This document shows positions 1 through 64,000 of a DNA stretch of 64,000 nt, piece after piece; the stretch's first letter is position 1, and every line of letters begins with the position of its first letter. The stretch spans positions 30,314 through 94,313 of the IMG/VR virus record IMGVR_UViG_3300031578_009495; one strand, 5' to 3'. The position numbers were made by a program, and so were the translations under genes. Source of the DNA: a virus. The notes under the pieces are model-generated. The model was not told the origin of the DNA, made no database searches, and saw nothing but the letters and a program-made list of their open reading frames with translations.

Positions 1-2
1 TT

Positions 3-353
3 ATAAATAAAGATGTTGTATTTTGGCTTGATGCACATCCATTTAAGGCCGATCCCTATGAATGGCCATTAAAAGAAGAGATAAACTTTATAACAAAGAC
101 TTTCAAAAAGGCGTACATTTTTATAGATGATTTCAAGGTACCGGGCCGACCTGACTTTCAGTTTAATTCACATCTTGGACAAGAATATTCCTATGAATTT
201 ATTCAGAACGAATTATGCAAAGATAAAGCATGCTCAATATATTTCCCTAGCTATAAAGAAAAAACTTCTAAACATCATCCCCTTGTAGGATGGATATTAA
301 TTGAATTCGGACATCCGAAAATTCAAATACCAGATTTCTGTGAAGGATTGTGA
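3..353 (+). CDS. C-terminal part of a methyltransferase-like glycan protein (5' truncated)
   Basis: An open frame enters from the left edge and stops at 351-353; about 116 residues are visible. The segment with FWLDAH, EWPLKEEI and IDDFKVPG resembles the C-terminal half of FkbM/class I methyltransferase-like proteins common in glycan loci. That assignment rests on pattern memory only, and no SAM-binding motif is in view because the N-terminus is missing. It is followed with no gap by a radical SAM/glycosyltransferase gene, so both are probably one operon. Confidence 0.45.
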   Translation: MNKDVVFWLDAHPFKADPYEWPLKEEINFITKTFKKAYIFIDDFKVPGRPDFQFNSHLGQEYSYEFIQNELCKDKACSIYFPSYKEKTSKHHPLVGWILIEFGHPKIQIPDFCEGL

Positions 354-355
354 TA

Positions 356-3187
356 ATGACAGGCAAACGAGTCCTTTTAACAACTTCAGCGGCTCCAGAT
401 CAAACACCATTTTCTACAACAGAGAAAAGACCTCCAATAGGTGTAGGTTTCTTAATTTCTGTTTTAAAGGAAGCCGGCCACAGCGTTTTCTTTATAGACA
501 ACTATTTAAAGCCAAACGATTTTCTTGAAACTGATTATCTGCGAATAAACAACATAGACTATGTTGGTATCTATGCAAATACGATTTGCTACAGAGACAC
601 GCTTAGAATGTTGCATAAGCTTGACTGGTTCAGGCAGATAGGTAAATGGAGAGGAAAGATTATTGTTGGTGGCCCTCACACAACTGTATGCCCGGACACC
701 ATCCCTGACTTTGTTGATTTTATTGTACAGGGAGAAGGAGAGCGGGCGATACTTGATATAGTTTCAGGGAAAGTAGCTGAAAAAATCGTTAAATATCCTC
801 GCATAGAAAATTTAGATGAACTGCCAATGCCTGCCTGGGATTATTTTAAGGACTTGCCGTATGACTGGGGAGGAACTTTTTTTACAGAAAAACCTGTATT
901 TGTCGTAAACTCTTCCAGGGGCTGTCCGTTTAATTGCCTATTTTGTTCTGTTGGGTCTATCTGGGGCAAGAAATACACTTATTTCAGCGCGGAAAGAATT
1001 GTATCCGATATAGAACATCTTATTAAAACCTATGGTGCGAAAGGAATATATTTCAGGGAAGACAATTTTACACTTAAAAAAGATAGACTTAATAAGTTCT
1101 GTAACCTGCTTATAGAAAAGAACATAAAAATCCAGTGGGCATGTGAGAGCAGGGTTTCAAGCATAGATAGAGAAAATATAGAACTTATGAAAAGATCCGG
1201 GTGCTGTGGATTTTACTTTGGAGTTGAAAGTGGCTCCCAAAGAGTTTTGGATTTTATAAAGAAAGATATCACTATTGCTCAAACCAAAGAAGTATTTAAA
1301 CTATGCCATGAATTTGGAATAAATGCCGCGGCCAGCATCGTAGTTGGAATCCCAACAGAAACTGAGGAAGAGCTTAAACAAACCCTTACCCTAATAAATG
1401 AAATCAAGCCAACTGTGACGTGGTTCAATGTTTTTACTGGCATTCCTAATAGCAAACTCTACAAGTATACGATAGAAAATAACCTCCACAAATTTATAGA
1501 TGACAGGGGATTGGTATATTTGCCAAAGCATAATGAATTAACTCAAAGATTTTATGGTGAAAGCTGGGATGCAGCCATACCTGCACAAACCCCCAAAATA
1601 AGCGTTGTCATGTCTGTGTATAATGGAGAGAAACATATACGGAAAGCCATACAAAGCATCCTTCGGCAGACCTATCAGGACTTTGAATTTATTATAGTAA
1701 ACGATTGTTCTACCGACAAGACCGTAGAAATTATAAAAAGTTTCAATGATAATAGAATCATAATTATAGAAAATCCGGGAAATATAGGACTTACCAAATC
1801 CTTAAATAAAGGGGTTAAAGAAGCTAAGGGAGAGTATATTGCGCGTATGGATGCGGACGATATTTCACTCCCGCATAGATTCGAAACACAGATTAAATTC
1901 TTGGAAGAAAACAAAGATCATGGTTTGGTTGGCAGTTCGTATTATAAAATGGATGACTCCGGAAAAACTGTATTTTGGGTAAAAGTATTAACGGAAGATT
2001 CCGAACTTAGACAAGGTTTAAAAAGACAAAACTGGTTTGGTCATGGCAGCGTCTTAATAAAAAAATCAGCATTTATAGAATGTAATGGATATGATGAAGA
2101 TTTTAAATATGCACAGGATTATGACCTGTGGGTAAGAATATCTGAGCGTTTTAAAGTAGCAAACATAGAAGAACCGTTATACCGCTGGAGGCTTTCAACA
2201 GATGGTGTTACTGTAAGTAAACAGAAAGAGCAGAGAAGCTACGCAGATAAAGTTATATCTATGACAAATACAAAAGATAGTTTGGTTTCTGTGATTATGC
2301 CCACCTACAACCGCAGGGAATTACTAAGAGAGGCATTGAAAAGCGTTTTTAACCAAACATATAGAAGTTTTGAGATAATAGTTATAAACGATGCTGGCGA
2401 AGACGTTAAAGACATTGTAGAAGAATTTAACATAGATATTATTACTTATATTGTTCATATGGAGAATAAAGGACTTGCAGCGACCAGAAATTCTGGGCTT
2501 AAGATAGCGAAAGGCAAATATATTTCTTATCTTGACGATGATGATATATTCTACCCGGATCATTTAGAAACCCTTGTTACTTTTTTGGAAGGAAGCGAAT
2601 ATAAAATAGCTTACACAGATGCAGTTAAGATAGATCAGATTTTAGAAAAAGATGGAAAATATACGAATCTAAGCCGTGGATTATATATGTCCATGGACTT
2701 TTCAAGAGAACTTTTATTGTGGAATAATATATCTCCCGTTCACTGCTTTATGCATGAAAAGTCTTGTTTGGATGGTGGTTTAAATTTTGATGATAGCTTT
2801 CGGGTTCACGAAGATTACGACTTTTGGATGAAGCTGGCCAGGACATATGATTTTAAGCATATAAAAAAAGCCACTGTAGAATATAGGCACAGAACAGAAG
2901 GTTTTATCCAGTTATCGCGAACTCCACATTTTAAGCTGTCAAGTGTGGTTATAAAAAAAAGACAGGTTGAAGAACGGATACTATATGAACAGAGGCGGAA
3001 AGAATTGAATAATATTATTAAATCTGACGAAAAGAAAGACATCTCTAATATCACTACACCGGTACAGATACCGGAGCTGGTATCTGTACCTATAGAGCAG
3101 AAAAAACATAGGGCAGATATAGGAGAAAAAAAATCAATACGACAGATAAGATATGACCAAAGAACAATGGAACCGATTTATGAATAA
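356..3187 (+). CDS. B12-binding radical SAM protein fused to two GT2 glycosyltransferase domains
   Basis: Three enzyme modules lie in one ~943-residue protein. Residues ~1-400 look like a cobalamin-binding radical SAM enzyme: early Rossmann-like part with GGPH, then the 4Fe-4S motif C-x3-C-x2-C (GCPFNCLFC, near residue 190) and the downstream GVESGS segment. Residues ~412-640 form a GT2 domain (ISVVMSVYNGE, MDADD). Residues ~642-870 form a second GT2 domain (VSVIMPTYNRR, LDDDD). The ATG at 356 is chosen because GAAGGA lies about 9 nt upstream; a GTG at 350 is possible. It overlaps the next gene by a few bases. It probably builds or modifies a sugar on the virion or the host surface; the substrate cannot be read from sequence. 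Confidence 0.85.
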   Translation: MTGKRVLLTTSAAPDQTPFSTTEKRPPIGVGFLISVLKEAGHSVFFIDNYLKPNDFLETDYLRINNIDYVGIYANTICYRDTLRMLHKLDWFRQIGKWRGKIIVGGPHTTVCPDTIPDFVDFIVQGEGERAILDIVSGKVAEKIVKYPRIENLDELPMPAWDYFKDLPYDWGGTFFTEKPVFVVNSSRGCPFNCLFCSVGSIWGKKYTYFSAERIVSDIEHLIKTYGAKGIYFREDNFTLKKDRLNKFCNLLIEKNIKIQWACESRVSSIDRENIELMKRSGCCGFYFGVESGSQRVLDFIKKDITIAQTKEVFKLCHEFGINAAASIVVGIPTETEEELKQTLTLINEIKPTVTWFNVFTGIPNSKLYKYTIENNLHKFIDDRGLVYLPKHNELTQRFYGESWDAAIPAQTPKISVVMSVYNGEKHIRKAIQSILRQTYQDFEFIIVNDCSTDKTVEIIKSFNDNRIIIIENPGNIGLTKSLNKGVKEAKGEYIARMDADDISLPHRFETQIKFLEENKDHGLVGSSYYKMDDSGKTVFWVKVLTEDSELRQGLKRQNWFGHGSVLIKKSAFIECNGYDEDFKYAQDYDLWVRISERFKVANIEEPLYRWRLSTDGVTVSKQKEQRSYADKVISMTNTKDSLVSVIMPTYNRRELLREALKSVFNQTYRSFEIIVINDAGEDVKDIVEEFNIDIITYIVHMENKGLAATRNSGLKIAKGKYISYLDDDDIFYPDHLETLVTFLEGSEYKIAYTDAVKIDQILEKDGKYTNLSRGLYMSMDFSRELLLWNNISPVHCFMHEKSCLDGGLNFDDSFRVHEDYDFWMKLARTYDFKHIKKATVEYRHRTEGFIQLSRTPHFKLSSVVIKKRQVEERILYEQRRKELNNIIKSDEKKDISNITTPVQIPELVSVPIEQKKHRADIGEKKSIRQIRYDQRTMEPIYE

Positions 3188-3869
3188 GCCAATAACTTCA
3201 ATTATCATTTTATGCTGGAACAATCTTGAATATACCAAACTATGTATAGAGTCTATAATAAAACATACAAAGCAACCATATCAGATTATAGCAATAGACC
3301 AGGGCTCTACAGATGGGACATCCGATTATCTCATAAAAGCAACGAGGGAATGTAATTGTATTATTATCAAAAATGTAGAAAATAAAGGTTTTGCATGTGG
3401 GAATAATCAAGCATTAAAATTAGTAGAAAGTGAATATGTATTGATGTTGAACAATGATTGTGAAATAACAGATGATAATTGGTTAGAAATAATGATCAAT
3501 GCAAGTGGAACAGCTGATCTTATAGGGGCTGTCTGCAAACAGGTTGCACCGGACTCTATCACAAAAACGTTTAAATATATCGGCGATGGAAAAGAAAATG
3601 GCAGATGGAGTTATATAGAAGGATGGTGTTTGTTTGCTAAAAGAGACACATGGCTATCTCTTAATGGATTTGACGAAAAATTTAATCCGGCATTCAGTGA
3701 AGATGCAGACCTTTCTTTCAGGGCAAAGGGGCTTGGCATGAAGATTAAGGCTGTTTCTCTGCCCATTATTCATCATGGAAGCAAATCAATAGGACAAATC
3801 CATGGTGGCCATGAAGCGATGTCGGCTAAAAATAATAGATTATTGTATGGACAATGGATTGGAACATGA
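3180..3869 (+). CDS. GT2 family glycosyltransferase
   Basis: A GT-A fold enzyme of about 229 residues. It has the N-terminal strand SIIILCWNN, the QGSTDGT nucleotide-sugar loop, LMLNND as the metal-binding DxD equivalent and a later FSEDADLSFRA segment typical of rhamnosyltransferase-like GT2 proteins. The ATG at 3180 overlaps the end of the preceding fusion gene and has GGAA 7 nt upstream; an ATG at 3153 is also in frame. It is coupled by ATGA to the following HNH gene. It probably acts with the preceding fusion protein on the same glycan. Confidence 0.85.
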   Translation: MNKPITSIIILCWNNLEYTKLCIESIIKHTKQPYQIIAIDQGSTDGTSDYLIKATRECNCIIIKNVENKGFACGNNQALKLVESEYVLMLNNDCEITDDNWLEIMINASGTADLIGAVCKQVAPDSITKTFKYIGDGKENGRWSYIEGWCLFAKRDTWLSLNGFDEKFNPAFSEDADLSFRAKGLGMKIKAVSLPIIHHGSKSIGQIHGGHEAMSAKNNRLLYGQWIGT

Positions 3870-4747
3870 ATACGACTAAAGGATATTGCGAATGCGGATG
3901 TGGGAAGCTTACGTCTATGGCTACAAGGAATAATCGCAATAAAGGACTTAAAAAGGGCGAACCAGTCCGCTTTATTCATGGCCATAGCCATATATTTAAG
4001 AAAGGTGGTATCCCTTGGAATAAAGGGAAGAAAGGTGTAATCCCATCTTGGAATAAAGGTAAAAAAGGTGTAATTCCATCTTGGAATAAAGGGAAGACAA
4101 AAGAGACCGATAAAAGAATCATGGAGGCTTCAAAGAAAGTAAGCATTTCAGTAAAAAAATTATGGGAAAATCCAGACTATCAAGGTGGTAACAAAAAAGG
4201 AGTTAAGTTTAATCTGAGCGATGAACAAAGAAAGCAATATTCAGAAAGACTTAGCGGAGAAGGAAACCCTATGTATGGAATGTCGGGAGAGAAATCTCCT
4301 GTTTGGAAAGATGGTATATCTTTTCTGCCATATCCACCTGAATTTAACAATAAGTTAAGACATAAGATTAAAAAACGAGATGATTTTACATGTCAGTTGT
4401 GTGGAATAAAACAATATACTTATCAGGCAATTCATCATATTGATTATGAAAAAGACAACTGTAGTGAGTCAAATTTAATAACATTATGCCTGTCTTGCAA
4501 TGTAAAGGTGAATCAAAATAGAGATTTTTGGAAACAATATTTTACAGAGATAATAAATAAAGGGAGGATAGAATTATGGACGCGTACCCAAAATTCGGTA
4601 TCTACTACTAAAGGCGCCGAATTAAAACCTCTTCTGAATAACGGGAAGGTCTTAACATGTAAAGATGAAGATAACCCGAGGCAAGCCAAGGCAAATGCCT
4701 TGTTGCAGCCGCAGAGCACTGAGCGAAGAGGAACCTTAACAGGTTAA
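3866..4747 (+). CDS. HNH homing endonuclease with NUMOD3-type repeats
   Basis: A ~293-residue protein. It opens with a CxCGCG zinc-like motif, then has two or three IPSWNKGKK repeats (NUMOD3-like DNA-binding motifs) and an ERL-GEGNPMYG segment. A central HNH domain follows: RDDFTCQLCG, IHHIDY, NLITLCLSCN. These are hallmarks of free-standing homing endonucleases of phages. The start overlaps the previous stop (ATGA). The last ~55 codons read through exon 1 of the next gene and into its group I intron in another frame, so the true C-terminus may be shaped by that insertion. It lies just upstream of the intron-containing gene. Confidence 0.85.
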   Translation: MNTTKGYCECGCGKLTSMATRNNRNKGLKKGEPVRFIHGHSHIFKKGGIPWNKGKKGVIPSWNKGKKGVIPSWNKGKTKETDKRIMEASKKVSISVKKLWENPDYQGGNKKGVKFNLSDEQRKQYSERLSGEGNPMYGMSGEKSPVWKDGISFLPYPPEFNNKLRHKIKKRDDFTCQLCGIKQYTYQAIHHIDYEKDNCSESNLITLCLSCNVKVNQNRDFWKQYFTEIINKGRIELWTRTQNSVSTTKGAELKPLLNNGKVLTCKDEDNPRQAKANALLQPQSTERRGTLTG

Positions 4748-5557
4748 ACGACAGTCCGATCTGCATGGAAACATGTAGAGGTTGGCAGAAATGACCAACC
4801 CGGCTCTTAGAAAAGAGCAGGTAACAGAAAAATGGTCTTAGGAACCGTAGAAAGCGAGTCGCATTCATACGCGACCGAAGAATTGGAATATAGAGATGGT
4901 TTTAGCACGGATGTTTTCGATCTCAAGCATGTTGACACAATAACGAGATCAAACCCGAGCTCTTGTGCAGCAACATATGGAATTGGAAAATCTACTGATA
5001 TAACAAAAAACTCTTTGGAGGTCCCTCTTGAAACTGTAACTCTTGTGGAGGAAGAAGAAGTAACGGAACCACACATGAGAGCTGTTGATCCAGAGACAAG
5101 TCCAGAACTTGGAGACAAGTTAACATATACCGATGGCTTGATTTTCCATAGGAAAAAGCAAACGTTGACGATAAACGGAAAAGGCGATCCTCCTGTTGGA
5201 CTTGGGACTGCCGATAGAGGAAATACCTATAGTAGTAGCATTACTCTAAAACCAGCGGTTGGAGGATCTGTCGCCGACATAACAGAAGGATCTGGTTTTT
5301 ATTTACGGCGCGTAGAGATTACAAAGGCAAACACCGAATGGCAGAAATTTATGCTTGAACTTGTAAAATATGTGCCAAACACCGCGGATAATGCTCAAGT
5401 CAATATGATTACACCTGAGTTTTTTGGCGTAGATGCAGGAGACCTCACGGCAATAAGCGCATGGTATAAGCTTAGTCGAACCATTACGCTTAATGGCGAA
5501 GGCGCTGCAAATGTTGAAGAAACAGCAGAAATTTATGACGATGTTGCTGCGGCTTAG
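4576..5557 (+). CDS. Tail-tube-like structural protein, interrupted by a group I intron (exons 4576-4599 and 4835-5557)
   Basis: Exon 1 is an ATG at 4576 behind a strong ribosome site (GGGAGGA) and encodes MDAYPKFG. After removal of 4600-4834 it joins exon 2 in frame (VLGTVESES...), giving ~248 residues. Without splicing, exon 1 stops after 11 codons and exon 2 would start at an ATG (4832) lacking a good ribosome site. The position, just before a frameshifting tail assembly chaperone pair and the tape measure gene, is that of the major tail (tube) protein. No family motif is recognised, so the role is inferred from gene order. Confidence 0.7.
4600..4834 (+). ncRNA. Group I self-splicing intron (235 nt, no internal ORF)
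   Basis: The core can be folded by eye. P1 pairs exon end TTCGGT (4594-4599) with GCCGAA (4616-4621), leaving the expected U-G wobble at the 5' splice site. P10 pairs GTCTT after the 3' splice site with AAGGC. P3 is CCTCTTC with GAAGAGG. P4 is CGGG with CCCG. P6 contains AAGGCA/TGCCTT. P7 joins CACTG with CAGT of the ACAGTCC segment. P8 is AACCT-taac-AGGTT. P9 elements are CATG-gaaa-CATG, GTTGG/CCAAC and CTCTT/AAGAG. The intron ends in a G at 4834. The spliced frame is continuous, which independently supports the boundaries. Confidence 0.9.
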
Positions 5558-5565
5558 GTGATATT

Positions 5566-5844
5566 ATGTCCTACTCAAAAGTAATAGAACCGGCTATTAA
5601 AACAAGGCGCGTAAATGCAATGCCTCTTATAGGTGGTGCCGGTGTAATCCAGGAATTGGGATATATACAAAAAAAGACGCATAGATTTTTCTGGATTACA
5701 ACGGCAGAATTGCAGGCGGAAATAGATACTGAGGTTGCCTTAGGATGGGTTTTGGACGGAGATCCAAGCAGAACGCTTGTCCATGAAGCAATTCCTGATC
5801 TGTTTAATGCCGAGGCTACTTATTTTAGGTACAGCGCTACGTGA
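5566..5844 (+). CDS. Hypothetical protein in tail module
   Basis: A 92-residue soluble protein between the tail-tube-like gene and the tail assembly chaperone. No motif is recognised. A ribosome site (AGGTGAT) precedes the ATG. The stop overlaps a GTG that opens the next frame. By position it could be a small tail component or completion factor. Confidence 0.7.
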   Translation: MSYSKVIEPAIKTRRVNAMPLIGGAGVIQELGYIQKKTHRFFWITTAELQAEIDTEVALGWVLDGDPSRTLVHEAIPDLFNAEATYFRYSAT

Positions 5845-5864
5845 AATTAAAAGAAAGGAAATTT

Positions 5865-6503
5865 ATGCAGGCAGAAAAAATAGAGATACCAGATGAGCTC
5901 AGGATATTAAACCCAGAGTTACAAAAAAAACCAGTAGTAATAGGCACAGAAGCCTACATGATTTATCCGTTAACTGAAGGACAGGCCGAGCGTGTGTCTA
6001 AGCTTTTGTCTGATGTTATAATAGACATCACGACTTTGGATATGCAATGCCCTAATTGTAAACATGTATTCCAGAATATGCTTGGACGACAGGAAACCTG
6101 CAATAGATGTAGGGTAAAGGGGAAGGGTGGAAGTCAATTAAAAAGTATGCAAAAACCACCCGTAGAAGCATTGACATACGAAGACCGTGTTCCGAGATTA
6201 ATTGAAGAACTCGTTGGAATTAAAGTCACGGATGTAAAATCATCTTTGACCGTTAATCAGTGCAAACACATTGCAGGTGTTTTATATGTCCAGAACTTTA
6301 TGGAAGAAGAAGGCGGCGGCTTGCCGGAAGAATCAAAAAAAAACTTCAAAGCACTGCTGAATTGGATAAGTCCGGAGGAGAAAGAAAACACAGTAGTAGC
6401 CTCGGAGAAATCTATGAAGCCTTTGCCCATGAATATGGATTTACAAGAGAATATATCCAGGGAAGATGGGAGACAGGAGGAAGTAACGGAAGACGGCTTG
6501 TAG
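5865..6503 (+). CDS. Tail assembly chaperone, short (unshifted) form with zinc-ribbon
   Basis: About 212 residues, directly before a second overlapping frame and the tape measure gene, the usual place of lambda gpG-like chaperones. The ATG at 5865 is preferred because AAAGGAA lies upstream; a GTG at 5841 overlaps the previous stop. An unusual feature is a CPNCKHVF...CNRC zinc-ribbon at about residues 56-82. The C-terminal part is acidic. A slippery A AAA AAC lies in frame at 6338-6344 within the overlap with the next frame, which allows production of a longer fusion. Confidence 0.75.
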   Translation: MQAEKIEIPDELRILNPELQKKPVVIGTEAYMIYPLTEGQAERVSKLLSDVIIDITTLDMQCPNCKHVFQNMLGRQETCNRCRVKGKGGSQLKSMQKPPVEALTYEDRVPRLIEELVGIKVTDVKSSLTVNQCKHIAGVLYVQNFMEEEGGGLPEESKKNFKALLNWISPEEKENTVVASEKSMKPLPMNMDLQENISREDGRQEEVTEDGL

Positions 6504-7063
6504 GGCTCACAAGGCCGCTCCTAAAGTTATATTGGAAGTATTTACAGCAACGCAAGCTTGCAGAGCTTAAAATGCAGATTAGGCTTGCTGGTGGAACGGT
6601 ACCGGAAGACACTGAAGCGGAACTCAAATCAGCAGAAGAGGAAGCCATGGAAAGGTTAAAAAATCCGCTTAAAGATTTTCCAAATGATATTAAGTATTTT
6701 TCTGCGAATGAATGTATAAGTAAAATAGAGATAGGTGGACGGTTTAAGGGTAAGATAGCAAAAGAGAAGATCTGGGATAAAAAAAGAATGAACGCCTGCC
6801 TTGGGAAACATGGCATTGTGGCAAAACGATGTTCGATGAATGATACGTTGTGGGCCAGATATACAAAACATGGTGACTCTCTGACGTTGGATATAATAAA
6901 ACAGATGATGAAATTTGATGCAAAAAGAAGAGAGCTTTATCCACCCAACTATAAGGGTACCGGCGAGGAACAGCCACCGGCAGAATACCTTGAAGAATTG
7001 AAATCATCCGGCAAGCTTGATACAATATACAAAGAAATGAACGAACTTTCAAATTTAGATTAG
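5865..7063 (+). CDS. Tail assembly chaperone, predicted -1 frameshift fusion (gpGT-like)
   Basis: Ribosomes slipping back one base at 6338-6344 would pass from the short chaperone frame into the frame that stays open to 7061-7063, adding about 239 residues. Switching after AAC gives ...ESKKN followed by LQSTAELDK. The added domain includes GEIYEAFAHEYGFT and a long basic/acidic helical region. Extended frameshift products of this type (lambda gpGT) bind the tape measure protein. The second frame has no convincing start or ribosome site of its own at 6260, which supports frameshifting rather than independent translation. Confidence 0.75.
6338..6344 (+). promoter_or_regulatory. Programmed -1 ribosomal frameshift slippery heptamer
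   Basis: A AAA AAC lies in the zero frame inside a run of nine A (6335-6343). The two open frames overlap from about 6260 to 6503 and differ by exactly -1. No stimulatory pseudoknot was worked out by eye. Confidence 0.75.
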
Positions 7064-7094
7064 TCGCTCCCGATGTGGTGGCATGGATTGAAAC
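7063..7094 (+). CRISPR. Solitary, slightly degenerate type I-C-like CRISPR repeat (not an array)
   Basis: A 32-nt stretch begins GTCGCTCCCGATG and ends TGGATTGAAAC. It has the same length, the same first ten bases and the same last eleven bases as the repeat at 27315-27346. It fills the gap between the stop of the chaperone gene and the ribosome site of the tape measure gene. The 3' arm of the stem is altered, so the hairpin is weaker than in the other copy. No second repeat follows. Confidence 0.6.
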
Positions 7095-7106
7095 GAGGAA
7101 ACAATA

Positions 7107-9974
7107 ATGGCAAGTCAATTCGGAATACGATTTTTCACTTCAGGCTATGAAAGAACAAGCGGTCAAATGGCGTCTATAGGAAGACAGGCCAGTGGGATAA
7201 GTACAGGATTTCTACGAATGGGAAGGACTGGCGCTTCATCTGGCACAATGGCTGCGGGCGGAATGAGAATTTTAAGCTCCGGAATGTCTGGCGCTATGAG
7301 CGTGATGAGAGGATTTATTAGTCTAACCATAAGGGCTACAACCGTACTTGCCACTGTTGGCGCCGTAGTTGCTGGAGTCGGGATAGCCCTTGCTACAAAG
7401 TTTGCAAAAGGATTAATGGCTACAAGGGAGAGTTTTTATTTAATAGAGACAGCCCTTACTGGAGTTGTAAAAAATGCTGGGCAGGTGCAAAAGATTTCGG
7501 ATTGGGCAATGAAATATGCAGCAACATATCCTGCAATGTATGGGGACGTTATGGATACGATGAAGGGATTATCAATGATGCCCTCCTTAAAGCCTATGTT
7601 CGTTAAGGGCGATGTTGCTGCCATGGAAAAGGTAATGAATATTGTCCAGAGTCTTGCCGCGATGGACCCACAGCAGGGCGTAAAGGGAGCTCAGCTTGCG
7701 ATGAGAGAAGCATTATCTGGCAACTGGAGGTCATTGCAGATGCGGTTTGAGCTAAGACCGCAGGCGGTTGCTGAAGCGGCAGGGCTGTCAATGGAAGAGT
7801 TAAAGACAGACCCTGGCAAGGCTATCGAGGCCCTGGACGCCTTTACCCGCCTGAATGTTGGGGCAGACACACTTAGGAAGTCAGCAGAAAGTCTCGGTGT
7901 TCAATGGGGCAACCTCGGGGATAAATACGATATATTTTTGAATAAGATAGGAAAGATGGGAGCATATAGAAGGCTTGTCGAATTCCTTATGAAGATGAAT
8001 GATATGTGGGATAAGCTTTTGGAAAGTGATGCCGCACAGAAATTTGGTCAAAACATTTCAAGTATATTTGAAAGTGTAATTGGGTCAGTTGAATCAATTA
8101 TGACTGGAATTGATTGGGAGGGTAAGGGAATATTCGATGGTATTATTGAAGCAGGCAAGAAAGCAATGGAAAAACTCCGTAATTTGTTTTTAGATGCAAA
8201 GGATTTCCTTGCTTCTGCCATGAAATTGGTTTTTGTATATATAAAAATGGCCTTAATTTTTTCCATTAAGGAAATCTTTTTCCCTGTTGGAAAGATGATT
8301 GCTGAAACAATCGGTAATGCTTTCATGGAGACCATCCGGGCACATCCTATGCTGGCTTTTATGGCCGCTTTGGTAGGTGGAACGATAATGGGTGGTCTTC
8401 CAGGTGGAATTGTAGCTGGTGGGGCAATGGCTGTAACTTTGGCTGCGCAGGGAACAGGTTTAATAGGAGCGCCAGCTAAATCAAAAGAAGAGTTGATTGC
8501 TGAGAAGAAAGCCGAAATAGAACGAGTACAGAATAAGAAATTTAGAACCCCGATGGAAAGAGTTGAATTTTATGGTAATCGCAATCGGAGGAAGAATCTG
8601 GAAAATCTCAAAACTGAGTTGGAAGAATTAGAAAAACTGCCGGCTACAAGTAAGTTTTCAGATGCAGATGCAGCTTTAGCAAAATTAAAAGCCGACGCAA
8701 AAGCTTTAAAACAATTATGGGGCACAGGGCTTGGGCTTGGGACTGGAGACGCGACAAAGGATCCAACCGCTGTAGGTGAAGCAGCAAAAAGGGTAGTTGC
8801 GGCACGATCAAGCTTACGGCTTGCGGAACTTACTGGCGCCAAATCCATGGTAGATGTTTTAAAGGAGCAATTACAATATGAAGAAAGACTTTTGGATTAT
8901 CACCAAAAAGCTGCCACATGGGAAAAAGGTCCGACAAAGGGAGTTAGAGAGGCAGAGTTAAAAAAGGAGATAGCAACATTAAAAGAAACGATGTCAATAT
9001 CCATCGGTAAGGGCGTAACCCGTAAAGATCCTGCCCTAATTGTCATGGAGGAGAAACTTGCAACAAAACAAATAGAGGCTGAAAAACTTAAAAAGGCAAA
9101 AACAACCGAGGTAGGAGATATAACACGATATACAGGAGCCGAACTCGCAGAAAAAGCAAGAGTTTCTATGGAAAAAGAGAAAAACATCCTGGCTCAAACA
9201 TTAGCTGTTGAAACACAAATTGCAAAGTTAAAGAAAGAGGGTGGGGAAGATGTAAGTATGCTCGTAGACCTTGAAACCAAGTTGCTTGATTTATCAAAAC
9301 AAAAAATAGCAATTGAGCAACAATACACAAATGCAAAAAAACAGCAGGTTGGCTTGCAAAGTCAGATCCAGACAATGGAAGTGCAAAAAGGACTTAGCGC
9401 TCTTGATTTAACGAAGGGAATGTTTCAGACCTTTGGAAAATTTGTAGGTAAACAGGGACGTTATGGCCAGGTTGGAGGAGCTAAAATGCCTGGAATGGGT
9501 AAAATGTCGTGGGGAACGGGCGTGGAAAAATCCACAGGCTATAGAACAAAAGGCATTCCAAAGTTTCTCTTAAAACAAGAAGAAGTGTTAAAAGAAAAGC
9601 TTGGGCAAGCAGGCATATCTGATGTAGTAAAAAAGTTACTTCTTGAAAAGTTGCATGGCATAAACGTAGAACAGTTTCAAATGGCTAAGGGAGGAGTTGC
9701 AAAAGGAGCTCAGTTTCTTGAGGCTAATAAATTTATGGAGCAATTGCAGGCTGTTGATACTAAACTTCAGGAAGAACAGATCGCGCTTGTGAAAGAGCAA
9801 GCTGGGAATATTGCAAAAATGGTTGTTGAGCTTAAATTGACAAACCAATGGTTGTCTGGAATCAATGGAAAGGTTGGTGGTACTGGCTCGCAGCCTAACG
9901 CAACACCTGCATCTTTAGGAAATAAAAAAATTGGCGAAGCAAATCCATCGACAGCGCCATCTGGTGCATTTTAA
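7107..9974 (+). CDS. Tape measure protein
   Basis: A 955-residue protein directly after the chaperone pair. It has a Gly/Ser/Met-rich N-terminus, hydrophobic segments near residues 70-100 (ATTVLATVGAVVAGVGIAL) and again near 410-460, and a long charged, helical, coiled-coil-like C-terminal half rich in Lys, Glu and Leu. Size, order and composition are those of siphovirus tape measure proteins, which set tail length. The start ATG at 7107 follows GAGGAAAC. It overlaps the next gene by one base (TAATG). Confidence 0.88.
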   Translation: MASQFGIRFFTSGYERTSGQMASIGRQASGISTGFLRMGRTGASSGTMAAGGMRILSSGMSGAMSVMRGFISLTIRATTVLATVGAVVAGVGIALATKFAKGLMATRESFYLIETALTGVVKNAGQVQKISDWAMKYAATYPAMYGDVMDTMKGLSMMPSLKPMFVKGDVAAMEKVMNIVQSLAAMDPQQGVKGAQLAMREALSGNWRSLQMRFELRPQAVAEAAGLSMEELKTDPGKAIEALDAFTRLNVGADTLRKSAESLGVQWGNLGDKYDIFLNKIGKMGAYRRLVEFLMKMNDMWDKLLESDAAQKFGQNISSIFESVIGSVESIMTGIDWEGKGIFDGIIEAGKKAMEKLRNLFLDAKDFLASAMKLVFVYIKMALIFSIKEIFFPVGKMIAETIGNAFMETIRAHPMLAFMAALVGGTIMGGLPGGIVAGGAMAVTLAAQGTGLIGAPAKSKEELIAEKKAEIERVQNKKFRTPMERVEFYGNRNRRKNLENLKTELEELEKLPATSKFSDADAALAKLKADAKALKQLWGTGLGLGTGDATKDPTAVGEAAKRVVAARSSLRLAELTGAKSMVDVLKEQLQYEERLLDYHQKAATWEKGPTKGVREAELKKEIATLKETMSISIGKGVTRKDPALIVMEEKLATKQIEAEKLKKAKTTEVGDITRYTGAELAEKARVSMEKEKNILAQTLAVETQIAKLKKEGGEDVSMLVDLETKLLDLSKQKIAIEQQYTNAKKQQVGLQSQIQTMEVQKGLSALDLTKGMFQTFGKFVGKQGRYGQVGGAKMPGMGKMSWGTGVEKSTGYRTKGIPKFLLKQEEVLKEKLGQAGISDVVKKLLLEKLHGINVEQFQMAKGGVAKGAQFLEANKFMEQLQAVDTKLQEEQIALVKEQAGNIAKMVVELKLTNQWLSGINGKVGGTGSQPNATPASLGNKKIGEANPSTAPSGAF

Positions 9975-11794
9975 TGGGATACACAAGCATAAACATAAGC
10001 TACAATGAAGGTTCTCTGTGTGAGCAGATAAGCTTCAGTGAACCAGGCGAACAAGGCTATGCTCTTGGTTCTACCATAACCCTATCTGATGAAAGATTGT
10101 CAAGGGACCGTGAAATGATAGTAATGGCCGTCAATTACAGCGAAGACCAGGATATCGGCACGCTTACAACTGTTTCAGGCTTTTCCCTTGAATATTTATA
10201 TGCCAGAAAAGCTCCTGCTTTTGATATTTCATTTCTTACTATGACTCAAGATGATCATGAAAATTATTTAAAACGTTCTCCAAAGCCTGATTCTATATTA
10301 AAAATTAGATATGGAGATGAGTATGGGTCTAACGGATGGACGATGCACTCTATCATAAACGAAATTTGTAGGCTTATGGGCATTTCAGCGGAAAATACTC
10401 TTCCAAATTATTATATAAGCGATTTTACAGTAAGCTTAGGCTCTACTTATTTTGAAGCTATCACCAGTCTTGTTTCTATTTTTTCACCCATTATAACTTT
10501 GAGTAGAAAAGTATTATATATAGTAGATAGAGGAAGCGTTGGTATCCTTCCCTGGGGAAATTGTAGACTTACAAATGTTACTTTAAAAGAAAAAGAACAC
10601 ATAGAAGATGAGGATGAACAGCTTCCTTCATCCGGTATTATCTCTAGTATAATATTAAATAGAGAATATGCTCCAATCCCTGGATGTGTTAAAGTCGAAG
10701 GACAGGAAGGAAAATATATTGGGAGTAAAGACATATCGGCTGTTAATTTTACCCCCACCAAAGGCAGTATAAGCACTTCCGAAGGCGTATCCAATGATGA
10801 TGGGACTATAGCTTATTATAAAAATGCGCTTGATTTTTATAAAGACCCTTATAATAACCAATGGGCAACTTTTTTAAGAGAAGAAGAATGCAGGATATAT
10901 GATAGATACGGATGGTTTTTAAGTGCAACAAAAAATACAACTGAGATGGAATACAATCCGGAAACTCTCCAATTTAAGTATGCAAATCCTGTGCTTGATA
11001 AAGAAAGCAAAACATGTGAAGCTTGGGTGGGTAATCGCTATACTGGAGGCTTAAGAGTATATAATAAAATAGAAAATTCATATACTTATGATGAAGAAGA
11101 TTGGTCTTTGAAATCGCAATTATCAACGAAACAAGAATTGTTTATATATGATGGAGATACTTATACAAAATACGATCCCAGAGATTATGACCCAGAGGAA
11201 GATGGTACAACATTAGAATTAGTACAAACAGAACAAAGAAGTACAATATATACCTATTTAACTGAAGAATCATATTCTGTCGATACCCAAATATCAAGCC
11301 AGGTATATAATGAAGAGGACGAAGAATGGCAGACTATTTATACTTTTGAACACGATGTAGTGCTTGCAGGTGGGCAACAACATGTTGGAGGTTCGAGTGG
11401 AATATCTTCTCTTAGAACATTACAAGTATATGATGGAGATTGCCCAATCTTTCCAACCTATAGTTCATTCAATGAACCTGCTCAAGTTTTTAATATATCT
11501 ACGCCAGATTGGAATTCTATATATTCTTGCTATATTGCTATAAAGACTATGCTTGGTTATGAATATCAAACTGCAACAGTTGAAACTTTAGCAACTAATT
11601 GGTATTGGAATGAAAATAAGGAGGAATATGATAAAACAAAATTTGACCCACTTCCTTTTATGAGCATGACAGGCTTTGAACCTATAATGACAGAAGGGAT
11701 AAAAGGCAGTTATTTCATAACAGGATATAATACAAATATTGACCCAACTAAAGGATATACTGTAAGTTTAAATTTGGAGGTAAGACTTGAATAA
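9974..11794 (+). CDS. Tail/baseplate hub-like protein
   Basis: A 606-residue protein following the tape measure gene with a TAATG overlap, the position of distal tail or baseplate hub proteins. The N-terminal region (CEQISFSEPGEQGYALGSTITL) and the segment around residues 120-200 (INEICRLMGIS, ...TYFEAITSLVSIFSPIITLSRKVLYIVDRG) resemble hub proteins of the T4 gp27-like fold in style, but this cannot be established by eye. It is rich in Tyr, Glu and Asp. Confidence 0.6.
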   Translation: MGYTSINISYNEGSLCEQISFSEPGEQGYALGSTITLSDERLSRDREMIVMAVNYSEDQDIGTLTTVSGFSLEYLYARKAPAFDISFLTMTQDDHENYLKRSPKPDSILKIRYGDEYGSNGWTMHSIINEICRLMGISAENTLPNYYISDFTVSLGSTYFEAITSLVSIFSPIITLSRKVLYIVDRGSVGILPWGNCRLTNVTLKEKEHIEDEDEQLPSSGIISSIILNREYAPIPGCVKVEGQEGKYIGSKDISAVNFTPTKGSISTSEGVSNDDGTIAYYKNALDFYKDPYNNQWATFLREEECRIYDRYGWFLSATKNTTEMEYNPETLQFKYANPVLDKESKTCEAWVGNRYTGGLRVYNKIENSYTYDEEDWSLKSQLSTKQELFIYDGDTYTKYDPRDYDPEEDGTTLELVQTEQRSTIYTYLTEESYSVDTQISSQVYNEEDEEWQTIYTFEHDVVLAGGQQHVGGSSGISSLRTLQVYDGDCPIFPTYSSFNEPAQVFNISTPDWNSIYSCYIAIKTMLGYEYQTATVETLATNWYWNENKEEYDKTKFDPLPFMSMTGFEPIMTEGIKGSYFITGYNTNIDPTKGYTVSLNLEVRLE

Positions 11795-11972
11795 GGATAA
11801 ACTACGAAGATATAGGCAGGGATTGAAAAAAGTAATGCCCAAGAAAGTACGTGTATCAGCGAACTTTTGTAAATATGGTAGGGTTTACTCTGTACCAGGA
11901 ACTACAAACTCATACCCCTATGCGTTAATAATGCCAGTTAATGGCAATCCTAATTACAGCCAGCGGACATGA
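11787..11972 (+). CDS. Small basic protein in tail operon
   Basis: 61 residues starting at a TTG that overlaps the previous stop. The ribosome site GGAGGTAAGAC just upstream supports this start. Very basic N-terminus (MNKDKLRRYRQGLKKVMPKK). Overlaps the next gene by four bases, so all three are probably translationally coupled. No family recognised. Confidence 0.6.
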   Translation: MNKDKLRRYRQGLKKVMPKKVRVSANFCKYGRVYSVPGTTNSYPYALIMPVNGNPNYSQRT

Positions 11973-13300
11973 CTATAAGCAGAAGACATATTTTAGCGTG
12001 GACAGGTAAACAATATATAAAACGTACACAGGTCCGTTCAAATGGAGAATGGGTTCCAAAGTATAATACAGAGCCTCCAGCCGTTTCCAGGAGAACAGCA
12101 TACAGATATGTTCCGGTTCATCCAGGGATAGAGCGAGAAATATTTTTTAAAATCAAATTTGTAAGAGATGATGGAGTCATCATTGATGAAGATTTAATAG
12201 ATAATATAGAAATCCATGATGATGACCCAGGGGTGGTAGAAGGGGGCTACATGACCCATAATCCCCCTATACTTTATATATATAATCTAAGAGAATATTA
12301 TGAATACCTTACAGAAGCACAAATAGAAAAATACGAAGATCAGTTTTACAATTTGGATAGAAATGGTGTAAGAAAAGATAAGAGATATAATCCAGATACT
12401 GGATACTGGAGTTTTACTGGATATCAAAGACCAATATCTGAAATGTGGGGAGAGACTGAAACAGACGATTTAACTAAACCGACTTCCCCTCCTTCTTCAA
12501 AGAAATATGCCAAAAAATGGAATGGTACAGAATACATAAAACAAAAGACATCCGGATATTACATAAGAGTATTATACACAAGTGGCCTAAGATGTGTATT
12601 CCGAGTATTAAATGCAGAGGAAAAAGAAGCAAAGCAACTATCTAGAGGATATACTTATATAGATTCAGAAGGAGTAGTACATAATGAAGTAAGTACTTAT
12701 ATGGTTCCTAGAAATTTAGTAAAAAAACCCAAAAGGCTTATATTCCGAGTACCGTACCGTACAGCAACCTTGGAATCTTTTTATCCTGATTATGTACACT
12801 ATTCTTACGAAGATAGAAATGATGCAGATTTTAGCAAGCCTTATGTATCTGTAGAACGACTTTTTGCTACGTATTTTTATTCTGTAGATACTCATTTTTG
12901 GAAGAAACATACAATAAAGAGTTCTATACCTTATGTTTTAACGGAAAACATATTGAATTTTGACTGGGGATTGTACACAGGATTTGCTGCTCTTGGGCAA
13001 GCTCCGCCTTACGGCAACGATATAGAGAGTATTTCAACGAATATCATAGGAAGAAATCTAAATTTTCCTTATACTACTTTTGATGGATCAGATGGGGATA
13101 GTGCAGAGGAAGAATTTCCAAGAACGTTTGATCCAGTAGATATATCTGTTCCTTTTTCACCTATTACCGAAGAAGAATATAATGAGCAGGAATATCAAAT
13201 GGATATGACTATAGAGGGAGGCAGTCATAGAGTATCAGTAGGGCGTGAATTTACTTATTTCTTTAACCTTTCTACAGTATCGTTAGACGAAAATGCTTGA
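11969..13300 (+). CDS. Putative tail structural protein
   Basis: 443 residues, Tyr-rich, with an internally repeated motif: KKYAKKWNGTEYIKQKTSGYYIRV near the middle echoes AWTGKQYIKRTQVRSNGEWV at the N-terminus, so the protein probably has two related modules. No known domain is recognised. It is coupled to the previous small ORF (ATGA overlap) and followed by a 55-bp AT-rich gap with an AAAAGGAGAAT ribosome site for the next gene. Confidence 0.6.
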   Translation: MTISRRHILAWTGKQYIKRTQVRSNGEWVPKYNTEPPAVSRRTAYRYVPVHPGIEREIFFKIKFVRDDGVIIDEDLIDNIEIHDDDPGVVEGGYMTHNPPILYIYNLREYYEYLTEAQIEKYEDQFYNLDRNGVRKDKRYNPDTGYWSFTGYQRPISEMWGETETDDLTKPTSPPSSKKYAKKWNGTEYIKQKTSGYYIRVLYTSGLRCVFRVLNAEEKEAKQLSRGYTYIDSEGVVHNEVSTYMVPRNLVKKPKRLIFRVPYRTATLESFYPDYVHYSYEDRNDADFSKPYVSVERLFATYFYSVDTHFWKKHTIKSSIPYVLTENILNFDWGLYTGFAALGQAPPYGNDIESISTNIIGRNLNFPYTTFDGSDGDSAEEEFPRTFDPVDISVPFSPITEEEYNEQEYQMDMTIEGGSHRVSVGREFTYFFNLSTVSLDENA

Positions 13301-13355
13301 TATTAAAAAATATAAATTTTAAACAAAAACAAAATAATAAAAGGAGAATAAAATT

Positions 13356-14012
13356 ATGGCAGCACCAAATATTTACTTTTTCGGAAACTCCGGCGTGGGA
13401 GACGCGACCCCACACGGAGAAGGAAGCGCAGCAAACGATGATTGGTTTGCAATAACGTCTGGCCCTGCCGGGCATACTTTAGTTTTTACAGGCGATGCGG
13501 TTTTGGATGGGGCCGCGACCGGGGAACGGGACACAGTCATAATCCCAGCCGCCGGTTCTCTTGAAGTCGATAAGACTTTTATCGACAACGGGGCAACGAT
13601 GGAACAGATTCCCCTCGCTGGTACAGACCAAGGCGGGCAAAGTGGAGGAGACAATCAGTATGTCTTCTGTATCTATTTTGATGGTGAAACTGCTTCGGCC
13701 CCCTACTTGGAAGCATGGGATGACTCTGATCATGATTCTATCGCTCTTCAGGTTTTAGGTGCTGGAGTTCCGGCAAACTCTATGGTAAAAGGCATTGTAA
13801 CTACGACAGGCGCTCCTGGAAGTGCAAACTGGGTAGGGCATCCAGACCAGGTCAACATGGCTGGAACTGGTAACAGGCTTGATCTTAATGCTGCGGCTGC
13901 TATTGGTAGCGCTGGTGGAAATGTCTATTTTAATTTATGCACGAGAATTTTATCGACCAGCACACCTTTCAGTTCGGCTCCGGTGTTTGCTTTGAGGTTC
14001 ACTTATGTGTGA
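13356..14012 (+). CDS. Putative virion decoration/tail appendage protein
   Basis: 218 residues, rich in Gly, Ala, Asp and Thr, with few Lys and Arg. It starts MAAPNIYFFGN, and its composition suggests a beta-rich structural protein. It has a strong ribosome site (AAAAGGAGAAT). GC content is visibly higher than in the neighbours, for example GGCCGCGACCGGGGAACGGG around 13510. No family recognised. Confidence 0.6.
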   Translation: MAAPNIYFFGNSGVGDATPHGEGSAANDDWFAITSGPAGHTLVFTGDAVLDGAATGERDTVIIPAAGSLEVDKTFIDNGATMEQIPLAGTDQGGQSGGDNQYVFCIYFDGETASAPYLEAWDDSDHDSIALQVLGAGVPANSMVKGIVTTTGAPGSANWVGHPDQVNMAGTGNRLDLNAAAAIGSAGGNVYFNLCTRILSTSTPFSSAPVFALRFTYV

Positions 14013-14102
14013 ACAATATCAAGTACTTACAATCTATATCATGAACTAATACTTGAACAAATTAACCTCCTAAAAATCAAAAAAGATAACAAAGGAGCAA
14101 AA

Positions 14103-14495
14103 ATGCAAAAATTAAGATTCATAGCACACTTCGAAGATGAAACCATCAAAGGGAATCCGTTAGGCAGCAGAGATTCCCTTTGGACATCCTTGCCAAATAA
14201 ACCTATTAAAGCGCTTGAATACACACTTCCACACGCGAAAGACTCAATAAAGCTATCAGGATATGAAGAATACCTGCACATGGTAGAGGTATGCCTGCCG
14301 ATGGGTGGAAATGCAATGATTGAGCATGTATATTTGATGGGCAGGATAGGAACAAAAGTAACATCCTATAGAATAACCATCTTGCAAAGGAAGGCCAATG
14401 ACCGGTTTAAAGTAGGCGATATAACGGTCAGGGTATTGGATAAGGGAAGAGAATATAACGGCGGGGCAACCTCTGGCTGGAGAGTGGGTGGCTAA
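14103..14495 (+). CDS. Hypothetical protein between appendage genes
   Basis: 130 residues, starting after ACAAAGGAGCAAAA. A segment PMGGNAMIEHVYLMGRIGTKVTSYRI suggests a compact beta fold. Nothing is recognised. It ends 2 bp before the repeat-containing fibre gene and is probably co-translated with it. Confidence 0.6.
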   Translation: MQKLRFIAHFEDETIKGNPLGSRDSLWTSLPNKPIKALEYTLPHAKDSIKLSGYEEYLHMVEVCLPMGGNAMIEHVYLMGRIGTKVTSYRITILQRKANDRFKVGDITVRVLDKGREYNGGATSGWRVGG

Positions 14496-14497
14496 TT

Positions 14498-15775
14498 ATG
14501 GGAGAAGGTATATTCTATCCTTCAATTAGTAGTGACGATGGGTATTGGTCAGGAACTAATTTTTTTAATAGTCTTGAAGGTTTAACAATAGGAGATATAT
14601 CTGGAAATCCTTACAAAAGTTTTATTAGATTTAAGAATATAACAATACCCCAAGGTAGTAAAATACTTAGTGCATTTATTCGATATACTGCACGTTTTTC
14701 TAATTCTGGATTACCAGTAAATGCAGGGATTTTTTTCAACAACACGGATAACGCTATTGCCCCTACGAATTATTTAGAGGCAGACAATCTTAACCTGACT
14801 ATTCCGTCCATAGCATGGAGTATAGGAGAATGGACAGAACAAGAGCAATACGATACGCCTAGTATAGTTTCGCATCTACAAACAGTTATAGACCGTCCAG
14901 GATGGTATAGTAATGTCATGGCGGTTATATGGGATAAAACGTCAAGTAGTGATCGAAATTGCTATTCTTATGATTATAATTACGGTGAAAAATGCCCTGA
15001 ATTACATGTTACATGGTCTTTACCTGAAAACATTACGGATATTCGTACAGAAATAGCTGCCGATTTTTATACAGGTTGGTTGCACTTACCTTCTGAGGTT
15101 TCTGCTGGAGTAAAAGCTTTCCAGTATTTAAAAAGTAGGATCGAAGCTGGAAATATATCTTTATCTGATTTACTCTCCGAAATAAAAGCTGGAAATTTAT
15201 CTTTTACAGACTTACTTTCTGAGGTTTCTGCTGGAGTAAAAGCTTTCCAGTATTTAAAAAGTAGGATCGAAGCTGGAAATATATCTTTATCTGATTTACT
15301 CTCCGAAATAAAAGCTGGAAATTTATCTTTTACAGACTTACTTTCTGAAGTTATAGCAAATGCACAATCACTTACAGACTTACTTTCTGAAATAGATACC
15401 AGCGCACTTAGCATTAAAGATATCAATAGCTTTATAGAAAGTGAATATCCGACTTGGAGCAAGTTTTTACTTCTAAGCCATGATCATGTTCCTGCGCGAA
15501 ATGCTTTAAATGTTAAAATTGGTAAAGCAATGCAGTTTAGAGTCTATAACCCAGATCCTTTATTTGGAATAGACTTAACCACATTTAAAATAAGATTCAA
15601 TGAAGGCACCTGGTACAGATATGGAGATACGAGGCTTACATTTACCGAAGTAAGTTATAGAGAATATTTGGTTTACTTCAATCCGCCGGCCTTCGATTAT
15701 AATAGTCAGATAGATTTGGAACTGTACTGCGAAGACCATAGAAATAACCCTGGAATCAAATTGGAAATTTTATGA
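14498..15775 (+). CDS. Tail fibre-like protein with DLLSEI repeats
   Basis: 425 residues. Residues ~1-180 form a globular beta-rich domain (GTNFFNSLEGLTIGD..., CYSYDYNYGEKCPELHVTW), reminiscent of carbohydrate-binding jelly rolls. Residues ~185-300 contain a repeat of about 14-15 residues with the core DLLSEIKAG, partly carried by a 126-bp perfect tandem duplication. The C-terminal ~100 residues end in an Ig-like segment (FGIDLTTFKIRFNEG...HRNNPGIKLEIL). The same repeat and C-terminal module recur in the next genes, so this is a fibre family built by duplication. It probably contributes to host binding. Confidence 0.65.
   Translation: MGEGIFYPSISSDDGYWSGTNFFNSLEGLTIGDISGNPYKSFIRFKNITIPQGSKILSAFIRYTARFSNSGLPVNAGIFFNNTDNAIAPTNYLEADNLNLTIPSIAWSIGEWTEQEQYDTPSIVSHLQTVIDRPGWYSNVMAVIWDKTSSSDRNCYSYDYNYGEKCPELHVTWSLPENITDIRTEIAADFYTGWLHLPSEVSAGVKAFQYLKSRIEAGNISLSDLLSEIKAGNLSFTDLLSEVSAGVKAFQYLKSRIEAGNISLSDLLSEIKAGNLSFTDLLSEVIANAQSLTDLLSEIDTSALSIKDINSFIESEYPTWSKFLLLSHDHVPARNALNVKIGKAMQFRVYNPDPLFGIDLTTFKIRFNEGTWYRYGDTRLTFTEVSYREYLVYFNPPAFDYNSQIDLELYCEDHRNNPGIKLEIL
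15091..15342 (+). repeat. Perfect 126-bp tandem duplication (42 codons, two copies)
   Basis: The segment starting TTCTGAGGTTTCTGCTGGAG occurs at 15091 and again at 15217 with no visible mismatch over a full period. 126 is a multiple of three, so the frame is kept and the fibre repeat region can lengthen or shorten. Confidence 0.9.
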
Positions 15776-16178
15776 AAACAGTGTCAAATATTGTAAGCAG
15801 TCTCAAAAAAGATTTATACAATTACACCTGTAATGCTGACGTTCAGGCATCCAGGAACATCGCTGAAGTTGGGCTAAATGCCTCTCTTCAAGAGCGGCCT
15901 GACACCGCTCCAGATAATGCTGGGACTGAGTTAGAAAGCTCGGTCTGATGTGGTTTAAAAACCACAAACTTTGGTTCTATGTTAGAACCCCACGTGTTTC
16001 AACCGTGGGAGTATGTCAGAATGCTTTTGTTGTAGAGCTTAGAGATGCAGCTTTACTGGTATTGCAAAGCGACCGAAAAGATGAAAAAGAAAAGAGACTT
16101 TTGAACAAAAGATTAGAAAAAGCTGTGAAAAACATTGGCGCAATTAATGGTGATCATGGAGCGATCTCCACTGGATAG
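15772..16178 (+). pseudogene. Small phage gene disrupted by an IS605-type remnant
   Basis: An ATG at 15772 (overlapping the previous stop) begins MKTVSNIVSSLKKDLYN and then runs in frame into a fragment of TnpB (CNADVQASRNIAEVGLNA), stopping at 15946-15948. Beyond the element's right end at about 16019 an open frame resumes (NAFVVELRDAALLVLQ...GAISTG, stop 16176-16178), preceded by no start. The two flanks look like halves of one small protein split by the insertion. Confidence 0.55.
15828..16019 (+). mobile_element. IS200/IS605-type remnant: tnpB 3' end plus right end and guide-RNA region
   Basis: The left part encodes ASRNIAEVGLNA, matching the C-terminus of the tnpB at 27469-28593. The rest repeats, with only a few changes, the sequence beyond that gene's stop: GGTTTAAAAACCACAAAC, then TTGGTTCTATGTTAGAACC, then CCCCACGTG...CCGTGGG, ending GTATGTCAG. 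In TnpB elements this region is the right end and encodes the omega/reRNA scaffold, with hairpins such as GAGCGG/CCGCTC. The rest of the transposon has been lost. Confidence 0.8.
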
Positions 16179-16187
16179 GATTTATCT

Positions 16188-16703
16188 ATGCCGACATGCA
16201 TTCTCATTACAGACCTAAAATCTGAGATTTCAGTTGAACAAAGGATCCCTTCCCTTACTGATCTTCTGTCTGAAATATCTGCCTATAACTATCATACCAG
16301 CTTTAAAGATTTAAGCGCTTCAATAGCGGCCAGAGTCCCTTATATTGATTTAAAAACTGAAATCTCTGCCGGCTTTCCTGTAGATACTTCCGGCCCGTAT
16401 ATCCTACCAGAAACTTACCCAAGAGACGGGGAGGGCGGTATTGGTATATACGGGCCTATTTTTATAGTAGTTGAAGATTTGATTTCCGGAATTGATTTAA
16501 GTTCGCTTGAACTAACTGTAAATTCTGTAGTTTATACTCAAGAGGATTCCGAGGTGACGTGTTTGCCTATAACTATTCCATACAGGTATGTGATAAGATA
16601 TGTCCCTATTATACCTTGGAGTTTAGATAGTGAAGTTATTATATCTATTTTTATTAAAGATAGGGCAGGTAATCCAGGAATGGTTGATTTGATATTACAC
16701 TAA
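16188..16703 (+). CDS. Short fibre-like protein with DLxSEI repeats
   Basis: 171 residues. The N-terminal ~65 residues carry three to four repeats (LTDLLSEISA, FKDLSASIAA, YIDLKTEISA). The rest is an Ig-like module with GIDLSSLELTVNS and the ending IKDRAGNPGMVDLILH, similar to the C-terminus of the protein at 14498-15775. It looks like a shortened paralogue. The ribosome site is weak; the ATG at 16188 follows GGATAGGATTTATCT. Confidence 0.6.
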   Translation: MPTCILITDLKSEISVEQRIPSLTDLLSEISAYNYHTSFKDLSASIAARVPYIDLKTEISAGFPVDTSGPYILPETYPRDGEGGIGIYGPIFIVVEDLISGIDLSSLELTVNSVVYTQEDSEVTCLPITIPYRYVIRYVPIIPWSLDSEVIISIFIKDRAGNPGMVDLILH

Positions 16704-16722
16704 ATAATTAAACTTAAAGACA

Positions 16723-18267
16723 ATGACAACATATTCTCACGATACTGATGATTTAACTGTAGCAATGACGGCTGATAATGCTCCGTCGCCTAATGTAACT
16801 AGCGCTAGTTCTAAGTTAGGTGCTGCTTATGCTGCGTGGAAAGCTTTTATTCACGATATTACAAGTGAATGGATTGCAAATGGTTCGCCTACTGGATGGT
16901 TAAAATTTGACTTCGGGGCAGGCAACACCAAGACTGTAGGTAAATATACCTTATCTGCAATATCGCCTATGGGCGGAAACGCTCCAAATTGTCCTAAAAC
17001 TTGGACATTTGAGGGCTCAAATAACGACGTAGATTGGGATATTTTAGATACACAAACTGATGTTCCTGTTTGGGCCGAGCAGGAAATGCGGACATATTTC
17101 TTTAGCAATGCAACAGCATATCGTTATTATAGGATTAATGTTTCAGCGAGCCAAGGAGGAAATTATCTTACTATAGCCGAACTTGAATTAATGGAATGGG
17201 CTGCTGCCGAAACAACAACTTTTATAGATTTACTTACCGAAATTAAAGCCTCGGAAACCGTTCTTTATGATCTGTTTTCTTCTATTAAGGCAGGATCGCT
17301 AACCATACAAGATTTAAACTGCTTTATAGATGCTCTTGGCCAATCTCTTACTGATCTAAAATCAGATATAGCAGCAGACTATCTAACAGACTTTAAAAAC
17401 TTATCAACAGAAATATCTGCAAATGCACAAGAAGTACTTGATCTACTTACTGAGATAAAGGCCAGTAACCAAACTTTAATTGATTTAGATGTTGAGGTTG
17501 TAGCAAAAGCCCAGCAGACAGTAAATCTACTTTCCGAAATAAAAGCAAGTAGTTACTTTTTTTACAATTTAAACACAAATATTGCGGCTGATACTGGTTA
17601 TACCTATAGAAATTTATTAACAGAAATAAAAGCAGGGTGTTCTGCAAAATATAGTTTTACAACTGAATGGAATCCAAATAGATTTTTAAGTACCGAAATT
17701 GAAGCGAAAAAGCTACATGAGTTTAGCTTTAAGACTATGACAGGTGCTTCATATTCTGCAACCTCTCCGAAAATAGAACTACTTCCAAGTGCAGGGACTT
17801 ACCCCCTCCGAACTCTCTTTCTCGATTATACTGTTCTGGGAACCGAAAACATATATCCGATGGAGCTACACTGGGCAAGAGGGTTGTACGGTAAAGATGG
17901 GTTGAAGAATGCCAAAGTAAGAGCAGAGTATATAGATACTTCCTATCCAGGGGGTTGGGAAATTGTAACCGGAGACTGGCTATCTTGTTCCATAAACGGC
18001 GGTGATTATCAAACTGTGAATGCAACGCCATTAAACTTAGGAGAGATACTTTGTGATTCTCATTTAGATTTTGATTTAAAAGTGGTATGTAGGGATTGTG
18101 TTTTATCTCGGGGACTTGTGTTTTTTAAGCTTATATTCACTGGGGATTTTCAAGAATCTATATATGGAGATTCGATTGTCTATGGGGATGGGAGTAAATA
18201 CCATGTTGGCATTTACGATGATTATGAGTCTAATCCATTTGTATGCAGAATTTACATTGTCGAATAA
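16723..18267 (+). CDS. Tail fibre-like protein: discoidin (F5/8 type C) domain plus DLLTEI repeats
   Basis: 514 residues. Residues ~1-160 look like an F5/8 type C carbohydrate-binding domain (AAWKAFIHD, GWLKFDFG, KYTLSA, PKTWTFEGSNNDVDWDILD, YRYYRINVSAS). Residues ~165-310 contain about ten copies of the DLLTEIKAS-type repeat. The C-terminal ~200 residues form another beta-rich module with an Ig-like start. It probably binds host or environmental glycans. It is a member of the same repeat family as the two preceding genes. Confidence 0.7.
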   Translation: MTTYSHDTDDLTVAMTADNAPSPNVTSASSKLGAAYAAWKAFIHDITSEWIANGSPTGWLKFDFGAGNTKTVGKYTLSAISPMGGNAPNCPKTWTFEGSNNDVDWDILDTQTDVPVWAEQEMRTYFFSNATAYRYYRINVSASQGGNYLTIAELELMEWAAAETTTFIDLLTEIKASETVLYDLFSSIKAGSLTIQDLNCFIDALGQSLTDLKSDIAADYLTDFKNLSTEISANAQEVLDLLTEIKASNQTLIDLDVEVVAKAQQTVNLLSEIKASSYFFYNLNTNIAADTGYTYRNLLTEIKAGCSAKYSFTTEWNPNRFLSTEIEAKKLHEFSFKTMTGASYSATSPKIELLPSAGTYPLRTLFLDYTVLGTENIYPMELHWARGLYGKDGLKNAKVRAEYIDTSYPGGWEIVTGDWLSCSINGGDYQTVNATPLNLGEILCDSHLDFDLKVVCRDCVLSRGLVFFKLIFTGDFQESIYGDSIVYGDGSKYHVGIYDDYESNPFVCRIYIVE

Positions 18268-18282
18268 GCGAAAGGTTTAATT

Positions 18283-19041
18283 ATGCCGATTTATGATTTA
18301 ACATCTGACATATCCGCAATTTCCTGGAACATAGGTAACCTTAAGGTAGATAAAAGAACCACCTACAGTTTTATAAACCCGGAGAATAAGAAAGTACCGG
18401 AGACTTACCCTTTCAGTATTCTGCTTGAGGAGAAGCCCTATTCGGTAGCTGGGGTTTCTATAGCTGGCTTTACTGAAATATTAGTTCAGCCGACTGCTGG
18501 CCTTACCTTTTATGTGGATTATGAGGATTCAACAATCTACTTTGACTCTAGCGATGCTAGTAAATTAATTGAAATTTACTATATGGGCATGGGATCAGTG
18601 GTAAGTGCCAGCAATATAAACAAATTCTCTACTTTCCTGACTTCCGTGCGAGACTTCCTCTTATCCTTCAGTATAGAAGAAACCGACCCGGTAAGTACCA
18701 ATGTTGGTATGACCGGAGGCTATTTAAACAAAAGCACGTCTTTAGCATTAATTTCCGATAAAATCCTAAAATTTGGCCCAGCTCAGGAATACGTAACTAT
18801 AGCGATGACTGCGTTCTACTGGAAGAAGTTATTAATCTCTGTAAATACTGTGACCGAAGCAATTATAGTAACCGAAGGAACACAAGCAGCGACCCAAGCA
18901 TTAGCAGCTATCCCTGCGGTGCCAGCCTCCTGCAATCCGATTGCAATTCTATCAGTTCAAGATGACGGATCCGCGGGCGCAGGTACAATAAAAACAATCG
19001 CTTCTGCATATATTCAGGACGTAAGGATTTTAATCAAATGA
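18283..19041 (+). CDS. Tail appendage protein, paralogue 1
   Basis: 252 residues, beginning with one DLTSDISA unit of the neighbouring fibre repeat. Then comes a module (PETYPFSILLEEKPYSVAGVSIAGFTEI, FYVDYEDSTIYFDSS, IEIYYMGMGSVVSASNINKF) that recurs in the next gene. The last third contains a small Ala-rich insertion (GTQAATQALAAIPAVPAS). The stop overlaps the next start. The tandem pair suggests duplication of a fibre-attachment or adhesin protein. No known family recognised. Confidence 0.6.
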   Translation: MPIYDLTSDISAISWNIGNLKVDKRTTYSFINPENKKVPETYPFSILLEEKPYSVAGVSIAGFTEILVQPTAGLTFYVDYEDSTIYFDSSDASKLIEIYYMGMGSVVSASNINKFSTFLTSVRDFLLSFSIEETDPVSTNVGMTGGYLNKSTSLALISDKILKFGPAQEYVTIAMTAFYWKKLLISVNTVTEAIIVTEGTQAATQALAAIPAVPASCNPIAILSVQDDGSAGAGTIKTIASAYIQDVRILIK

Positions 19042-19739
19042 CAACCTTATCAGATACTAAATATCCTGCGCGCATTACGCCGGTTCTGATAACCGACGAA
19101 GACCACACCATTTCGACAGGAGTCCCATATGCCATTACATTAAAGGAAAAGCCAAGCGAAGACCATGCAATCACCATATCAGGGTATACCGAAGTCACGT
19201 CTATCCCTACCTCGGCAACAAACTTTTACGTTGATTTTGCCCGGTCAATTATTTATTTCCATTCAAGCAAAGCGGGGACTCAGGTGCTTGTAAGCTATTG
19301 GGGAACAGGCTCGCCCATAATAGCAGACGATGTAAACAGATTTGCTTCATTGCTTGATAATTTAAAATCAGCCCTATTTGCTTTCAGAGTAGAAGCACTA
19401 TCCGGATGCAGGGTTAGAATATATGGCGGAAGGTTTATTTCCGGTACCACGGTATATGAAAAAAAAGAACTGTTTATGAACTTTGGCGTGAATGGTAATT
19501 TCCAGATAAATTTTAATTTTACTGGATTTTTTAAAAAATTGTTGATAGGGATAAATTTAGATACTAACCTCGTAGATATTGTTGAAGGAGATGAGGCACC
19601 TAAGTACGATGCAACCGTGATACCGTCTTTTACATCCATATTTAAGCCGGTTGCGATAGTGACGGTAGAGGAAAGTGGTGGGTCTGTGGCGGATATAACT
19701 CAATCTGATATAATTGTGATTAGGAATTCTTTTATTTAA
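19038..19739 (+). CDS. Tail appendage protein, paralogue 2
   Basis: 233 residues, similar in layout to the protein just upstream: TGVPYAITLKEKPSEDHAITISGYTEV, FYVDFARSIIYFHSSK, VLVSYWGTGSPIIADDVNRF, then FFKKLLIGIN and KPVAIVTVEESGG. It is translationally coupled (ATGA overlap). It is likely a co-assembling homologue of the preceding protein. Confidence 0.6.
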   Translation: MTTLSDTKYPARITPVLITDEDHTISTGVPYAITLKEKPSEDHAITISGYTEVTSIPTSATNFYVDFARSIIYFHSSKAGTQVLVSYWGTGSPIIADDVNRFASLLDNLKSALFAFRVEALSGCRVRIYGGRFISGTTVYEKKELFMNFGVNGNFQINFNFTGFFKKLLIGINLDTNLVDIVEGDEAPKYDATVIPSFTSIFKPVAIVTVEESGGSVADITQSDIIVIRNSFI

Positions 19740-19749
19740 TGGAGAAATT

Positions 19750-20484
19750 GTGCAAGACATAGATATTTCTATAATTTGTTCTATCTGGAATAGGCCAAAG
19801 TTTCTTATCGACGCATTACAAAGTATAGTCGATCAAGACTATGAAGGTAAAACCCAGGTAATCCTTTGTGACGATGGTTTGCTTGATGAAACGACAAAAG
19901 TAATTGAACATTATCAATCCAAGTTTGACCAATTTGATGTAATTAGAGAAAGCCCGGAACCAGAGGAACGAATAAAAACATCACGCCTGGCAATTATGAT
20001 CAACAAAGCACTTCCTTTATGTGTAGGAAAATATATAAGCTATCTTCCCGATGATGACCTTTATAAGCCTGAAAGAAACAGACTTATGATAGAATTTCTT
20101 GATAAAAAACCGGATGTCTTCTTTGCGTATCACTGGATAAAAATGATTACAATATCGCAAGATAAAGCTGTTGTCGGAGATACCGTTGACCTTTGCGATC
20201 CATGGGATGAGGCCACGAAGTACTGGATTAAGAATATATACAACAGAATAGATCATTCCACTATATTTCACAGAAACCTATTTGCAGACAATATCCTTTG
20301 GAATGAAAGCTCTGAATACAAGCGCTGCCAAGACTGGGGTTTTATTAAACGAATTATAGAAAAAGACTTAAAAATTGATTGCTTGGAAAAACACCTGGCA
20401 ATAGGAAGAAAGATATCTGGGCAGTCGCTTAACAGGGATGGGGATCAAATGATTGCAAATATGATAGCAAGGGGGCATGGATGA
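19750..20484 (+). CDS. GT2 family glycosyltransferase
   Basis: 244 residues starting at a GTG with GGAG 6 nt upstream. GT2 features are ISIICSIWNRPKFLIDALQSI at the N-terminus, CDDG as part of the nucleotide-sugar site, ISYLPDDD as the DxD metal motif and CQDWGFIKR as the acceptor-side ED-like motif. It overlaps the next glycosyltransferase gene by four bases, forming a two-gene unit within the tail module. It may glycosylate fibres or host receptors. Confidence 0.85.
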   Translation: MQDIDISIICSIWNRPKFLIDALQSIVDQDYEGKTQVILCDDGLLDETTKVIEHYQSKFDQFDVIRESPEPEERIKTSRLAIMINKALPLCVGKYISYLPDDDLYKPERNRLMIEFLDKKPDVFFAYHWIKMITISQDKAVVGDTVDLCDPWDEATKYWIKNIYNRIDHSTIFHRNLFADNILWNESSEYKRCQDWGFIKRIIEKDLKIDCLEKHLAIGRKISGQSLNRDGDQMIANMIARGHG

Positions 20485-21488
20485 CAGCAGCAAGAAAAAA
20501 AAGAATATATTATGTGAGTCCGAATAGTGGTGGTATATCGTATTACAGATGCACGATGCCGGCATATTATCTTAATCGGGCAGGACTCGCGGAAACCGCT
20601 GTTGATTTTGGTAGATTTCAAAAAGAATTCGTGGATTGGGCTGATGTGATAGTTGTACAAAGGGTGCTTGGCAAAGGAATCCAGCACCTAATTCATTATT
20701 GCCACATGCGAGGTAAGAAGGTTGTTTTTGAAATAGACGATAATGTTTGGCAGTTTCCAGATAGTCCGGAATACCAGGACGCCCAGGCAAAGGATGTTCC
20801 AGCCCAAACAACCGACATAATAGATCGCTGTGATGCCGTAACTGTTTCGACACAGGCCATTGCCAACGAAATAGAGAAGACCTCTAAAACACCTGTAACA
20901 GTTATTCCTAATGCCCTTGATTTCGAGCAATGGAAACAACTTGATATAAGGCATGAACATTTTCTTGTTGGCTGGGCCGGTGGCCACTATCATGTACAGG
21001 ATCTTGAAATGATTGTACCGGGATTAAAAAAGATCATTGAACAAAACCAAAAGACTACGCTTGTCTTTCTTGGATGCTGCCCGATGCAATTATTAATTGA
21101 TCATCCGGATAAAGTATTTATGCAGGAATTTGTAAGCGTAGAAATGTTTCCAAAGACCATGTCTGTAATGAAATTTGATATAGGGCTGGCACCGCTTTAT
21201 GAAACCGAATTTGCAAAATCACGATCAAATATCAGATTATTGCAATATAGTGCATTGCAAATTCCATCAGTGGTCAGTTATTATGGGGAATATGGCAAGG
21301 CTATTGATGATGGGTTTCCGGCGGTTTCTGTCACGAAAGATGGAAGTTGGGCAGAGGCTGTACAGTGGTATATTGATAATCCAGAACAAAGGATAGAAAT
21401 AGGAAAAAAGGCTAAAGAATATGTGGCTGAACGATATGATATTAAAAATAATGTTCGTAATTGGAACGATGTATATAACTATTTGTAA
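20481..21488 (+). CDS. GT-B fold glycosyltransferase (GT4/group 1-like)
   Basis: 335 residues. The N-terminal Rossmann-like half includes SGGISYYRCTMPAYYLNRAG and VVFEIDDNVW. The C-terminal half has VIPNALD, the G-W-A-G-G-H nucleotide-sugar motif, GLAPLYETEFAKSRSNIRLLQYSA (the region that usually carries E-x7-E) and a final DGSWAEAV...YVAERYD helix. Translationally coupled to the GT2 gene upstream. Confidence 0.85.
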   Translation: MTAARKKRIYYVSPNSGGISYYRCTMPAYYLNRAGLAETAVDFGRFQKEFVDWADVIVVQRVLGKGIQHLIHYCHMRGKKVVFEIDDNVWQFPDSPEYQDAQAKDVPAQTTDIIDRCDAVTVSTQAIANEIEKTSKTPVTVIPNALDFEQWKQLDIRHEHFLVGWAGGHYHVQDLEMIVPGLKKIIEQNQKTTLVFLGCCPMQLLIDHPDKVFMQEFVSVEMFPKTMSVMKFDIGLAPLYETEFAKSRSNIRLLQYSALQIPSVVSYYGEYGKAIDDGFPAVSVTKDGSWAEAVQWYIDNPEQRIEIGKKAKEYVAERYDIKNNVRNWNDVYNYL

Positions 21489-21505
21489 TAAAGGAGAATT
21501 GGGCC

Positions 21506-23932
21506 ATGCCGACATATAGAAACGATTGTGATGAAATTTTAGTCATTCACGGTGAAACATTCCAGCCAGGTGAAGATCAAGCCATTGGATGGTACATAAC
21601 AAATCCGTGCTTAACCTTAGTGTCTGATGACCCACCGGCTGCTTTTTTTGGTAAAAATAATATGTTTGCAACATCTGCGCCTACTGTTAATGATGACTTG
21701 GGAGGCGGATATAATGTTGGAAGTATGTGGATTGATCGCACCGCAGATAAAGTCTATACTTGCGTTGATGAAACAATAGGTGCTGCTGTATGGGAACAAA
21801 CTGGCGGAACTGGAGCAGACGACCAAACTGCCGCTGAAGTACCATTCACTCCCGCTGGCGATATAGTCGAAACAGATACCCAGGGGGCAGTAGTTGGGGT
21901 TGACGCAAGAAAAATTCCCCACGCAGATTTTACCGCAGCAGACGAAGTGATGGTGGGAACGGGGGCAGGAACTCATGGTCAAGTAACTCTTGGCGCAAGT
22001 CAATTTCTCGCCAAGAAAGCAGCAGGGGCAGTTACAAATATAACAGCGGCTGAAGCTCGTACAATTTTAAACGTTGAAGATGGGGCTGAGGCGAATAATA
22101 TTAGTGATGTTGATGCAACAGATTTGACAGATGGTGGAGACACGACACTCCATGATCACGATGGGATAAGTGAAAATACAGCGGCAAGGCATACTCAAGG
22201 AACAGATATAGCATTAGGAGCTGTTGCTGCTAAAAATCCGCCTATTGATGCTGACAAAGCATTGTATCGAGATAGTACGGTTACTGATGCTTTGGTAACT
22301 TCAACATGGACGCAAATAAAAGCCTTTCTGAAGACTTATTTCGATTCTTTATATTCTGCAATATCACACAAAGACACTCATGATCCGGAAGATGGTGGAG
22401 ATAAACTTGATACAGCAACTGCTTCAGAAATAGCGGGTGTTCAGGCGGCAGCAGTAGGTACTTCACATTCTCTTGCCCGAGCAGATCATGTACATGCTAT
22501 AAATCATGGTATTACAGACAATCACTTATTGACTGTTGACCAGGCAGACGCAGCTGATGACGAGTATGCAAGGTTTACAACTAGTGGTATTGAAAGTAGG
22601 AGTGTTGCAGAGACTAAGACCGATATGGGATATATGACTGACCTTGTCGATGATACTACCCCTCAACTCGGTGGTGATTTGGATGCACAGGGTAACTACG
22701 CAGTAGGATTACAGAACATCCCTGACCTTGCGGCGAAGGGGCCTGGTTTTTGGTTTGATGGGGTGAATGATTATATAGATTATGGAAATAAGCCAAATTT
22801 AGCTTTTGAAAGTAATCAGGCATTATCTATGGTGGCAATATTAAAGCTAAATCCTGGCGCTCTTAAGACTACGGGAGACATTATTTCTAAAGGAAACCAG
22901 AATACCCCATATCAAGGTTATGCTATTAGTGTTACTATTGCAGGGAATTTAACGGTAGCATTAATTAACACTGTCGATACGAATAATTTAAGAACACAGT
23001 CATTAAGAGCAATAAATGACGGCATGCATCATTGTGTTGGTGTAACATATAATGGTAGTTTAGATTCTACTGGAGTGAGTATGTATATTGATGGAGACTT
23101 AACGCCTCAAACCGTATTGTTCAATAACCTGTCAGGGAGTCTACTGACAGCATTTCCTTTCAATGTAGGTGCACGCAATAGTGTGGAAAAATACAGTTAT
23201 GGTTCAGGAGCTATATATAAATGTTTACTTTTTAATTTAGTTCTGACTGAAACTGAAGTAAAAGCCTTTTCATCCGGTGCTCCGGTGCCGTTCAAATATA
23301 TTGGGGCCTCACAAACAGCCCTAACAAGCGGTACTCTGATTGTAGGCAAACAATACATCATAGACACATTTGTTGCAGGGGATAATTTTGTTAATGTGGG
23401 TGGTACAAACGTTACTGGTAATACTTTTGTTGCAACCGGTATAACCCCTACAACCTGGACAAATTCAAGTTCATTGAGGCGAATAGGCGCAGTCCTCCAA
23501 CTTGAGAATGACTCTATTATGAACGGTCAGTGGTTGAATAAGAACCCAAATTTACCATTAGTTTCTGGAACAGTAAACGGAGCATTAACTACCAACTTAC
23601 CAACAAATCATAAAGAGCAGTTTATTCAATTAGTGAACATGACGGATGATACAGCTTGGCTTTCAGTAGTGCCGGCAAACTATATTTTAAATTATATTGT
23701 CTTTGAGGGAACAAACGCAAACGCTTGTATTGTAGATTTAGGAACAACCACTGGAAATTCTGATGTTTTTTCTCAACAAACAATAGTGGCAAATGGATTT
23801 ACGACCGTAGTCCTGAATAAATTTTTTAGCAAAACCACTGCGCAGAGCTTGTACCTTTCAGATGACGGAGTAGGGGTATGGAACGGAGCTAGCGTGTTAG
23901 CTACTTTGTATATGTCAAAAATTAGAGGATAA
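21506..23932 (+). CDS. Large tail fibre with LamG/concanavalin-like domain
   Basis: 808 residues. The N-terminal ~80 residues may be the virion-anchoring domain. Residues ~80-420 are low in aromatic residues and rich in Ala, Asp, Gly and Thr with short repeated motifs (ADEVMVGTGAGTHGQVTLG, EDGAEANNISDVDATDLTDGGDTTLHDH), typical of phage fibre shafts. Residues ~410-590 form a LamG/laminin-like carbohydrate-binding domain (FWFDGVNDYIDYGN, GMHHCVGVTYNG, MYIDGDL). The last ~200 residues may be the tip or trimerisation domain. Strong ribosome site (AAAGGAGAA). Confidence 0.8.
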   Translation: MPTYRNDCDEILVIHGETFQPGEDQAIGWYITNPCLTLVSDDPPAAFFGKNNMFATSAPTVNDDLGGGYNVGSMWIDRTADKVYTCVDETIGAAVWEQTGGTGADDQTAAEVPFTPAGDIVETDTQGAVVGVDARKIPHADFTAADEVMVGTGAGTHGQVTLGASQFLAKKAAGAVTNITAAEARTILNVEDGAEANNISDVDATDLTDGGDTTLHDHDGISENTAARHTQGTDIALGAVAAKNPPIDADKALYRDSTVTDALVTSTWTQIKAFLKTYFDSLYSAISHKDTHDPEDGGDKLDTATASEIAGVQAAAVGTSHSLARADHVHAINHGITDNHLLTVDQADAADDEYARFTTSGIESRSVAETKTDMGYMTDLVDDTTPQLGGDLDAQGNYAVGLQNIPDLAAKGPGFWFDGVNDYIDYGNKPNLAFESNQALSMVAILKLNPGALKTTGDIISKGNQNTPYQGYAISVTIAGNLTVALINTVDTNNLRTQSLRAINDGMHHCVGVTYNGSLDSTGVSMYIDGDLTPQTVLFNNLSGSLLTAFPFNVGARNSVEKYSYGSGAIYKCLLFNLVLTETEVKAFSSGAPVPFKYIGASQTALTSGTLIVGKQYIIDTFVAGDNFVNVGGTNVTGNTFVATGITPTTWTNSSSLRRIGAVLQLENDSIMNGQWLNKNPNLPLVSGTVNGALTTNLPTNHKEQFIQLVNMTDDTAWLSVVPANYILNYIVFEGTNANACIVDLGTTTGNSDVFSQQTIVANGFTTVVLNKFFSKTTAQSLYLSDDGVGVWNGASVLATLYMSKIRG

Positions 23933-23934
23933 TT

Positions 23935-24552
23935 ATGGTTAAAATAAATGCACCTTATGGAAGATTGACAGTAATAAAAGATGCTGGACGAACATCATAT
24001 GGACGTAGACAATTTGAATGTTTATGTTCATGTGGCAATACCATTATAGCTGAGTCATCAAATATAGAACGAGGTCATACTTCAAGTTGTGGATGTCTTA
24101 GAGACGAACTACAATTTAAACACGGCATGTCACAATCAAAAGAGTTTATGATTTGGGCTTCTATGCGTGCCAGATGCAATAATAAAAATAGTCAAAATTA
24201 TAAGTTTTACGGGGCACGTGGTATTAAGGTTTGCGGGCGATGGGATAAATCTTTTAAAGCATTTTATGAAGACATGGGTTCTAAGCCTGATGGGCATTCA
24301 ATTAATAGAGTAAATAATGATGGAAATTACGAACCTTCAAATTGTGAGTGGTCAACTGCAAAAAATCAAATGAATAATATGCAAGGGAATCATAATATAA
24401 CATTTAAGGGTATTACGAAAACCCTTACTGAATGGTCTGAAAAATTTGGCTTAAAATCTCCAACAGTAAGGCGAAGATTAAAAAAAGGATGGTCGGTAGC
24501 AAACGCTTTAACTATGCCATTGCGTCCAGGGAGGGCTTTAAAAAATGCCTGA
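23935..24552 (+). CDS. HNH-like homing endonuclease-type protein
   Basis: 205 residues. The N-terminal region (YGRLTVI, CLCSCGN, SSCGCLRDE) is a CxC...CGC zinc-binding segment. The middle carries the widely spread phage signature IWASMRARCNN, YGARGIKVCGRW, FYEDMGSKPDGHSINRVNNDGNYEPSNCEW, an HNH-like core. The C-terminus has a helix-turn-helix-like tail (LTEWSEKFGLKSPTVRRRLKKGW). Such genes behave as free-standing homing endonucleases. It sits between fibre genes with 2-8 bp spacing, as expected of a recent insertion. Confidence 0.7.
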   Translation: MVKINAPYGRLTVIKDAGRTSYGRRQFECLCSCGNTIIAESSNIERGHTSSCGCLRDELQFKHGMSQSKEFMIWASMRARCNNKNSQNYKFYGARGIKVCGRWDKSFKAFYEDMGSKPDGHSINRVNNDGNYEPSNCEWSTAKNQMNNMQGNHNITFKGITKTLTEWSEKFGLKSPTVRRRLKKGWSVANALTMPLRPGRALKNA

Positions 24553-24829
24553 AAAAGAACAAGCAACTTCAACAGTAGAAAAGCCGGTCAAAGCAGGCTA
24601 TAAAGTCCTGACAAAACCAGTTTCAAAAGTGGAAATCAAAGCAAGATTAACTGATGTGAATAATACACCATATTATGTGTATGACTTATTCAATGAAAAT
24701 GGTATTTGCATGGCTTTGAATAGATATGTTCTTACTGATAATAGAGCAGAACAGCCATTTAGTGCACTTACACAAGAAGAGGAGAATATCCTTAATCCAC
24801 CATATATAGCACCGGAGGAGACGATATAA
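24545..24829 (+). CDS. Small tail-region protein
   Basis: 94 residues; starts inside the end of the HNH-like gene and ends one base into the next gene (TAATG). It has an acidic Gln/Glu-rich C-terminus. No family recognised. It probably belonged to the fibre operon before the HNH-like gene was inserted. Confidence 0.6.
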   Translation: MPEKEQATSTVEKPVKAGYKVLTKPVSKVEIKARLTDVNNTPYYVYDLFNENGICMALNRYVLTDNRAEQPFSALTQEEENILNPPYIAPEETI

Positions 24830-25440
24830 TGTCATTCGTGAATGGGATATTTGACTGGGTAACTACTAAGAAATTGTGGTTACTTAGTGAAACACTTGAA
24901 GGCACACTTAAACCTGGAATGATTGAGTATAGTGATGGCAAATTCTATCTCACATCAGCAAATAGGCGTGTGATATCCCGTGCAAGTGATTCACTTATAA
25001 TACCTGTTACAGTAGCAGATACAACAGACGAAACAACCGTATGGACTGGCATACTGGCAGCGAATACACTCTTGCCATACAAGGTATTAAGAGTAACCGC
25101 AAGTGGTAAATTCAGCACTGCAAATGCAAACGATAAGCTGACAATTCGGTTGAAGTTGGATAGTACGGTATTGCTTGAACTGGAATCCACAGCAGGTGTA
25201 GTATCTGATGCTCCTGGCCATATGAGTGCTTACGGAACAGTTAGGACGATAGGAGTTTCAGGAACTATCGCATCACACGGTGAATTGGCATTAGCTGCGA
25301 AATCCACACATGCTAATACTAGCAGCACAGTAGTGAACACAACAGCAGCAAATAATCTGGTCATAACTGCACAATGGAGCAATGCTTTGGCTGGTAACAC
25401 ATTCACATTCGACCAAGGATTCTTGGAAGTGATGAATTAA
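24829..25440 (+). CDS. Putative structural protein
   Basis: 203 residues, Thr/Ser/Ala-rich and probably beta-rich, with segments such as DTTDETTVWTGILAANTLLPYKVLRV and LTIRLKLDSTVLLELES found in phage appendage proteins. Coupled to the previous gene by a one-base overlap, with GGAGGAG upstream. Last clear structural gene before the small membrane/lysis genes. Confidence 0.6.
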   Translation: MSFVNGIFDWVTTKKLWLLSETLEGTLKPGMIEYSDGKFYLTSANRRVISRASDSLIIPVTVADTTDETTVWTGILAANTLLPYKVLRVTASGKFSTANANDKLTIRLKLDSTVLLELESTAGVVSDAPGHMSAYGTVRTIGVSGTIASHGELALAAKSTHANTSSTVVNTTAANNLVITAQWSNALAGNTFTFDQGFLEVMN

Positions 25441-25460
25441 GACAGAACCACGGAGATATC

Positions 25461-25550
25461 ATGGCAAGACAATTCAGAAGAAGCGATGATGATGATTTGA
25501 GGCTGTTGGATGTTTTAGACGAGCGCATAGAAAACATGAGCAGGTTATAA
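25461..25550 (+). CDS. Possible 29-residue peptide
   Basis: ATG at 25461 behind CGGAGATATC; encodes a charged peptide (MARQFRRSDDDDLRLL...). It fills the gap between two genes. Short, so only moderately supported. Confidence 0.4.
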   Translation: MARQFRRSDDDDLRLLDVLDERIENMSRL

Positions 25551-25554
25551 TATT

Positions 25555-25845
25555 TTGAAATTTACATTAGAAAAAATTGATCTATCAAAGATTAAAGACC
25601 TTTATTTTTTGCGTGGGTACCAATGCGATGATGAAGCTTATTGTGTTAGCGCAATATTAAGGGTAAACCACAAAAACGAATTGGATGCATCATTATTGCA
25701 TTCAAATAAGTTATTGAGTGTCTCAGACGCAAAAAACTTAATAAAATATCTTAAAAACATGGGCATGAAAGTAACGGCTGAAGTACTAAAAACGGATTTC
25801 GATAGGTTTTATTCGAAGAATTCATTTAAAAAGATTAGTTTTTAG
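25555..25845 (+). CDS. Hypothetical small protein (TTG start)
   Basis: 96 residues, Lys/Leu-rich, probably helical (VSDAKNLIKYLKNMGMKVTAEVLKTDFDRFY). It starts at TTG with a weak ribosome site and ends 8 bp before the next gene. No family recognised. Confidence 0.5.
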   Translation: MKFTLEKIDLSKIKDLYFLRGYQCDDEAYCVSAILRVNHKNELDASLLHSNKLLSVSDAKNLIKYLKNMGMKVTAEVLKTDFDRFYSKNSFKKISF

Positions 25846-25853
25846 GGGATATT

Positions 25854-26195
25854 GTGGAGACTATTAACGTAATTGACTGGAAGATGGTAACGGCAATAGC
25901 AACCCTTTTGGTAATACAGGGTAGTATTCTCCTTGCCGCTGCGAAATCTATTTTTATTACAAGAAGAGGGCTGTATGACCAACAAGGGATTACAAATTTT
26001 GTAACGAGGATTGAATGTGAAAAGCATAAGGCTGAAATAGCAGCACAAAGAGTTGAGTTAGATAGGAGAAAAGATTTGACAACTCGTATGATGTGTGTAA
26101 AAATGGACGAATTAAAAAAAGAAATGTTTGAAATAATAAAAAAATTAGACGTTTATATTGCGAGCCAAAAACATGAAAAACATGACCGTACGTGA
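25854..26195 (+). CDS. Small membrane-anchored coiled-coil protein near lysis genes
   Basis: 113 residues from a GTG start behind AGGGGAT. One hydrophobic segment at ~10-32 (VTAIATLLVIQGSILLAAAKSIFI) is followed by a long charged helix (CEKHKAEIAAQRVELDRR...KMDELKKEMFEIIKKLDVY). The topology resembles inner-membrane spanins or holin accessory proteins; with the lipoprotein at 26561 it could form a two-component spanin. This is inference from topology and position only. Confidence 0.55.
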   Translation: METINVIDWKMVTAIATLLVIQGSILLAAAKSIFITRRGLYDQQGITNFVTRIECEKHKAEIAAQRVELDRRKDLTTRMMCVKMDELKKEMFEIIKKLDVYIASQKHEKHDRT

Positions 26196-26376
26196 ACTTA
26201 AAGAAAAACTTGAAAACGTCCCTGATGATGCTGTAGTGTATTATCAGCGGATTGAGGATCACTACTTCGATTGCGGCTGGAAAACTACCGAGATTGAAAC
26301 AAGCGACTACATAAAAGCGTTTACCGCAAAATACCATGAAGATAGTAATGCTTTTGTCGTGAATGCGCATTATTGA
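26173..26376 (+). CDS. Small acidic phage protein
   Basis: 67 residues from ATG 26173 (alternatives at 26158 TTG and 26185 ATG). The start MTVRELKEKLENVPDDAVVYY is a motif common in uncharacterised phage and prophage proteins. It overlaps the end of the membrane protein upstream. Function unknown. Confidence 0.6.
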   Translation: MKNMTVRELKEKLENVPDDAVVYYQRIEDHYFDCGWKTTEIETSDYIKAFTAKYHEDSNAFVVNAHY

Positions 26377-26560
26377 AGTGCTCACGTTGGGATCGCTTCA
26401 ACTAAGTGAGCGGCGAAATAGAGAGCGTCGCTCCCTTACGAGAGCAAAGACTGTATCATCAGCATTCTTGCGGTGGATGGAGCAGGCCGGTTGGCGGCAT
26501 AAGCGAAAATTCTATATCAGCATAGCCTATGTCGGCTATGGATAATTCTGAGGGGGGAAT
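26377..26560 (+). other. Gap with several inverted repeats, no convincing gene
   Basis: This gap is more GC-rich than its surroundings. It contains CATAGCC-tatgtc-GGCTATG near 26518-26538 and GTCGCTCCC-ttac-GAGAGC near 26427. An open frame covers it but has no ribosome site and unlikely composition. It may be a structured leader for the lipoprotein gene. The strong site GAGGGGGGAAT precedes that gene's ATG. Confidence 0.35.
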
Positions 26561-26884
26561 ATGAAAAAAATTATAGCAATTCTTATCTTCGCAATTTTAT
26601 TACTTGGTTGTGGGGATGATAAAGATTCGATAACACCTCAATGTAGGCACTATAGCGTATTACGGGCTCTGACCTTCAGCGAAAACTATGTAGTTAGGAT
26701 AGCTTACGGTAAAAATAGTACCGGAGCGACTCATTCTCAAGCCCAGGCACTTATAGATGGAAAATGGAAATGGTTGCAGAATGATGAAATGCCTGTTTAT
26801 GTTGGTGAGCAGGAAGTTTTAACAATTGCTCATTATGTACCTATAGAGAAGGCTCTGGATTGGACGAAGCAAATCAAAAAATAA
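26561..26884 (+). CDS. Small lipoprotein of the lysis block
   Basis: 107 residues with a clear lipoprotein signal: MKK, hydrophobic IIAILIFAILLLG, then the lipobox cysteine (LLGC, residue ~19) followed by GDD. The mature part is short and has no known domain. It precedes the M23 peptidase by 12 bp, so an outer-membrane spanin role is possible, though the mature domain is longer than most Rz1-type proteins. Confidence 0.65.
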   Translation: MKKIIAILIFAILLLGCGDDKDSITPQCRHYSVLRALTFSENYVVRIAYGKNSTGATHSQAQALIDGKWKWLQNDEMPVYVGEQEVLTIAHYVPIEKALDWTKQIKK

Positions 26885-26895
26885 AGGAGAAATAG

Positions 26896-27306
26896 ATGTT
26901 TGTTAATCCGACAGGTTTGAGTATTAGAAATGATTCTAAAGGTTTGGGACATCATGGAGCTCCGAGAGGTTTAAGAAAACATAACGGAATAGATCTTCTC
27001 TGCACTCCTAACCAACCTATTAAAATGCCAGTAGCTGGTATTATCGTAAGAGAATCCTTACCATACAAAGATAACTTAGAATGGAGGGGAGTTCATATCG
27101 TTTCGGATAGAATAGAACTAAAATTATGGTACTTTTTACCGGATTTGAATTTAATAGGTTCTTATGTACGCCTTGGAGATATAATTGGATATGCTCAGGA
27201 TATAAGTCGAAAGTATTCCGGAGTTCTCCCTCACGTGCATTTACGGGTTGTTACAGTCGATCCGATGTTAATTTTTTTTAATGAAACAGGTTTTCTTTCG
27301 AAATAA
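26896..27306 (+). CDS. M23 family (LytM-like) peptidase, probable endolysin
   Basis: 136 residues. Zinc-site motifs of M23 endopeptidases are visible: H-x3-D in KHNGIDLL (first His and Asp) and the H-x-H of LPHVHLRV near the C-terminus. The protein is only the catalytic domain and has no signal peptide, so it would need the holin downstream to reach peptidoglycan. M23 enzymes cut peptide cross-links. The ribosome site AAAGGAGAAATAG precedes the ATG. It is followed directly by the solitary CRISPR-like repeat. Confidence 0.8.
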   Translation: MFVNPTGLSIRNDSKGLGHHGAPRGLRKHNGIDLLCTPNQPIKMPVAGIIVRESLPYKDNLEWRGVHIVSDRIELKLWYFLPDLNLIGSYVRLGDIIGYAQDISRKYSGVLPHVHLRVVTVDPMLIFFNETGFLSK

Positions 27307-27314
27307 CAAACTGC

Positions 27315-27346
27315 GTCGCTCCCGCATGGGGAGCGTGGATTGAAAC
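27315..27346 (+). CRISPR. Solitary type I-C-like CRISPR repeat (no array, no cas genes)
   Basis: 32 nt: starts GTCGCTCCC, loop GCAT, then GGGGAGCGTGG, ends ATTGAAAC. The stem CGCTCCC/GGGAGCG is perfect. Start, stem and ATTGAAAC end are those of type I-C repeats (usually 32-33 nt). No second copy follows within the next kilobase; an IS605-type right end begins about 6 nt after it at ~27353. The element lies in the 46-bp gap behind the endolysin gene. Confidence 0.75.
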
Positions 27347-27352
27347 GAACAT

Positions 27353-27490
27353 CTGACATATTCCCACGGTTAAAACACGTGGGGTTCTAACATAGAACCA
27401 AAGTTTGTGGTTTTTAAACCACATCAGGCCGAGCTTTCTAACTCAGTCCGGCTTAAAGCCGAGGCATATCAGTGTGCCTCTTGAGATTGA
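27353..27490 (-). ncRNA. Predicted omega (reRNA) guide-scaffold region at tnpB 3' end
   Basis: In IS605-family elements the RNA overlapping the tnpB 3' end and right end guides TnpB. The same structured stretch is kept in the remnant at 15828-16019: GGTTTAAAAACC, TTGGTTC/GAACC and the terminal hairpin. Assignment follows the family, not a folding calculation. Confidence 0.55.
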
Positions 27491-28593
27491 GCGTTTAGCC
27501 CAACCTCAGCGATGTTCCGAGATGCGCCATAATCAGAATTGCACTGAAAATCACATTTCTTGCATCGGAAATTAGCTTGAGTTTGTCGATTAGAGCGAGA
27601 AGTGAAACCGCATTTATAGCACCGTCTCGACGTGTTTCTTGGGTCAACCAGCAACACCTCAATGCCAATACGTCTTGATTTATAAATTGTGAAATCAACC
27701 AATTGTTTAAAAGCCCAAGACGACATCATTCGATTAAATCGTTTGGATCCTCTTGCTCGTTCTCTAATGCCTTCAAGTTTCTCAAAACAAATAACAGGGT
27801 TGTCATATTGAGCAGCTATATCGACAATCTCTTTACTAATTTTATGGTTGGTATCAGTCATCCATCTTCGTTCATGGCCTCTCGACATTTTAACCTTGTC
27901 AATCCTGCCATGCTTCTGATACCTTTTACGGATATCAGCAAAATGTTCTCTTTTGTGCCTGATTTCTTTGCCATCAAATATCTTAACCATATCAGGCGTA
28001 GAAAGAGTTGCAATGCGGACTATTCCAAGGTCAATGCCGATAAAAGTTTTGTCACCGGAACGTCCGGCAGGCATTGTTTTGACTGGAAGCATTGCGTACC
28101 ACTGGCCATTGCGTTGAAAAAGCTTAGCGTCACCTTTAACAGATTTAATTCTATCTTTAAACTTTTCTGGCACACAAAGCGGAAGCCAAATATATTCACC
28201 ACGTTTCCCTGTAGAGCAGCGCAAGGCAACCCTGTTGTCAGTGGTCTCAATCGAATAAGCATTAACACCAAGTCCAATACCTTGACAACCATTAACCTTC
28301 GGAAATTGAGCATTCTTTTGTTTCTTTCTCAGTTGGAAAAAAGAACGAGCAAGAGAAACCGCAGCATTAACGCTCATTCTTGCATAGTCAGAAGGCAACC
28401 CAAGCTTGCGTGCAGGATAATAAGAAACATTATGTATCTTACCCCTGGAGCTGGTAGAAAGATCGTTTGCAGCATCAAGACCGAGTTGAACAGCATTAGA
28501 AAATATATTAGCCATATTCTCAAGCCATTCAGCTTTGTGTTTATTTGGTTTGATAATTTTAACTATGACGGCTTCTGTGTTTTGCATAATCAT
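27469..28593 (-). CDS. tnpB: TnpB RNA-guided nuclease (IS605 family)
   Basis: About 374 residues from an ATG at 28593 (a longer in-frame extension upstream lacks support). RuvC-like catalytic residues: Asp in IGIDLGIVRIA, Glu in CFEKLEG and Asp in NSDYGASRNIA. A zinc finger lies before the last motif (RRCYKCGF ... FRCKKCDFQC). The helical N-terminal half (MQNTEAVIVKII...NAVQLGLDAAN) fits IS200/IS605 TnpB. All key residues are present, so it is probably active. It is the only long - strand gene in the window, which marks it as a recent insertion into a + strand lysis operon. Confidence 0.9.
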   Translation of the reverse strand: MIMQNTEAVIVKIIKPNKHKAEWLENMANIFSNAVQLGLDAANDLSTSSRGKIHNVSYYPARKLGLPSDYARMSVNAAVSLARSFFQLRKKQKNAQFPKVNGCQGIGLGVNAYSIETTDNRVALRCSTGKRGEYIWLPLCVPEKFKDRIKSVKGDAKLFQRNGQWYAMLPVKTMPAGRSGDKTFIGIDLGIVRIATLSTPDMVKIFDGKEIRHKREHFADIRKRYQKHGRIDKVKMSRGHERRWMTDTNHKISKEIVDIAAQYDNPVICFEKLEGIRERARGSKRFNRMMSSWAFKQLVDFTIYKSRRIGIEVLLVDPRNTSRRCYKCGFTSRSNRQTQANFRCKKCDFQCNSDYGASRNIAEVGLNAQSQEAH

Positions 28594-28674
28594 ATTATAG
28601 TTACGTAAAACGCAGTTGTCAAGTAATTTTATTAATATTTTTTTAAAAAAAAAAGAAAGGGTGCCGATTCCTCC

Positions 28675-28695
28675 CACGACTGAAGTACGTGGGCT
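28675..28695 (+). repeat. IS605-type left-end hairpin, copy 1
   Basis: CCCACG-actgaagta-CGTGGG, part of the intact tnpB element. Related copies lie at 29644, 30074 and 37478, all in the same orientation. Confidence 0.7.
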
Positions 28696-28713
28696 TCCTC
28701 GGCATAAATAATC

Positions 28714-29127
28714 GTGAGCTTAATAACAACGCTCAAGTCGTTTCTATCAGCCCCAAAGGCTATAGACAAGGCTTTGGATGTCGGAGAGAAAATAACGTCA
28801 GGGATCATCTCTGGACTGGACAAATTGGTTTTCACGGATGAGGAACTGGCTGACATAAAGCAGAAATCAAACGAACTCTTACTTGAATTCTGGGGGAAAA
28901 TCGCAAATGAAAACACTGAACAGAGTAAAGCCAGGCGCTCTCTCGCCATGATGACGTTCAAAGTCTATTTCTTTTTGCTGCTGGCCGGTGTGGTGGTTTA
29001 CAAAATAGATACAGCTTACTCTCAGTTTATTTTTGACGTGGCTGGTACTTTGACGTGGCTTGTTTCAGGTATTGCAGCGATTTTCTTTGGCCCCCACCAG
29101 TTGTCGAAAGTAATTAAGAAAAAGTGA
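28714..29127 (+). CDS. Holin-like membrane protein (gene-transfer-agent holin type)
   Basis: 137 residues from a GTG start. The N-terminal half is a charged helix (AIDKALDVGEKITSGIISGLDKLVFTDEELADIKQ, SKARRSLAM). Two hydrophobic segments follow (VYFFLLLAGVVVYKI and VAGTLTWLVSGIAAIFFG) and a Lys-rich tail. The layout and the ARRSLAMMTFKVYF segment match 3TM-type holins of phages and gene transfer agents. It would release the M23 peptidase. The tnpB element separates it from that gene, so the ancestral lysis operon has been split. Confidence 0.7.
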   Translation: MSLITTLKSFLSAPKAIDKALDVGEKITSGIISGLDKLVFTDEELADIKQKSNELLLEFWGKIANENTEQSKARRSLAMMTFKVYFFLLLAGVVVYKIDTAYSQFIFDVAGTLTWLVSGIAAIFFGPHQLSKVIKKK

Positions 29128-29156
29128 TTATTTCTGAACCCACCAGCATCAACATC

Positions 29157-29270
29157 ATGATAGTATCTCTTTCTCTTTCTCTTTCTCTTTCTCTTTCTCT
29201 TTCTCTTTCTCTTTCTCTTTCAGACATGAGTCCTCATTGAATATTCAATGAGGACTCAATGAGTCCTCCT
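29157..29270 (+). repeat. Inverted duplicate of the origin-like segment of the replication gene
   Basis: (CTCTTT)n followed by GACATGAGTCCTCATTGAATA, TTCAATGAGGACTCA and ATGAGTCCTCC. This is the reverse complement, with internal deletions, of 52258-52412 inside the O-like gene. A perfect palindrome with half-site TCCTCATTGAA lies at 29231-29254. Confidence 0.8.
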
Positions 29271-29277
29271 TCATCCT

Positions 29278-29334
29278 TCGAACGTAAAAGCTCAAAATCA
29301 AAAACCGTGCCAACTATTCAGCGAAATAAGTAAC
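29278..29334 (+). repeat. 57-bp direct repeat, copy 1
   Basis: Begins TCGAACGTAAAAGCTC and ends GCGAAATAAGTAAC; identical to 29527-29583 as far as read. The 192 bp between the copies holds no gene. Confidence 0.85.
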
Positions 29335-29526
29335 CTGGCCATTTCAATCTCTGTTTATACAGGCCATCAGTTCCCCTCAGTTAAAAACTCAAAACCCCAT
29401 ATCATCCTATTCAATACTTTTGAATTTAGTAATATCTGCAATCAAATCAACATATTACAGTACAAGTAAAATGATGATTTTTGAATAAATCGCTGTTTAT
29501 GCAGTCTCTCAGTAAAAGAAAAACTA

Positions 29527-29583
29527 TCGAACGTAAAAGCTCAAAATCAAAAACCGTGCCAACTATTCAGCGAAATAAGTAAC
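29527..29583 (+). repeat. 57-bp direct repeat, copy 2
   Basis: Second copy, period 249 bp from the first. The pair could be a product of duplication, a deletion substrate or paired protein-binding sites. Confidence 0.85.
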
Positions 29584-29643
29584 AATTGTATTTTTTAATA
29601 TATGTAGTTGTCAAGCAAATAATAAAAAATAATTAACAATTCA

Positions 29644-29664
29644 TCCCACGACTGAAGTGCGTGG
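29644..29664 (+). repeat. Solo IS605-type left-end hairpin, copy 2
   Basis: CCCACG-actgaagtg-CGTGGG followed by CTTTCTTGCCTAA. Same family as the left end at 28675, with no transposon attached. Confidence 0.65.
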
Positions 29665-29733
29665 GCTTTCTTGCCTAAAACGTCGTAACTAAAGAAAATA
29701 ATTAAAATAATTTAAAAACATTGCATTATTTCC

Positions 29734-29762
29734 TTGACAAATGTATTTTTAATCCTTATTAT
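29734..29762 (+). promoter_or_regulatory. Sigma70-type promoter
   Basis: TTGACA (29734-29739), 17-bp spacer, TATTAT (29757-29762), followed by ATTAACAAAACAATTAACCT and the ribosome site of the 47-residue gene. Almost the same promoter-leader recurs at 42263. Confidence 0.75.
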
Positions 29763-29804
29763 TAAATTAACAAAACAATTAACCTCAAAAATGAAGGAGA
29801 GAAC

Positions 29805-29948
29805 ATGAATAACACAGAGAGCAAGCTCAAAATAACATGGCACAATGACTACACCACATACCATGAGGGAAGGTATGAAGAATTAGCCGATATGCTGGCC
29901 AGGGCGAAGACAGACCTGTCATACAGGGATCATCTCTGGATAGCATAA
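29805..29948 (+). CDS. Small early protein, 47 residues
   Basis: MNNTESKLKITWHNDYTTYHEG...HLWIA. ATG behind AATGAAGGAGAGAAC and downstream of a consensus promoter, so expression is likely. No family recognised. Confidence 0.6.
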   Translation: MNNTESKLKITWHNDYTTYHEGRYEELADMLARAKTDLSYRDHLWIA

Positions 29949-29961
29949 TAATCTAACAGCA

Positions 29962-29981
29962 CCGGCCTCGGGAGGGGCCGG
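29962..29981 (+). terminator. GC-rich hairpin without clear U-tract
   Basis: CCGGCC-tcgggagg-GGCCGG. A near-identical hairpin follows the gene at 33753-34040 (34061-34082). It could be an attenuator, a transcript-stabilising stem or a protein site. Confidence 0.45.
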
Positions 29982-30013
29982 GAGAGGTAAATATCATGGC
30001 AAAAACAGAATAA

Positions 30014-30118
30014 CATGGATATCAAGGAAATAATAAAAAAGGAGGCATTTAAAATCGGAGGCTATGTCAATAACCCACGACTAAAGTACGTGGGTTTCCT
30101 GCCCGGAGGTAAATCATG
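30014..30118 (+). CDS. Possible leader peptide, 34 residues
   Basis: ATG at 30014; MDIKEIIKKEAFKIGGY then NNPRLKYVGFLPGGKS, whose last 15 codons are the IS605-type hairpin repeat. Its stop overlaps the next start (ATGA). The same C-terminal peptide would be encoded at the second copy of the repeat (37476), so either the DNA or the peptide is conserved. Confidence 0.35.
30072..30117 (+). repeat. 46-bp repeat: IS605-type hairpin plus ribosome-binding site, copy A
   Basis: Hairpin CCCACG-actaaagta-CGTGGG then TTTCCTGCCCGGAGGTAAATCAT, leading straight into the next start codon. It differs by one base from 37476-37521. Here the hairpin element supplies the Shine-Dalgarno (CGGAGGT) of the gene at 30116. 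Confidence 0.8.
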
Positions 30119-30481
30119 AATCTAAGTTGGCAAGAAGGATTAGAAGAGGCAAGTAAAAGAATGTCGGCTCCAAAAGAAAAACCAAAAGAGCAGATAAAAA
30201 ACTACAATGTCAATGGAGCGACAGAGCGGATTATGATAAAATCTTTGTATAACCTTTATGAATTAGATAAACTTGTTAAAAGAACCGGATTGAGCGGACT
30301 TGTGTCAAGGATAGAACCGATTGGAGAGTCATATTATCAAATTGATATGGTAAAGAAACCGGTCCTTGTTAGAGGAGATGAGACACAAAGAAATGTGTTG
30401 GAACTTTTGGGGCAGGTGGTTGCAAGTGCAAACGGATTGCACTGGAGCTTGGAGAAAAAAGAAGACACAGGATATTATTAG
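30116..30481 (+). CDS. Hypothetical early protein
   Basis: 121 residues, charged, mostly helical (EEASKRMSAPKEKPKEQIKNYNVNGATERIMIKSLYNLYELDKLVKRTG). No family recognised. Its ribosome site is provided by the 46-bp hairpin repeat just upstream. Confidence 0.6.
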   Translation: MNLSWQEGLEEASKRMSAPKEKPKEQIKNYNVNGATERIMIKSLYNLYELDKLVKRTGLSGLVSRIEPIGESYYQIDMVKKPVLVRGDETQRNVLELLGQVVASANGLHWSLEKKEDTGYY

Positions 30482-30499
30482 AGGAGGCAACGAAACAGA

Positions 30500-30877
30500 A
30501 TGATATATACACAAAATGATATAGATAACAATCCTCTGTACGAGGAAGTAATGGAAGAAATAAATGAATTGCATGAAGAAATGGACGAGCCGGACGAATT
30601 TGATCCGGACGAAACAAAACGAACAACAACCGGCAACCAACTAGATCCATTTTGGGATGCTGGAAATATCGGCGAATGGGATGAAGAGGAAGAAGAGGTA
30701 GTTGAGAATGCACAAGGGCAGCTCAACTGTGTGTATGCCGGACTCGGGTTATATGGTAATGGTGGGATATCTCACTATTACCGGTCTTCGGAATGGGTTG
30801 AGTTTGTTGAGCTGGCAGAAGATATCATAGATAGATACCACGCAGATGGCGCCTATGAAAATCTGTGTGAGCAATAA
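30500..30877 (+). CDS. Strongly acidic small protein
   Basis: 125 residues with very high Asp/Glu content, especially residues 15-75 (EEVMEEINELHEEMDEPDEFDPDE; EWDEEEEEVVE). A more ordinary C-terminal part follows (GISHYYRSSEWVEFVELAEDIIDRYHADGAYE). It has the composition of DNA-mimic proteins and lies among early genes, but no specific family is recognised. The ribosome site (AGAGGAGGCAACG) is strong. Confidence 0.6.
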   Translation: MIYTQNDIDNNPLYEEVMEEINELHEEMDEPDEFDPDETKRTTTGNQLDPFWDAGNIGEWDEEEEEVVENAQGQLNCVYAGLGLYGNGGISHYYRSSEWVEFVELAEDIIDRYHADGAYENLCEQ

Positions 30878-30879
30878 CC

Positions 30880-30918
30880 GACCTCAGCAAGTCTAAACTG
30901 CTGGAAAGTAGGGAATAT
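30880..30918 (+). promoter_or_regulatory. Repeated leader motif before a start codon, copy 1
   Basis: GACCTCAGCAAGTC...CTGGAAAGTAGGGAATAT precedes the ATG at 30920. The same layout (GACCTCAGCAGGTC...GCTGGAAAGTAGGGATAT) precedes the ATG at 43073. GCAG/CTGC-type pairing around AAA gives a small hairpin just upstream of the ribosome site. Confidence 0.5.
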
Positions 30919-30919
30919 T

Positions 30920-31147
30920 ATGCTACCACAAGAATTTTGGGCGGCACGATATAGGGAGACTGAAAGCTACCATATCCGGTCAGCAGGATATGAATTTCTT
31001 GGCACCGACAAAAAAACAGGGAATCTGCTATGGGAGAAAAATGGTAGGGTGATGGCTGAATGCCCCGGCGCTGGACGTAATTGGATATCTACTGGCGGGA
31101 AATTTAAAGAAATTAAAAATAAGGAAGGAGGTGGAGAATATGCATGA
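30920..31147 (+). CDS. Hypothetical small protein
   Basis: 75 residues (MLPQEFWAARYRETESYHIRSAGYEFLGTD...), Trp- and Tyr-containing, Lys-rich tail. Preceded by the repeated leader motif. Overlaps the next gene by 8 bp. No family recognised. Confidence 0.55.
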   Translation: MLPQEFWAARYRETESYHIRSAGYEFLGTDKKTGNLLWEKNGRVMAECPGAGRNWISTGGKFKEIKNKEGGGEYA

Positions 31148-31610
31148 ATATGTAAGGAGATGCAACGCCATAAAAACGGGAGTTGGAGTTCTCAAAATAG
31201 ACGATAAAATAGAGCTATGGACACGTAGCGCAACGGGTGTCGGTTTCCAGATCGATGGGCACAGAGATATTAAAGCAAATAGCACTATAATAATTAAGGC
31301 CAAACTCAATGATAAGTACGTATGCCCTAGAAAGCTGAAAAATAGAAAAGTCTTTTATCGGTTTTATACTGGAAAAGATAAAAACGGCATAAATAGGCGC
31401 TATTTATATCTGGCGGCCAGGAGCAATGATTTTGTGTATCGAGGTAGCAGGCTCATTATGCTAACTAGGAGCAATGGTGCCTCCCTTCTTTTGGAAAAAT
31501 CATTGAGAGAACGATTAAATATCCTGCGTAAAGATTACTATGGAGGTTATCAGCCTGATTTCTCAGCCGATAACCTAGCGGCAGAACTTTTCCCAGAAGA
31601 AGGGTATTGA
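31140..31610 (+). CDS. Hypothetical protein
   Basis: 156 residues from ATG 31140 behind AAGGAGGTGGAGA (an in-frame GTG at 31131 lies inside that site). Basic, beta-rich looking (KIELWTRSATGVGFQIDGHRDIKANSTIIIKAKLNDKYV). No family recognised. Ends just before the IS607-type element. Confidence 0.6.
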   Translation: MHEYVRRCNAIKTGVGVLKIDDKIELWTRSATGVGFQIDGHRDIKANSTIIIKAKLNDKYVCPRKLKNRKVFYRFYTGKDKNGINRRYLYLAARSNDFVYRGSRLIMLTRSNGASLLLEKSLRERLNILRKDYYGGYQPDFSADNLAAELFPEEGY

Positions 31611-31680
31611 AAACATGAAATCTCGGACGACCATCTGGAGACACCAGGTTGGGAAAAGCAAGAAATATTATCCTAAAGGG

Positions 31681-31709
31681 TTGACAGATAGTATCTGATA
31701 TGATATATT
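31681..31709 (+). promoter_or_regulatory. Promoter in IS607 left end
   Basis: TTGACA (31681-31686), 17 bp, TATATT (31704-31709), 40 bp ahead of tnpA. Confidence 0.6.
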
Positions 31710-31748
31710 TCATTAACTTTTATTAATTTGCTTGACAAGGGGGATAAA

Positions 31749-32348
31749 ATGAAATATATTGTAAGTAGAAAAGCGGCAGAAACATTAGGCGTGCATCCAA
31801 ATACTTTACGAAAATGGGCGAAAGAAGGTAAAATTGAATTTATCACAGCAGCTTCAGGACAGCGTAGATACAATGTCGATGGATATCTTGGGACGGCAAA
31901 ACAACTTGAGACAGTTTGTTATTGCCGAGTTTCCAGCTACAAGCAAAAAGACGATCTTGAACGACAGGTTGAGTTTATGTCCGAAAAATACCCTGACGCC
32001 AGAATCGTTAAAGATATCGGTTCAGGGCTTGGATTCAAAAGAAAAGGCCTTTTATCCATTTTGGAATCAGCATGCTCAGGAGATAGCATCTCACTTGTGG
32101 TTGCCTATAAAGACAGACTTGCAAGATGGGGATACGATATTATCAAATGGATTGTTGAACGCAGCGGTGGAAAAATCGTGGTTCTCAACAGAATTGAATT
32201 ATCCCCGGAGTCCGAGCTCACTAATGATTTGTTATCCATACTTCATGTCTTCTCATGCAGAATGCACGGACTTAGAAGCTACAAGCTCAAAATTGCTAAG
32301 GATTTCACCGACAAAGGAACAAAAAAAGATATTCAAAGCATGGACTGA
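31749..32348 (+). CDS. tnpA: IS607-family serine recombinase (TnpA)
   Basis: 199 residues from ATG 31749 (GGGGGAT upstream). The N-terminal MerR-like HTH (SRKAAETLGVHPNTLRKWAKEGKI, GQRRYNVDGYL) is followed by a small resolvase domain: CYCRVSSYKQKDDLERQ with the nucleophile Ser, GSGLGFKRKGL and VAYKDRLARWGYDII. This N-terminal DNA-binding/C-terminal catalytic order is diagnostic of IS607 transposases. Its 3' end overlaps tnpB in another frame. Confidence 0.9.
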   Translation: MKYIVSRKAAETLGVHPNTLRKWAKEGKIEFITAASGQRRYNVDGYLGTAKQLETVCYCRVSSYKQKDDLERQVEFMSEKYPDARIVKDIGSGLGFKRKGLLSILESACSGDSISLVVAYKDRLARWGYDIIKWIVERSGGKIVVLNRIELSPESELTNDLLSILHVFSCRMHGLRSYKLKIAKDFTDKGTKKDIQSMD

Positions 32349-33381
32349 TTGCAGCAGATATGTGTTTAATCAAACTTTTGATTATATCAGATCGTGTATA
32401 GGCTGGACACCGACATGGATGGATATTAAAAAAGACATGTTAAAACAGTTGCCTTTATGGTGCAAGCCCGTTCCGTTTCAGATTAAAGGCATCGCTGTTA
32501 AAGAAGCCTGTGATGCTTTTTGGAAAGCCAAAGGTGATCCTAAGTTTAGATCAAGAAAGAGTCCCGAGCAAAGTTGTTTTATCCCGAAAACAGCATTAAG
32601 TTTAAACGGTATTTATCCAAGGATATCAGGTAAAGGTTTATATTTCCAGGAAAAATTACCTGATGATCATAAAGACAGCCGGTTAATCTGGCGTTTTGAA
32701 AAGTGGTGGATGGCTGTTCCTTACAAAGAAAAACTATCTATCGGCGAGAACCAAGCCAAAATAGTTTCTCTTGACCCAGGGATTCGATCATTCATCACTT
32801 TTTATTCTCCTGAATATAGCGGGCATCTTGGCAAGGGAGATTTTAGCAGAATTCAGCGTTTGTGTTTTCATTTAGACAATCTTATTTCAAAAAGAGATTT
32901 AACTATCGGTAAACAAAAACGCAGATCGCTTACAAAAGCATCCAGGCGAATGCGTGCTAAAATCAAACATTTAATAGCAGAACTTCATCACAAAACAGCT
33001 AAATTCCTGACTGATAATTTTGACGTGATCTTGCTACCTACGTTTGAAACAAAGCGAATGACAAGCAAAATAGGCCGCAAGCTTCGCAAGAAAAGCGTTC
33101 GATCAATGCTGACTTTTTCGCATTATAAATTCAAACAATTTTTAAAGTGGAAAGCCTTTCAGACAGGAAAAACAGTTGTTGATTGTGATGAATCGTACAC
33201 CAGTAAAACACACCCGCAAACAGGCGAAATCAAGAATATTGGTTCAGCCAAGTGGATTAAGTTACTGGACGGGTCAAGAGCAGATAGGGATCAGGTAGGA
33301 GCGAGAAATATTCTGATTAAGTTTTTGTCAGAACATTTCTCTTTGGGAGATACCCCCATGCCAGAAATGGTGTGCAGTTAA
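32245..33381 (+). CDS. tnpB: TnpB of IS607-type element, zinc-finger cysteines lost
   Basis: About 378 residues. An ATG at 32245 (MSSHAEC...) is the latest reasonable start; the open frame upstream overlaps tnpA and is probably not coding. RuvC residues are present: Asp in VSLDPGIRSF, Glu in LLPTFETKR, Asp in DRDQVGARNI. The usual CxxC...CxxC finger between motifs II and III is replaced by SKTHPQTGEIKNIGSAKWIKLLDG, without cysteines. Some IS607-linked TnpBs are known to lack this finger. The 3' end is also the start of the predicted guide RNA. Confidence 0.85.
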   Translation: MSSHAECTDLEATSSKLLRISPTKEQKKIFKAWTDCSRYVFNQTFDYIRSCIGWTPTWMDIKKDMLKQLPLWCKPVPFQIKGIAVKEACDAFWKAKGDPKFRSRKSPEQSCFIPKTALSLNGIYPRISGKGLYFQEKLPDDHKDSRLIWRFEKWWMAVPYKEKLSIGENQAKIVSLDPGIRSFITFYSPEYSGHLGKGDFSRIQRLCFHLDNLISKRDLTIGKQKRRSLTKASRRMRAKIKHLIAELHHKTAKFLTDNFDVILLPTFETKRMTSKIGRKLRKKSVRSMLTFSHYKFKQFLKWKAFQTGKTVVDCDESYTSKTHPQTGEIKNIGSAKWIKLLDGSRADRDQVGARNILIKFLSEHFSLGDTPMPEMVCS

Positions 33382-33409
33382 CGTAAGTTAAGAAAAAAGT
33401 ATCGGAGAC
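33300..33409 (+). ncRNA. Predicted omega RNA scaffold at the IS607 tnpB 3' end
   Basis: A hairpin (AGAAAT...CTGA...TCAG...ATTTCT) is followed by TTTGGGAGATAC, then the stem GATAC/GTATC enclosing small hairpins (ATGCC/GGTGT, GTTAAC-gtaa-GTTAAG). The same arrangement, with base changes on both sides of stems, occurs in the solo elements at 44121 and 59494. Confidence 0.65.
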
Positions 33410-33535
33410 CCGTTTTTTCGTCAGGAGAGAATCCGACTCTTAATGTTGGCAGTCCCTTTTCATTTTCGCCAGACTGTCATCAACGCATAACAAAACTTGG
33501 TTTTATCAATTATAAGAACAATGGGGGATGTGGTT

Positions 33536-33727
33536 ATGGCAAAACAAGACTATCTAAAAAAGGAAGAGCGCAGGGGGTATCAGTGGCCGGCAAGCGGCTT
33601 AACTGGGAATGAAATGGCTATTTTGGCGGATTGGCGAGAAAAGACAAAAACGCCCATATCAGAATTATTAAGGCAGGCTGTAGAGAAGATAAACAAGATT
33701 ATTATCAATCAAACAACGTGTAATTAA
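33536..33727 (+). CDS. Small basic protein, RHH-like
   Basis: 63 residues from ATG 33536 (upstream in-frame starts lack ribosome sites). LTGNEMAILADWREKTKTPISELLRQAVEKIN resembles the helix-helix part of ribbon-helix-helix proteins, so it may be a small DNA-binding regulator. Not certain. Confidence 0.5.
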   Translation: MAKQDYLKKEERRGYQWPASGLTGNEMAILADWREKTKTPISELLRQAVEKINKIIINQTTCN

Positions 33728-33752
33728 ATCAGAGAACAAGGGAGGGAAAACG

Positions 33753-34040
33753 ATGAAAAGAGTTATTAATAGAAAAGTATATGACACGGAAACGGCCACA
33801 GCAATTGCAACAAATGACTGGAGCGACGGTAGTAATAAATATAATTGCGGACGTTCTGCAAGCTTATACCGGACAAAAAAAGGTAGTTATTTTGCTGTCC
33901 ACGAAACGTGTTGGCAGGGGGAGCACGACTCGATGGAACCACTCTCTGTAGGAGATGCTATCAAATGCTACGAAGAAATGCACGATCAGCGTATCGAATT
34001 TGAGGAAGCCTTCCCGGGAGTAGGCATTGAAGAGGCATAA
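33753..34040 (+). CDS. Conserved-type phage/plasmid small protein
   Basis: 95 residues. The segment KRVINRKVYDTETATAIATNDWSDGSNKYNCGRSASLYRTKKGSYFAVHETCWQGEHDSMEPLS is a familiar pattern of uncharacterised accessory proteins found on phages and plasmids. The C-terminus is acidic. Ribosome site GGGAGGGAAAACG. Function unknown. Confidence 0.7.
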   Translation: MKRVINRKVYDTETATAIATNDWSDGSNKYNCGRSASLYRTKKGSYFAVHETCWQGEHDSMEPLSVGDAIKCYEEMHDQRIEFEEAFPGVGIEEA

Positions 34041-34060
34041 TTAAAAATAATTTAACATGA

Positions 34061-34082
34061 CCCGGCCTCGCAAGGGGCCGGG
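34061..34082 (+). terminator. GC-rich hairpin, second copy
   Basis: CCCGGCC-tcgcaagg-GGCCGGG after the stop at 34040; matches the hairpin at 29962. No U-tract. Confidence 0.5.
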
Positions 34083-34153
34083 AAGGAGAGAGGGAACAAT
34101 ATCAAGAATATTGGATTGACTCAAAACTCAGAACATTGGAGAGATTAAAAATA

Positions 34154-34717
34154 GTGATAGATATTCCACATATAACTACTGAATCTGGTAGCCTTAAATC
34201 TTTCGTGGACGGTTATGTTTTGGGTGAACATGGAGGCTCTGTTTATTATCTGTCTATCTTTGGAGCTGTTGGAGCGACACAGGCCGTGGGTGCAAGTATT
34301 GTTTCTAATAAGATAGTTCGACTATATGGTGCAGGCGAATACGGAAAAGATCTTTACAGGCAATTCGGGAAGGTTAAGTATCGAATGATTAGCCAGAGAT
34401 TACCGGTATCTAAAATGTTGAGTATGGTTATTCTTTCGGAAAGCTGCATGTTATCGGACGAGCAGGACTTCGTAATTATTATCAAAAATGAGGATCCAAA
34501 GGATATTTTGTTTAGAAATCTTATTCACCGTTCGGAAATTCCGCTGCATTCAGCCTGGAAGGAATGGCTTTGGGAAACCTTTGTGCATTTTGAATGGATA
34601 AATGAGTTGCCGGGTTATAAGATGTCTGGATATGAGGTTTCTTTCGATGATGATGAATTGGCAGATAAGATTGAGAGTGGGATTAAGAATGGGACCATGC
34701 CGGAGATAAAGAAATGA
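34154..34717 (+). CDS. Hypothetical protein
   Basis: About 187 residues from a GTG at 34154, with GGAGAG 10 nt upstream; a TTG at 34136 would add six residues. Mixed alpha/beta with a hydrophobic Gly-rich segment (VYYLSIFGAVGATQAVGASIVS) and an acidic C-terminus. Coupled by ATGA to the next gene. No family recognised. Confidence 0.55.
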   Translation: MIDIPHITTESGSLKSFVDGYVLGEHGGSVYYLSIFGAVGATQAVGASIVSNKIVRLYGAGEYGKDLYRQFGKVKYRMISQRLPVSKMLSMVILSESCMLSDEQDFVIIIKNEDPKDILFRNLIHRSEIPLHSAWKEWLWETFVHFEWINELPGYKMSGYEVSFDDDELADKIESGIKNGTMPEIKK

Positions 34718-34956
34718 TCGTAACAGCGCATGAAGGAAACGACAATTCGGACATGACAAAAATAATAGGCTCCAGCGCTTATGTGACAGCCGTAGGAGAG
34801 ACTATCCCGGATGGCTGGTCTCTATATGCCAAGAACGGCAATGACATTAGATACAGCGTAATAGTTGCCTCTGATTATGAGGAAGCGAAAAGGATTAAAC
34901 GAGAATTGGAGGAAAAAGAAAATGACCAAAGAACAATTAAAAGAAATAGCAAATGA
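34714..34956 (+). CDS. Hypothetical small protein
   Basis: 80 residues; the central part ETIPDGWSLYAKNGNDIRYSVIVASDYEEAKRIKRELEEK suggests a compact beta-alpha fold of the kind seen in small phage accessory proteins. It overlaps both neighbours. Function unknown. Confidence 0.55.
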   Translation: MIVTAHEGNDNSDMTKIIGSSAYVTAVGETIPDGWSLYAKNGNDIRYSVIVASDYEEAKRIKRELEEKENDQRTIKRNSK

Positions 34957-35320
34957 ATTACAAACACAGGACAATAGGGTCACAGCAGACCCGCTGTTTT
35001 GTGTATTTGAAAAAGAGCGTATTTATGGAGTGGATCCAGATTACACAGATACATGGGACTGGTGCAATTCTGAAGAGCAATGTTCATGTAAACCAAGCGA
35101 TTTATGCGAATCGCATTCAGACGAATGTAGGAAGGTTTATTACGTAGATCGTGATCGATTTGTAAATGCTCATTTTACTGAAAAAGCCGCAAAACAGCAT
35201 ATTAGAATTAATGGGCACAATCTAATGAAACCGTTTATTTATGTTACGTCTTTATTTAGATGTTACGAGATGATTGAAATTAGGAATGCACTGTATAACA
35301 ACGAGTTAGGTGACTTATGA
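34922..35320 (+). CDS. Cysteine-containing hypothetical protein
   Basis: 132 residues from ATG 34922 behind TTGGAGGAAAAAGAAA. A Cys-rich centre (WCNSEEQCSCKPSDLCESHSDECRK) may bind metal. The C-terminal KAAKQHIRINGHNLMKPFIYVTSLFRCYEM is a recurrent motif in small phage proteins. It is translationally coupled to the next gene (ATGA). Confidence 0.6.
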   Translation: MTKEQLKEIANELQTQDNRVTADPLFCVFEKERIYGVDPDYTDTWDWCNSEEQCSCKPSDLCESHSDECRKVYYVDRDRFVNAHFTEKAAKQHIRINGHNLMKPFIYVTSLFRCYEMIEIRNALYNNELGDL

Positions 35321-35541
35321 TTAAAATAGATATTAGTGAATATAAACCATATAAAGAATTTTACGATCTCCGAAAATTTAAATTATCAAACAGATTATTT
35401 AGAAGATTATGGAAAATACAAGGGACGTTATACGAAATGACTAAAAACCAAATCTATTATAAAAAATGGCATCCTACACAATGGGAGAAAGCTAAGGAAT
35501 TAAGTGCATATTATCAATCGCTATTACTGAAACGCACCTAA
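35317..35541 (+). CDS. Small basic protein ending in an attC-like site
   Basis: 74 residues, very basic (RKFKLSNRLFRRLWKIQGTLYEMTKNQIYYKKWHPTQW). Its stop codon TAA is part of the left core (ACCTAAC) of an attC-like site, the layout of integron gene cassettes. The upstream end is coupled to the preceding gene, so this is not a free cassette on its left side. Confidence 0.6.
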   Translation: MIKIDISEYKPYKEFYDLRKFKLSNRLFRRLWKIQGTLYEMTKNQIYYKKWHPTQWEKAKELSAYYQSLLLKRT

Positions 35542-35638
35542 CACAGCACTGGAGATAACGGAAGAAGGTCAGCAGGAAAGCGTGAAATAATTTATCAGAG
35601 ATACTGCTCGTCGCCGTATCTCAGTTATATCGTTAGAC
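35536..35638 (+). other. attC-like integron recombination site A
   Basis: Left core ACCTAAC (fits RYYYAAC) and right core GTTAGAC (fits GTTRRRY) bound a 103-bp imperfect palindrome. The inner arms pair as ACTG(G)AGATA(A)CGG with CCGTATCTCAGT, leaving a G and an A extrahelical, as in attC L boxes. Unpaired spacers (ACAGC/TATATC) separate the boxes. The terminal hairpin GAGATAC/GTATCTC lies inside. All four attC criteria are met by eye. Confidence 0.75.
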
Positions 35639-35657
35639 GTAAAGGCATAGCAAAAAA

Positions 35658-36443
35658 ATGAAACATGAAATTAAGTTGATCTTTTGTGCGTGTGGATGTG
35701 GCGAAAAAATTCCGAACAGAGACAAGAACGGTGTGAAAAGGCGTTATGTGCATGGACATAATATGATAGTTAGCGCTGATAAGCGATTTTGGGCGAAGGT
35801 AAAGAAGTCTAAAGAAAAAAATGGGTGTTGGGAGTGGACTGGTTGCAAGTATAAGTCTGGAGCTGGCCAATTTCGCTATAACAGAAAAAATGTTTTGGCT
35901 CATAATTTTGTTTGGATGCTTAGGTGTGGAGAGATTCCTAAAGGAAAGCGTGTGATGCAGCAGTGTGGAAATAGGAGTTGTATTAGATCAGACCATCTCT
36001 TTTTGGAGAACGACGATTGGGAGACACGGTTTTGGAAATATGTGAAGAAATGTGAGAACGGGTGTTGGGAATGGAATGGACACAATAGAAACAGATATGG
36101 CTTGTTTGCACGGATAAGGGGTGTCACCGAATCTGCACATAGGATTATGTGGGAATTGAAAAATGGACCAATCCCTGAAGGCAAACAAGTATTGCATAAG
36201 TGTGATAACCCGCCATGTTGTCGCCCTGATCATTTATTCTTAGGAACGATAACAGACAATATGGCCGATATGGTAAAAAAGGGTAGACAGTATAAAAAGA
36301 TAGAAGATGAAGATGTCGTTGAAATAAGACAGAGATATGCTAAGGGAGGTATTTCACAAAGGAAATTAGGAGCAGAGTTCGGAATAAAGCAAATGCAAGT
36401 ATCAGGAATAGTAAGAAGAGTTCGGCGAAAAGGAGTATGTTAA
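35658..36443 (+). CDS. Tandem HNH_3-type homing endonuclease with C-terminal HTH
   Basis: 261 residues. An N-terminal CACGCGEKI zinc-like motif is followed by two HNH repeats: GCWEWTGC...RVMQQCGNRSCIRSDHLFL, then GCWEWNGH...QVLHKCDNPPCCRPDHLFLGT followed by NMADMVKKGR. The C-terminus (GGISQRKLGAEFGIKQMQVSGIVR) is an HTH of the type found on homing endonucleases. It is a free-standing homing gene. The stop overlaps the next start (TAATG). Confidence 0.85.
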   Translation: MKHEIKLIFCACGCGEKIPNRDKNGVKRRYVHGHNMIVSADKRFWAKVKKSKEKNGCWEWTGCKYKSGAGQFRYNRKNVLAHNFVWMLRCGEIPKGKRVMQQCGNRSCIRSDHLFLENDDWETRFWKYVKKCENGCWEWNGHNRNRYGLFARIRGVTESAHRIMWELKNGPIPEGKQVLHKCDNPPCCRPDHLFLGTITDNMADMVKKGRQYKKIEDEDVVEIRQRYAKGGISQRKLGAEFGIKQMQVSGIVRRVRRKGVC

Positions 36444-37465
36444 TGGCTAGACTGGCAAGCATAGTAAAATGTGGATTCTTTCCTTCACCTCCAGAAGTGA
36501 TTAAAACAATAAGTTCATTTTTAAAGGCGGATGAACCGGTTGGTAGATTGTTAGATCCATGCTGCGGCGACGGAATAGCTTTATCGGATATTGCAATTGG
36601 ATTGCAGATGAAGGATGTAAAAACGTTTGGAGTTGAAATAGACAAAGAAAGAGCGAAGCGTGCCGGTAGTATATTGACAAGGGTAATAAGTGGAGATTTG
36701 AATAGAATTCGAGCAAAACATGGTTCTTTTTCATTAATGTTACTTAACCCTCCGTATCACAAGGATTCAGGAGACGACCAAAGGCTGGAGCATAAATTCC
36801 TGACCGAGACGACCAAATATTTAAAGGCCGATGGATTATTGATTTTTATCATTCCGCAAAAGCAACTGATAAAGAAGACCTGCCGATTTCTTGCGTCGTG
36901 GTTCCATAAGTTTCTAGTCTATAGATTTCCGGGAAAAAGCTACGATGCATTCGGACAACTCGTGCTGTTCGCGACAAAGAAACAAAAACCACTTTTAGAA
37001 GAAATGGCATACGCCAGGCTGCAGGCTGTTCCGGAAACCATCCTGAAAGAACTACATGTAAAAGACAATCCGATATACACGATCCCAAAAAACAGCATAG
37101 ATGAGAAATCGTTTTATATCCACAGCCTGGACATTAACATAGACGAACTATTGGTAGAGGTTGAAGAATATGGAGCTTGGAAGCAGGTAAAGCGTATGGT
37201 TTCACCTCCGATGGAAAATGTAAAAGGAAAGGTATTGATGCCATTAAGGCGCGGTCACTTGGCGGTACTTGTGGCATGTGGACTTTCGGACGGACTTATT
37301 GAGAAAGGAAACAAAAGACTGCTCATTAAAGGGGTGGCCAGAAAAGAGAAATTAGTTACTACCGAGCATACTGGAGATACCGTTATTGAAAAGAGCACTG
37401 ACATAATTAAAATAGGCATAAAATGTATAGATTTGCAGACCGGCAAAATGACTAATGTTGAGTGA
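36443..37465 (+). CDS. DNA adenine methyltransferase-like protein (DUF6094-like)
   Basis: About 340 residues from ATG 36443 (8 nt after AAGGAG). SAM-binding motif I: LLDPCCGDG; acidic motif II: FGVEIDKERAKRAG; catalytic motif IV: LLNPPYHKD. The C-terminal ~140 residues (SFYIHSLDINIDELL..., VLMPLRRGHLAVLVACGLSDGLI) match a family found beside SNF2 helicases in phages and mobile elements. It probably methylates adenine in phage DNA. The helicase lies about 1 kb downstream, consistent with that pairing. Confidence 0.8.
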   Translation: MARLASIVKCGFFPSPPEVIKTISSFLKADEPVGRLLDPCCGDGIALSDIAIGLQMKDVKTFGVEIDKERAKRAGSILTRVISGDLNRIRAKHGSFSLMLLNPPYHKDSGDDQRLEHKFLTETTKYLKADGLLIFIIPQKQLIKKTCRFLASWFHKFLVYRFPGKSYDAFGQLVLFATKKQKPLLEEMAYARLQAVPETILKELHVKDNPIYTIPKNSIDEKSFYIHSLDINIDELLVEVEEYGAWKQVKRMVSPPMENVKGKVLMPLRRGHLAVLVACGLSDGLIEKGNKRLLIKGVARKEKLVTTEHTGDTVIEKSTDIIKIGIKCIDLQTGKMTNVE

Positions 37466-37475
37466 AACAGTCAGC

Positions 37476-37521
37476 AACCCACAACTAAAGTACGTGGGTT
37501 TCCTGCCCGGAGGTAAATCAT
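37476..37521 (+). repeat. 46-bp repeat: IS605-type hairpin plus ribosome-binding site, copy B
   Basis: Hairpin CCCAC-aactaaagtac-GTGGG then TTTCCTGCCCGGAGGTAAATCAT. One mismatch to 30072-30117. Here it is followed by TAAGGAGCATAAA and the ATG at 37534. A 22-codon frame from an ATG at 37455 crosses it and ends with the same peptide PxLKYVGFLPGGKS as copy A. Confidence 0.8.
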
Positions 37522-37533
37522 AAGGAGCATAAA

Positions 37534-38127
37534 ATGCAACAAATGGATTGGACCGGAAATAAAAAGACAACATTTTCAACACTTGGCGCATCTTCCCATA
37601 GTGAACACGAAAGAGAAATTAATGATTATTATGCCACAGACCCGATTGCAATAAAGCCTTTGATAGAAAGAGTTAAATTAACTCAAACTATATGGGAATG
37701 TGCCTGCGGCGAGGGACATCTTTCAAGAGAATTAGAAGTATTCGGATATACAGTAATCTCAACGGATATTATTAATAGGGGGTACGGAAGTGTACTGGAT
37801 TTTCTAAAAGTAAAAGAAATCAAGCCTATTGATTATGATATAGTAACAAATCCACCGTATAAATTTGCAAAACAATTCATAGAAAAGGCTTTGGAAATAA
37901 GCAGAGAAGGCGGCAAGGTATGCATGTTTTTAAAACTCACATTTTTAGAGGGACAAGCAAGATATAATCTTTTTAAACAGAATCCACCAAAATATGTTTA
38001 TGTTTTTTCGAGACGAATTAGGTGTGGATTAAATGGAACTTTTAAAGGTTCTTCTGCCGTTTGTTTTTCTTGGTTCGTATGGGAAAAAGGAAATAAAGAT
38101 AAACCGACAATTGATTGGATTATATAG
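37534..38127 (+). CDS. DNA N6-adenine methyltransferase
   Basis: 197 residues. Motifs: DYYATDPIAIKPL at the start, SAM site WECACGEGHLSREL, acidic VISTDI, catalytic IVTNPPYKFAKQFIEKAL, then GGKVCMFLKLTFLEGQAR and SWFVWEKG at the end. This is the compact class of phage adenine methyltransferases lacking a large recognition domain. It may protect phage DNA from restriction. Ribosome site TAAGGAGCATAAA. Confidence 0.85.
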   Translation: MQQMDWTGNKKTTFSTLGASSHSEHEREINDYYATDPIAIKPLIERVKLTQTIWECACGEGHLSRELEVFGYTVISTDIINRGYGSVLDFLKVKEIKPIDYDIVTNPPYKFAKQFIEKALEISREGGKVCMFLKLTFLEGQARYNLFKQNPPKYVYVFSRRIRCGLNGTFKGSSAVCFSWFVWEKGNKDKPTIDWII

Positions 38128-38192
38128 AGATTCTTTGAGAAGCGAAAATAACATAAGCCATGAAAATAATTAGATAAACACGCCCTTTTCTA

Positions 38193-38221
38193 TTGACAAA
38201 TGTTTAAATATTTTATAGGAT
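38193..38221 (+). promoter_or_regulatory. Sigma70-type promoter
   Basis: TTGACA (38193-38198), 17 bp, TAGGAT (38216-38221), ahead of the HTH-helicase pair; ribosome site GCGGAGGC follows. Confidence 0.7.
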
Positions 38222-38250
38222 AAAATAAAAACACAAAGCGGAGGCAAAAA

Positions 38251-38463
38251 ATGTGGAACACACCATCTAAACAAACCCTATCCAAAATACCCTGCCTATA
38301 CAAGACAGAGGGAGTATCCCTGAAGGATAAACAGATACACCTTCTTAAAAAGATGAGTAAGCAGCAACTTGCTGATAGCTTTGGTATTTCGTATAGTCAC
38401 ACATCACAAATAATAAAGAATGAAAAATGGAATGAAAAGGATTATTCGATTGAATACTATTAA
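38251..38463 (+). CDS. Small helix-turn-helix protein
   Basis: 70 residues. The second half, HLLKKMSKQQLADSFGISYSHTSQIIKNEKW, is a clear HTH of the Trp-repressor/sigma-like type. Its 3' end overlaps the start of the helicase gene in another frame, so it may be a regulator or a DNA-targeting partner for the helicase. Transcribed from the promoter at 38193. Confidence 0.7.
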   Translation: MWNTPSKQTLSKIPCLYKTEGVSLKDKQIHLLKKMSKQQLADSFGISYSHTSQIIKNEKWNEKDYSIEYY

Positions 38464-41400
38464 GCTTGTTGATTTTCTGGATGAGTATCAAGACGAGATA
38501 GCCGATTCAATCATTCGCGACTACCCGCCTGTATATACGTTTAACGATAGAGAAAAATATGTTGATGATATAAAGAAACTGAAGCGCAAGCCATTCCTGT
38601 GCCAAATGGACGCAATAAGTGCCTTGGCAAAGCTATTTTCAACAGAGGCCTCCGGAATCTTGGTCGGGGAAATGGGCACAGGTAAATCATTGATTTCTAT
38701 AGCAATAGCCTATGTTTGTAAGTTTAAAAATGTACTTATTACAATGCCTCCACATTTGATATCGAAATATGAACGGGAAGTAATGATAACGATGCCGGAA
38801 GGTACCGCAAAGTGTCACCATCTTAAAAAGTTCACAGATGTTGATAAAGCAGTGGCATCGGCCAATGATGATCTGTATCACTTTTTCATTCTTGGCAGGG
38901 AGAGAGCAAAATTAAGCTATCAATGGAGACCGGCGTTTAATATAAAACAGAAAATTATTGAAATACCGGTAGCGGATAATGGAAATAGCCACATTGTTAA
39001 AAGAAAAGTAATATTGGTTTGCTGCCCAAGATGTGGGGAGTTAATATATGACAAGGAGGGAATACCGCTTGGGCCAGAGGATCTTACTAAAAAGAAGACG
39101 GTGTGCGCTAACTGTAACGAACAAATGTGGCAAGCCAAGCAGGATGGCCCGAGACGATTTGCAGTTGCAGAATATATCAAGCGAAAACATAAGAATTTTT
39201 TTGACTTACTTGTGCTTGATGAATGTTTTCCAGCTGGCATTAAAGTAAAGACTAAATATGGAGAAAAAAGCATAGAGGATATAAAAATAGGTGAATATGT
39301 ACTGTCTTTGGACGAAGATGGACTGGTTTATAAGAAAGTAGTTAGAGTCTTCAAGAAACTTGTCACTGGTCCTCTTGCGAATATTAAATATACTGATGGA
39401 AATCTGTTGTGTACAAAGAACCACAATATTTATACCAATCGAGGAAAGATAAGGGCTGGTCAAATACAGTCAGCTGATATCATTTGGCGCTTAGAGGAGT
39501 GTAATCATGAAGAAGTGTGCAAGGTGTGGAAAAACACTAAAGAAAGAGAATGCCAAATATTGTTCAAAGAAATGTTTTTCATTGGCAATAACACAGTATC
39601 CAAAAACGATAAAATGCAAGAGATGTGGGAAAAGCATGGTAGTTTATCGAGGGGGAAAAAGAAGCAAGAAATATTGTTCAGAAGAATGTCGACATTCCAA
39701 AAAAAGAAAATATCCATTTACAAGAGCATGCAAAGGGTGTGGCAAGGATATTTTAATAACATGCTCATCAAGACAAAAAAGACGTTTTTGCAATCCTTCC
39801 TGTTTGGTAAAATGGAGAATGCAGCATCCAGAGATGAGACCAAAAATAGTAATGACGGAAGAGCGAAAGCGAAAAATTGGAGAAAAGCAAAGGATTGCTC
39901 AGCAACGAAATCCGGAGTTGAGGAAAAACATATCAAAGAGAATGAAGCTAAACAACCCTATGAAACGACCAGAAATACGGAAAAAGGCTATCGAAGCGAT
40001 GAGAGGGATGCCTTTCCCTGTAGAAAGAGGAGGCCGCGGGAAGGGACCGACCGTCCCACAAGCATTATTGGAGACAATACTTGGGTGGCCGATGGAGGTT
40101 ACAATAAAGACAGGGAACAAAAAAATGCCATACTATTACAGTGCGGATTTGGCGGAAGAAACCTTGAAAATTGCAGTGGAGTGCGATGGGATTTCACACA
40201 AAATGTCAAAGGTGATTGCGCGGGACCGAAGAAAAGACGAGATTTTACGGAAACTTGGATGGGTTGTATTGAGATTCAAGAACAGAGAAATTATAGAAGA
40301 CACAAAGAGGGTAATTTTAGAAATAGAAGAGTGTGTCCTAAAGAGGTCATTGGAGTTGAAGAGGTCAAGATAGCGCAGGTATATGTATATAATATAGAGG
40401 TTGAAGAAACCCATAACTATTTTGCAGATGGAGTTCTTGTATCAAATTGTCACGAATATCGTGGTAGAAGTTCCGCACAAGGAATAAGTGCAGGCAATTT
40501 AGCCTCTGTTTGCAAACGATCTCTTGGTCTCTCGGGTACGATAGTGGGGGGTTATTCATCGAGTATTTTTCATTTATTGTACAGAATAACGAAAAGATTT
40601 AAAGATGACTATAAACACGATGGAGTAAATTCTTGGATTAGCGATTACGGAATACTTGAACAGATAACAAAGAAATCAGCAGACGATTATAGCGACAACT
40701 CACAAAGTAAGGGAAAAAAATACGTATCGGCTCCTAGAGAAAAACCAGGAATTTCCCCGGTAATTCTGCCAAAATATCTTTTAGACAAAACTGTATTCAT
40801 TCGACTAAGCGACATAGCAATAGACCTACCACCTCTTACAGAGGAAATTGTTGATATTGAAATGTCAGCGGAACAAGAAGATGCTTACAACAACCTATAC
40901 GATGATCTTAGAATTGTTTTACTTGCAGAATTACAACGTGGCAACAAATCGCTTCTCGCTGTATATCTTCAGGCGTTATTGACATATCCTGACAGGTGCA
41001 CCGTCGGGGAGTTTGTGTATAAAAAAACAGAAGGCGAAGAAGACCTGCTTATAGCATCGGCGCCGGCATTAAACGGTGACGTTTTATACCCAAAAGAACA
41101 GGCAATTATAGATCTGATCAAATCGGAAATGAAAGAAGGAAGAAAGGTTCTTGTGTTTTGTACCCATACCAACAGAAGAGACGTAACGGCACGACTGCAA
41201 GAAAAAATTCAATCTTTTGGAATAAGATCAGAAATATTAAAAGCAAATGTAGCTGCAGAAAAAAGAGAGGCATGGATTAAGGACCACGTAAACGATCTTG
41301 ATTGTCTTATTACCAATCCTGCCCTTGTGCAGACCGGACTTGACCTTGTAGAGTTCCCCACAGTGGCATATTGTCAGTCTGGATATTCTGTCTATACCCT

Positions 41401-41914
41401 GAGACAGTCGTCAAGGAGATCTTGGAGAATAGGCCAAGATAAGCCGGTTAACATATACTATTTTGTTTATAGAGCTACCATGCAGGAGCAAGCCCTGAAG
41501 TTAATGGCCCTTAAAATGAAAGCAAGCCTTATCATAGAGGGTGAACTTGGAGAGGACGGGCTTGCCACATATAATGTTGGAAATGATAATCTGTTCTACG
41601 AACTTGCCAGGAATATCGCAAATAACATCTCAATAGATGGAGACCTGGAAACTATCTGGAAAACTGCACAGAAAAAGAAAGTAGATGGAAGTGATTTGTT
41701 GATAGAGAAAACGGATATTGTGCCATCCCTTAACGACATTGTAGTGATTCCAGCAATAAAAATAGAGGAAAAGCATGAACTTTCCGCTTGGGATAAGCTG
41801 TATGTGGCCATGATGCAAGAACAGGAGAAGAAACAGGATATTATGAGAGAGCGTAGAGAGAAAAGAGAAAGATTAAGACCAGCGGACGCACATCAGCAAA
41901 TAGGATTGTTTTGA
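38420..41914 (+). CDS. SNF2-like SF2 helicase interrupted by an intein in motif II
   Basis: 1164-codon precursor; mature helicase ~756 residues after intein removal. Walker A: VGEMGTGKS (~residue 85). A zinc-ribbon CCPRCG...CANCN lies at ~195-235. Motif II reads LVLDE, then the intein, then C-H-E-Y (DECH box). Later come LSGT, an SF2 C-terminal domain (KVLVFCTHTNRRD) and motif VI QSSRRSWRIGQ. The first ATG at 38420 overlaps the HTH gene; a TTG at 38450 or ATG at 38432 is possible. It probably remodels or unwinds DNA together with the methyltransferase upstream; because the intein splits the catalytic box, splicing should be essential for activity. Confidence 0.88.
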   Translation: MKNGMKRIIRLNTIKLVDFLDEYQDEIADSIIRDYPPVYTFNDREKYVDDIKKLKRKPFLCQMDAISALAKLFSTEASGILVGEMGTGKSLISIAIAYVCKFKNVLITMPPHLISKYEREVMITMPEGTAKCHHLKKFTDVDKAVASANDDLYHFFILGRERAKLSYQWRPAFNIKQKIIEIPVADNGNSHIVKRKVILVCCPRCGELIYDKEGIPLGPEDLTKKKTVCANCNEQMWQAKQDGPRRFAVAEYIKRKHKNFFDLLVLDECFPAGIKVKTKYGEKSIEDIKIGEYVLSLDEDGLVYKKVVRVFKKLVTGPLANIKYTDGNLLCTKNHNIYTNRGKIRAGQIQSADIIWRLEECNHEEVCKVWKNTKERECQILFKEMFFIGNNTVSKNDKMQEMWEKHGSLSRGKKKQEILFRRMSTFQKKKISIYKSMQRVWQGYFNNMLIKTKKTFLQSFLFGKMENAASRDETKNSNDGRAKAKNWRKAKDCSATKSGVEEKHIKENEAKQPYETTRNTEKGYRSDERDAFPCRKRRPREGTDRPTSIIGDNTWVADGGYNKDREQKNAILLQCGFGGRNLENCSGVRWDFTQNVKGDCAGPKKRRDFTETWMGCIEIQEQRNYRRHKEGNFRNRRVCPKEVIGVEEVKIAQVYVYNIEVEETHNYFADGVLVSNCHEYRGRSSAQGISAGNLASVCKRSLGLSGTIVGGYSSSIFHLLYRITKRFKDDYKHDGVNSWISDYGILEQITKKSADDYSDNSQSKGKKYVSAPREKPGISPVILPKYLLDKTVFIRLSDIAIDLPPLTEEIVDIEMSAEQEDAYNNLYDDLRIVLLAELQRGNKSLLAVYLQALLTYPDRCTVGEFVYKKTEGEEDLLIASAPALNGDVLYPKEQAIIDLIKSEMKEGRKVLVFCTHTNRRDVTARLQEKIQSFGIRSEILKANVAAEKREAWIKDHVNDLDCLITNPALVQTGLDLVEFPTVAYCQSGYSVYTLRQSSRRSWRIGQDKPVNIYYFVYRATMQEQALKLMALKMKASLIIEGELGEDGLATYNVGNDNLFYELARNIANNISIDGDLETIWKTAQKKKVDGSDLLIEKTDIVPSLNDIVVIPAIKIEEKHELSAWDKLYVAMMQEQEKKQDIMRERREKRERLRPADAHQQIGLF
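39224..40447 (+). other. Intein (408 codons) containing an out-of-frame homing endonuclease gene
   Basis: N-terminal block A starts with Cys1 (CFPAGIKVKTKYGEKSIEDIKIGEYVLS). Block B has GNLLCTKNHNIYT with the conserved T-x-x-H. The C-terminus is VYVYNIEVEETHNYFADGVLVSN, with His-Asn and Cys as the +1 extein residue. Splicing domains thus total ~130 residues. The central ~290 codons in this frame are low-complexity basic/acidic sequence with no recognisable endonuclease, because the endonuclease is encoded in another frame at 39507-40373. The intein frame has no stop throughout. Confidence 0.88.
39507..40373 (+). CDS. Homing endonuclease (Zn-fingers, NUMOD3-like, Vsr/EDxHD-type nuclease) nested in the intein
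   Basis: 288 residues with its own ATG and ribosome site (TTAGAGGAGTGTAATC). Three CxxC...C-x3-4-C fingers fill residues ~1-105 (CARCGK, CKRCGK, CKGCGK). Basic NUMOD3-like repeats (ERKRKIGEKQR, NISKRMKLNNPMKRPEIRKK) follow. The C-terminal nuclease domain is AVECDGISH, ARDRRKDEILRKLGWVVLRFKNREI, the pattern of Vsr-like PD-(D/E)XK homing nucleases described with split inteins. It lies entirely inside the helicase/intein precursor gene, in a different frame, and its codons avoid creating stops in that frame. Confidence 0.85.
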   Translation: MKKCARCGKTLKKENAKYCSKKCFSLAITQYPKTIKCKRCGKSMVVYRGGKRSKKYCSEECRHSKKRKYPFTRACKGCGKDILITCSSRQKRRFCNPSCLVKWRMQHPEMRPKIVMTEERKRKIGEKQRIAQQRNPELRKNISKRMKLNNPMKRPEIRKKAIEAMRGMPFPVERGGRGKGPTVPQALLETILGWPMEVTIKTGNKKMPYYYSADLAEETLKIAVECDGISHKMSKVIARDRRKDEILRKLGWVVLRFKNREIIEDTKRVILEIEECVLKRSLELKRSR

Positions 41915-42234
41915 TGAATACAGCAAAAACAATAAAATATTTACGCAAACGGATACCCAAGTTTGAATGTAAAAAATCTTGTACAGATTGTTGTGGGCCG
42001 ATTGTGTTCTCAAAATGGGAGTGGGACCAAGTAGAAAACAAGAAGACAGCGACCTCGCTTGATTGTCCTTATGCAAGCGAAGCCGGATGTGAAATATACG
42101 AACAAAGACCGATCTTATGCAGATTATTTGGAACCGTTCCAAAGATGAAATGCAATCATGGACGCGGGCATGCCAAACTTCTATCTGCTAAGAAAGAGAA
42201 AGAAATAATGAGGAAATATTATGAGATCATGTAA
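41914..42234 (+). CDS. YkgJ-type cysteine cluster protein
   Basis: 106 residues, start coupled to the helicase stop (TGATG). The motif C-x3-C-x2-CC (CKKSCTDCC), then C-P...C-x-I-Y, RPILCRLFG and a final Cys-containing segment are the signature of the YkgJ/zinc- or iron-chelating family. The role is unknown; a metal cluster is probable. Last gene of the helicase operon. Confidence 0.8.
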   Translation: MNTAKTIKYLRKRIPKFECKKSCTDCCGPIVFSKWEWDQVENKKTATSLDCPYASEAGCEIYEQRPILCRLFGTVPKMKCNHGRGHAKLLSAKKEKEIMRKYYEIM

Positions 42235-42262
42235 AATAATTAAAAAACATTGCATTATTCCC

Positions 42263-42291
42263 TTGACAAATGTTTTTTTAATTATTATTAT
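42263..42291 (+). promoter_or_regulatory. Sigma70-type promoter
   Basis: TTGACA (42263-42268), 17 bp, TATTAT (42286-42291), preceded by CATTGCATTATT and followed by CTAATTAACAAAACAAATTAA. Nearly a copy of the promoter-leader at 29734. Confidence 0.75.
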
Positions 42292-42336
42292 CTAATTAAC
42301 AAAACAAATTAATCTTAAAAATGAAGGAGAGAGAAG

Positions 42337-42483
42337 ATGAAAACAATTGACAAACAAATGGAAGATACAGCAAAAAAATTCATCGATGACTTTTTAAAGT
42401 GGAAAAACGATCCCATTAAAGAACACAAGGATGAAGATTATGAGTGTAAATTGCGGGAAATGGTCAAAGCCTTAATGGAATAA
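42337..42483 (+). CDS. Small charged early protein, 48 residues
   Basis: MKTIDKQMEDTAKKFIDDFLKWKND... Ribosome site AATGAAGGAGAGAG and a consensus promoter upstream support expression. No family recognised. Confidence 0.55.
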   Translation: MKTIDKQMEDTAKKFIDDFLKWKNDPIKEHKDEDYECKLREMVKALME

Positions 42484-42528
42484 TAATAAAATGCCGAGTT
42501 ATCGGTTGAGCAATCTGGAGGAGTCAAG

Positions 42529-42684
42529 ATGAGAGTAGAACTATATAAAATAATAGATGGCTGGATAAGGCTGGTTGATTATGGTGTTTTGTCACAAATG
42601 GAAAACTATGCAAAACAGGGATACATTGTGGTGAAAACAGATGAGGCAAGACAATCAAAAAAGAATCAGGATGTTGGAAAGTGA
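42529..42684 (+). CDS. Small hypothetical protein, 51 residues
   Basis: MRVELYKIIDGWIRLVDYGVLSQMENYAKQGYIVVKTDEARQ... Ribosome site TCTGGAGGAGTCAAG. No family recognised; the pattern is common in small phage accessory proteins. Confidence 0.55.
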   Translation: MRVELYKIIDGWIRLVDYGVLSQMENYAKQGYIVVKTDEARQSKKNQDVGK

Positions 42685-42749
42685 AATAGTTTATCTATCC
42701 AGATTATTAAATTAACAAAACAATTAACCTAAATAATGGAGGTAAGACA

Positions 42750-43022
42750 ATGGAAACAACCGACATAAATGTTGCCCATAAACTTTTGTCTCATTTTCAG
42801 GTATTAGCTTGGGAGCGCTTGAAGGACACGGTCTGGTGGAAGACCAGTCCTAAGAAAGATATAACACTGCAAATAAAAGGGATAGAGTATAGGGAAACCA
42901 GCGGTCTTTATAGTAGGGGCAACACTCTATTCGTTGTGGCCGTTGCTACCGCAGGAAATGGAGAAAGTCAAGAAATTTTAATTCCGATAGAAGAACCAAC
43001 CACAAAATCAAATAGCGGATAA
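42750..43022 (+). CDS. Hypothetical small protein
   Basis: 90 residues (METTDINVAHKLLSHFQVLAWERLKDTVWWKTSPK...). The leader ATTAAATTAACAAAACAATTAACCT and a GGAGGTAAG ribosome site precede it, the same leader as at 29761 and in part at 42292. Function unknown. Confidence 0.6.
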   Translation: METTDINVAHKLLSHFQVLAWERLKDTVWWKTSPKKDITLQIKGIEYRETSGLYSRGNTLFVVAVATAGNGESQEILIPIEEPTTKSNSG

Positions 43023-43029
43023 TTAACAT

Positions 43030-43071
43030 AGCTGACCTCAGCAGGTCGAAAAAGGCTGGAAAGTAGGGATA
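43030..43071 (+). promoter_or_regulatory. Repeated leader motif before a start codon, copy 2
   Basis: GCTGACCTCAGCAGGTC...GGCTGGAAAGTAGGGATAT before the ATG at 43073. It shares order and most bases with the leader at 30880-30918, though the downstream genes are unrelated. Confidence 0.5.
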
Positions 43072-43072
43072 T

Positions 43073-43222
43073 ATGCGGAGACAAATAGGAACATTCCACG
43101 GCAGAGATGTGTATTGGACTCACGACGGCCTGGCTATTGAGATGGACTTCAGTTATCTCGTTGCGCTGGATCTTGAAATGATCGAAAACATACGAAAACA
43201 AGTTGGAGGTTATTATGCTTAG
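43073..43222 (+). CDS. Small hypothetical protein, 49 residues
   Basis: MRRQIGTFHGRDVYWTHDGLAIEMDFSYLVALDLEM... preceded by the repeated leader. No family recognised. Confidence 0.5.
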   Translation: MRRQIGTFHGRDVYWTHDGLAIEMDFSYLVALDLEMIENIRKQVGGYYA

Positions 43223-43262
43223 ATATTTAGTCGCTGCTTTATTATGTTTTGGCCTGGCCTGA
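43215..43262 (+). CDS. Possible hydrophobic micropeptide, 15 residues
   Basis: MLRYLVAALLCFGLA, overlapping the previous stop, with GGAGGT at the right spacing. Very short, so low confidence. Confidence 0.25.
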   Translation: MLRYLVAALLCFGLA

Positions 43263-43301
43263 TTTTTAATGTTGTTTTTGGCCGGATTGATTTAAAACTT
43301 A

Positions 43302-43322
43302 AGCCCCGGGTTTTCCGGGGCT
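43302..43322 (+). terminator. Strong hairpin, probable terminator
   Basis: AGCCCCGG-gtttt-CCGGGGCT. It lacks a downstream U-tract but isolates the PEP-CTERM gene from the small ORFs upstream. Confidence 0.6.
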
Positions 43323-43361
43323 AAGGATACTAGTTAAACAACTTTTAAACAGGAGGATAAT

Positions 43362-44081
43362 ATGAAAAAGAGACTTATGGCATTATTTGTAATTTTGGGA
43401 GCGCTCAGTATGATAAGTATTGCTGAGGCCACATTGGTAACAGTTGAATGGGACATAACCGTTAATAGCCGGCTTAATTATAATGATAGTACTAATGAAC
43501 AAATTGGCCCCATACATTCATACGCTTCAGCCACATTTGACAATGTAGTTACGTCTTCGCGTGATCAATGTGATGGTCATAGTACAGTAACATATTTCTC
43601 AGAGGATTATGATTTGGTATGGGTTACACCAATGGAGGACTTCATAGCTAACAATTTGTATAACGGTAACTATTCTACTGGAATATCTTATGCCTATGCA
43701 GTAACATTTGAAGCGTCTTCTGTTTGTCCTGAAGGAAGAACAGTAGGTTTGATGTCACAACTCATAGACACAGATAGTTCATGGAGGTATAATATTGATA
43801 TTGTCAAGCGTGAACATTCACAAACTGGGATGGAAGACTATGCTTTCACTCCTGAACTTCTTCTGGATTATTATAACAACCTAAAAGCATCTGGTGAGCA
43901 GTTAGATTATTGGGAACGCTCCATTCGCACAGGCCCATATTATGGATATTCATGGAGTGGTACTGCCGTTGTTTCTGACGTTATTGATCATTCTAATAAC
44001 ACTCCCATCCCTGAACCAGCGACCTTGCTACTATTTGGCATTGGCTTGGCGGGCTTGGCTGTTATTAAGAAATTGAACTAA
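43362..44081 (+). CDS. Secreted PEP-CTERM sorting-domain protein
   Basis: 239 residues. N-terminal signal peptide (MKKRLMALFVILGALSMISIAEA). The mature domain is beta-rich without a known family. The C-terminal tripartite sorting signal is IPEPATLLLFGIGLAGLAVIKKLN: Pro-Glu-Pro, hydrophobic helix, basic end. Exosortase processes such proteins in Gram-negative, exopolysaccharide-making bacteria. It stands alone between a hairpin and a solo IS607-related element, with a GGAGGATAAT ribosome site, so it looks like an acquired 'moron' gene expressed in the host. Confidence 0.85.
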   Translation: MKKRLMALFVILGALSMISIAEATLVTVEWDITVNSRLNYNDSTNEQIGPIHSYASATFDNVVTSSRDQCDGHSTVTYFSEDYDLVWVTPMEDFIANNLYNGNYSTGISYAYAVTFEASSVCPEGRTVGLMSQLIDTDSSWRYNIDIVKREHSQTGMEDYAFTPELLLDYYNNLKASGEQLDYWERSIRTGPYYGYSWSGTAVVSDVIDHSNNTPIPEPATLLLFGIGLAGLAVIKKLN

Positions 44082-44120
44082 ACTTCCGGATTGATTTAAC
44101 TCTTGCGCTTCGGAGGTCAA

Positions 44121-44332
44121 CACATAGTAAACATTTTACCGACAAACACTAACAATAAAGTTTAGATTCGCAAGCTGTCTGCATACAGTGAAGACATAAA
44201 ATTTGACTGAGACTGTCGGAGAGACGACACGGAGAATCGGAGAACGAGCGCTTGCGGTATCACTCCGCAAGCTTTGGGAGATCCCCCCATGCAAAAGCAT
44301 GCAGTTAACGAAAGTTAAGAAAAAAGGATCGG
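44121..44332 (+). ncRNA. Solo IS607-related element with covarying RNA stems, copy A
   Basis: 212 bp between genes. It shares with 59494-59715 the order ATAGTAAA..., GTCT/AGAC hairpin around GCATACAG, TTTGACTGAGACT, then stems TGTCG/CGACA (44214/44225) and GCTTGCGG/CCGCAAGC (44250/44265), TTTGGGA, GATCC/GGATC (44280/44326) enclosing CATGC-aaaa-GCATG and GTTAAC-gaaa-GTTAAG. Stems are preserved while their sequence differs from copy B. The 3' part matches the tnpB 3' end of the IS607 element. No protein is encoded. Confidence 0.75.
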
Positions 44333-44379
44333 TGGAATAGTTTGGATAACATATTGGGTAATTTGATATGAGGTGTGAA

Positions 44380-44574
44380 ATGAATAAATTAGGATTGTAT
44401 GGTGGAACAGCATGGATTGGATATTGGTCGGGATTCACAACAAGCCATGTAGGAGAAACAAGCAAACTCGTAGTATACACGTGGGATTTTCCTGTGGTAA
44501 TAGCTATATTTATGCTCATAACTTTTTCTTTGGGCTATTTTGCGGGGGGGGGGGCTTGGAATGAACTTAGATGA
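44380..44574 (+). CDS. Small membrane protein with poly-G tract
   Basis: 64 residues from ATG 44380 (GAGGTGTGAA upstream). A transmembrane helix lies near the C-terminus (FPVVIAIFMLITFSLGYFA), followed by a Gly run encoded by 11 consecutive G, then WNELR and stop. Losing one G would fuse it to the next gene. Function unknown. Confidence 0.55.
   Translation: MNKLGLYGGTAWIGYWSGFTTSHVGETSKLVVYTWDFPVVIAIFMLITFSLGYFAGGGAWNELR
44544..44554 (+). repeat. Homopolymeric tract of 11 G
   Basis: The only long G run in an AT-rich window. It lies in the coding end of the membrane protein and 7 bp before the next start codon, a typical contingency-locus layout. Confidence 0.85.
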
Positions 44575-44764
44575 ATTCAGAGAAAAGGAAATAGAAAGAG
44601 AAATTAATAGTTTAAGTCAATTTGAAATGTGTAGGTTAGTTAGGTTTGCTCCTTCGGGGCATAAATATTTTGACGAAAGAGAACCTTATTATAAACTCTT
44701 TGAAAAACGGTTTGGAGAACTCGGAGGTTTTACTCCAGAAATATCTAAACAGTTAGGGAGGTGA
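44561..44764 (+). CDS. Hypothetical small protein
   Basis: 67 residues from ATG 44561 (MNLDEFREKEIEREINSLSQFEMCRLVRFAPSGHKYFDEREPYYKLFEKRFGELGGFTPEISKQLGR). The pattern FGELGGFTPEISKQLGR is a motif known from uncharacterised phage proteins. The only Shine-Dalgarno is the G run itself. Confidence 0.6.
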   Translation: MNLDEFREKEIEREINSLSQFEMCRLVRFAPSGHKYFDEREPYYKLFEKRFGELGGFTPEISKQLGR

Positions 44765-44767
44765 AAA

Positions 44768-44902
44768 GTGAATAAAATAAGCTTTTTGGTCGGTTGCTGG
44801 TTTTTGATATCCGGCAACCATTGGGATAATATGTTTTGGGTTGCGGCCGGACTGATGGTAGTTGGTTTTTTGATTGCAAGATGGCTGGTTAAAATAGTTT
44901 AA
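44768..44902 (+). CDS. Small two-helix membrane protein, 44 residues
   Basis: GTG start behind GGGAGGTGAAAA. Two hydrophobic stretches (ISFLVGCWFLIS and VAAGLMVVGFLIA). No family recognised. Confidence 0.5.
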   Translation: MNKISFLVGCWFLISGNHWDNMFWVAAGLMVVGFLIARWLVKIV

Positions 44903-44963
44903 GGGTAGTGCAACCCGATTGCAGATAAAAAGAAATCTTTATATAATGATTTACACTTTTCCC

Positions 44964-44992
44964 TTGACAAAAGAATCCATCTGATATAGGAT
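44964..44992 (+). promoter_or_regulatory. Sigma70-type promoter
   Basis: TTGACA (44964-44969), 17 bp, TAGGAT (44987-44992), before the XRE-type regulator gene. Confidence 0.7.
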
Positions 44993-45028
44993 GAGCGATC
45001 AACTTACAATTAATTAAAAGGGGACGAA

Positions 45029-45235
45029 ATGTTTAACAAAGGAAAAATTAAAGAGCTACGAGAAAAGAAAAAATGGTCGCTGGCAGATGTGGTTTACGAA
45101 CTAGCAAAAAGGGAGCACAGGTATGCCAGACAGACTGTAAGCAATTGGGAGCTTGGGATAACAGAACCAAAAGCTTCCGATGTTGCGGCCCTGGCAGAGG
45201 CATTTGGTGTGCCTGTTAAAGTATTTTTTGAATAG
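45029..45235 (+). CDS. XRE-family HTH regulator
   Basis: 68 residues consisting of one Cro/C1-type HTH domain (IKELREKKKWSLADVVYELAKREHRYARQTVSNWELGITEPKASDVAALAEAFGVPVKVFF). It has its own promoter and ribosome site (AAAGGGGAC). It probably represses a nearby early promoter. It is followed by a tiny ORF and the recombination genes. Confidence 0.85.
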   Translation: MFNKGKIKELREKKKWSLADVVYELAKREHRYARQTVSNWELGITEPKASDVAALAEAFGVPVKVFFE

Positions 45236-45242
45236 GGGTGCC

Positions 45243-45311
45243 ATGGAAGAAAAAGAATGGCAGGAGTTTGCAATATGGTTACATGAATTAAAAATGGGGA
45301 GGGCAAAATGA
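45243..45311 (+). CDS. Possible coupling peptide, 22 residues
   Basis: MEEKEWQEFAIWLHELKMGRAK, stop overlapping the next start (ATGA). Its role may be translational coupling; otherwise low support. Confidence 0.35.
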   Translation: MEEKEWQEFAIWLHELKMGRAK

Positions 45312-46339
45312 CAGAGGTAAATTCAGTAGAAAAAGAGATAGAAAGGTATAAAAAGCTTGGGGCAAATCTGTTGGGACCTTCAATCCACGCTGGCGAAGTT
45401 TCACAGTTTCACAAGATTATAGTTGATTCGGTATTGTTATCGGTTGATCCAAATGATGGAGATGTCTATAGCTACAAGAAGGCAACAAACGATCAGCCTG
45501 CTCAGTTTATTATTGCTGGGCAAGGACTCCAGCGATTAGCTATGTGCGCTGGTATAGTATGGAGTCCAAACGATACCAGGGCAACGTCTCAGTCTCAAAA
45601 GTATGTAGCTTATCGTGCTGTTGGGTCTATTCGTAAAAGCGATGGAACGTTTACTGGATTTCAGGCAGAATATGATATAGACATAGATATCGTTGAAGAT
45701 GACCTGCGCGAAAATTTCGCAGAAAAAAGAAAAAAATGGAGCGAGCAACAATGGTTTCAAAAGCTGGGGGCAGACGGTCAAAACAACTACATAGAGACAG
45801 CTATCCGTAAAGAGTTAAATTTCAAAAAGAAACACAAGACTAAGATCGCGGCTTCAGGGGCGAAAAATCGTGTAATTCGCGTACTGTTGGGTATCAAGAA
45901 GACCTATACACTTGCTGAATTAAAGAAACCATTCGTTATCCCGCGTGTAGTTCTAAGGCCTAATTATAATGACCCGGATGTAAAGAAAATGATGCTTGTG
46001 GCAGCTATCCAAGCACAAACAAGCATATTCGGCGCAGCTCCAAGTCAGTTATTGGAAGATTATGTACAATTGCCGGAAGAAGATCCTCCTATCGATATTC
46101 CGATAAGCGATTTTGACAATGAAGACCCCCCCGGACCAGAAACACCGGACAACCTTACCAGCAAAAAAGCAGACTTCCTTGCATCTGACAATCAGTCTAA
46201 AATAACCATACTTGATGCAATGGCAAAGATGGCCGGCTACGATCTTCATCAAATTAAAAAACCGCTGGACAAGTTTACAGAGGAAGAACTCGAAGGTTTT
46301 TTTGATAGACTGGATGATCTTTTAGAAATTCCATTTTGA
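45308..46339 (+). CDS. Putative recombination protein (RecT-like by context)
   Basis: 343 residues. The N-terminal half has SVDPNDGDVYSYKKATNDQPAQFIIAGQGLQRLAMCAGIVWSPND and YIETAIRKELNFKKKHKTKIAASGAKNRVIRVLLGIKKTYTLAELKKPFVIPRVVL, a layout seen in phage proteins near recombination genes. The C-terminal third is acidic and disordered-looking (PEEDPPIDIPISDFDNEDPPGPE). The neighbourhood with SbcD/SbcC-like nucleases suggests a single-strand annealing or recombination mediator, but the family is not certain. Ribosome site GGGGAGGGCAAA. Confidence 0.5.
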   Translation: MTEVNSVEKEIERYKKLGANLLGPSIHAGEVSQFHKIIVDSVLLSVDPNDGDVYSYKKATNDQPAQFIIAGQGLQRLAMCAGIVWSPNDTRATSQSQKYVAYRAVGSIRKSDGTFTGFQAEYDIDIDIVEDDLRENFAEKRKKWSEQQWFQKLGADGQNNYIETAIRKELNFKKKHKTKIAASGAKNRVIRVLLGIKKTYTLAELKKPFVIPRVVLRPNYNDPDVKKMMLVAAIQAQTSIFGAAPSQLLEDYVQLPEEDPPIDIPISDFDNEDPPGPETPDNLTSKKADFLASDNQSKITILDAMAKMAGYDLHQIKKPLDKFTEEELEGFFDRLDDLLEIPF

Positions 46340-46342
46340 TAG

Positions 46343-46470
46343 CCCGCGCTGAGCGGCCCGACGCGGGACTGCTTGGATATGTTTGTGTGGAACATTCCGA
46401 GCGACGGAATATCGGGCCGTGCCATGTACCTCCTGCTCGCTGGCAGACCGAGTGGCAAAAGTCTGCCCTC
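46343..46470 (+). other. GC-rich structured gap
   Basis: CGGCCCGA (46354) pairs with TCGGGCCG (46412), CCCGCG (46343) with CGCGGG (46362), and TTCCG-agcga-CGGAA lies between. Marked GC difference from the neighbours; could be an acquired hairpin or RNA. No gene seen. Confidence 0.4.
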
Positions 46471-46491
46471 CATACAAGAAAGGAAACAGAA

Positions 46492-46665
46492 ATGATAATG
46501 CCGTTCGGGAAATTTAAAGGACACGATTTAGAGAGCCTGCCAAGTTCATATCTTAAATGGTTGGCTGAAAACATCAACGAAGATATTCCAAAAAATAAAG
46601 CTATTTGCATGGCGGCAGATAAGGAATATTTGTTCAGGGAAAAGAATAGTTGTCATATTGAGTGA
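46492..46665 (+). CDS. DUF3820-like small protein
   Basis: 57 residues from ATG 46492 (AAAGGAAACAGA upstream). MPFGKFKGHDLESLPSSYLKWLAENI is the signature of DUF3820, a short family often next to phage recombination genes. Function unknown. Confidence 0.75.
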   Translation: MIMPFGKFKGHDLESLPSSYLKWLAENINEDIPKNKAICMAADKEYLFREKNSCHIE

Positions 46666-46681
46666 AAGAAAGAGGATAGCC

Positions 46682-46822
46682 ATGATAAAACAAAGCAAAA
46701 TAGAAATAATAAAAAGAGTGAGCTGTATTTTGGGATTGTACGGGCTTTCGGTGAGCATAGTCGTGTTTGCTGTTTACGGTGCTATTTGTTTTTTAAAGAA
46801 AATTGGGTGGCCGATATGGTGA
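46682..46822 (+). CDS. Small single-pass membrane protein, 46 residues
   Basis: One hydrophobic helix (VSCILGLYGLSVSIVVFAVYGAICFL) flanked by Lys. Overlaps the zinc-ribbon ORF by 7 bp. No family recognised. Confidence 0.5.
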   Translation: MIKQSKIEIIKRVSCILGLYGLSVSIVVFAVYGAICFLKKIGWPIW

Positions 46823-46956
46823 TAATAGGAAGTGATGTGAGAAAGTGTCAATATTGTGGCGGAGTGCTTTCTTTTAGAGACGACTGTGGTTTCTGTAGGA
46901 AGTGTGAGGAAGAGGTTAATAAGGTGGCCATGGAGATGAACAATCGTCGCCATTGA
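46816..46956 (+). CDS. Small zinc-ribbon protein, 46 residues
   Basis: CQYCGGVLSFRDDCGFCRKC: two CxxC knuckles around a short loop, followed by a charged helix. Start ATG 46816 or GTG 46819. Likely metal-binding, role unknown. Confidence 0.5.
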   Translation: MVIIGSDVRKCQYCGGVLSFRDDCGFCRKCEEEVNKVAMEMNNRRH

Positions 46957-46963
46957 ATGTTTA

Positions 46964-46996
46964 GTCGCTCCACGATGCGGGGGCAAGGTTTTCTAA
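46964..46996 (+). repeat. Strongly degenerate CRISPR-repeat-like sequence
   Basis: Begins GTCGCTCC-a-CGATGCGGGGGC and then diverges (AAGGTTTTCTAA in place of GTGGATTGAAAC). The hairpin arms are partly kept. It lies in the intergenic gap, like the copies at 7063 and 27315, but lacks the 3' handle. Confidence 0.35.
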
Positions 46997-47031
46997 AGGT
47001 AATAAAAGAAAACAGGAAAAGGAGGGCAAGG

Positions 47032-47229
47032 ATGATAAAAACTATCCAGGAAAGATTAAACTGGTGCAACAAAAGGCTCAGCCAAATTATTTTTGCACAA
47101 AAGACTTTTGAACCTGCTGAACTGCCTTTTGCTTATGGTAGTGGTCGGATCAGGGAACTGGAAAATCAGATAGCGTTTCTTGAAGGCATTATCAAAGGCC
47201 ACATAAAAGGAAAGGGGGTGATGAGATGA
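47032..47229 (+). CDS. Small coiled protein before the SbcD-like gene
   Basis: 65 residues from ATG 47032 (AAAAGGAGGGCAAG). Charged helices (MIKTIQERLNWCNKRLSQIIFAQKTFE..., RIRELENQIAFLEGIIKGHI). Overlaps the next start. No family recognised. Confidence 0.6.
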   Translation: MIKTIQERLNWCNKRLSQIIFAQKTFEPAELPFAYGSGRIRELENQIAFLEGIIKGHIKGKGVMR

Positions 47230-48437
47230 AAAAGATACTTCATTTCGGGGATATACATGCGCGCGATAAGGATATTGATGAGGTTGAGAAATGCCTTAAT
47301 TTTATGGTATCTGTTGCTAAAGAAGAGCAACCAGATCTCTTGGTGAATGCAGGCGATACTTTTGATGCAGGTGGAATTCGCGCTGATAGTTTGTCTGCAA
47401 AACTTATCTTTAAGATATTTAAAGAATTGGCAGACATAGCGCCAGTTATTATTATCACTGGGACTCCCAGTCATGATAGTAATATTCCATCTCTTCTTAA
47501 ATATATATCGGCAAGATACCCTATATTTGTTTCTGAGCGGCCAGAGCAAATCTATCTTTGCAAAGGTGATCTTAATGCAGACCCAGCAAAGCTTTTTGCA
47601 CCTATAGAAGCCGTTATATCGACATTGCCATCGCCAACCAAGCAACATTGGAATTCAGACTCAAGTATTAATGAAACAGATGCGGAGATCGGGGCTGCTC
47701 TTAGTGGAATTTTTGCAGGATTTGGCGCTCAAGCTGCTCAATATGATTGTCCACATATCTTAATGATGCATTGTACTATAAGGGGAGCAAAGCTATCTGA
47801 AAATACTCAAATGATAGGCAGGGATATCGAAGTTGGAAAGGATCAGATTAAACTAACAAATGCAAACCTGGTTTGTTGTTCGCACATACATTATGCCCAG
47901 GCTATCGATAAAATCACATTCTATTCAGGCAGTCTCTTCCAGGGAGACTCAAGCGAGTTTGGCCAAAACTTTGGATTCTATATCCACGAAATAGATACTG
48001 CAAACCGATTGCAGGCATCTAAATACATCATCACACCCTATACAAAATTATATGCAATCAAACATGATTTCACTGACTCACAAGGCGACTTCCTGGTGCC
48101 CTTCACACCGGAAACTCTAAAGAATGTGCGGGATGCGGTAGTAAAAGTCGAGATAAAAGTTTTTGAAGATGAAGTTGCAAAAATAGATCGTGAAGATCTG
48201 GAACGTAATCTTTCAGAGGCAAAAAGTTACGATATAAAGATTATCAGAACGCCAAGGGAGAACGTTCGGAGTGAGAACATATTGAAACTTGTAAGGCTGA
48301 GAGACAAGCTGACCGAGATGGCGAAATTGAAGAATGAAGATGTTCCGGAACCTATTTTGGCAAAGGCCGATGAACTTGAGTCTATGGAAGGTGATGAGAT
48401 TGTGGCATTGGCTTGGTCGATAATATTTAAAAAATAA
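47226..48437 (+). CDS. SbcD/Mre11-like nuclease subunit
   Basis: 403 residues. Metallophosphoesterase motifs in order: ILHFGDIHARD, LLVNAGDTFD, IIITGTPSHDS (replacing the usual GNHD), ILMMHCTIRG and CCSHIHYAQ (GHxH-like), then FYSGSLFQGD. These coordinate two metals in the Mre11/SbcD family. With the SbcC-like protein downstream it should form a DNA double-strand-end nuclease of the T4 gp46/47 type, used in phage recombination. Motif III is divergent and could change specificity. Confidence 0.85.
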   Translation: MKKILHFGDIHARDKDIDEVEKCLNFMVSVAKEEQPDLLVNAGDTFDAGGIRADSLSAKLIFKIFKELADIAPVIIITGTPSHDSNIPSLLKYISARYPIFVSERPEQIYLCKGDLNADPAKLFAPIEAVISTLPSPTKQHWNSDSSINETDAEIGAALSGIFAGFGAQAAQYDCPHILMMHCTIRGAKLSENTQMIGRDIEVGKDQIKLTNANLVCCSHIHYAQAIDKITFYSGSLFQGDSSEFGQNFGFYIHEIDTANRLQASKYIITPYTKLYAIKHDFTDSQGDFLVPFTPETLKNVRDAVVKVEIKVFEDEVAKIDREDLERNLSEAKSYDIKIIRTPRENVRSENILKLVRLRDKLTEMAKLKNEDVPEPILAKADELESMEGDEIVALAWSIIFKK

Positions 48438-48518
48438 TGGGCAAGAACAGTATCAGGTAAGAGATGGGGGAGATGTCCAGAAAAAACCAAATTGCAAAAA
48501 AGGAGGTGATGCTTAATA

Positions 48519-48581
48519 ATGCCTGATCAAAAAGAGATAGCTAGGAAATTATCTAAAATTAAAACGGCTCGAATAAAATAG
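48519..48581 (+). CDS. Possible 20-residue basic peptide
   Basis: MPDQKEIARKLSKIKTARIK behind AAGGAGGTGATGC. It ends in the hairpin described next. Low support. Confidence 0.3.
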   Translation: MPDQKEIARKLSKIKTARIK

Positions 48582-48604
48582 CTGGGGGGTGCGCATCCAG
48601 CTAT
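48578..48604 (+). terminator. Inverted repeat upstream of the SbcC-like gene
   Basis: ATAGCTGG-ggggtgcgcat-CCAGCTAT. It lies between the SbcD-like gene and the promoter at 48645, so it may end the upstream transcript; no U-tract. Confidence 0.45.
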
Positions 48605-48644
48605 ATAGAAAAAACGCATTGCAAAGAAACAGTAAAATTAAATC

Positions 48645-48673
48645 TTGACAATGATTTTTCAATCTGCTATGCT
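48645..48673 (+). promoter_or_regulatory. Sigma70-type promoter
   Basis: TTGACA (48645-48650), 17 bp, TATGCT (48668-48673), 31 bp ahead of the SbcC-like gene. Confidence 0.7.
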
Positions 48674-48703
48674 TTAAACATAAAAAGATGGGGACTGAGG
48701 CAA

Positions 48704-50998
48704 ATGAAAATATTGAGATTACGCACTAAAGGATTTATTGGACTACAAAAAGGACTTGGGGTACAAGAAACAGACACAGATTTGAAAAATTTGTCGGGGC
48801 TGGTGGCAATTGCCGGGGAAAACGGAGCTGGCAAGAGCAGTTTTCTTGAATTACTTTCGCCGTATGCTTGCCTATTTTCAAGATCTCCGACATTCAAGAA
48901 CCACACTTTTCTCCGCGATAGTTACCGCATAATTGATCTTGAATACGAAGGATCGCATTATGAATGTACTGTAAAGATAGATAGCGAAACGGGCAAAAGT
49001 GAAGGCTACATAAAGAAAGACGGATTATCATTAACCGACGGGAAAATTAGCACCTACAGTCAAAAGGTTGAAGAAATATTTGGCTCAAAGACATTATTCG
49101 AAAACTCCATATTTTGCCCTCAAAACAGCAGGAAGATTTCGGACCTTACAACCGGTCAGCTAAAGTCCCTCTTCGCAGAATTTCTCCGATTAGATAAATT
49201 GATATCATACGAAACCACCTCCAAGCAATGCCTTGTAGTCATAGAATCCTTACGCAAGCACATAGAAAGCGAGACGAGCATCCTGAAAAATAAGGCAGAA
49301 AACCGACCTGAGATCGAGCGTGAGCTATCAGAAAAGACAACTAAGTGCGAAGAGTTGCAGGAAGAAATAAAACGGCTCACAGCTCAAATAAGCGAGTTGG
49401 AAAAAGATTATGAAACCATAAAGGAATCTATATCGAAAGATGCGATAAAAAATAGCCGATTGAAAGACCTCGAACAAAACAGGACCCGCTTTAAGGAAGA
49501 CAAAGACAGAGAACTTGAATCAACTGAAAATGAACTTAACAGGCTGCGGATCACGCTACGCGGAATAAACGACGAGCTATGTAAATATGAATTCTTGTTG
49601 AAGGACAAAGATAAAATACTTGAGGCCTGTCGGCAAGAAGCAGATATTTTAGAACAAATCCCTACCACTGAAAAAGATATTGATAATAGAAAAAAGGAGT
49701 TAGACAGATACAATGCTGAAATAAACGAAATAGCAAAAACAATTGATGAGCGAAGGAGGATTATAGATGCCGGAAAGAAAGATCCGGAAATTGCAAGACT
49801 CGAAGCGGAAATCAGGTTTAATCGTGAAAAGGCAGTTGACCTCTCGAAAAGAGATCCCGAATGCCAAAGCAAGGTATGCTCGTTTATTGTTGGAGCGCTC
49901 AAGGCACAAGACGAGATTCCAAGCATGGAAGAAAACCTATCTATCAGACAGGGACTTATTTCTGTAACAATTCATAAAGCTACTGAAGAGATGGAAAACA
50001 GCAATGGCTTCCTGCCAGGAATTGAACAAAAACAAAAAGATAGTGAAACCGTCCTCCAGGAATTAAAAGAAGAGAAACAGAGACTTGATAATACCCTAAA
50101 AACTGTACGCAAACTATCAATAAAGAAACCCGACTTGGCTGTAGCTGTTTCGCAAACAGATAACCTGGAAAAAAGAAAAGGGGAGATCACAGACGAAGGA
50201 ATAAGACTTAGAGACAAAAAAGAGAAGGCTATAGAAAGAATTGATAAAGAGGAACAGATTTTATCTGTAGAAATAGACGATATCCAAAAAGAAATAGACA
50301 ACAGCTTGGATGAAAAGAAAGCAAGCTTAGAACAAATGATCAAGCTAACAACTTTTACCACTAAAGATACGAATAAGAAAATATCTGGTATAAATGAAAG
50401 CATAGCAGTTTTAAAACAGACGATATCCGAAAAGATATCCGCAGAAAAAGAACTGGCGGTCAAGAAAACCCGGATTGACAAGCTTATCCAAGAACAAAGT
50501 GAATGGATTTATCTGCGGAATGCCTGCTCTAAGGACGGTTTAAGGGCGCTTGAAATCGATAGCGTTTGTCCTGTTATTACTAATTATGCAAATGAGCTGC
50601 TAAATATGAGCTTTGGTCCAACATACTCAATAAAACTGAAAACTCAGAATGACGATGGGAAGGAAATTTTAGATATTGTGGTGATAGGAGTCGATGGCGA
50701 AGAGGTTGTACTTGATAATCTCAGTGGAGGAGAAAAATGCTGGATATTGATGTGTATCAGGCTATCTATGACACTTATCAGTAAAGAAAAGAGTGGTAAG
50801 AACTTTTTAACTGGGTTTTCGGATGAGATAGATGGATCACTTGACGTAAACAGGGCGATTGATTTTATGCATATGTATCGGGCCTTTATGAAGCTTGGTG
50901 GGTTTGAAACCTTTTATTTTATCTCGCATAAAACGGAAATAATTTCGCTCGCTGATCATATCATTAAGTTTGGAAGTGGGCAGATAGCAATGGATTGA
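48704..50998 (+). CDS. SbcC/Rad50-like SMC ATPase
   Basis: 764 residues. Walker A GENGAGKSSF (~residue 43), Q-loop FCPQNSRK, long coiled coils (~150-380 and ~430-600), ABC signature NLSGGEKCWILM and Walker B-like FSDEIDGSLD, with a late His (ISHKTE). The mid-coil region has C-x4-C (ECQSKVC) instead of the usual CxxC zinc hook. Partner of the SbcD-like nuclease; together they process DNA ends for recombination-dependent replication. Shorter than bacterial SbcC, similar to phage gp46. Confidence 0.88.
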   Translation: MKILRLRTKGFIGLQKGLGVQETDTDLKNLSGLVAIAGENGAGKSSFLELLSPYACLFSRSPTFKNHTFLRDSYRIIDLEYEGSHYECTVKIDSETGKSEGYIKKDGLSLTDGKISTYSQKVEEIFGSKTLFENSIFCPQNSRKISDLTTGQLKSLFAEFLRLDKLISYETTSKQCLVVIESLRKHIESETSILKNKAENRPEIERELSEKTTKCEELQEEIKRLTAQISELEKDYETIKESISKDAIKNSRLKDLEQNRTRFKEDKDRELESTENELNRLRITLRGINDELCKYEFLLKDKDKILEACRQEADILEQIPTTEKDIDNRKKELDRYNAEINEIAKTIDERRRIIDAGKKDPEIARLEAEIRFNREKAVDLSKRDPECQSKVCSFIVGALKAQDEIPSMEENLSIRQGLISVTIHKATEEMENSNGFLPGIEQKQKDSETVLQELKEEKQRLDNTLKTVRKLSIKKPDLAVAVSQTDNLEKRKGEITDEGIRLRDKKEKAIERIDKEEQILSVEIDDIQKEIDNSLDEKKASLEQMIKLTTFTTKDTNKKISGINESIAVLKQTISEKISAEKELAVKKTRIDKLIQEQSEWIYLRNACSKDGLRALEIDSVCPVITNYANELLNMSFGPTYSIKLKTQNDDGKEILDIVVIGVDGEEVVLDNLSGGEKCWILMCIRLSMTLISKEKSGKNFLTGFSDEIDGSLDVNRAIDFMHMYRAFMKLGGFETFYFISHKTEIISLADHIIKFGSGQIAMD

Positions 50999-51061
50999 GA
51001 TTTATTAATAGGTGGATTATATTTTCTGCCTATCACACTGTTATATTGCCGAAAGGAAACT

Positions 51062-51199
51062 GTGAAATATTTTTTTGATATACAAAGTTCGGTGTTTAGG
51101 TTTTTACCAAAAAGATACCAAAGGAAAATTGGGAAAGACTATCAGATAACTATAAAATGGTTATGGTTTTGGATACGGTTACAGGCAATTGATGAATAA
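51062..51199 (+). CDS. Small basic protein ending at an attC-like site
   Basis: 45 residues from a GTG behind GAAAGGAAAC (MKYFFDIQSSVFRFLPKRYQRKIGKDYQITIKWLWFWIRLQAIDE). The stop TAA abuts the left core of attC-like site C. No family recognised. Confidence 0.5.
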   Translation: MKYFFDIQSSVFRFLPKRYQRKIGKDYQITIKWLWFWIRLQAIDE

Positions 51200-51298
51200 T
51201 ATAACCAGCAGTTGCAGCCGACCATACAAGCTGGTTCGCTCTCGTAAGGTTATTTATTCCGCCACGCTCCAACGTGGCGGCTGAACTGAACGTTAGAT
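51199..51298 (+). other. attC-like integron recombination site C
   Basis: Left core ATATAAC and right core GTTAGAT (fits GTTRRRY). Inner arms GTT(G)CAGCCG(A)CC and GGCGGCTGAAC pair with an extrahelical G and A, exactly the attC L-box pattern. Unpaired spacers CAGCA/TGAAC separate the boxes, and the terminal hairpin CCGCCACG/CGTGGCGG lies inside. 100 bp in all. Confidence 0.75.
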
Positions 51299-51317
51299 TT
51301 CTTGAGGAGATAAGAGC

Positions 51318-51452
51318 ATGGAAGAGATTACATGTAGTGTATGCGGTTGTCATGTAGGGTGGATCACAGACAATGCCCCGAAAGGATTCATATATTGTGA
51401 CGACTGCAAAAAACAAGACGAAGACGAAGAAGAAGAAGAAAGCGAAATATAA
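51318..51452 (+). CDS. Cassette-like ORF: small zinc-finger acidic protein
   Basis: 44 residues: CSVCGCHVGW...CDDCKKQDEDEEEEESEI, two CxxC knuckles and an acidic tail. Ribosome site TTGAGGAGATAAGAG. The gene starts 20 bp after the right core of site C, and its stop lies in the left core of site B, the exact layout of an integron gene cassette. Confidence 0.6.
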   Translation: MEEITCSVCGCHVGWITDNAPKGFIYCDDCKKQDEDEEEEESEI

Positions 51453-51508
51453 CCAGCCGCTGGACTCTGACGGCAAAAAACCGCCGCAGGTCAGCTATAA
51501 CGTTATAT
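51447..51508 (+). other. attC-like integron recombination site B
   Basis: Left core ATATAAC and right core GTTATAT are perfect complements. Inner arms GCTG(G)AC(T)CTG(A)CGGC and GCCGCAGGTCAGC pair with extrahelical G, T and A. Spacers CAGCC/TATAAC. Short terminal loop of AAAAAA between GGC and GCC. 62 bp, within the usual attC size range. Confidence 0.7.
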
Positions 51509-51521
51509 GTAAGAGGAAATT

Positions 51522-51674
51522 ATGATACCATATCCATTATTAGAAATTAAAATAAAATATAATTGGTTTTCTACTGTTTATTCTTTGTGGGATCTTTTGA
51601 ATCAGTGCAAACTTGCAAAAGCTGATTTTCATGAGATGAAAAATGATTTAAGAATATTTGGGTTTAACATATAA
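51522..51674 (+). CDS. Cassette-like ORF, 50 residues
   Basis: MIPYPLLEIKIKYNWFSTVYSLWDLLNQCKLAKADFHEMKNDLRIFGFNI. Starts 14 bp after the right core of site B with AAGAGGAAAT as ribosome site; its stop lies in a further ATATAAC core. No family recognised. Confidence 0.55.
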   Translation: MIPYPLLEIKIKYNWFSTVYSLWDLLNQCKLAKADFHEMKNDLRIFGFNI

Positions 51675-51690
51675 CACACAGATTCAGCTT
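51669..51690 (+). other. attC-like left half-site D
   Basis: ATATAAC, spacer ACACA, then GATTCAGCTTTCG. The left half resembles sites B and C, but no matching right half was found before the next gene, so the site is partial. Confidence 0.4.
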
Positions 51691-51695
51691 TCGTA

Positions 51696-51884
51696 ATGTA
51701 TAAACATCCAGAAATAAAAGATGATGAGTTTATGCTGTCTAATGTTAAAGTCGGCGAAGAATGGCTATTTGGATTTTTCGATAGACAGCCGACTAAAAAT
51801 GGCAGGCTTGGCAAAATAGCATACGACAATATGGGCTACGAAGTGCCTGGGCATGTTCCTATTTTTGTGAAACGAGAAATATAA
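51696..51884 (+). CDS. Cassette-like ORF, 62 residues
   Basis: MYKHPEIKDDEFMLSNVKVGEEWLFGFFDRQPTKNGRLGKIAYDNMGYEVPGHVPIFVKREI. The stop again lies in ATATAAC. The segment RLGKIAYDNMG... suggests a small folded protein; the family is unknown. No strong ribosome site. Confidence 0.55.
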   Translation: MYKHPEIKDDEFMLSNVKVGEEWLFGFFDRQPTKNGRLGKIAYDNMGYEVPGHVPIFVKREI

Positions 51885-51903
51885 CAAATCACTGGAGCTA
51901 ACG
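51879..51903 (+). other. attC-like left half-site E
   Basis: ATATAAC, spacer AAATC, then ACTGGAGCTAACGG, almost identical to the left half of site A (ACTGGAGATAACGG). The right half is missing; the replication gene starts 21 bp further on. Confidence 0.5.
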
Positions 51904-51923
51904 GAAGAAATTGGATTATTAGC

Positions 51924-52736
51924 ATGGCTCGCAATAGAATGATAAAAACTGAATTTTGGGAAGATGAAAAATTAGCGACCATAAGTAGAGATTCAAGATT
52001 GACATTCATTGCCTTATGGAATTTATCAGACGATTACGGAGTTGTTAAGGGGAATTCGATTTGGCTGAAAAATAGAATCTTTCCTTATGATGAAAAACTT
52101 AAACTGGTTGATTTTGAAGTTTGGTTAAATGAACTTATAAATGTTAAAACCATCTATCCGTTTAATGATAATAATGAGAAGTATTATTATATCAAGAACT
52201 TCCTCAAACATCAAAAAATAAATAGGCCATCGGAAAAAAGAAATCCTGAGCCACCAATAAATATTTTGGAGGACTCATTGAATACTCATGGAATATTCAA
52301 TGAGTCCTCATTAAATACTCACGGAGTATTCAATGAGGACTCATGTCCCAAAGAGAAAGAGAAAGAGAAAGAGAAAGAGAAAGAGAAAGAGAAAGAGAAA
52401 GAGAAAGAGAAAAAAACCAATAAGAGATTACCGGATTGGTTGCCCTTAGAAATATGGAATGAATTTAAAAAATATCGCATTAAAATAAAAAAACCTCTTA
52501 CAGAATACGCTGAGACTTTAAACATAAAAAAATTAGAAAAACTTAAGGAGCATGGAAACGATCCAATAAAAATTATAGAGCAAACTATAATGCAAGGGTG
52601 GCAAGGTTTTTTCCCACTTAAAGAAAAGCAAGGAGAGAATGATGCAAGGTTTAAAAGTGAGAATGGAAAGAATGGAACACACGAGGATGGCGATGATAAA
52701 TATTCAAAGCTTGGTAGAACCCTATCTACAGAATAA
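51924..52736 (+). CDS. Replication initiation protein (O/DnaD-like)
   Basis: 270 residues. The N-terminal winged-helix-like part (MARNRMIKTEFWEDEKLATISRDSRLTFIALWNLSDDYGVVKG, KYYYIKNFLKHQKINRPS) is that of phage replication/initiation proteins. The centre has two SLNTHGxFNE repeats, then (KE)n from a hexanucleotide microsatellite, then a DnaD-like C-terminal region (WLPLEIWNEFKKYRIKIKKPLTEYAETLNI...). It precedes a DnaC-like loader, as O precedes P in lambdoid phages. The DNA encoding the repeats is a candidate origin. Confidence 0.75.
   Translation: MARNRMIKTEFWEDEKLATISRDSRLTFIALWNLSDDYGVVKGNSIWLKNRIFPYDEKLKLVDFEVWLNELINVKTIYPFNDNNEKYYYIKNFLKHQKINRPSEKRNPEPPINILEDSLNTHGIFNESSLNTHGVFNEDSCPKEKEKEKEKEKEKEKEKEKEKKTNKRLPDWLPLEIWNEFKKYRIKIKKPLTEYAETLNIKKLEKLKEHGNDPIKIIEQTIMQGWQGFFPLKEKQGENDARFKSENGKNGTHEDGDDKYSKLGRTLSTE
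52275..52336 (+). repeat. Two tandem palindromes, candidate replication origin iterons
   Basis: Palindrome 1 (52275-52303) has arms TCATTGAATA/ATATTCAATGA. Palindrome 2 (52308-52336) has arms TCATTAAATACTC/GAGTATTCAATGA. Period 33 bp. They lie within the O-like gene, just before a purine-only stretch, similar to the lambda origin layout. A shortened inverted copy is at 29157-29270. Confidence 0.6.
52350..52411 (+). repeat. Hexanucleotide microsatellite (AAAGAG)n
   Basis: About ten units, all purines on this strand, encoding a Lys-Glu run. Copy number can change without altering the frame. Confidence 0.9.
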
Positions 52737-53556
52737 AGACATAGTCAAAGCAAGAGAGGTGTTAATAGAAGAGTTAGAAAAAATTGATATGGATACAAAA
52801 AGAATTGCAGCTTTTGTTGAATTGTTTGAAAAATATCCACCAGACAATGAAGAATGTCCTATTTGTAAAGAAAAAACAATAGGGCACATATTTAATGATC
52901 ATAAAGTTGAATGGGAATTAATATTATTTTGTAAGCCATGTAAATTAGAAGAATATAAAAAAACATTATACAAAGAAATAGATGTAAAAATGACGGACGT
53001 TGTTTCAAAAAGATATTGGGATGCAAAAATATCTGATTTTCCATCTATGTATAAAGATTTACATAAAAAAGAAGATGGTCTTTTCCTTTATGGCGCGAGG
53101 GGCGTTGGGAAAACCCATCTAATGGCCGCCATCGCAAGAGAAATCATATTAAATACTAAACCACATCTATTGGAAGGATGTGGGCGCCCAGGGGAATATG
53201 TAAGCTCTGTAAATATTCCGGTTTTTATATCGACACCTGAATTATTAATACAGATAAGAAATTGCTTTAATAATAAAAATGCAGATGATGGAGTCACAGA
53301 AGAATGGCTTTTGGATAAATATAGCAGAGCAGATGTCTTAATGCTTGACGATTTAGGGGCAGAAAAACCAACAGAATGGGTATTACAGACATTATATTTA
53401 ATTATAGATAGAAGATATCGAAACATGAAAAAAACCATAGTATCGTCCAATTATAGTCTAGGCCAAATTACAAAAAGACTTGATGATCGTATCAGTAGTA
53501 GAATTGCAGGGATGTGCCAGGTTATTCAAATGACGGGAAAAGATCGACGACTATAA
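52639..53556 (+). CDS. DnaC-like helicase loader (AAA+ ATPase)
   Basis: 305 residues from ATG 52639/52642 behind AAGGAGAG; overlaps the O-like gene. The N-terminal region has a zinc-ribbon (CPICKEK...CKPCK). The ATPase domain has Walker A LYGARGVGKTH, Walker B VLMLDDLGAEKPTEW, sensor IVSSNYS and the arginine-finger region RLDDRISSRIAGMC. It probably loads the host or phage replicative helicase onto the origin. Confidence 0.88.
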   Translation: MMQGLKVRMERMEHTRMAMINIQSLVEPYLQNKDIVKAREVLIEELEKIDMDTKRIAAFVELFEKYPPDNEECPICKEKTIGHIFNDHKVEWELILFCKPCKLEEYKKTLYKEIDVKMTDVVSKRYWDAKISDFPSMYKDLHKKEDGLFLYGARGVGKTHLMAAIAREIILNTKPHLLEGCGRPGEYVSSVNIPVFISTPELLIQIRNCFNNKNADDGVTEEWLLDKYSRADVLMLDDLGAEKPTEWVLQTLYLIIDRRYRNMKKTIVSSNYSLGQITKRLDDRISSRIAGMCQVIQMTGKDRRL

Positions 53557-53844
53557 ATCACAGATACCAAAAATAATAGCAAAAAACTCTTGACAAAATT
53601 AACAAAAAAGGAGAATGATAGTAAATCTTTCATTAACAAATATTAACGATTTGGGCAAAAAATAAGGCCGATAACCAAGGTCTTAAAATTGATAGTTTAA
53701 GTTTTTATTAACCCCATAGCCGCCACACGATTGAAGGAGGCTTAAAAACGGACACCGGAGGCAAGCAGTCAGCTTGCTGTTGATAGTGTCAATAAAGTTG
53801 ACTGTTAATGACTGTTAGCTTTTTACAATCGGTTAGAGATAACA
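53557..53844 (+). other. Intergenic region with IS607 left-end-like sequence and hairpin
   Basis: 288 bp without a gene. GATAGTAAATCTTTCATTAAC (53618-53638) and AAATATTAACG resemble the left ends of the solo elements at 44121 and 59494, but no right end follows. A TTGACA (53591) lacks a good -10. GCAAGC-agtca-GCTTGC lies near 53761. Confidence 0.5.
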
Positions 53845-54402
53845 ATGCAATTAAGATCACCATGCAGAAGATGTACGAGACGGAAAGCAGACAAAAATGA
53901 TTGTGTTAAAGACTGCAATGCGATTGCACTTTACAATAGAAACAGCGAAGCAGAATATGATGAAGGGGGGATTATAGCAATGGAAAAGGAACTTAATAAA
54001 CTTGCATTAGAACACGTAAAAAGTATTGAAGATAAGCCAGAGGTTAAAGAGATAGAGATTAAAGAAAAAGTTCAATGCATTAATCCAATATGTGACGGTA
54101 ATGCAATGGTCAGAAAGGGAACCGGAGAGCCCATAAATGGATATTGTCAGGCTTGTGTAAGAGCTGGCCTAAGTAAAAAGAAAAAAGGAACGAATGCAAC
54201 AGAAACAGGAGGAAAGATTGTGAAAGAAGAGAAAAAGAAAGTTGTTAAATCAACGGATAAATCGAAAGAACTTGTATTGGATCTAACTGGCTACACACGC
54301 ATAGAAGAGCTATTAACTGAAATGTCAGACAAGATGATGTTACCAAGAGAACATATCGTGGTAACTTTAATCGGAGAGGCGCTGGCGAGACGGGCAGATT
54401 GA
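53845..54402 (+). CDS. Zinc-finger protein of the replication block
   Basis: 185 residues. The N-terminus has CRRCTRRKADKNDCVKDC; the middle has CINPICDGNAMVRKGTGEPINGYCQAC. Then comes a basic linker and a C-terminal domain (LVLDLTGYTRIEELLTEMSDKMMLPREHIVVTLIGEAL) resembling small helix-rich DNA-binding domains. A role in DNA binding is probable; no family name is certain. Confidence 0.6.
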   Translation: MQLRSPCRRCTRRKADKNDCVKDCNAIALYNRNSEAEYDEGGIIAMEKELNKLALEHVKSIEDKPEVKEIEIKEKVQCINPICDGNAMVRKGTGEPINGYCQACVRAGLSKKKKGTNATETGGKIVKEEKKKVVKSTDKSKELVLDLTGYTRIEELLTEMSDKMMLPREHIVVTLIGEALARRAD

Positions 54403-54435
54403 TAAAAACATAAAGTGGCATGGGGGAGGGAAGGC

Positions 54436-55749
54436 ATGAAAAGAAAAGACCCAAAGTTAATTAGAGAGATTAAGGAGATTATAAATAATCCGGAACTTCA
54501 TTTTTGGACAAAATGCAAACATCTCACATTCATAGAGGCTTACAACCGGCCTGGCTCACAAGAAGGCGAGAAATTAATTACAGAGTTTTTTGAGACTTGT
54601 GCAGGAAAATATAAGAATCGTTTTGAGTCGGCATACGTCAGGCCATATCTTAATAACTGGCAGGATCGTGATGCTTATGATCATGTAAGGAAAGTTGACC
54701 TAAATAATGACTTGACCACGAAGATAGGCAGGAATCCAAGGGGAATAAAAACAATCAGAAAACTTGGAAGCTCCGAACGATTTACAAATTATCTTAGGCA
54801 TAAATATCCGGATGCATTTGAGGAGTTCGAGGAAATAAAAAAAGTGCAATATCCATATTGTGCTGGAATGGCAAAAACAAGTGACCGTGCATGGCAACAC
54901 ATTTTCCATCGAGTAAGACGAAATTATTATCCTATACATGGACATGAAAGATCATTTTTTCAAACCACAAAGGAGCGACAAAAAGAAAGACGAAAATTAG
55001 ACTTGGCTATGGAGAAGACGCAAGCAGATTATGACAAACTGAAAAAAGCATCGAAGTTGCCTCCACGGTACACATACAATGAAGTTTCATTGGCTGAACT
55101 GCAACAGAATCATGCAAATCATACATACGCAATATTTAATGGCCATTATATAACTACAGAGACAGTGCTACATTACGACAGCTCACGAGTTATTTATGGC
55201 CTTGGGCATCTGAAACGCACAGACAGGACGATCTTAATTAGGAACAGAAGAGGCATTACATTCTCAAAGACTTTGAAATCCTATGCCGGCAATTTTGTTT
55301 TAAATGCGATAGAGGAACGTTTTGGTATGGTCAACAATGTAAAAACTTTATCAGAATTAAAGCCTGTGCAGCTTAACCCAAAAATGGAAGTAGTTGAAAT
55401 AGCAAAGAGTAAAGGCTTCAGGGTGTTTAGGCGCATGTTTTCTGGAACGCATTATGACTATTGTGTATTAAAAGGCAAGATAACTTATCATGGCTCTACA
55501 ATCGAAACATGCATTGCAGGATGGAAAAAGAAAAAAGTCCTTTCAAAAACCGGTGCAAAAATTATTGACATGAAGGCTTGCAGAGATCTTGGATTTTGTT
55601 TGGATGGTGTGAAGGAATTTTGTTCTCTAAACAGTCTTGATAGTCACGAAAAATATACGGTTGAAGAGTTGAAAGGGATAGTGAAAAGAAACTTGTCTTA
55701 TAATCAAGAATATTATGGACGTGAACTGAAACAGATCGGAGTTTTGTGA
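54436..55749 (+). CDS. Hypothetical protein in the replication block
   Basis: 437 residues from ATG 54436 behind GGGGGAGGGAAGG. Basic, with a His/Tyr-rich centre (WQHIFHRVRRNYYPIHGHERSFF, coiled ERQKERRKLDLAMEKTQADYDKLKKAS) and a C-terminal segment with Cys residues (HYDYCVLKG...IETCIAGWKKKK). Not recognised. It follows the zinc-finger gene and precedes RusA, so a role in DNA metabolism is plausible. Confidence 0.6.
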   Translation: MKRKDPKLIREIKEIINNPELHFWTKCKHLTFIEAYNRPGSQEGEKLITEFFETCAGKYKNRFESAYVRPYLNNWQDRDAYDHVRKVDLNNDLTTKIGRNPRGIKTIRKLGSSERFTNYLRHKYPDAFEEFEEIKKVQYPYCAGMAKTSDRAWQHIFHRVRRNYYPIHGHERSFFQTTKERQKERRKLDLAMEKTQADYDKLKKASKLPPRYTYNEVSLAELQQNHANHTYAIFNGHYITTETVLHYDSSRVIYGLGHLKRTDRTILIRNRRGITFSKTLKSYAGNFVLNAIEERFGMVNNVKTLSELKPVQLNPKMEVVEIAKSKGFRVFRRMFSGTHYDYCVLKGKITYHGSTIETCIAGWKKKKVLSKTGAKIIDMKACRDLGFCLDGVKEFCSLNSLDSHEKYTVEELKGIVKRNLSYNQEYYGRELKQIGVL

Positions 55750-55769
55750 TAGTGTGACGGTGTGGCTTA

Positions 55770-56138
55770 ATGGAAAAAGAATATCTAATAGACCCTGTGG
55801 CGAAACCAAGGCAAACGCAAAGAGATCGTTGGCAAAAAAGAACCTGTGTAATGAAGTATAGAGACTTCGCGGATAAGTGCAGAGCGTTAAAAATATATGT
55901 TCCGGAAGCCGGTGCGCATGTTACGTTCATCCTGCCCATGCCAGCATCATGGTCTAAGAAAAAGAAGGTTGCGATGGACGGGCAACCACATCAGCAACGG
56001 AAAGATATCGATAACCTCATAAAGAGTCTTTTGGATGCTTTATACCATGACGATTCCTGTGTTTGGGATATAAGAGCAACGAAGATATGGGGCAGAATAG
56101 GCAAAATAATCATAAACGAAGGAGACTTAAACAAATGA
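55770..56138 (+). CDS. rusA: RusA-family Holliday junction resolvase
   Basis: 122 residues. Typical features: VTFILPMPASWSKKKK, then the catalytic DxxD-like region QQRKDIDNLIKSLLDALYHDDSCVWDI and the final KIWGRIGKIII. RusA resolves four-way junctions in phage recombination and replication. The stop overlaps the next start by four bases. Confidence 0.88.
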   Translation: MEKEYLIDPVAKPRQTQRDRWQKRTCVMKYRDFADKCRALKIYVPEAGAHVTFILPMPASWSKKKKVAMDGQPHQQRKDIDNLIKSLLDALYHDDSCVWDIRATKIWGRIGKIIINEGDLNK

Positions 56139-56905
56139 CAGAAATGGTAGAAGATAACAGCGAAATGGTTCCAGAAGCAGTTGAAGAAGAAGAGAAACAG
56201 GGGACTATTTGGTGCCCGAACAAGGGTCATCAGAAAAATACAGGAGTCTGTAAGGAATGCGAAAGCAGACTTGAATGTGTGCCATATTGCGAATTTAGAG
56301 GAATAGACAGACACGGAGTTGCAGAGGCATTGGATGTAGAGATATCGCGGCTTAAAACGTCAGTTTTTGATACATATTATGAACTTGGCCAGACACTTAG
56401 AAAGATCAGAGATGGAGCTTTCTATAAGGAGCTTGGGTATGGTTCACTTGACGACTATGCTGACAAAAAGCATGGCTTTCGTTATAGGAAAGCTGCATAT
56501 TTAATAGCGATTATTGAAAATTGTGAAGCAGCCGGAATTCCAAAGGAGGACGTCAGAGGCATCGACTGGTCGAAAATGAAGGAAATAATACCTACACTAA
56601 CTGAAGAGAATAGAGCCGAATGGCTAAAAAAGGCAGCTACTTTGAGCGTTAAAGATCTTCATGAGGAAGTGAAAAAAAGTATGGGCGAGGAACCTGGGGA
56701 GAAAAAGATCTCAATAGTATTCGCATTATCGAAAGAGCAGAAGGATTTGGTTGATAGTGCACTTGAAATAGCCGCAAAACTTTCTGGCAGTAGCGTTAAA
56801 TCATTTCATTTAGAAATATTAGCGCAAGAATTTTTAGCTACTTACAATGACAATGATTCTTCAGCGGAACGATTCAAAAACGCACACGGAGGAGGTGGAG
56901 AATAA
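56135..56905 (+). CDS. Hypothetical protein with zinc-binding N-terminus
   Basis: 256 residues from ATG 56135 behind CGAAGGAGAC. The N-terminus is acidic, then a possible zinc site (WCPNKGHQKNTGVCKECESRLECVPYC). The helical centre (LKTSVFDTYYELGQTLRKIRDGAFYKELGYGSLDDYADKKHGFRYRKAAYLIAI) resembles regions of phage and plasmid ParB/KorB-like or DUF3102-like proteins. Function not certain. Confidence 0.6.
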   Translation: MTEMVEDNSEMVPEAVEEEEKQGTIWCPNKGHQKNTGVCKECESRLECVPYCEFRGIDRHGVAEALDVEISRLKTSVFDTYYELGQTLRKIRDGAFYKELGYGSLDDYADKKHGFRYRKAAYLIAIIENCEAAGIPKEDVRGIDWSKMKEIIPTLTEENRAEWLKKAATLSVKDLHEEVKKSMGEEPGEKKISIVFALSKEQKDLVDSALEIAAKLSGSSVKSFHLEILAQEFLATYNDNDSSAERFKNAHGGGGE

Positions 56906-56907
56906 AG

Positions 56908-57105
56908 ATGGCCAAGAAAATAAACATCCTGGCAAGATATAGACTTGAAAAGATTGTGTCAGAGCTTAAGGAAATTCAGGAAGATTCGAAGTTGAATAAA
57001 ATAGACACATGGAATTTGGGCCAAGCTATTGGAACAATTGAACAGATATTATGGGTACAGGCCAAGGGCGATAAAAAAGATGATATATTTCCGACCGTGC
57101 CCTAA
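56908..57105 (+). CDS. Hypothetical small protein
   Basis: 65 residues (MAKKINILARYRLEKIVSELKEIQEDSKLNKIDTWNLGQAIGTIEQILWVQAKGDKKDD...), helical. Ribosome site GGAGGTGGAGAATAA. Overlaps the HNH gene. Function unknown. Confidence 0.55.
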   Translation: MAKKINILARYRLEKIVSELKEIQEDSKLNKIDTWNLGQAIGTIEQILWVQAKGDKKDDIFPTVP

Positions 57106-57355
57106 AAAAGGTGAAGTAAGACTTAAAAAAAGGGCTTATGGAAAATTCAGAAACGAGGTTTTTGAACGAGATAACTGGACGTGCCGGAACCCTAATTGTA
57201 AGTCGAAAAGAAATCTCACTATTCACCATCGTATACTTAGGAGCAAGCAAAGGCTTGATACATATGAAAATACAATGACTTTGTGTGCGTTTTGTCATAC
57301 ATTAGTTACAGATGGTAAGCTGGATGAAAAGACATGGATAAAACGAGGGAATTGA
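57080..57355 (+). CDS. HNH endonuclease
   Basis: 91 residues from ATG 57080. A compact HNH domain: EVFERDNWTCRNPNCKSKRNLTIHHRILRSKQRLDTYENTMTLCAFCHTLV, with paired CxxC-like ligands and the central HH. This resembles single-domain phage HNH nucleases. It overlaps the genes on both sides, unlike the free-standing homing genes elsewhere here, so it may be a native phage nuclease. Confidence 0.8.
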   Translation: MIYFRPCPKKGEVRLKKRAYGKFRNEVFERDNWTCRNPNCKSKRNLTIHHRILRSKQRLDTYENTMTLCAFCHTLVTDGKLDEKTWIKRGN

Positions 57356-57771
57356 AAATTGTAGAAAGTGACCCAACAGGCAGATCGGTAAAGGAAAGTG
57401 ATATGAATAATTTTGATAGGATAGGTGACTGGGAAAAATTCAATCAACACATGAAAAAATATATTGAAATCCCTGCCAAAAAATATGGTTCAGAATTTAA
57501 GTTTAACGATTTATGCCACTACACAGGTTTGCGTATATCGACTTGGAATATATTGAAGTATGCACTTAGGCTATGGAGTGGTTGTGGTAAAGAGCATGAT
57601 TTTGAGAAAATAGCCCATTATTCACAAATGGCATGGACTTTAAAAGAACAACAAGGAAGAGTAGCCCCATTTTTTAATGATGATGTAGAGGGCGATTATG
57701 TTGTTGTTAGAAAAAATAGTTCCAATGGAATTGATATTAAGAGAAAAGAGGTGAACTACCCACTACCCTAA
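57334..57771 (+). CDS. Hypothetical protein
   Basis: 145 residues from ATG 57334 (overlapping the HNH gene); an internal ATG at 57403 also has a plausible site (AAAGGAAAGTGAT). The segment FKFNDLCHYTGLRISTWNILKYALRLWSGCGKEHDFEKIAHYSQMAWTLKEQQGRV suggests a helical DNA-binding domain. No family recognised. Confidence 0.55.
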   Translation: MDKTRELKIVESDPTGRSVKESDMNNFDRIGDWEKFNQHMKKYIEIPAKKYGSEFKFNDLCHYTGLRISTWNILKYALRLWSGCGKEHDFEKIAHYSQMAWTLKEQQGRVAPFFNDDVEGDYVVVRKNSSNGIDIKRKEVNYPLP

Positions 57772-57828
57772 AGGGATAGCGGTTTTACACCCAAGGATTA
57801 TAAATCATTATTGAATTAATGAAAAGAC

Positions 57829-58518
57829 ATGGAAGATAAAGATAACAAAAAACAACCAGAAACAGTGTTAGCAAAACAGGTAGTTGATTGGTTGACAGAC
57901 CAAAAGTGGGATGTTTATCAGGAAGTACAAATAAGATCGTACGGGCCTGTTGCGGATATAGTTGCTGTTTTTGGAAACCTTGTTTGGGTTATTGAATGTA
58001 AAAAATCATTATCGCTAAAAGTTATGGAGCAAGCATATCGCTGGAGAAGATATGCTAATTTCACTTCAATTGCTGTTGAGAAAAAGAAAGGCCAAGCGGG
58101 TAGTTTTTTTGCTGAACAGGTGCTTCGTAAGTTCGAAATAGGCATGTTGGTAGTAAATACTAAACCAAAGGCTAATTCTGTTTTGGAAATATTACAGGCC
58201 CCTCTGAACAGAAAAGCGACAACTATTATGATTAAAGAAAGATTACTATCGGCACATAAGACGTTTGCTGTCGCTGGAAACTCAGAAGGCAAAAGATGGA
58301 CACCCTTTCAACAGACAAGTCAAAACATTTTACATGAAGTAAAGAAGCATCCTGGAATTACAATGACAGAGTTAATGAATAAAATAGTTCACCATTATGG
58401 GGCTACATCTACGGCCAGATCGTGCATTTCACAGTGGGCTCAAAAAGGCATGATAAAAGGAGTATGTGTTCAACGTGACGGACGCATAATAAAGTTATAT
58501 CCAACGGAGCAAAAATAA
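57829..58518 (+). CDS. PD-(D/E)XK nuclease with winged-helix C-terminus
   Basis: 229 residues. The N-terminal nuclease core: QPETVLAKQVVDWL, VADIVAVFGNLVWVIECKKS (D-x(n)-E-x-K), then a conserved QAYRWRRYANFTSIAVEK. The C-terminal ~70 residues (ILHEVKKHPGITMTELMNKIVHHYGATSTARSCISQWAQKGMIKGV) form a winged helix. It could be a replication/recombination nuclease or a restriction-like defence factor. Confidence 0.75.
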   Translation: MEDKDNKKQPETVLAKQVVDWLTDQKWDVYQEVQIRSYGPVADIVAVFGNLVWVIECKKSLSLKVMEQAYRWRRYANFTSIAVEKKKGQAGSFFAEQVLRKFEIGMLVVNTKPKANSVLEILQAPLNRKATTIMIKERLLSAHKTFAVAGNSEGKRWTPFQQTSQNILHEVKKHPGITMTELMNKIVHHYGATSTARSCISQWAQKGMIKGVCVQRDGRIIKLYPTEQK

Positions 58519-58550
58519 ATGTAACTGCCGGAAATAATTGTAAAAAACAC

Positions 58551-58579
58551 TTGACAAAATAACTCCTACGTGCTACGTT
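58551..58579 (+). promoter_or_regulatory. Sigma70-type promoter
   Basis: TTGACA (58551-58556), 17 bp, TACGTT (58574-58579); ribosome site ACAGGAGGCG follows. Confidence 0.6.
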
Positions 58580-58621
58580 ATTTCTATAAATCAAATAACC
58601 CACAAACAGGAGGCGTCAAAA

Positions 58622-59470
58622 ATGCAGTTAAAATTTGGAATGACAGAAAAAGAAATCAAAGAGGCAAAAATGAAAGAAAATATAGAGAAAGAAAAAGTAA
58701 CTACAACGAAAAAATACACTGAATTTGGATATGATCAGAAAGATGTAATGAGCGCCCTTATAAAAGAAATGCGCCTTGGAAATCTTGAAGAGGCAATGTA
58801 TTGGGGCGTGGTCATGGCAGAGGCTGGAGATGCTTGGAACCTATGTAGGAGGCTCCTTATATTTTCATTCGAAGATGGATTTGGAGAGAAAGTACAAATT
58901 TATAGCACAGCGTGTTGGCAGGCATATCAAGCAATAAGAGATGATAATATTTGGTTTGCATGGATTGAAAGACTTTGTAAGGCGACGAAATTCTGGGAGG
59001 TACCGGAAGGAGAAAAAAGGGAAGCAGCGTTCGATAAAGTAGATAAAGAGTTTAAAGAAGGAAAGAGAAGACCAATCCCTGATTATGCAAAAGATGGTCA
59101 CTGTAGAGCCGGATACCAGATGAAGAAAGAAAAGGGCTATATGGACAACAGGTTTTCCGGAAATGCATACGGAAGGTGGAATATGATTCGGATGCAAAAG
59201 AGGCTTGGAAGGCTTGATCCAAACGACAAGGAATCTACAGCGGCATTAGAAAGTTATGGAAAAAGAAGCCAGTGGGAGCCAAAGTTTAAGATTACGCCGG
59301 AAGGAAATTATATGGTAGAATCGCAAACTGGAAATGGCCATTTCTATGAAGTTTCTGCAGATCTTACAACATGCCAGTGCCCCCACTTTCTAAGACGACT
59401 TGCCGATACTGGGAAAAAATGTAAACACATGATGCAGCTTGAGGATCATTTAAAGAAAGAGGAAACTTAA
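58622..59470 (+). CDS. RarA/MgsA C-terminal domain fused to a SWIM zinc finger
   Basis: 282 residues. Residues ~40-170 match the C-terminal oligomerisation region of RarA/MgsA replication-recombination ATPases in pattern (AMYWGVVMAEAGDAWNLCRRLLIFSFEDGFG...IERLCKATKFW...VPDYAKD-like RRPIPDYAKDGH). The AAA+ ATPase part is absent. The C-terminal ~50 residues are a SWIM finger: HFYEVSADLTTCQCPHFLRRLADTGKKCKHMMQ (CxC-x(n)-CxH). It is probably a replication- or DNA-binding adaptor. It has its own promoter. Confidence 0.7.
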   Translation: MQLKFGMTEKEIKEAKMKENIEKEKVTTTKKYTEFGYDQKDVMSALIKEMRLGNLEEAMYWGVVMAEAGDAWNLCRRLLIFSFEDGFGEKVQIYSTACWQAYQAIRDDNIWFAWIERLCKATKFWEVPEGEKREAAFDKVDKEFKEGKRRPIPDYAKDGHCRAGYQMKKEKGYMDNRFSGNAYGRWNMIRMQKRLGRLDPNDKESTAALESYGKRSQWEPKFKITPEGNYMVESQTGNGHFYEVSADLTTCQCPHFLRRLADTGKKCKHMMQLEDHLKKEET

Positions 59471-59493
59471 AAAAGCTGAAGGAAACGACGGTA

Positions 59494-59715
59494 GCACATA
59501 GTAAATCTTTTATTAATAAACGTTAATAAAAATCCTGAATTAGTAAGTCGTCTGCATACAGTTAAGACGTAAAATTTGACTGAGACTATCGGGAGAGACC
59601 GATGTTAGAAATAGATAGTGGTAGGAACGAGCGCCTATGGTGTTATTACATAGGCTTTGGGAGATCCCCCCATGCGAAAGCATGCAGTTAACTTTTGTTA
59701 AGAAAAAAGGATCGG
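59494..59715 (+). ncRNA. Solo IS607-related element with covarying RNA stems, copy B
   Basis: 222 bp without a gene. It begins CATAGTAAATC...TTATTAATAAACG. Stems: CGTCT/AGACG, ATCGG/CCGAT (59588/59599), GCCTATG/CATAGGC (59633/59649), GATCC/GGATC (59663/59709) enclosing CATGC-gaaa-GCATG and GTTAAC-tttt-GTTAAG. Compared with copy A, the second and third stems have different sequences but the same pairing. The conserved unpaired blocks are TTTGACTGAGACT, GAACGAGCG and CTTTGGGAGATCCCCCCATGC. Confidence 0.75.
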
Positions 59716-59761
59716 AACAATTCCTTTCTGATAAATCCTAAACGGTAATGGTAACTATGAG

Positions 59762-59968
59762 ATGCAAGAATCGATAGAGGTAATGGAAAGCAAGATAAAA
59801 GTTTTTAACGAAAAACATCCAGTTGGATCTAACGTTACAGTAATAAAAGATCTTGGGGAGACATTTGAAACGACAGTTAGATTTCCAGCGGCTATTTTAA
59901 GCGGCCATACGGCAGTAGTATGGCTGAGGGGTATTTCAGGAGCTTATGTTTTAAATAGGGTGATATAG
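59762..59968 (+). CDS. Hypothetical small protein
   Basis: 68 residues; HPVGSNVTVIKDLGETFETTVRFPAAILSGHTAVVWLRGISGAYVLNRVI resembles a small beta-barrel (SH3-like) domain. One base separates it from the ATP-grasp gene. Function unknown. Confidence 0.55.
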   Translation: MQESIEVMESKIKVFNEKHPVGSNVTVIKDLGETFETTVRFPAAILSGHTAVVWLRGISGAYVLNRVI

Positions 59969-59969
59969 C

Positions 59970-61190
59970 ATGAATATAGCTCTTGTTGGAAACGATGGAA
60001 GGGCGAATGCATTGAAGTGGCATTTTGAGAGATATGGACATACAGTATCTATGGTTACCGGAATTCCCAACTCTTCTTTAAGCCAGGTTATCTATGAATG
60101 GAAGCCTTTTGATTTAATAATACTGACAAAGATTGAAGACTCTGCAAATGGATTGCAGAATGACTTGGTAAATATGTTTGGTTCCGGGAAAGTTTTTGCC
60201 TGCAATATGGATGCGTCAAGATTTGAAACAGATAAAGCCTATGGGATTAAGGTAGCTCGTGAATATGGACTTTCGGTGCCAAAAACCATCGATACAGACA
60301 ACATCCAACTCATTAAAGATAAAATTCCAGGAGACAGGTATGTTATTAAAAAGCAAGGGCTGGCCTGTGGACAGGGAGTTAAGATAGTTCATGGCACAGA
60401 TGAGTTAAGAATGATTATGTCGATGTGGTCACAGATTAGTAACGACAGCATACTTGTACAGGAATACAAGGAAGGGATAGAGATTTCTGGGCGTGTTTTG
60501 TGTCAGCAAGGGAATATAATTCCATTATGGATGACAATGGAACACAAGATGGCGTATAATGATTCAAGAGGCCCGTGTACGGCCGAAATGGGGACAGTAA
60601 TTCTTGCAGGTGTTGGGAAGCCAATTTTAAATGAAATAAAGAAACTTGAACCATGGTTGAGAGAAGTAAACTATACCGGAATGATTGATATCAACTTTAT
60701 AATGGATACAAAAGGAAGGTTATGGTTTATTGAGCCTACTTGTAGATGGGGAGATCCGGAAACAGAAATAGCACTTCCAATGCTTAGATGTGACTTTGCA
60801 GAAATAATACTGAAAGCATGTAGAGGAGAAGTACTTGAAAGCGACATCACTTTTATCAATAAAACTGCCATTGGTGTAGTGATAGCTGGCGGGGGATATC
60901 CGTACAAAGATGTTTGTTTGCAGGGAATGCCAATCGAATTCCCACAAGATGCTTATCCTTATGTATTCCAAATGGGCACTGAAAAGATATCTGGCGAGAT
61001 AGTAACAAAAGGTGGCAGGCACCTTGTTGTTGTTGGAACCGGACAATCTGTATATCAAGCAAGGAGTGATGTATATAGAATGGTTAGATCAAACCGCTGG
61101 TTCTTAGATGCATGGTATAGGACAGATATCGGAGATAAATGGGAGAAACAGTTACCTTTCTTGTTGAAAAAAGGAGTTATTGAATTATGA
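59970..61190 (+). CDS. PurD-like ATP-grasp ligase
   Basis: 406 residues. The N-terminal preATP-grasp fold (MNIALVGNDGRANALKWHFERYGH) is followed by an ATP-grasp core (YVIKKQGLACGQGVKIV, ILVQEYKEGIEISGRVL, MIDINFIMDTKGRLWFIEPTCRWGDPETE) and a C-terminal domain (TAIGVVIAGGGYPYKDVCLQG). The order and the GDPE-like motif resemble phosphoribosylamine-glycine ligase (PurD), but the substrate loops differ. No other purine gene is nearby. A role in DNA-base modification or in a nucleotide-derived compound is possible. Confidence 0.8.
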   Translation: MNIALVGNDGRANALKWHFERYGHTVSMVTGIPNSSLSQVIYEWKPFDLIILTKIEDSANGLQNDLVNMFGSGKVFACNMDASRFETDKAYGIKVAREYGLSVPKTIDTDNIQLIKDKIPGDRYVIKKQGLACGQGVKIVHGTDELRMIMSMWSQISNDSILVQEYKEGIEISGRVLCQQGNIIPLWMTMEHKMAYNDSRGPCTAEMGTVILAGVGKPILNEIKKLEPWLREVNYTGMIDINFIMDTKGRLWFIEPTCRWGDPETEIALPMLRCDFAEIILKACRGEVLESDITFINKTAIGVVIAGGGYPYKDVCLQGMPIEFPQDAYPYVFQMGTEKISGEIVTKGGRHLVVVGTGQSVYQARSDVYRMVRSNRWFLDAWYRTDIGDKWEKQLPFLLKKGVIEL

Positions 61191-61519
61191 TATCGTTACA
61201 CAGATTAATACCAGATAACGAACTTCCAGCACCCTTAAAAATGAAACTTGTATTTGGAGATAGAGACCAAATCAAATCACTGGAAGCGCTGGAAGATAGA
61301 ATAAATACACAGGAAACGGAAAAAGCCAAAGTAGCAAATGGCGAACTTAGGTATTTTGAGGTAGTTGTTGATTACAGCGGGACAGACTACATTAAGGTTT
61401 TGGCCATTGATGCTGGTGATGCAGAAGAAAAGGCACGAGAAATGGTTAATTTTGATGATGTAGGGATAGACTCTGCCCGAGCCAGAGAGATAAAGAATGG
61501 AGGTAGTAACTGCTTATGA
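61187..61519 (+). CDS. Hypothetical protein coupled to the ATP-grasp gene
   Basis: 110 residues, start overlapping the previous stop (ATGA). The C-terminal half (RYFEVVVDYSGTDYIKVLAIDAGDAEEKAREMV) has the compact beta-alpha repeat typical of small phage accessory domains. No family name assigned. It probably works with the ATP-grasp enzyme. Confidence 0.55.
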   Translation: MISLHRLIPDNELPAPLKMKLVFGDRDQIKSLEALEDRINTQETEKAKVANGELRYFEVVVDYSGTDYIKVLAIDAGDAEEKAREMVNFDDVGIDSARAREIKNGGSNCL

Positions 61520-61580
61520 AAATCCGACAAAATCATAATAAAACCATTAAAATCACTTGCTTTCTAACCAGAAATGTAGC

Positions 61581-61609
61581 TTGACTTTTTACATATATTG
61601 TAGTAATAT
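61581..61609 (+). promoter_or_regulatory. Promoter abutting the HNH start codon
   Basis: TTGACT (61581-61586), 17 bp, TAATAT (61604-61609), immediately followed by ATG 61610 and ATG 61616. The expected transcription start lies on the second ATG, suggesting a leaderless mRNA. Confidence 0.55.
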
Positions 61610-62221
61610 ATGAATATGAAAAAGAAATGTTCAAAATGTGGAATTGAAAAAGAAGCTTCTGCCTTTCACAAAGACAAAAGGTGTAAGGATGGACTGTATT
61701 CCCACTGTAAAGAGTGTGCAAGGCAATACAATAGAGATTACGCCAAAAACAATAGAGAACGGCTTAAAGAACATCAACAAAAGTGGAGAGAACGAAACAA
61801 AGAAAAGATAAAAAGATGGAACATTGATTTCAAAGAAGCAAACAAAGACCTGATAGCAGATTACAACAGGGCTTACCAGTTAGAAAGATACCATAAAACC
61901 CCAAAGGTAAAAGTGCATAACAGTGTTGGGTGTTTGATTAGGGTTGCATTACACGGCAAGAAGGCTGGCAATAAACTGGAAGATTTATTGGGTTATACAA
62001 TTGAAGATTTAATGAGTCATCTTGAAAACCAGTTTGATGAAAACATGACATGGGAAAATTACGGAGATTATTGGCATATTGACCATATCAAACCACAAAG
62101 CTTGTTTGAATTTGAATCTGTTGAAGATGACGAGTTCAAGAAATGTTGGGCGTTGGAAAACCTTCAACCACTTTCAGCAAAAGAAAACCGGGAAAAGAGT
62201 AATAAATACCCTTATAAATAG
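61610..62221 (+). CDS. HNH endonuclease with N-terminal zinc ribbon
   Basis: 203 residues. The N-terminal zinc ribbon (CSKCGIEKEASAFHKDKRCKDGLYSHCKEC) is followed by a basic helix rich in Arg and Lys. The C-terminal HNH-type domain is YWHIDHIKPQSLFEFESVEDDEFKKCWALENLQPLSAKENREKSNK. This is a well-known homing-type arrangement in phages. The start may be ATG 61616 if the mRNA is leaderless. It stands alone between phage operons, as free-standing homing genes do. Confidence 0.85.
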   Translation: MNMKKKCSKCGIEKEASAFHKDKRCKDGLYSHCKECARQYNRDYAKNNRERLKEHQQKWRERNKEKIKRWNIDFKEANKDLIADYNRAYQLERYHKTPKVKVHNSVGCLIRVALHGKKAGNKLEDLLGYTIEDLMSHLENQFDENMTWENYGDYWHIDHIKPQSLFEFESVEDDEFKKCWALENLQPLSAKENREKSNKYPYK

Positions 62222-62230
62222 GAGTGAAAG

Positions 62231-62401
62231 ATGAAAATAATCAAAGTGACTAAAGAGTATTACGAGACAGAGGACGAGAAGGTTTATTTCTTCGAGCCTT
62301 TGGAAAAAGAAATATCCGTTAAGGATATGCAGAGGATTATCAATGTAAATGAAAAATTAGTTGGGAGAATTAAAAATGGGAAAAGCCTTAATAGCATGTG
62401 A
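62231..62401 (+). CDS. Small hypothetical protein, 56 residues
   Basis: MKIIKVTKEYYETEDEKVYFFEPLEKEISVKDMQRIINVNEKLVGRIKNGKSLIAC. Ribosome site TAGGAGTGAAAG. It overlaps the next gene by 26 bp in another frame. Confidence 0.5.
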   Translation: MKIIKVTKEYYETEDEKVYFFEPLEKEISVKDMQRIINVNEKLVGRIKNGKSLNSM

Positions 62402-63008
62402 AGAAAGTCAGGTAGTTACAAAAGAAATGAGAGCCATAGGTGTTGAGGCTTATTCATGCGATATACTTCCTTGTAGTGGAGGACATCCCGAATGGCATCT
62501 ACAACACGATGTTACTGATATTCTAAGGCAAGAGTGGGATATCATTATTGCATTTCCACCATGCACATATTTGACTGTTACAGGAAACCGCTGGTTTAAC
62601 ATTGAGCGGTACGGTGAAAAAGCTATTAAGCGACACCAAGATAGAAAAGAAGCAATTGATTTTTTTCTGATGTTTGCGAATGCGGCTTGTGAAAAAATAG
62701 CGATTGAAAACCCTGTTGGTATCATGTCGAGTGAGTGGAGAAAACCAAATCAAATTATAAATCCTTATCAGTTTGGAGATGCTTTTGAGAAAAAGACATG
62801 TTTATGGTTGAAAGGATTACCACGTTTGGAGCCGACTAATATTGTTGAACCACCAAAGAGAAAAGAGTTTAAGAGCGGTAAATCAATGCCCAGCTGGTAT
62901 GCTGATGCTGGGGGGCTCCCGAAAGACGAAAGGGCAAAACTGAGGAGCGCGACCTTTCCAGGAATAGCAGAAGCAATGGCTGATCAGTGGGGGAGTTTAC
63001 TTAAATGA
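62376..63008 (+). CDS. DNA cytosine methyltransferase-like protein
   Basis: 210 residues from ATG 62376. IACEESQVVTKEMRAIGVEAYSCDILP is a SAM-site segment; the catalytic IIAFPPCTYLTVTGNRWF holds the Pro-Pro-Cys motif of C5 methyltransferases; ACEKIAIENPVGIM is the ENP-like motif IV. It is shorter than canonical cytosine methyltransferases and lacks a clear recognition domain. Such proteins are widely annotated in phages, but activity is not established. Likely role: modification of phage DNA or related nucleotides. Confidence 0.75.
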   Translation: MGKALIACEESQVVTKEMRAIGVEAYSCDILPCSGGHPEWHLQHDVTDILRQEWDIIIAFPPCTYLTVTGNRWFNIERYGEKAIKRHQDRKEAIDFFLMFANAACEKIAIENPVGIMSSEWRKPNQIINPYQFGDAFEKKTCLWLKGLPRLEPTNIVEPPKRKEFKSGKSMPSWYADAGGLPKDERAKLRSATFPGIAEAMADQWGSLLK

Positions 63009-63035
63009 AAATCTATAAAATCACAGGAATTTATT

Positions 63036-63626
63036 ATGTCTAAAACAATATCAGAAGAACAAAGAAAAAAGATAAGTGAATCTATGAAAGGTCGTAAATT
63101 ATCAGAAGAGCATAAGTCAAAACTTCGTGAATCTATGAAGGGTGTGAATACTTGGGCAAAAGGTAGGACGGTTAGTGAAGAGACAAAGAGCAAACTAAGC
63201 AAAATAAGAAAAGGGAAAAATAGAAAACCTTTTTCTGCCGAAACCAAAGAAAAAATGAGACAAGCTAAACTTCAAAATCCAACTAACTATTGGAAAGGCA
63301 AGAAAAGACCACCACACACAGAGGAAACCAAAGAAAAAATGAGAGAAGCCGCTTTTGAATATGCAAAGAATGTGTGTGATATTATTTGCCCAAGAATAGG
63401 TAGAAACGAAAAATCCATTTTAGATGCAGTTGAGACTGGAATGAAAGTTAAGATTTTAAGGCAATACAAATGTCTTGGGTATTTTATAGATGGTTATATT
63501 CCAGAAATGAAAATTGCAATAGAAGTTGACGAGAAACCCAAAACATCTCAAAAGGATATTGAACGGGAGTCTATTCTTGCTGAAAAACTTGGTTGTAGAT
63601 TTATCAGGATTAAAGACTATGATTAA
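63036..63626 (+). CDS. NUMOD3 / Vsr-like homing endonuclease
   Basis: 196 residues. The N-terminal half has four or five NUMOD3-like repeats (SEEQRKKISESMKGRKLSEEHKSKL..., SAETKEKMRQAKLQNP). The C-terminal half is a PD-(D/E)XK-type nuclease: GRNEKSILDAVE, GYFIDGYIPEMKIAIEVDEKPK, RESILAEKLGCRFIRIKD. It shares its architecture with the endonuclease nested in the intein, without the zinc fingers. Its stop overlaps the IS607-type recombinase start. Confidence 0.8.
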   Translation: MSKTISEEQRKKISESMKGRKLSEEHKSKLRESMKGVNTWAKGRTVSEETKSKLSKIRKGKNRKPFSAETKEKMRQAKLQNPTNYWKGKKRPPHTEETKEKMREAAFEYAKNVCDIICPRIGRNEKSILDAVETGMKVKILRQYKCLGYFIDGYIPEMKIAIEVDEKPKTSQKDIERESILAEKLGCRFIRIKDYD

Positions 63627-64000
63627 TCGCATATATAAAATCACAGAAGCAAGTAAATATCTTGGAGTGTCAATCAACACGCTCAAGACACTTGCCAACA
63701 ACAGAAAGATAAAATCTTTCAAAACTACTGGTGAACACAGGCGTTTTCGTCAAGAAGATTTAGACGCTTATATGGGAGTCGAGAAAGAGAAGCAAGAAAA
63801 GTTGACTGTGATTTATGCCAGATGTTCAACTGCCAAACAGAAAGAAAACCTTGAAAGGCAGAAAGATAGACTTAGAAAATACGCTGAAAATAAAGGCTAC
63901 AAGTTTATTCTGATTGATGAAATAGCCAGTGGGATAAACGAGAAACGAAAAGGCATACACAAACTTATTAAGCTATGTTTTGAGGGAAAGGTTGAGCGAA
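63619..64000 (+). CDS. tnpA: IS607-family serine recombinase, 3' truncated by the window
   Basis: 127 residues visible. N-terminal MerR-like HTH (ITEASKYLGVSINTLKTLANNRKIKSFKTTGEHRRFRQEDLDAYM), then the resolvase start VIYARCSTAKQKENLERQKDRLRKYAENKGY with the catalytic Ser, and SGINEKRKGIHKLIKLC. It is only distantly similar to the recombinase at 31749, so it comes from a different IS607 element. A tnpB is expected beyond the window. Confidence 0.85.
   Translation, partial: MINRIYKITEASKYLGVSINTLKTLANNRKIKSFKTTGEHRRFRQEDLDAYMGVEKEKQEKLTVIYARCSTAKQKENLERQKDRLRKYAENKGYKFILIDEIASGINEKRKGIHKLIKLCFEGKVER

Follow-up and report, generated by a model that had tools for sequence, protein, structure and literature searches.

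A phage intein with a homing endonuclease gene overprinted in the +1 frame, and its recurrence in other phages

The locus analyzed here raises the question of how a single segment of DNA, inserted in the catalytic motif of a viral helicase gene, can remain open in two reading frames, one with the features of an intein and the other with those of a homing endonuclease, and whether both frames are indeed coding. The window (the whole 64,000-nucleotide stretch analyzed) is part of a 94,313-base virus record from IMG/VR; all features described below are on the + strand unless otherwise indicated.

The interrupted helicase gene and its two open reading frames

An SNF2/SF2-type helicase ORF of 1164 aa, interrupted by an intein and without internal stops, was found at 38420-41914, with matches to Helicase_C (E=3e-7), SNF2-rel_dom (E=4e-6) and the DNA helicase family phrog_62 (E=3e-37). 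Its exteins (38420-39223 and 40448-41914) flank an intein of 408 codons in the helicase frame, from Cys at 39224 to Asn at 40447, with boundaries placed from blocks A and F/G and from an alignment with relatives. The insertion point was DE^CH of Walker B, with the C-extein resuming as CHEY, so that both the intein and the split DECH box lie where the initial annotation had placed them. Homologues of this helicase lacking the insert were identified (L126-L128), and a search of viral contigs with the C-extein of the window helicase retrieved no relative.

The insert alone matched the Pfam model Intein_splicing above the family cut-off and with full length covered (E=2.5e-10), as well as TIGR01443 (intein_Cterm, E=2.8e-8). 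The N-terminal HINT half (39224-39496, intein residues 1-91) starts with Cys1 at 39224, includes block B TKNH (39413-39424, with Thr64 and His67) and was modeled with pLDDT values of about 95-97. It is followed by a linker (39497-40243, residues 92-340) for which mostly low-confidence structure was obtained (pLDDT mostly 39-70, and below 50 for residues 202-322), and then by a strand at residues 341-352 (pLDDT about 94) and by blocks F and G (40382-40447, residues 387-408, pLDDT 94-97), where the C-terminal splicing region ends in VSN, followed by Cys+1 of the C-extein. The two halves were predicted with high confidence to form a HINT fold, and the best PDB matches of the intein model were an intein-like domain, a hedgehog autoprocessing domain and inteins including gp41-1 and RecA (probability 1.00).

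Cys1, the block-B His67 and the terminal Asn408 were invariant across the inteins of 43 relatives, and the C-extein +1 residue was Cys in the window and in nearly all relatives; in two loci (L042 and L051) the C-extein begins with Ser instead. The usual penultimate His of block G was absent in the window, where Ser407 is found (VSN), while the inteins of the relatives end in VHN in most cases and in VSN in a large subset. A penultimate His is usual but not universal, being missing from some active inteins. In four loci (L106, L112, L018 and L131) the helicase that bears the DE^C-site intein has an additional intein at its Walker A (GK/T) site.

The homing endonuclease ORF is located within the intein in the +1 frame (39507-40373, 288 codons), with its own ATG and TAG, and is preceded by a Shine-Dalgarno sequence GAGGAG (39494-39499) situated 7 nt 5' of the ATG (pairing energy -8.8 kcal/mol), in agreement with the 288-residue product and separate start initially proposed. 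Its approximate layout comprises CxxC zinc-finger-like units (residues ~4-99), a helical middle part (~100-165) and a Vsr-like nuclease domain (~183-275). The C-terminal domain matched DUF559 (E=4e-12), and the best PDB match of the AlphaFold model (pLDDT 87.8) was I-Bth0305I (3R3P; probability 1.00, TM-score 0.76 by target length, E=0.019); a sequence search of solved structures gave one weak plausible match (3hrl) and many chance matches to antibodies. Residues D214, E225, D227, H231, D240 and K243 were invariant in 59 endonuclease relatives and, by analogy, represent a putative catalytic core of the acidic/His type. Of the domain composition first suggested (Zn-finger/NUMOD3/Vsr-like), the Vsr-like part was supported by DUF559 and by the I-Bth0305I fold, and the zinc-finger part by conserved CxxC pairs and weak MYND-type matches, but for the NUMOD3 part no Pfam match was obtained in the window endonuclease, the corresponding region being predicted as helical.

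Codon constraints and selection on the two frames

Long open second frames are possible in Lys/Arg-rich genes, and an arrangement in which only one frame is real, the other being open by chance or as a by-product of composition, was therefore weighed against codon usage. In the endonuclease gene, T was found at the third position before AA, AG or GA, the only context in which the intein frame can acquire a stop, in none of 106 cases, compared to 49 of 181 at other codons (Fisher p=1.2e-11), as had been noted by inspection. The proposed opening of the intein frame over ~290 codons was evident as well: no intein-frame stop was observed across the endonuclease, while 200,000 codon shuffles, in which codons were permuted among positions of the same amino acid so that protein and codon set were kept, contained a mean of 15.0 stops and a minimum of 4, and never zero. 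The third frame over the same region had 28 stops. Zero stops were reached in up to about 4% of shuffles for some GC-rich relatives; over 91 loci, however, the host frame had 0 stops against 796 expected from shuffling, whereas six control relatives, either in frame (L002 and L003) or free-standing (L004, L090, L095 and L099), showed 132 stops against 134 expected. With selection also visible in both frames (see below), it is exceedingly unlikely that the second open frame is accidental. Neither of the two objections anticipated by the initial annotation held, since shuffled versions of the window gene were never open in the second frame, and a frame-changing sequencing or assembly error was ruled out by independently sequenced phage isolates with the same arrangement and by the separate start and stop of each ORF. 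There is thus strong support for an intein in which a homing endonuclease gene lies out of frame and is kept open by selection.

Substitutions between the endonucleases of two related loci (L010 and L011) were concentrated at third codon positions (5, 1 and 35 at first, second and third positions), and overlap identity between close relatives was generally higher for the endonuclease than for the host frame. These comparisons place the endonuclease frame under purifying selection in the relatives: along most of the overlap the constraint falls on the endonuclease protein, and all that is required of the intein frame is to remain open.

The host frame was analyzed in 80 loci against sequences in which the endonuclease protein was kept and its codons were redrawn avoiding host-frame stops. 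Conservation beyond expectation (z below -3) was found in 26 of the 142 usable columns, 21 of them at the 3' end, the remainder being five isolated columns upstream of this cluster, with almost no excess host-frame conservation across the linker, whose frame stays open solely through stop avoidance in the endonuclease codons. The signal comprised two segments of the endonuclease, residues 250-258 (z to -24) and residues 264-280 (z to -18). In the first, the LGWxVLRFxN core is read as V-R-V-D-S-V-E-I-L by the intein frame, and in the second the overlap enters intein block F; these z values overstate significance because the null treats the loci as independent, and it is the position of the signal that matters. 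In the window, the first of these regions corresponds to a dual-coding stretch (40244-40279) in which the splicing strand of intein residues 341-352 lies over the endonuclease core GWVVLRF (residues 251-257). Together with the confident prediction of residues 341-352 and 387-408 in the intein model, this 3' conservation shows that both frames are selected and that the 3' end is dual-coding, the overlap being in that part more than passive.

A property of the genetic code bears on the choice of offset. With the +1 offset, each host-frame stop requires a T at the third position; since NNC is synonymous with NNT in all cases, T can always be replaced silently by C and any protein fits this offset. 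In the other offset, Met before an obligate A-starting codon always gives TGA, and such a pair was present in 95 of 99 endonucleases. This rule would account for the occurrence of the +1 arrangement only; another possible reason, compatible with the former, is common ancestry combined with a locked 3' overlap.

Distribution, allelic states and putative mobility

A tblastn search with the endonuclease retrieved 40 phage records, in all of which the match lay within a gene annotated as helicase, ATPase or unnamed protein. Regions from eight of these records were translated, together with a related helicase bearing a mini-intein (L018); in all eight endonuclease-bearing regions the endonuclease was in +1 within one continuous helicase ORF, with the intein at DE|CH. 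The same nested +1 layout was shown by phage isolates of Vibrio, Pseudomonas and Corynebacterium, and in the isolate records examined the annotation covered only the helicase. An alignment-based scan of IMG/VR that ignored frame resulted in 80 viral loci (including some near-duplicates and a few repeats of earlier loci), of which 77 had the endonuclease in +1 inside a stop-free host ORF, with intein blocks in nearly all of them and typically about 10 to 30 stops in the third frame. Profile models of the intein halves matched the host frame on both sides of the endonuclease in 89 loci.

Contigs of bacterial genomes yielded seven more nested cases, among which L112 has the element in a homologue of the window helicase; a nested case (L107) also occurs in the genome of Ktedonobacter racemifer, a cultured bacterium, with the apparent start of a further intein downstream in the helicase. 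The targets were mostly the DE|CH or DE|C sites of helicases, but also the equivalent site in clamp-loader-like genes (DE|CHxLS) and in terminase-like genes (L069 and L093), the names other than helicase being a reading of the flanking sequence. In L037 and L070 the endonuclease ORF overruns the end of the intein into C-extein coding sequence, with stops 11 and 18 codons beyond, respectively.

The possibility that this arrangement represents an evolutionary intermediate, as first put forward, was not supported, because it is both diverse and conserved: 77 of the 80 loci recovered irrespective of frame were nested, the window endonuclease shared 29-41% identity with the others of its family, several target genes were occupied, and the offset was always +1. 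Since nesting recurs in dozens of diverse phages, it resembles instead a class of selfish element that is well established but mostly missing from annotations, and a stable architecture, recurrent among phages rather than a one-off, is the best reading of these data.

Empty sites, mini-inteins and occupied alleles at the same site were all found when relatives with and without the insert were compared, as the initial annotation had suggested. The helicases of Vibrio phages K391 and 234P10 were 98.9% identical, with a 1068-bp element in the former and an uninterrupted GATGAG|TGTCAC in the latter, while K389 and PS65A.1 carried a mini-intein without endonuclease at the site occupied in K391. Free-standing relatives of the endonuclease were found adjoining a helicase in L099 and a terminase-like gene in L095, and in the endonuclease tree the free-standing members fell among the nested ones, most deep branches being weakly supported. 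In L090, a free-standing relative (3833-4516) overlaps the start of an intein-free DECH helicase (4416-6122), with stops in its other frames. In three loci (L002, L003 and L122) the same type of endonuclease is in frame with the intein of a head-morphogenesis-like protein, a natural in-frame counterpart of the nested layout.

Proposed expression of the two products and comparison with known systems

The locus is very probably a mobile cis-splicing intein with a homing endonuclease gene overprinted on it in the +1 frame, rather than carried as an in-frame domain. Ribosomes starting at the helicase ATG would produce a precursor with a largely unstructured linker of ~250 aa between its two splicing halves (residues 1-91 and about 341-408); judging from its intact catalytic residues and predicted fold, the intein would then excise and restore the DECH helicase, a reaction that the long disordered linker could slow. 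Ribosomes entering at the internal Shine-Dalgarno and ATG, located where the endonuclease domain of an intein is usually found, would produce a free Zn-finger/Vsr-like endonuclease, so that two separate products, spliced helicase and free endonuclease, may be expected from the same DNA. The endonuclease would cut the conserved Walker B coding sequence of intein-free genes and the element would spread by repair, consistent with the empty and occupied alleles described above. The +1 code rule and the 3' overlap, where the endonuclease core and the splicing strand lie on shared DNA, would together explain the exclusive use of this offset.

The endonuclease could also be reached by a programmed frameshift into +1 after the N-terminal splicing half, which would yield a fusion of helicase-N, intein-N and endonuclease and would require no internal start. 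Some loci lack a good Shine-Dalgarno sequence, and at some loci the endonuclease frame is already open far 5' of the match. Across the family, however, the Shine-Dalgarno was stronger than in a matched control (median -6.6 vs -4.8 kcal/mol, p=0.001), an advantage absent at some loci and considered modest, since the enrichment first seen shrank under that control. Moreover, in the window and many relatives the endonuclease frame has a stop just before the ATG preceded by a Shine-Dalgarno, at a distance of 12 nt in the window and of 0-3 nt in L012, L022, L023, L065 and L073, which leaves little room for a shift and makes frameshifting unlikely. Even less probable is an insert without splicing, in which the out-of-frame endonuclease gene does no more than occupy the helicase, whose protein would cope with the insert or become non-functional, as has been suggested for the ShiLan insert (PMC11855218). 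The penultimate Ser of the window intein and its long linker with low predicted structure are compatible with such an insert, but it is at odds with the invariance of Cys1, the block-B His and the terminal Asn in the 43 relatives, with the position of the insert within the catalytic DECH box, with the HINT fold predicted at high confidence, and with the host frame being under selection at the C-terminal splicing strand and in block F. A group I or group II intron was ruled out, as an Rfam search of positions 38000-42300 gave no match up to E=1 and the host frame is open and selected. A split or fractured gene was likewise discarded, the host ORF being continuous in the window and in its nested relatives.

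Fractured genes, as reportedly described by Dassa et al. in 2009, consist of gene halves with split inteins, between which lies a free-standing Vsr-like (EDxHD) endonuclease of the I-Bth0305I family. The overprinted intein shares with them the same endonuclease fold (3R3P) beside intein halves in phage genes, and differs in that the window host gene is one continuous ORF, whose splicing would occur in cis, and in that the endonuclease overlaps the intein rather than separating two genes. Canonical mobile inteins, such as PI-SceI and TliVMA, carry an in-frame homing endonuclease domain (PMC8966425); HINT halves, endonuclease coding sequence between blocks B and F, a conserved insertion site and presence/absence among relatives are common to both, whereas in the window a separate +1 ORF, started and terminated independently, encodes the endonuclease, which is Vsr-like instead of LAGLIDADG.

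The ShiLan insert includes an HNH enzyme in the third frame with a GTG start, with neither a splicing domain nor a Shine-Dalgarno detectable (PMC11855218). It is similar to the present case in that the insert leaves the host frame open and hides its endonuclease in a different one, in its disjunct distribution and in being unannotated, and different in that the window has a full intein flanking a +1 Vsr-like gene with a Shine-Dalgarno. Also comparable is a brucellaphage whose large terminase gene contains, in another frame, a 'putative intein-encoded' HNH gene (PMC4422536), an out-of-frame endonuclease gene in an essential phage gene that the authors link to inteins; it differs in being an HNH gene in a terminase and, in the description compared here, in having no splicing blocks reported. 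In collaborative homing, a free-standing endonuclease lies beside an intron-bearing gene (PMC10448857), a situation resembling that of the free-standing relatives beside intein-free helicase or terminase-like genes (L090, L095 and L099), but unlike the nested form, where endonuclease and splicing element are on the same DNA.

Precedents for out-of-frame HNH genes are a phage methylase gene, without an intein, and the brucellaphage terminase gene. The intein and the endonuclease each belong to known families, and it is the overprinting inside an intein that differs from the canonical, fractured-gene and ShiLan types. Judging from its title, a preprint dealing with non-canonical intein architectures in actinobacteriophages would be the likeliest prior description and may include the present layout. 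On balance, these elements probably constitute a distinct, widespread and previously undescribed class of phage mobile intein, in which the endonuclease is obligately overprinted in +1, the intein is frame-locked by the dual-coding strand, and insertion is directed to Walker B in several genes for NTPases (helicases, clamp-loader-like genes and terminase). In addition to in-frame fusion and gene splitting, they would represent a third way of combining an intein with a homing endonuclease in one gene, in a layout that escapes normal annotation. The system provides a natural, replicated example of two-frame selection on one DNA, whose offset can be explained by a simple rule, the synonymous change of third-position T to C. 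Related phages differ in state (empty, mini-intein, nested or free-standing), which makes the gain, loss or freeing of intein endonucleases testable.

Several other ORFs of mobile type were recognized by eye in the window. The phage appears rich in look-alikes of HNH-type homing endonucleases (3854-4747, 23935-24552, 35658-36443 and 61610-62221), and two TnpB-like ORFs were noted at 27469-28677 (- strand) and 31728-33381, the latter overlapping a serine-resolvase-like ORF in an IS607-type layout. A free-standing ORF at 63036-63626 resembles a second endonuclease with NUMOD3 repeats and a Vsr-like domain (IAIEVDE core).
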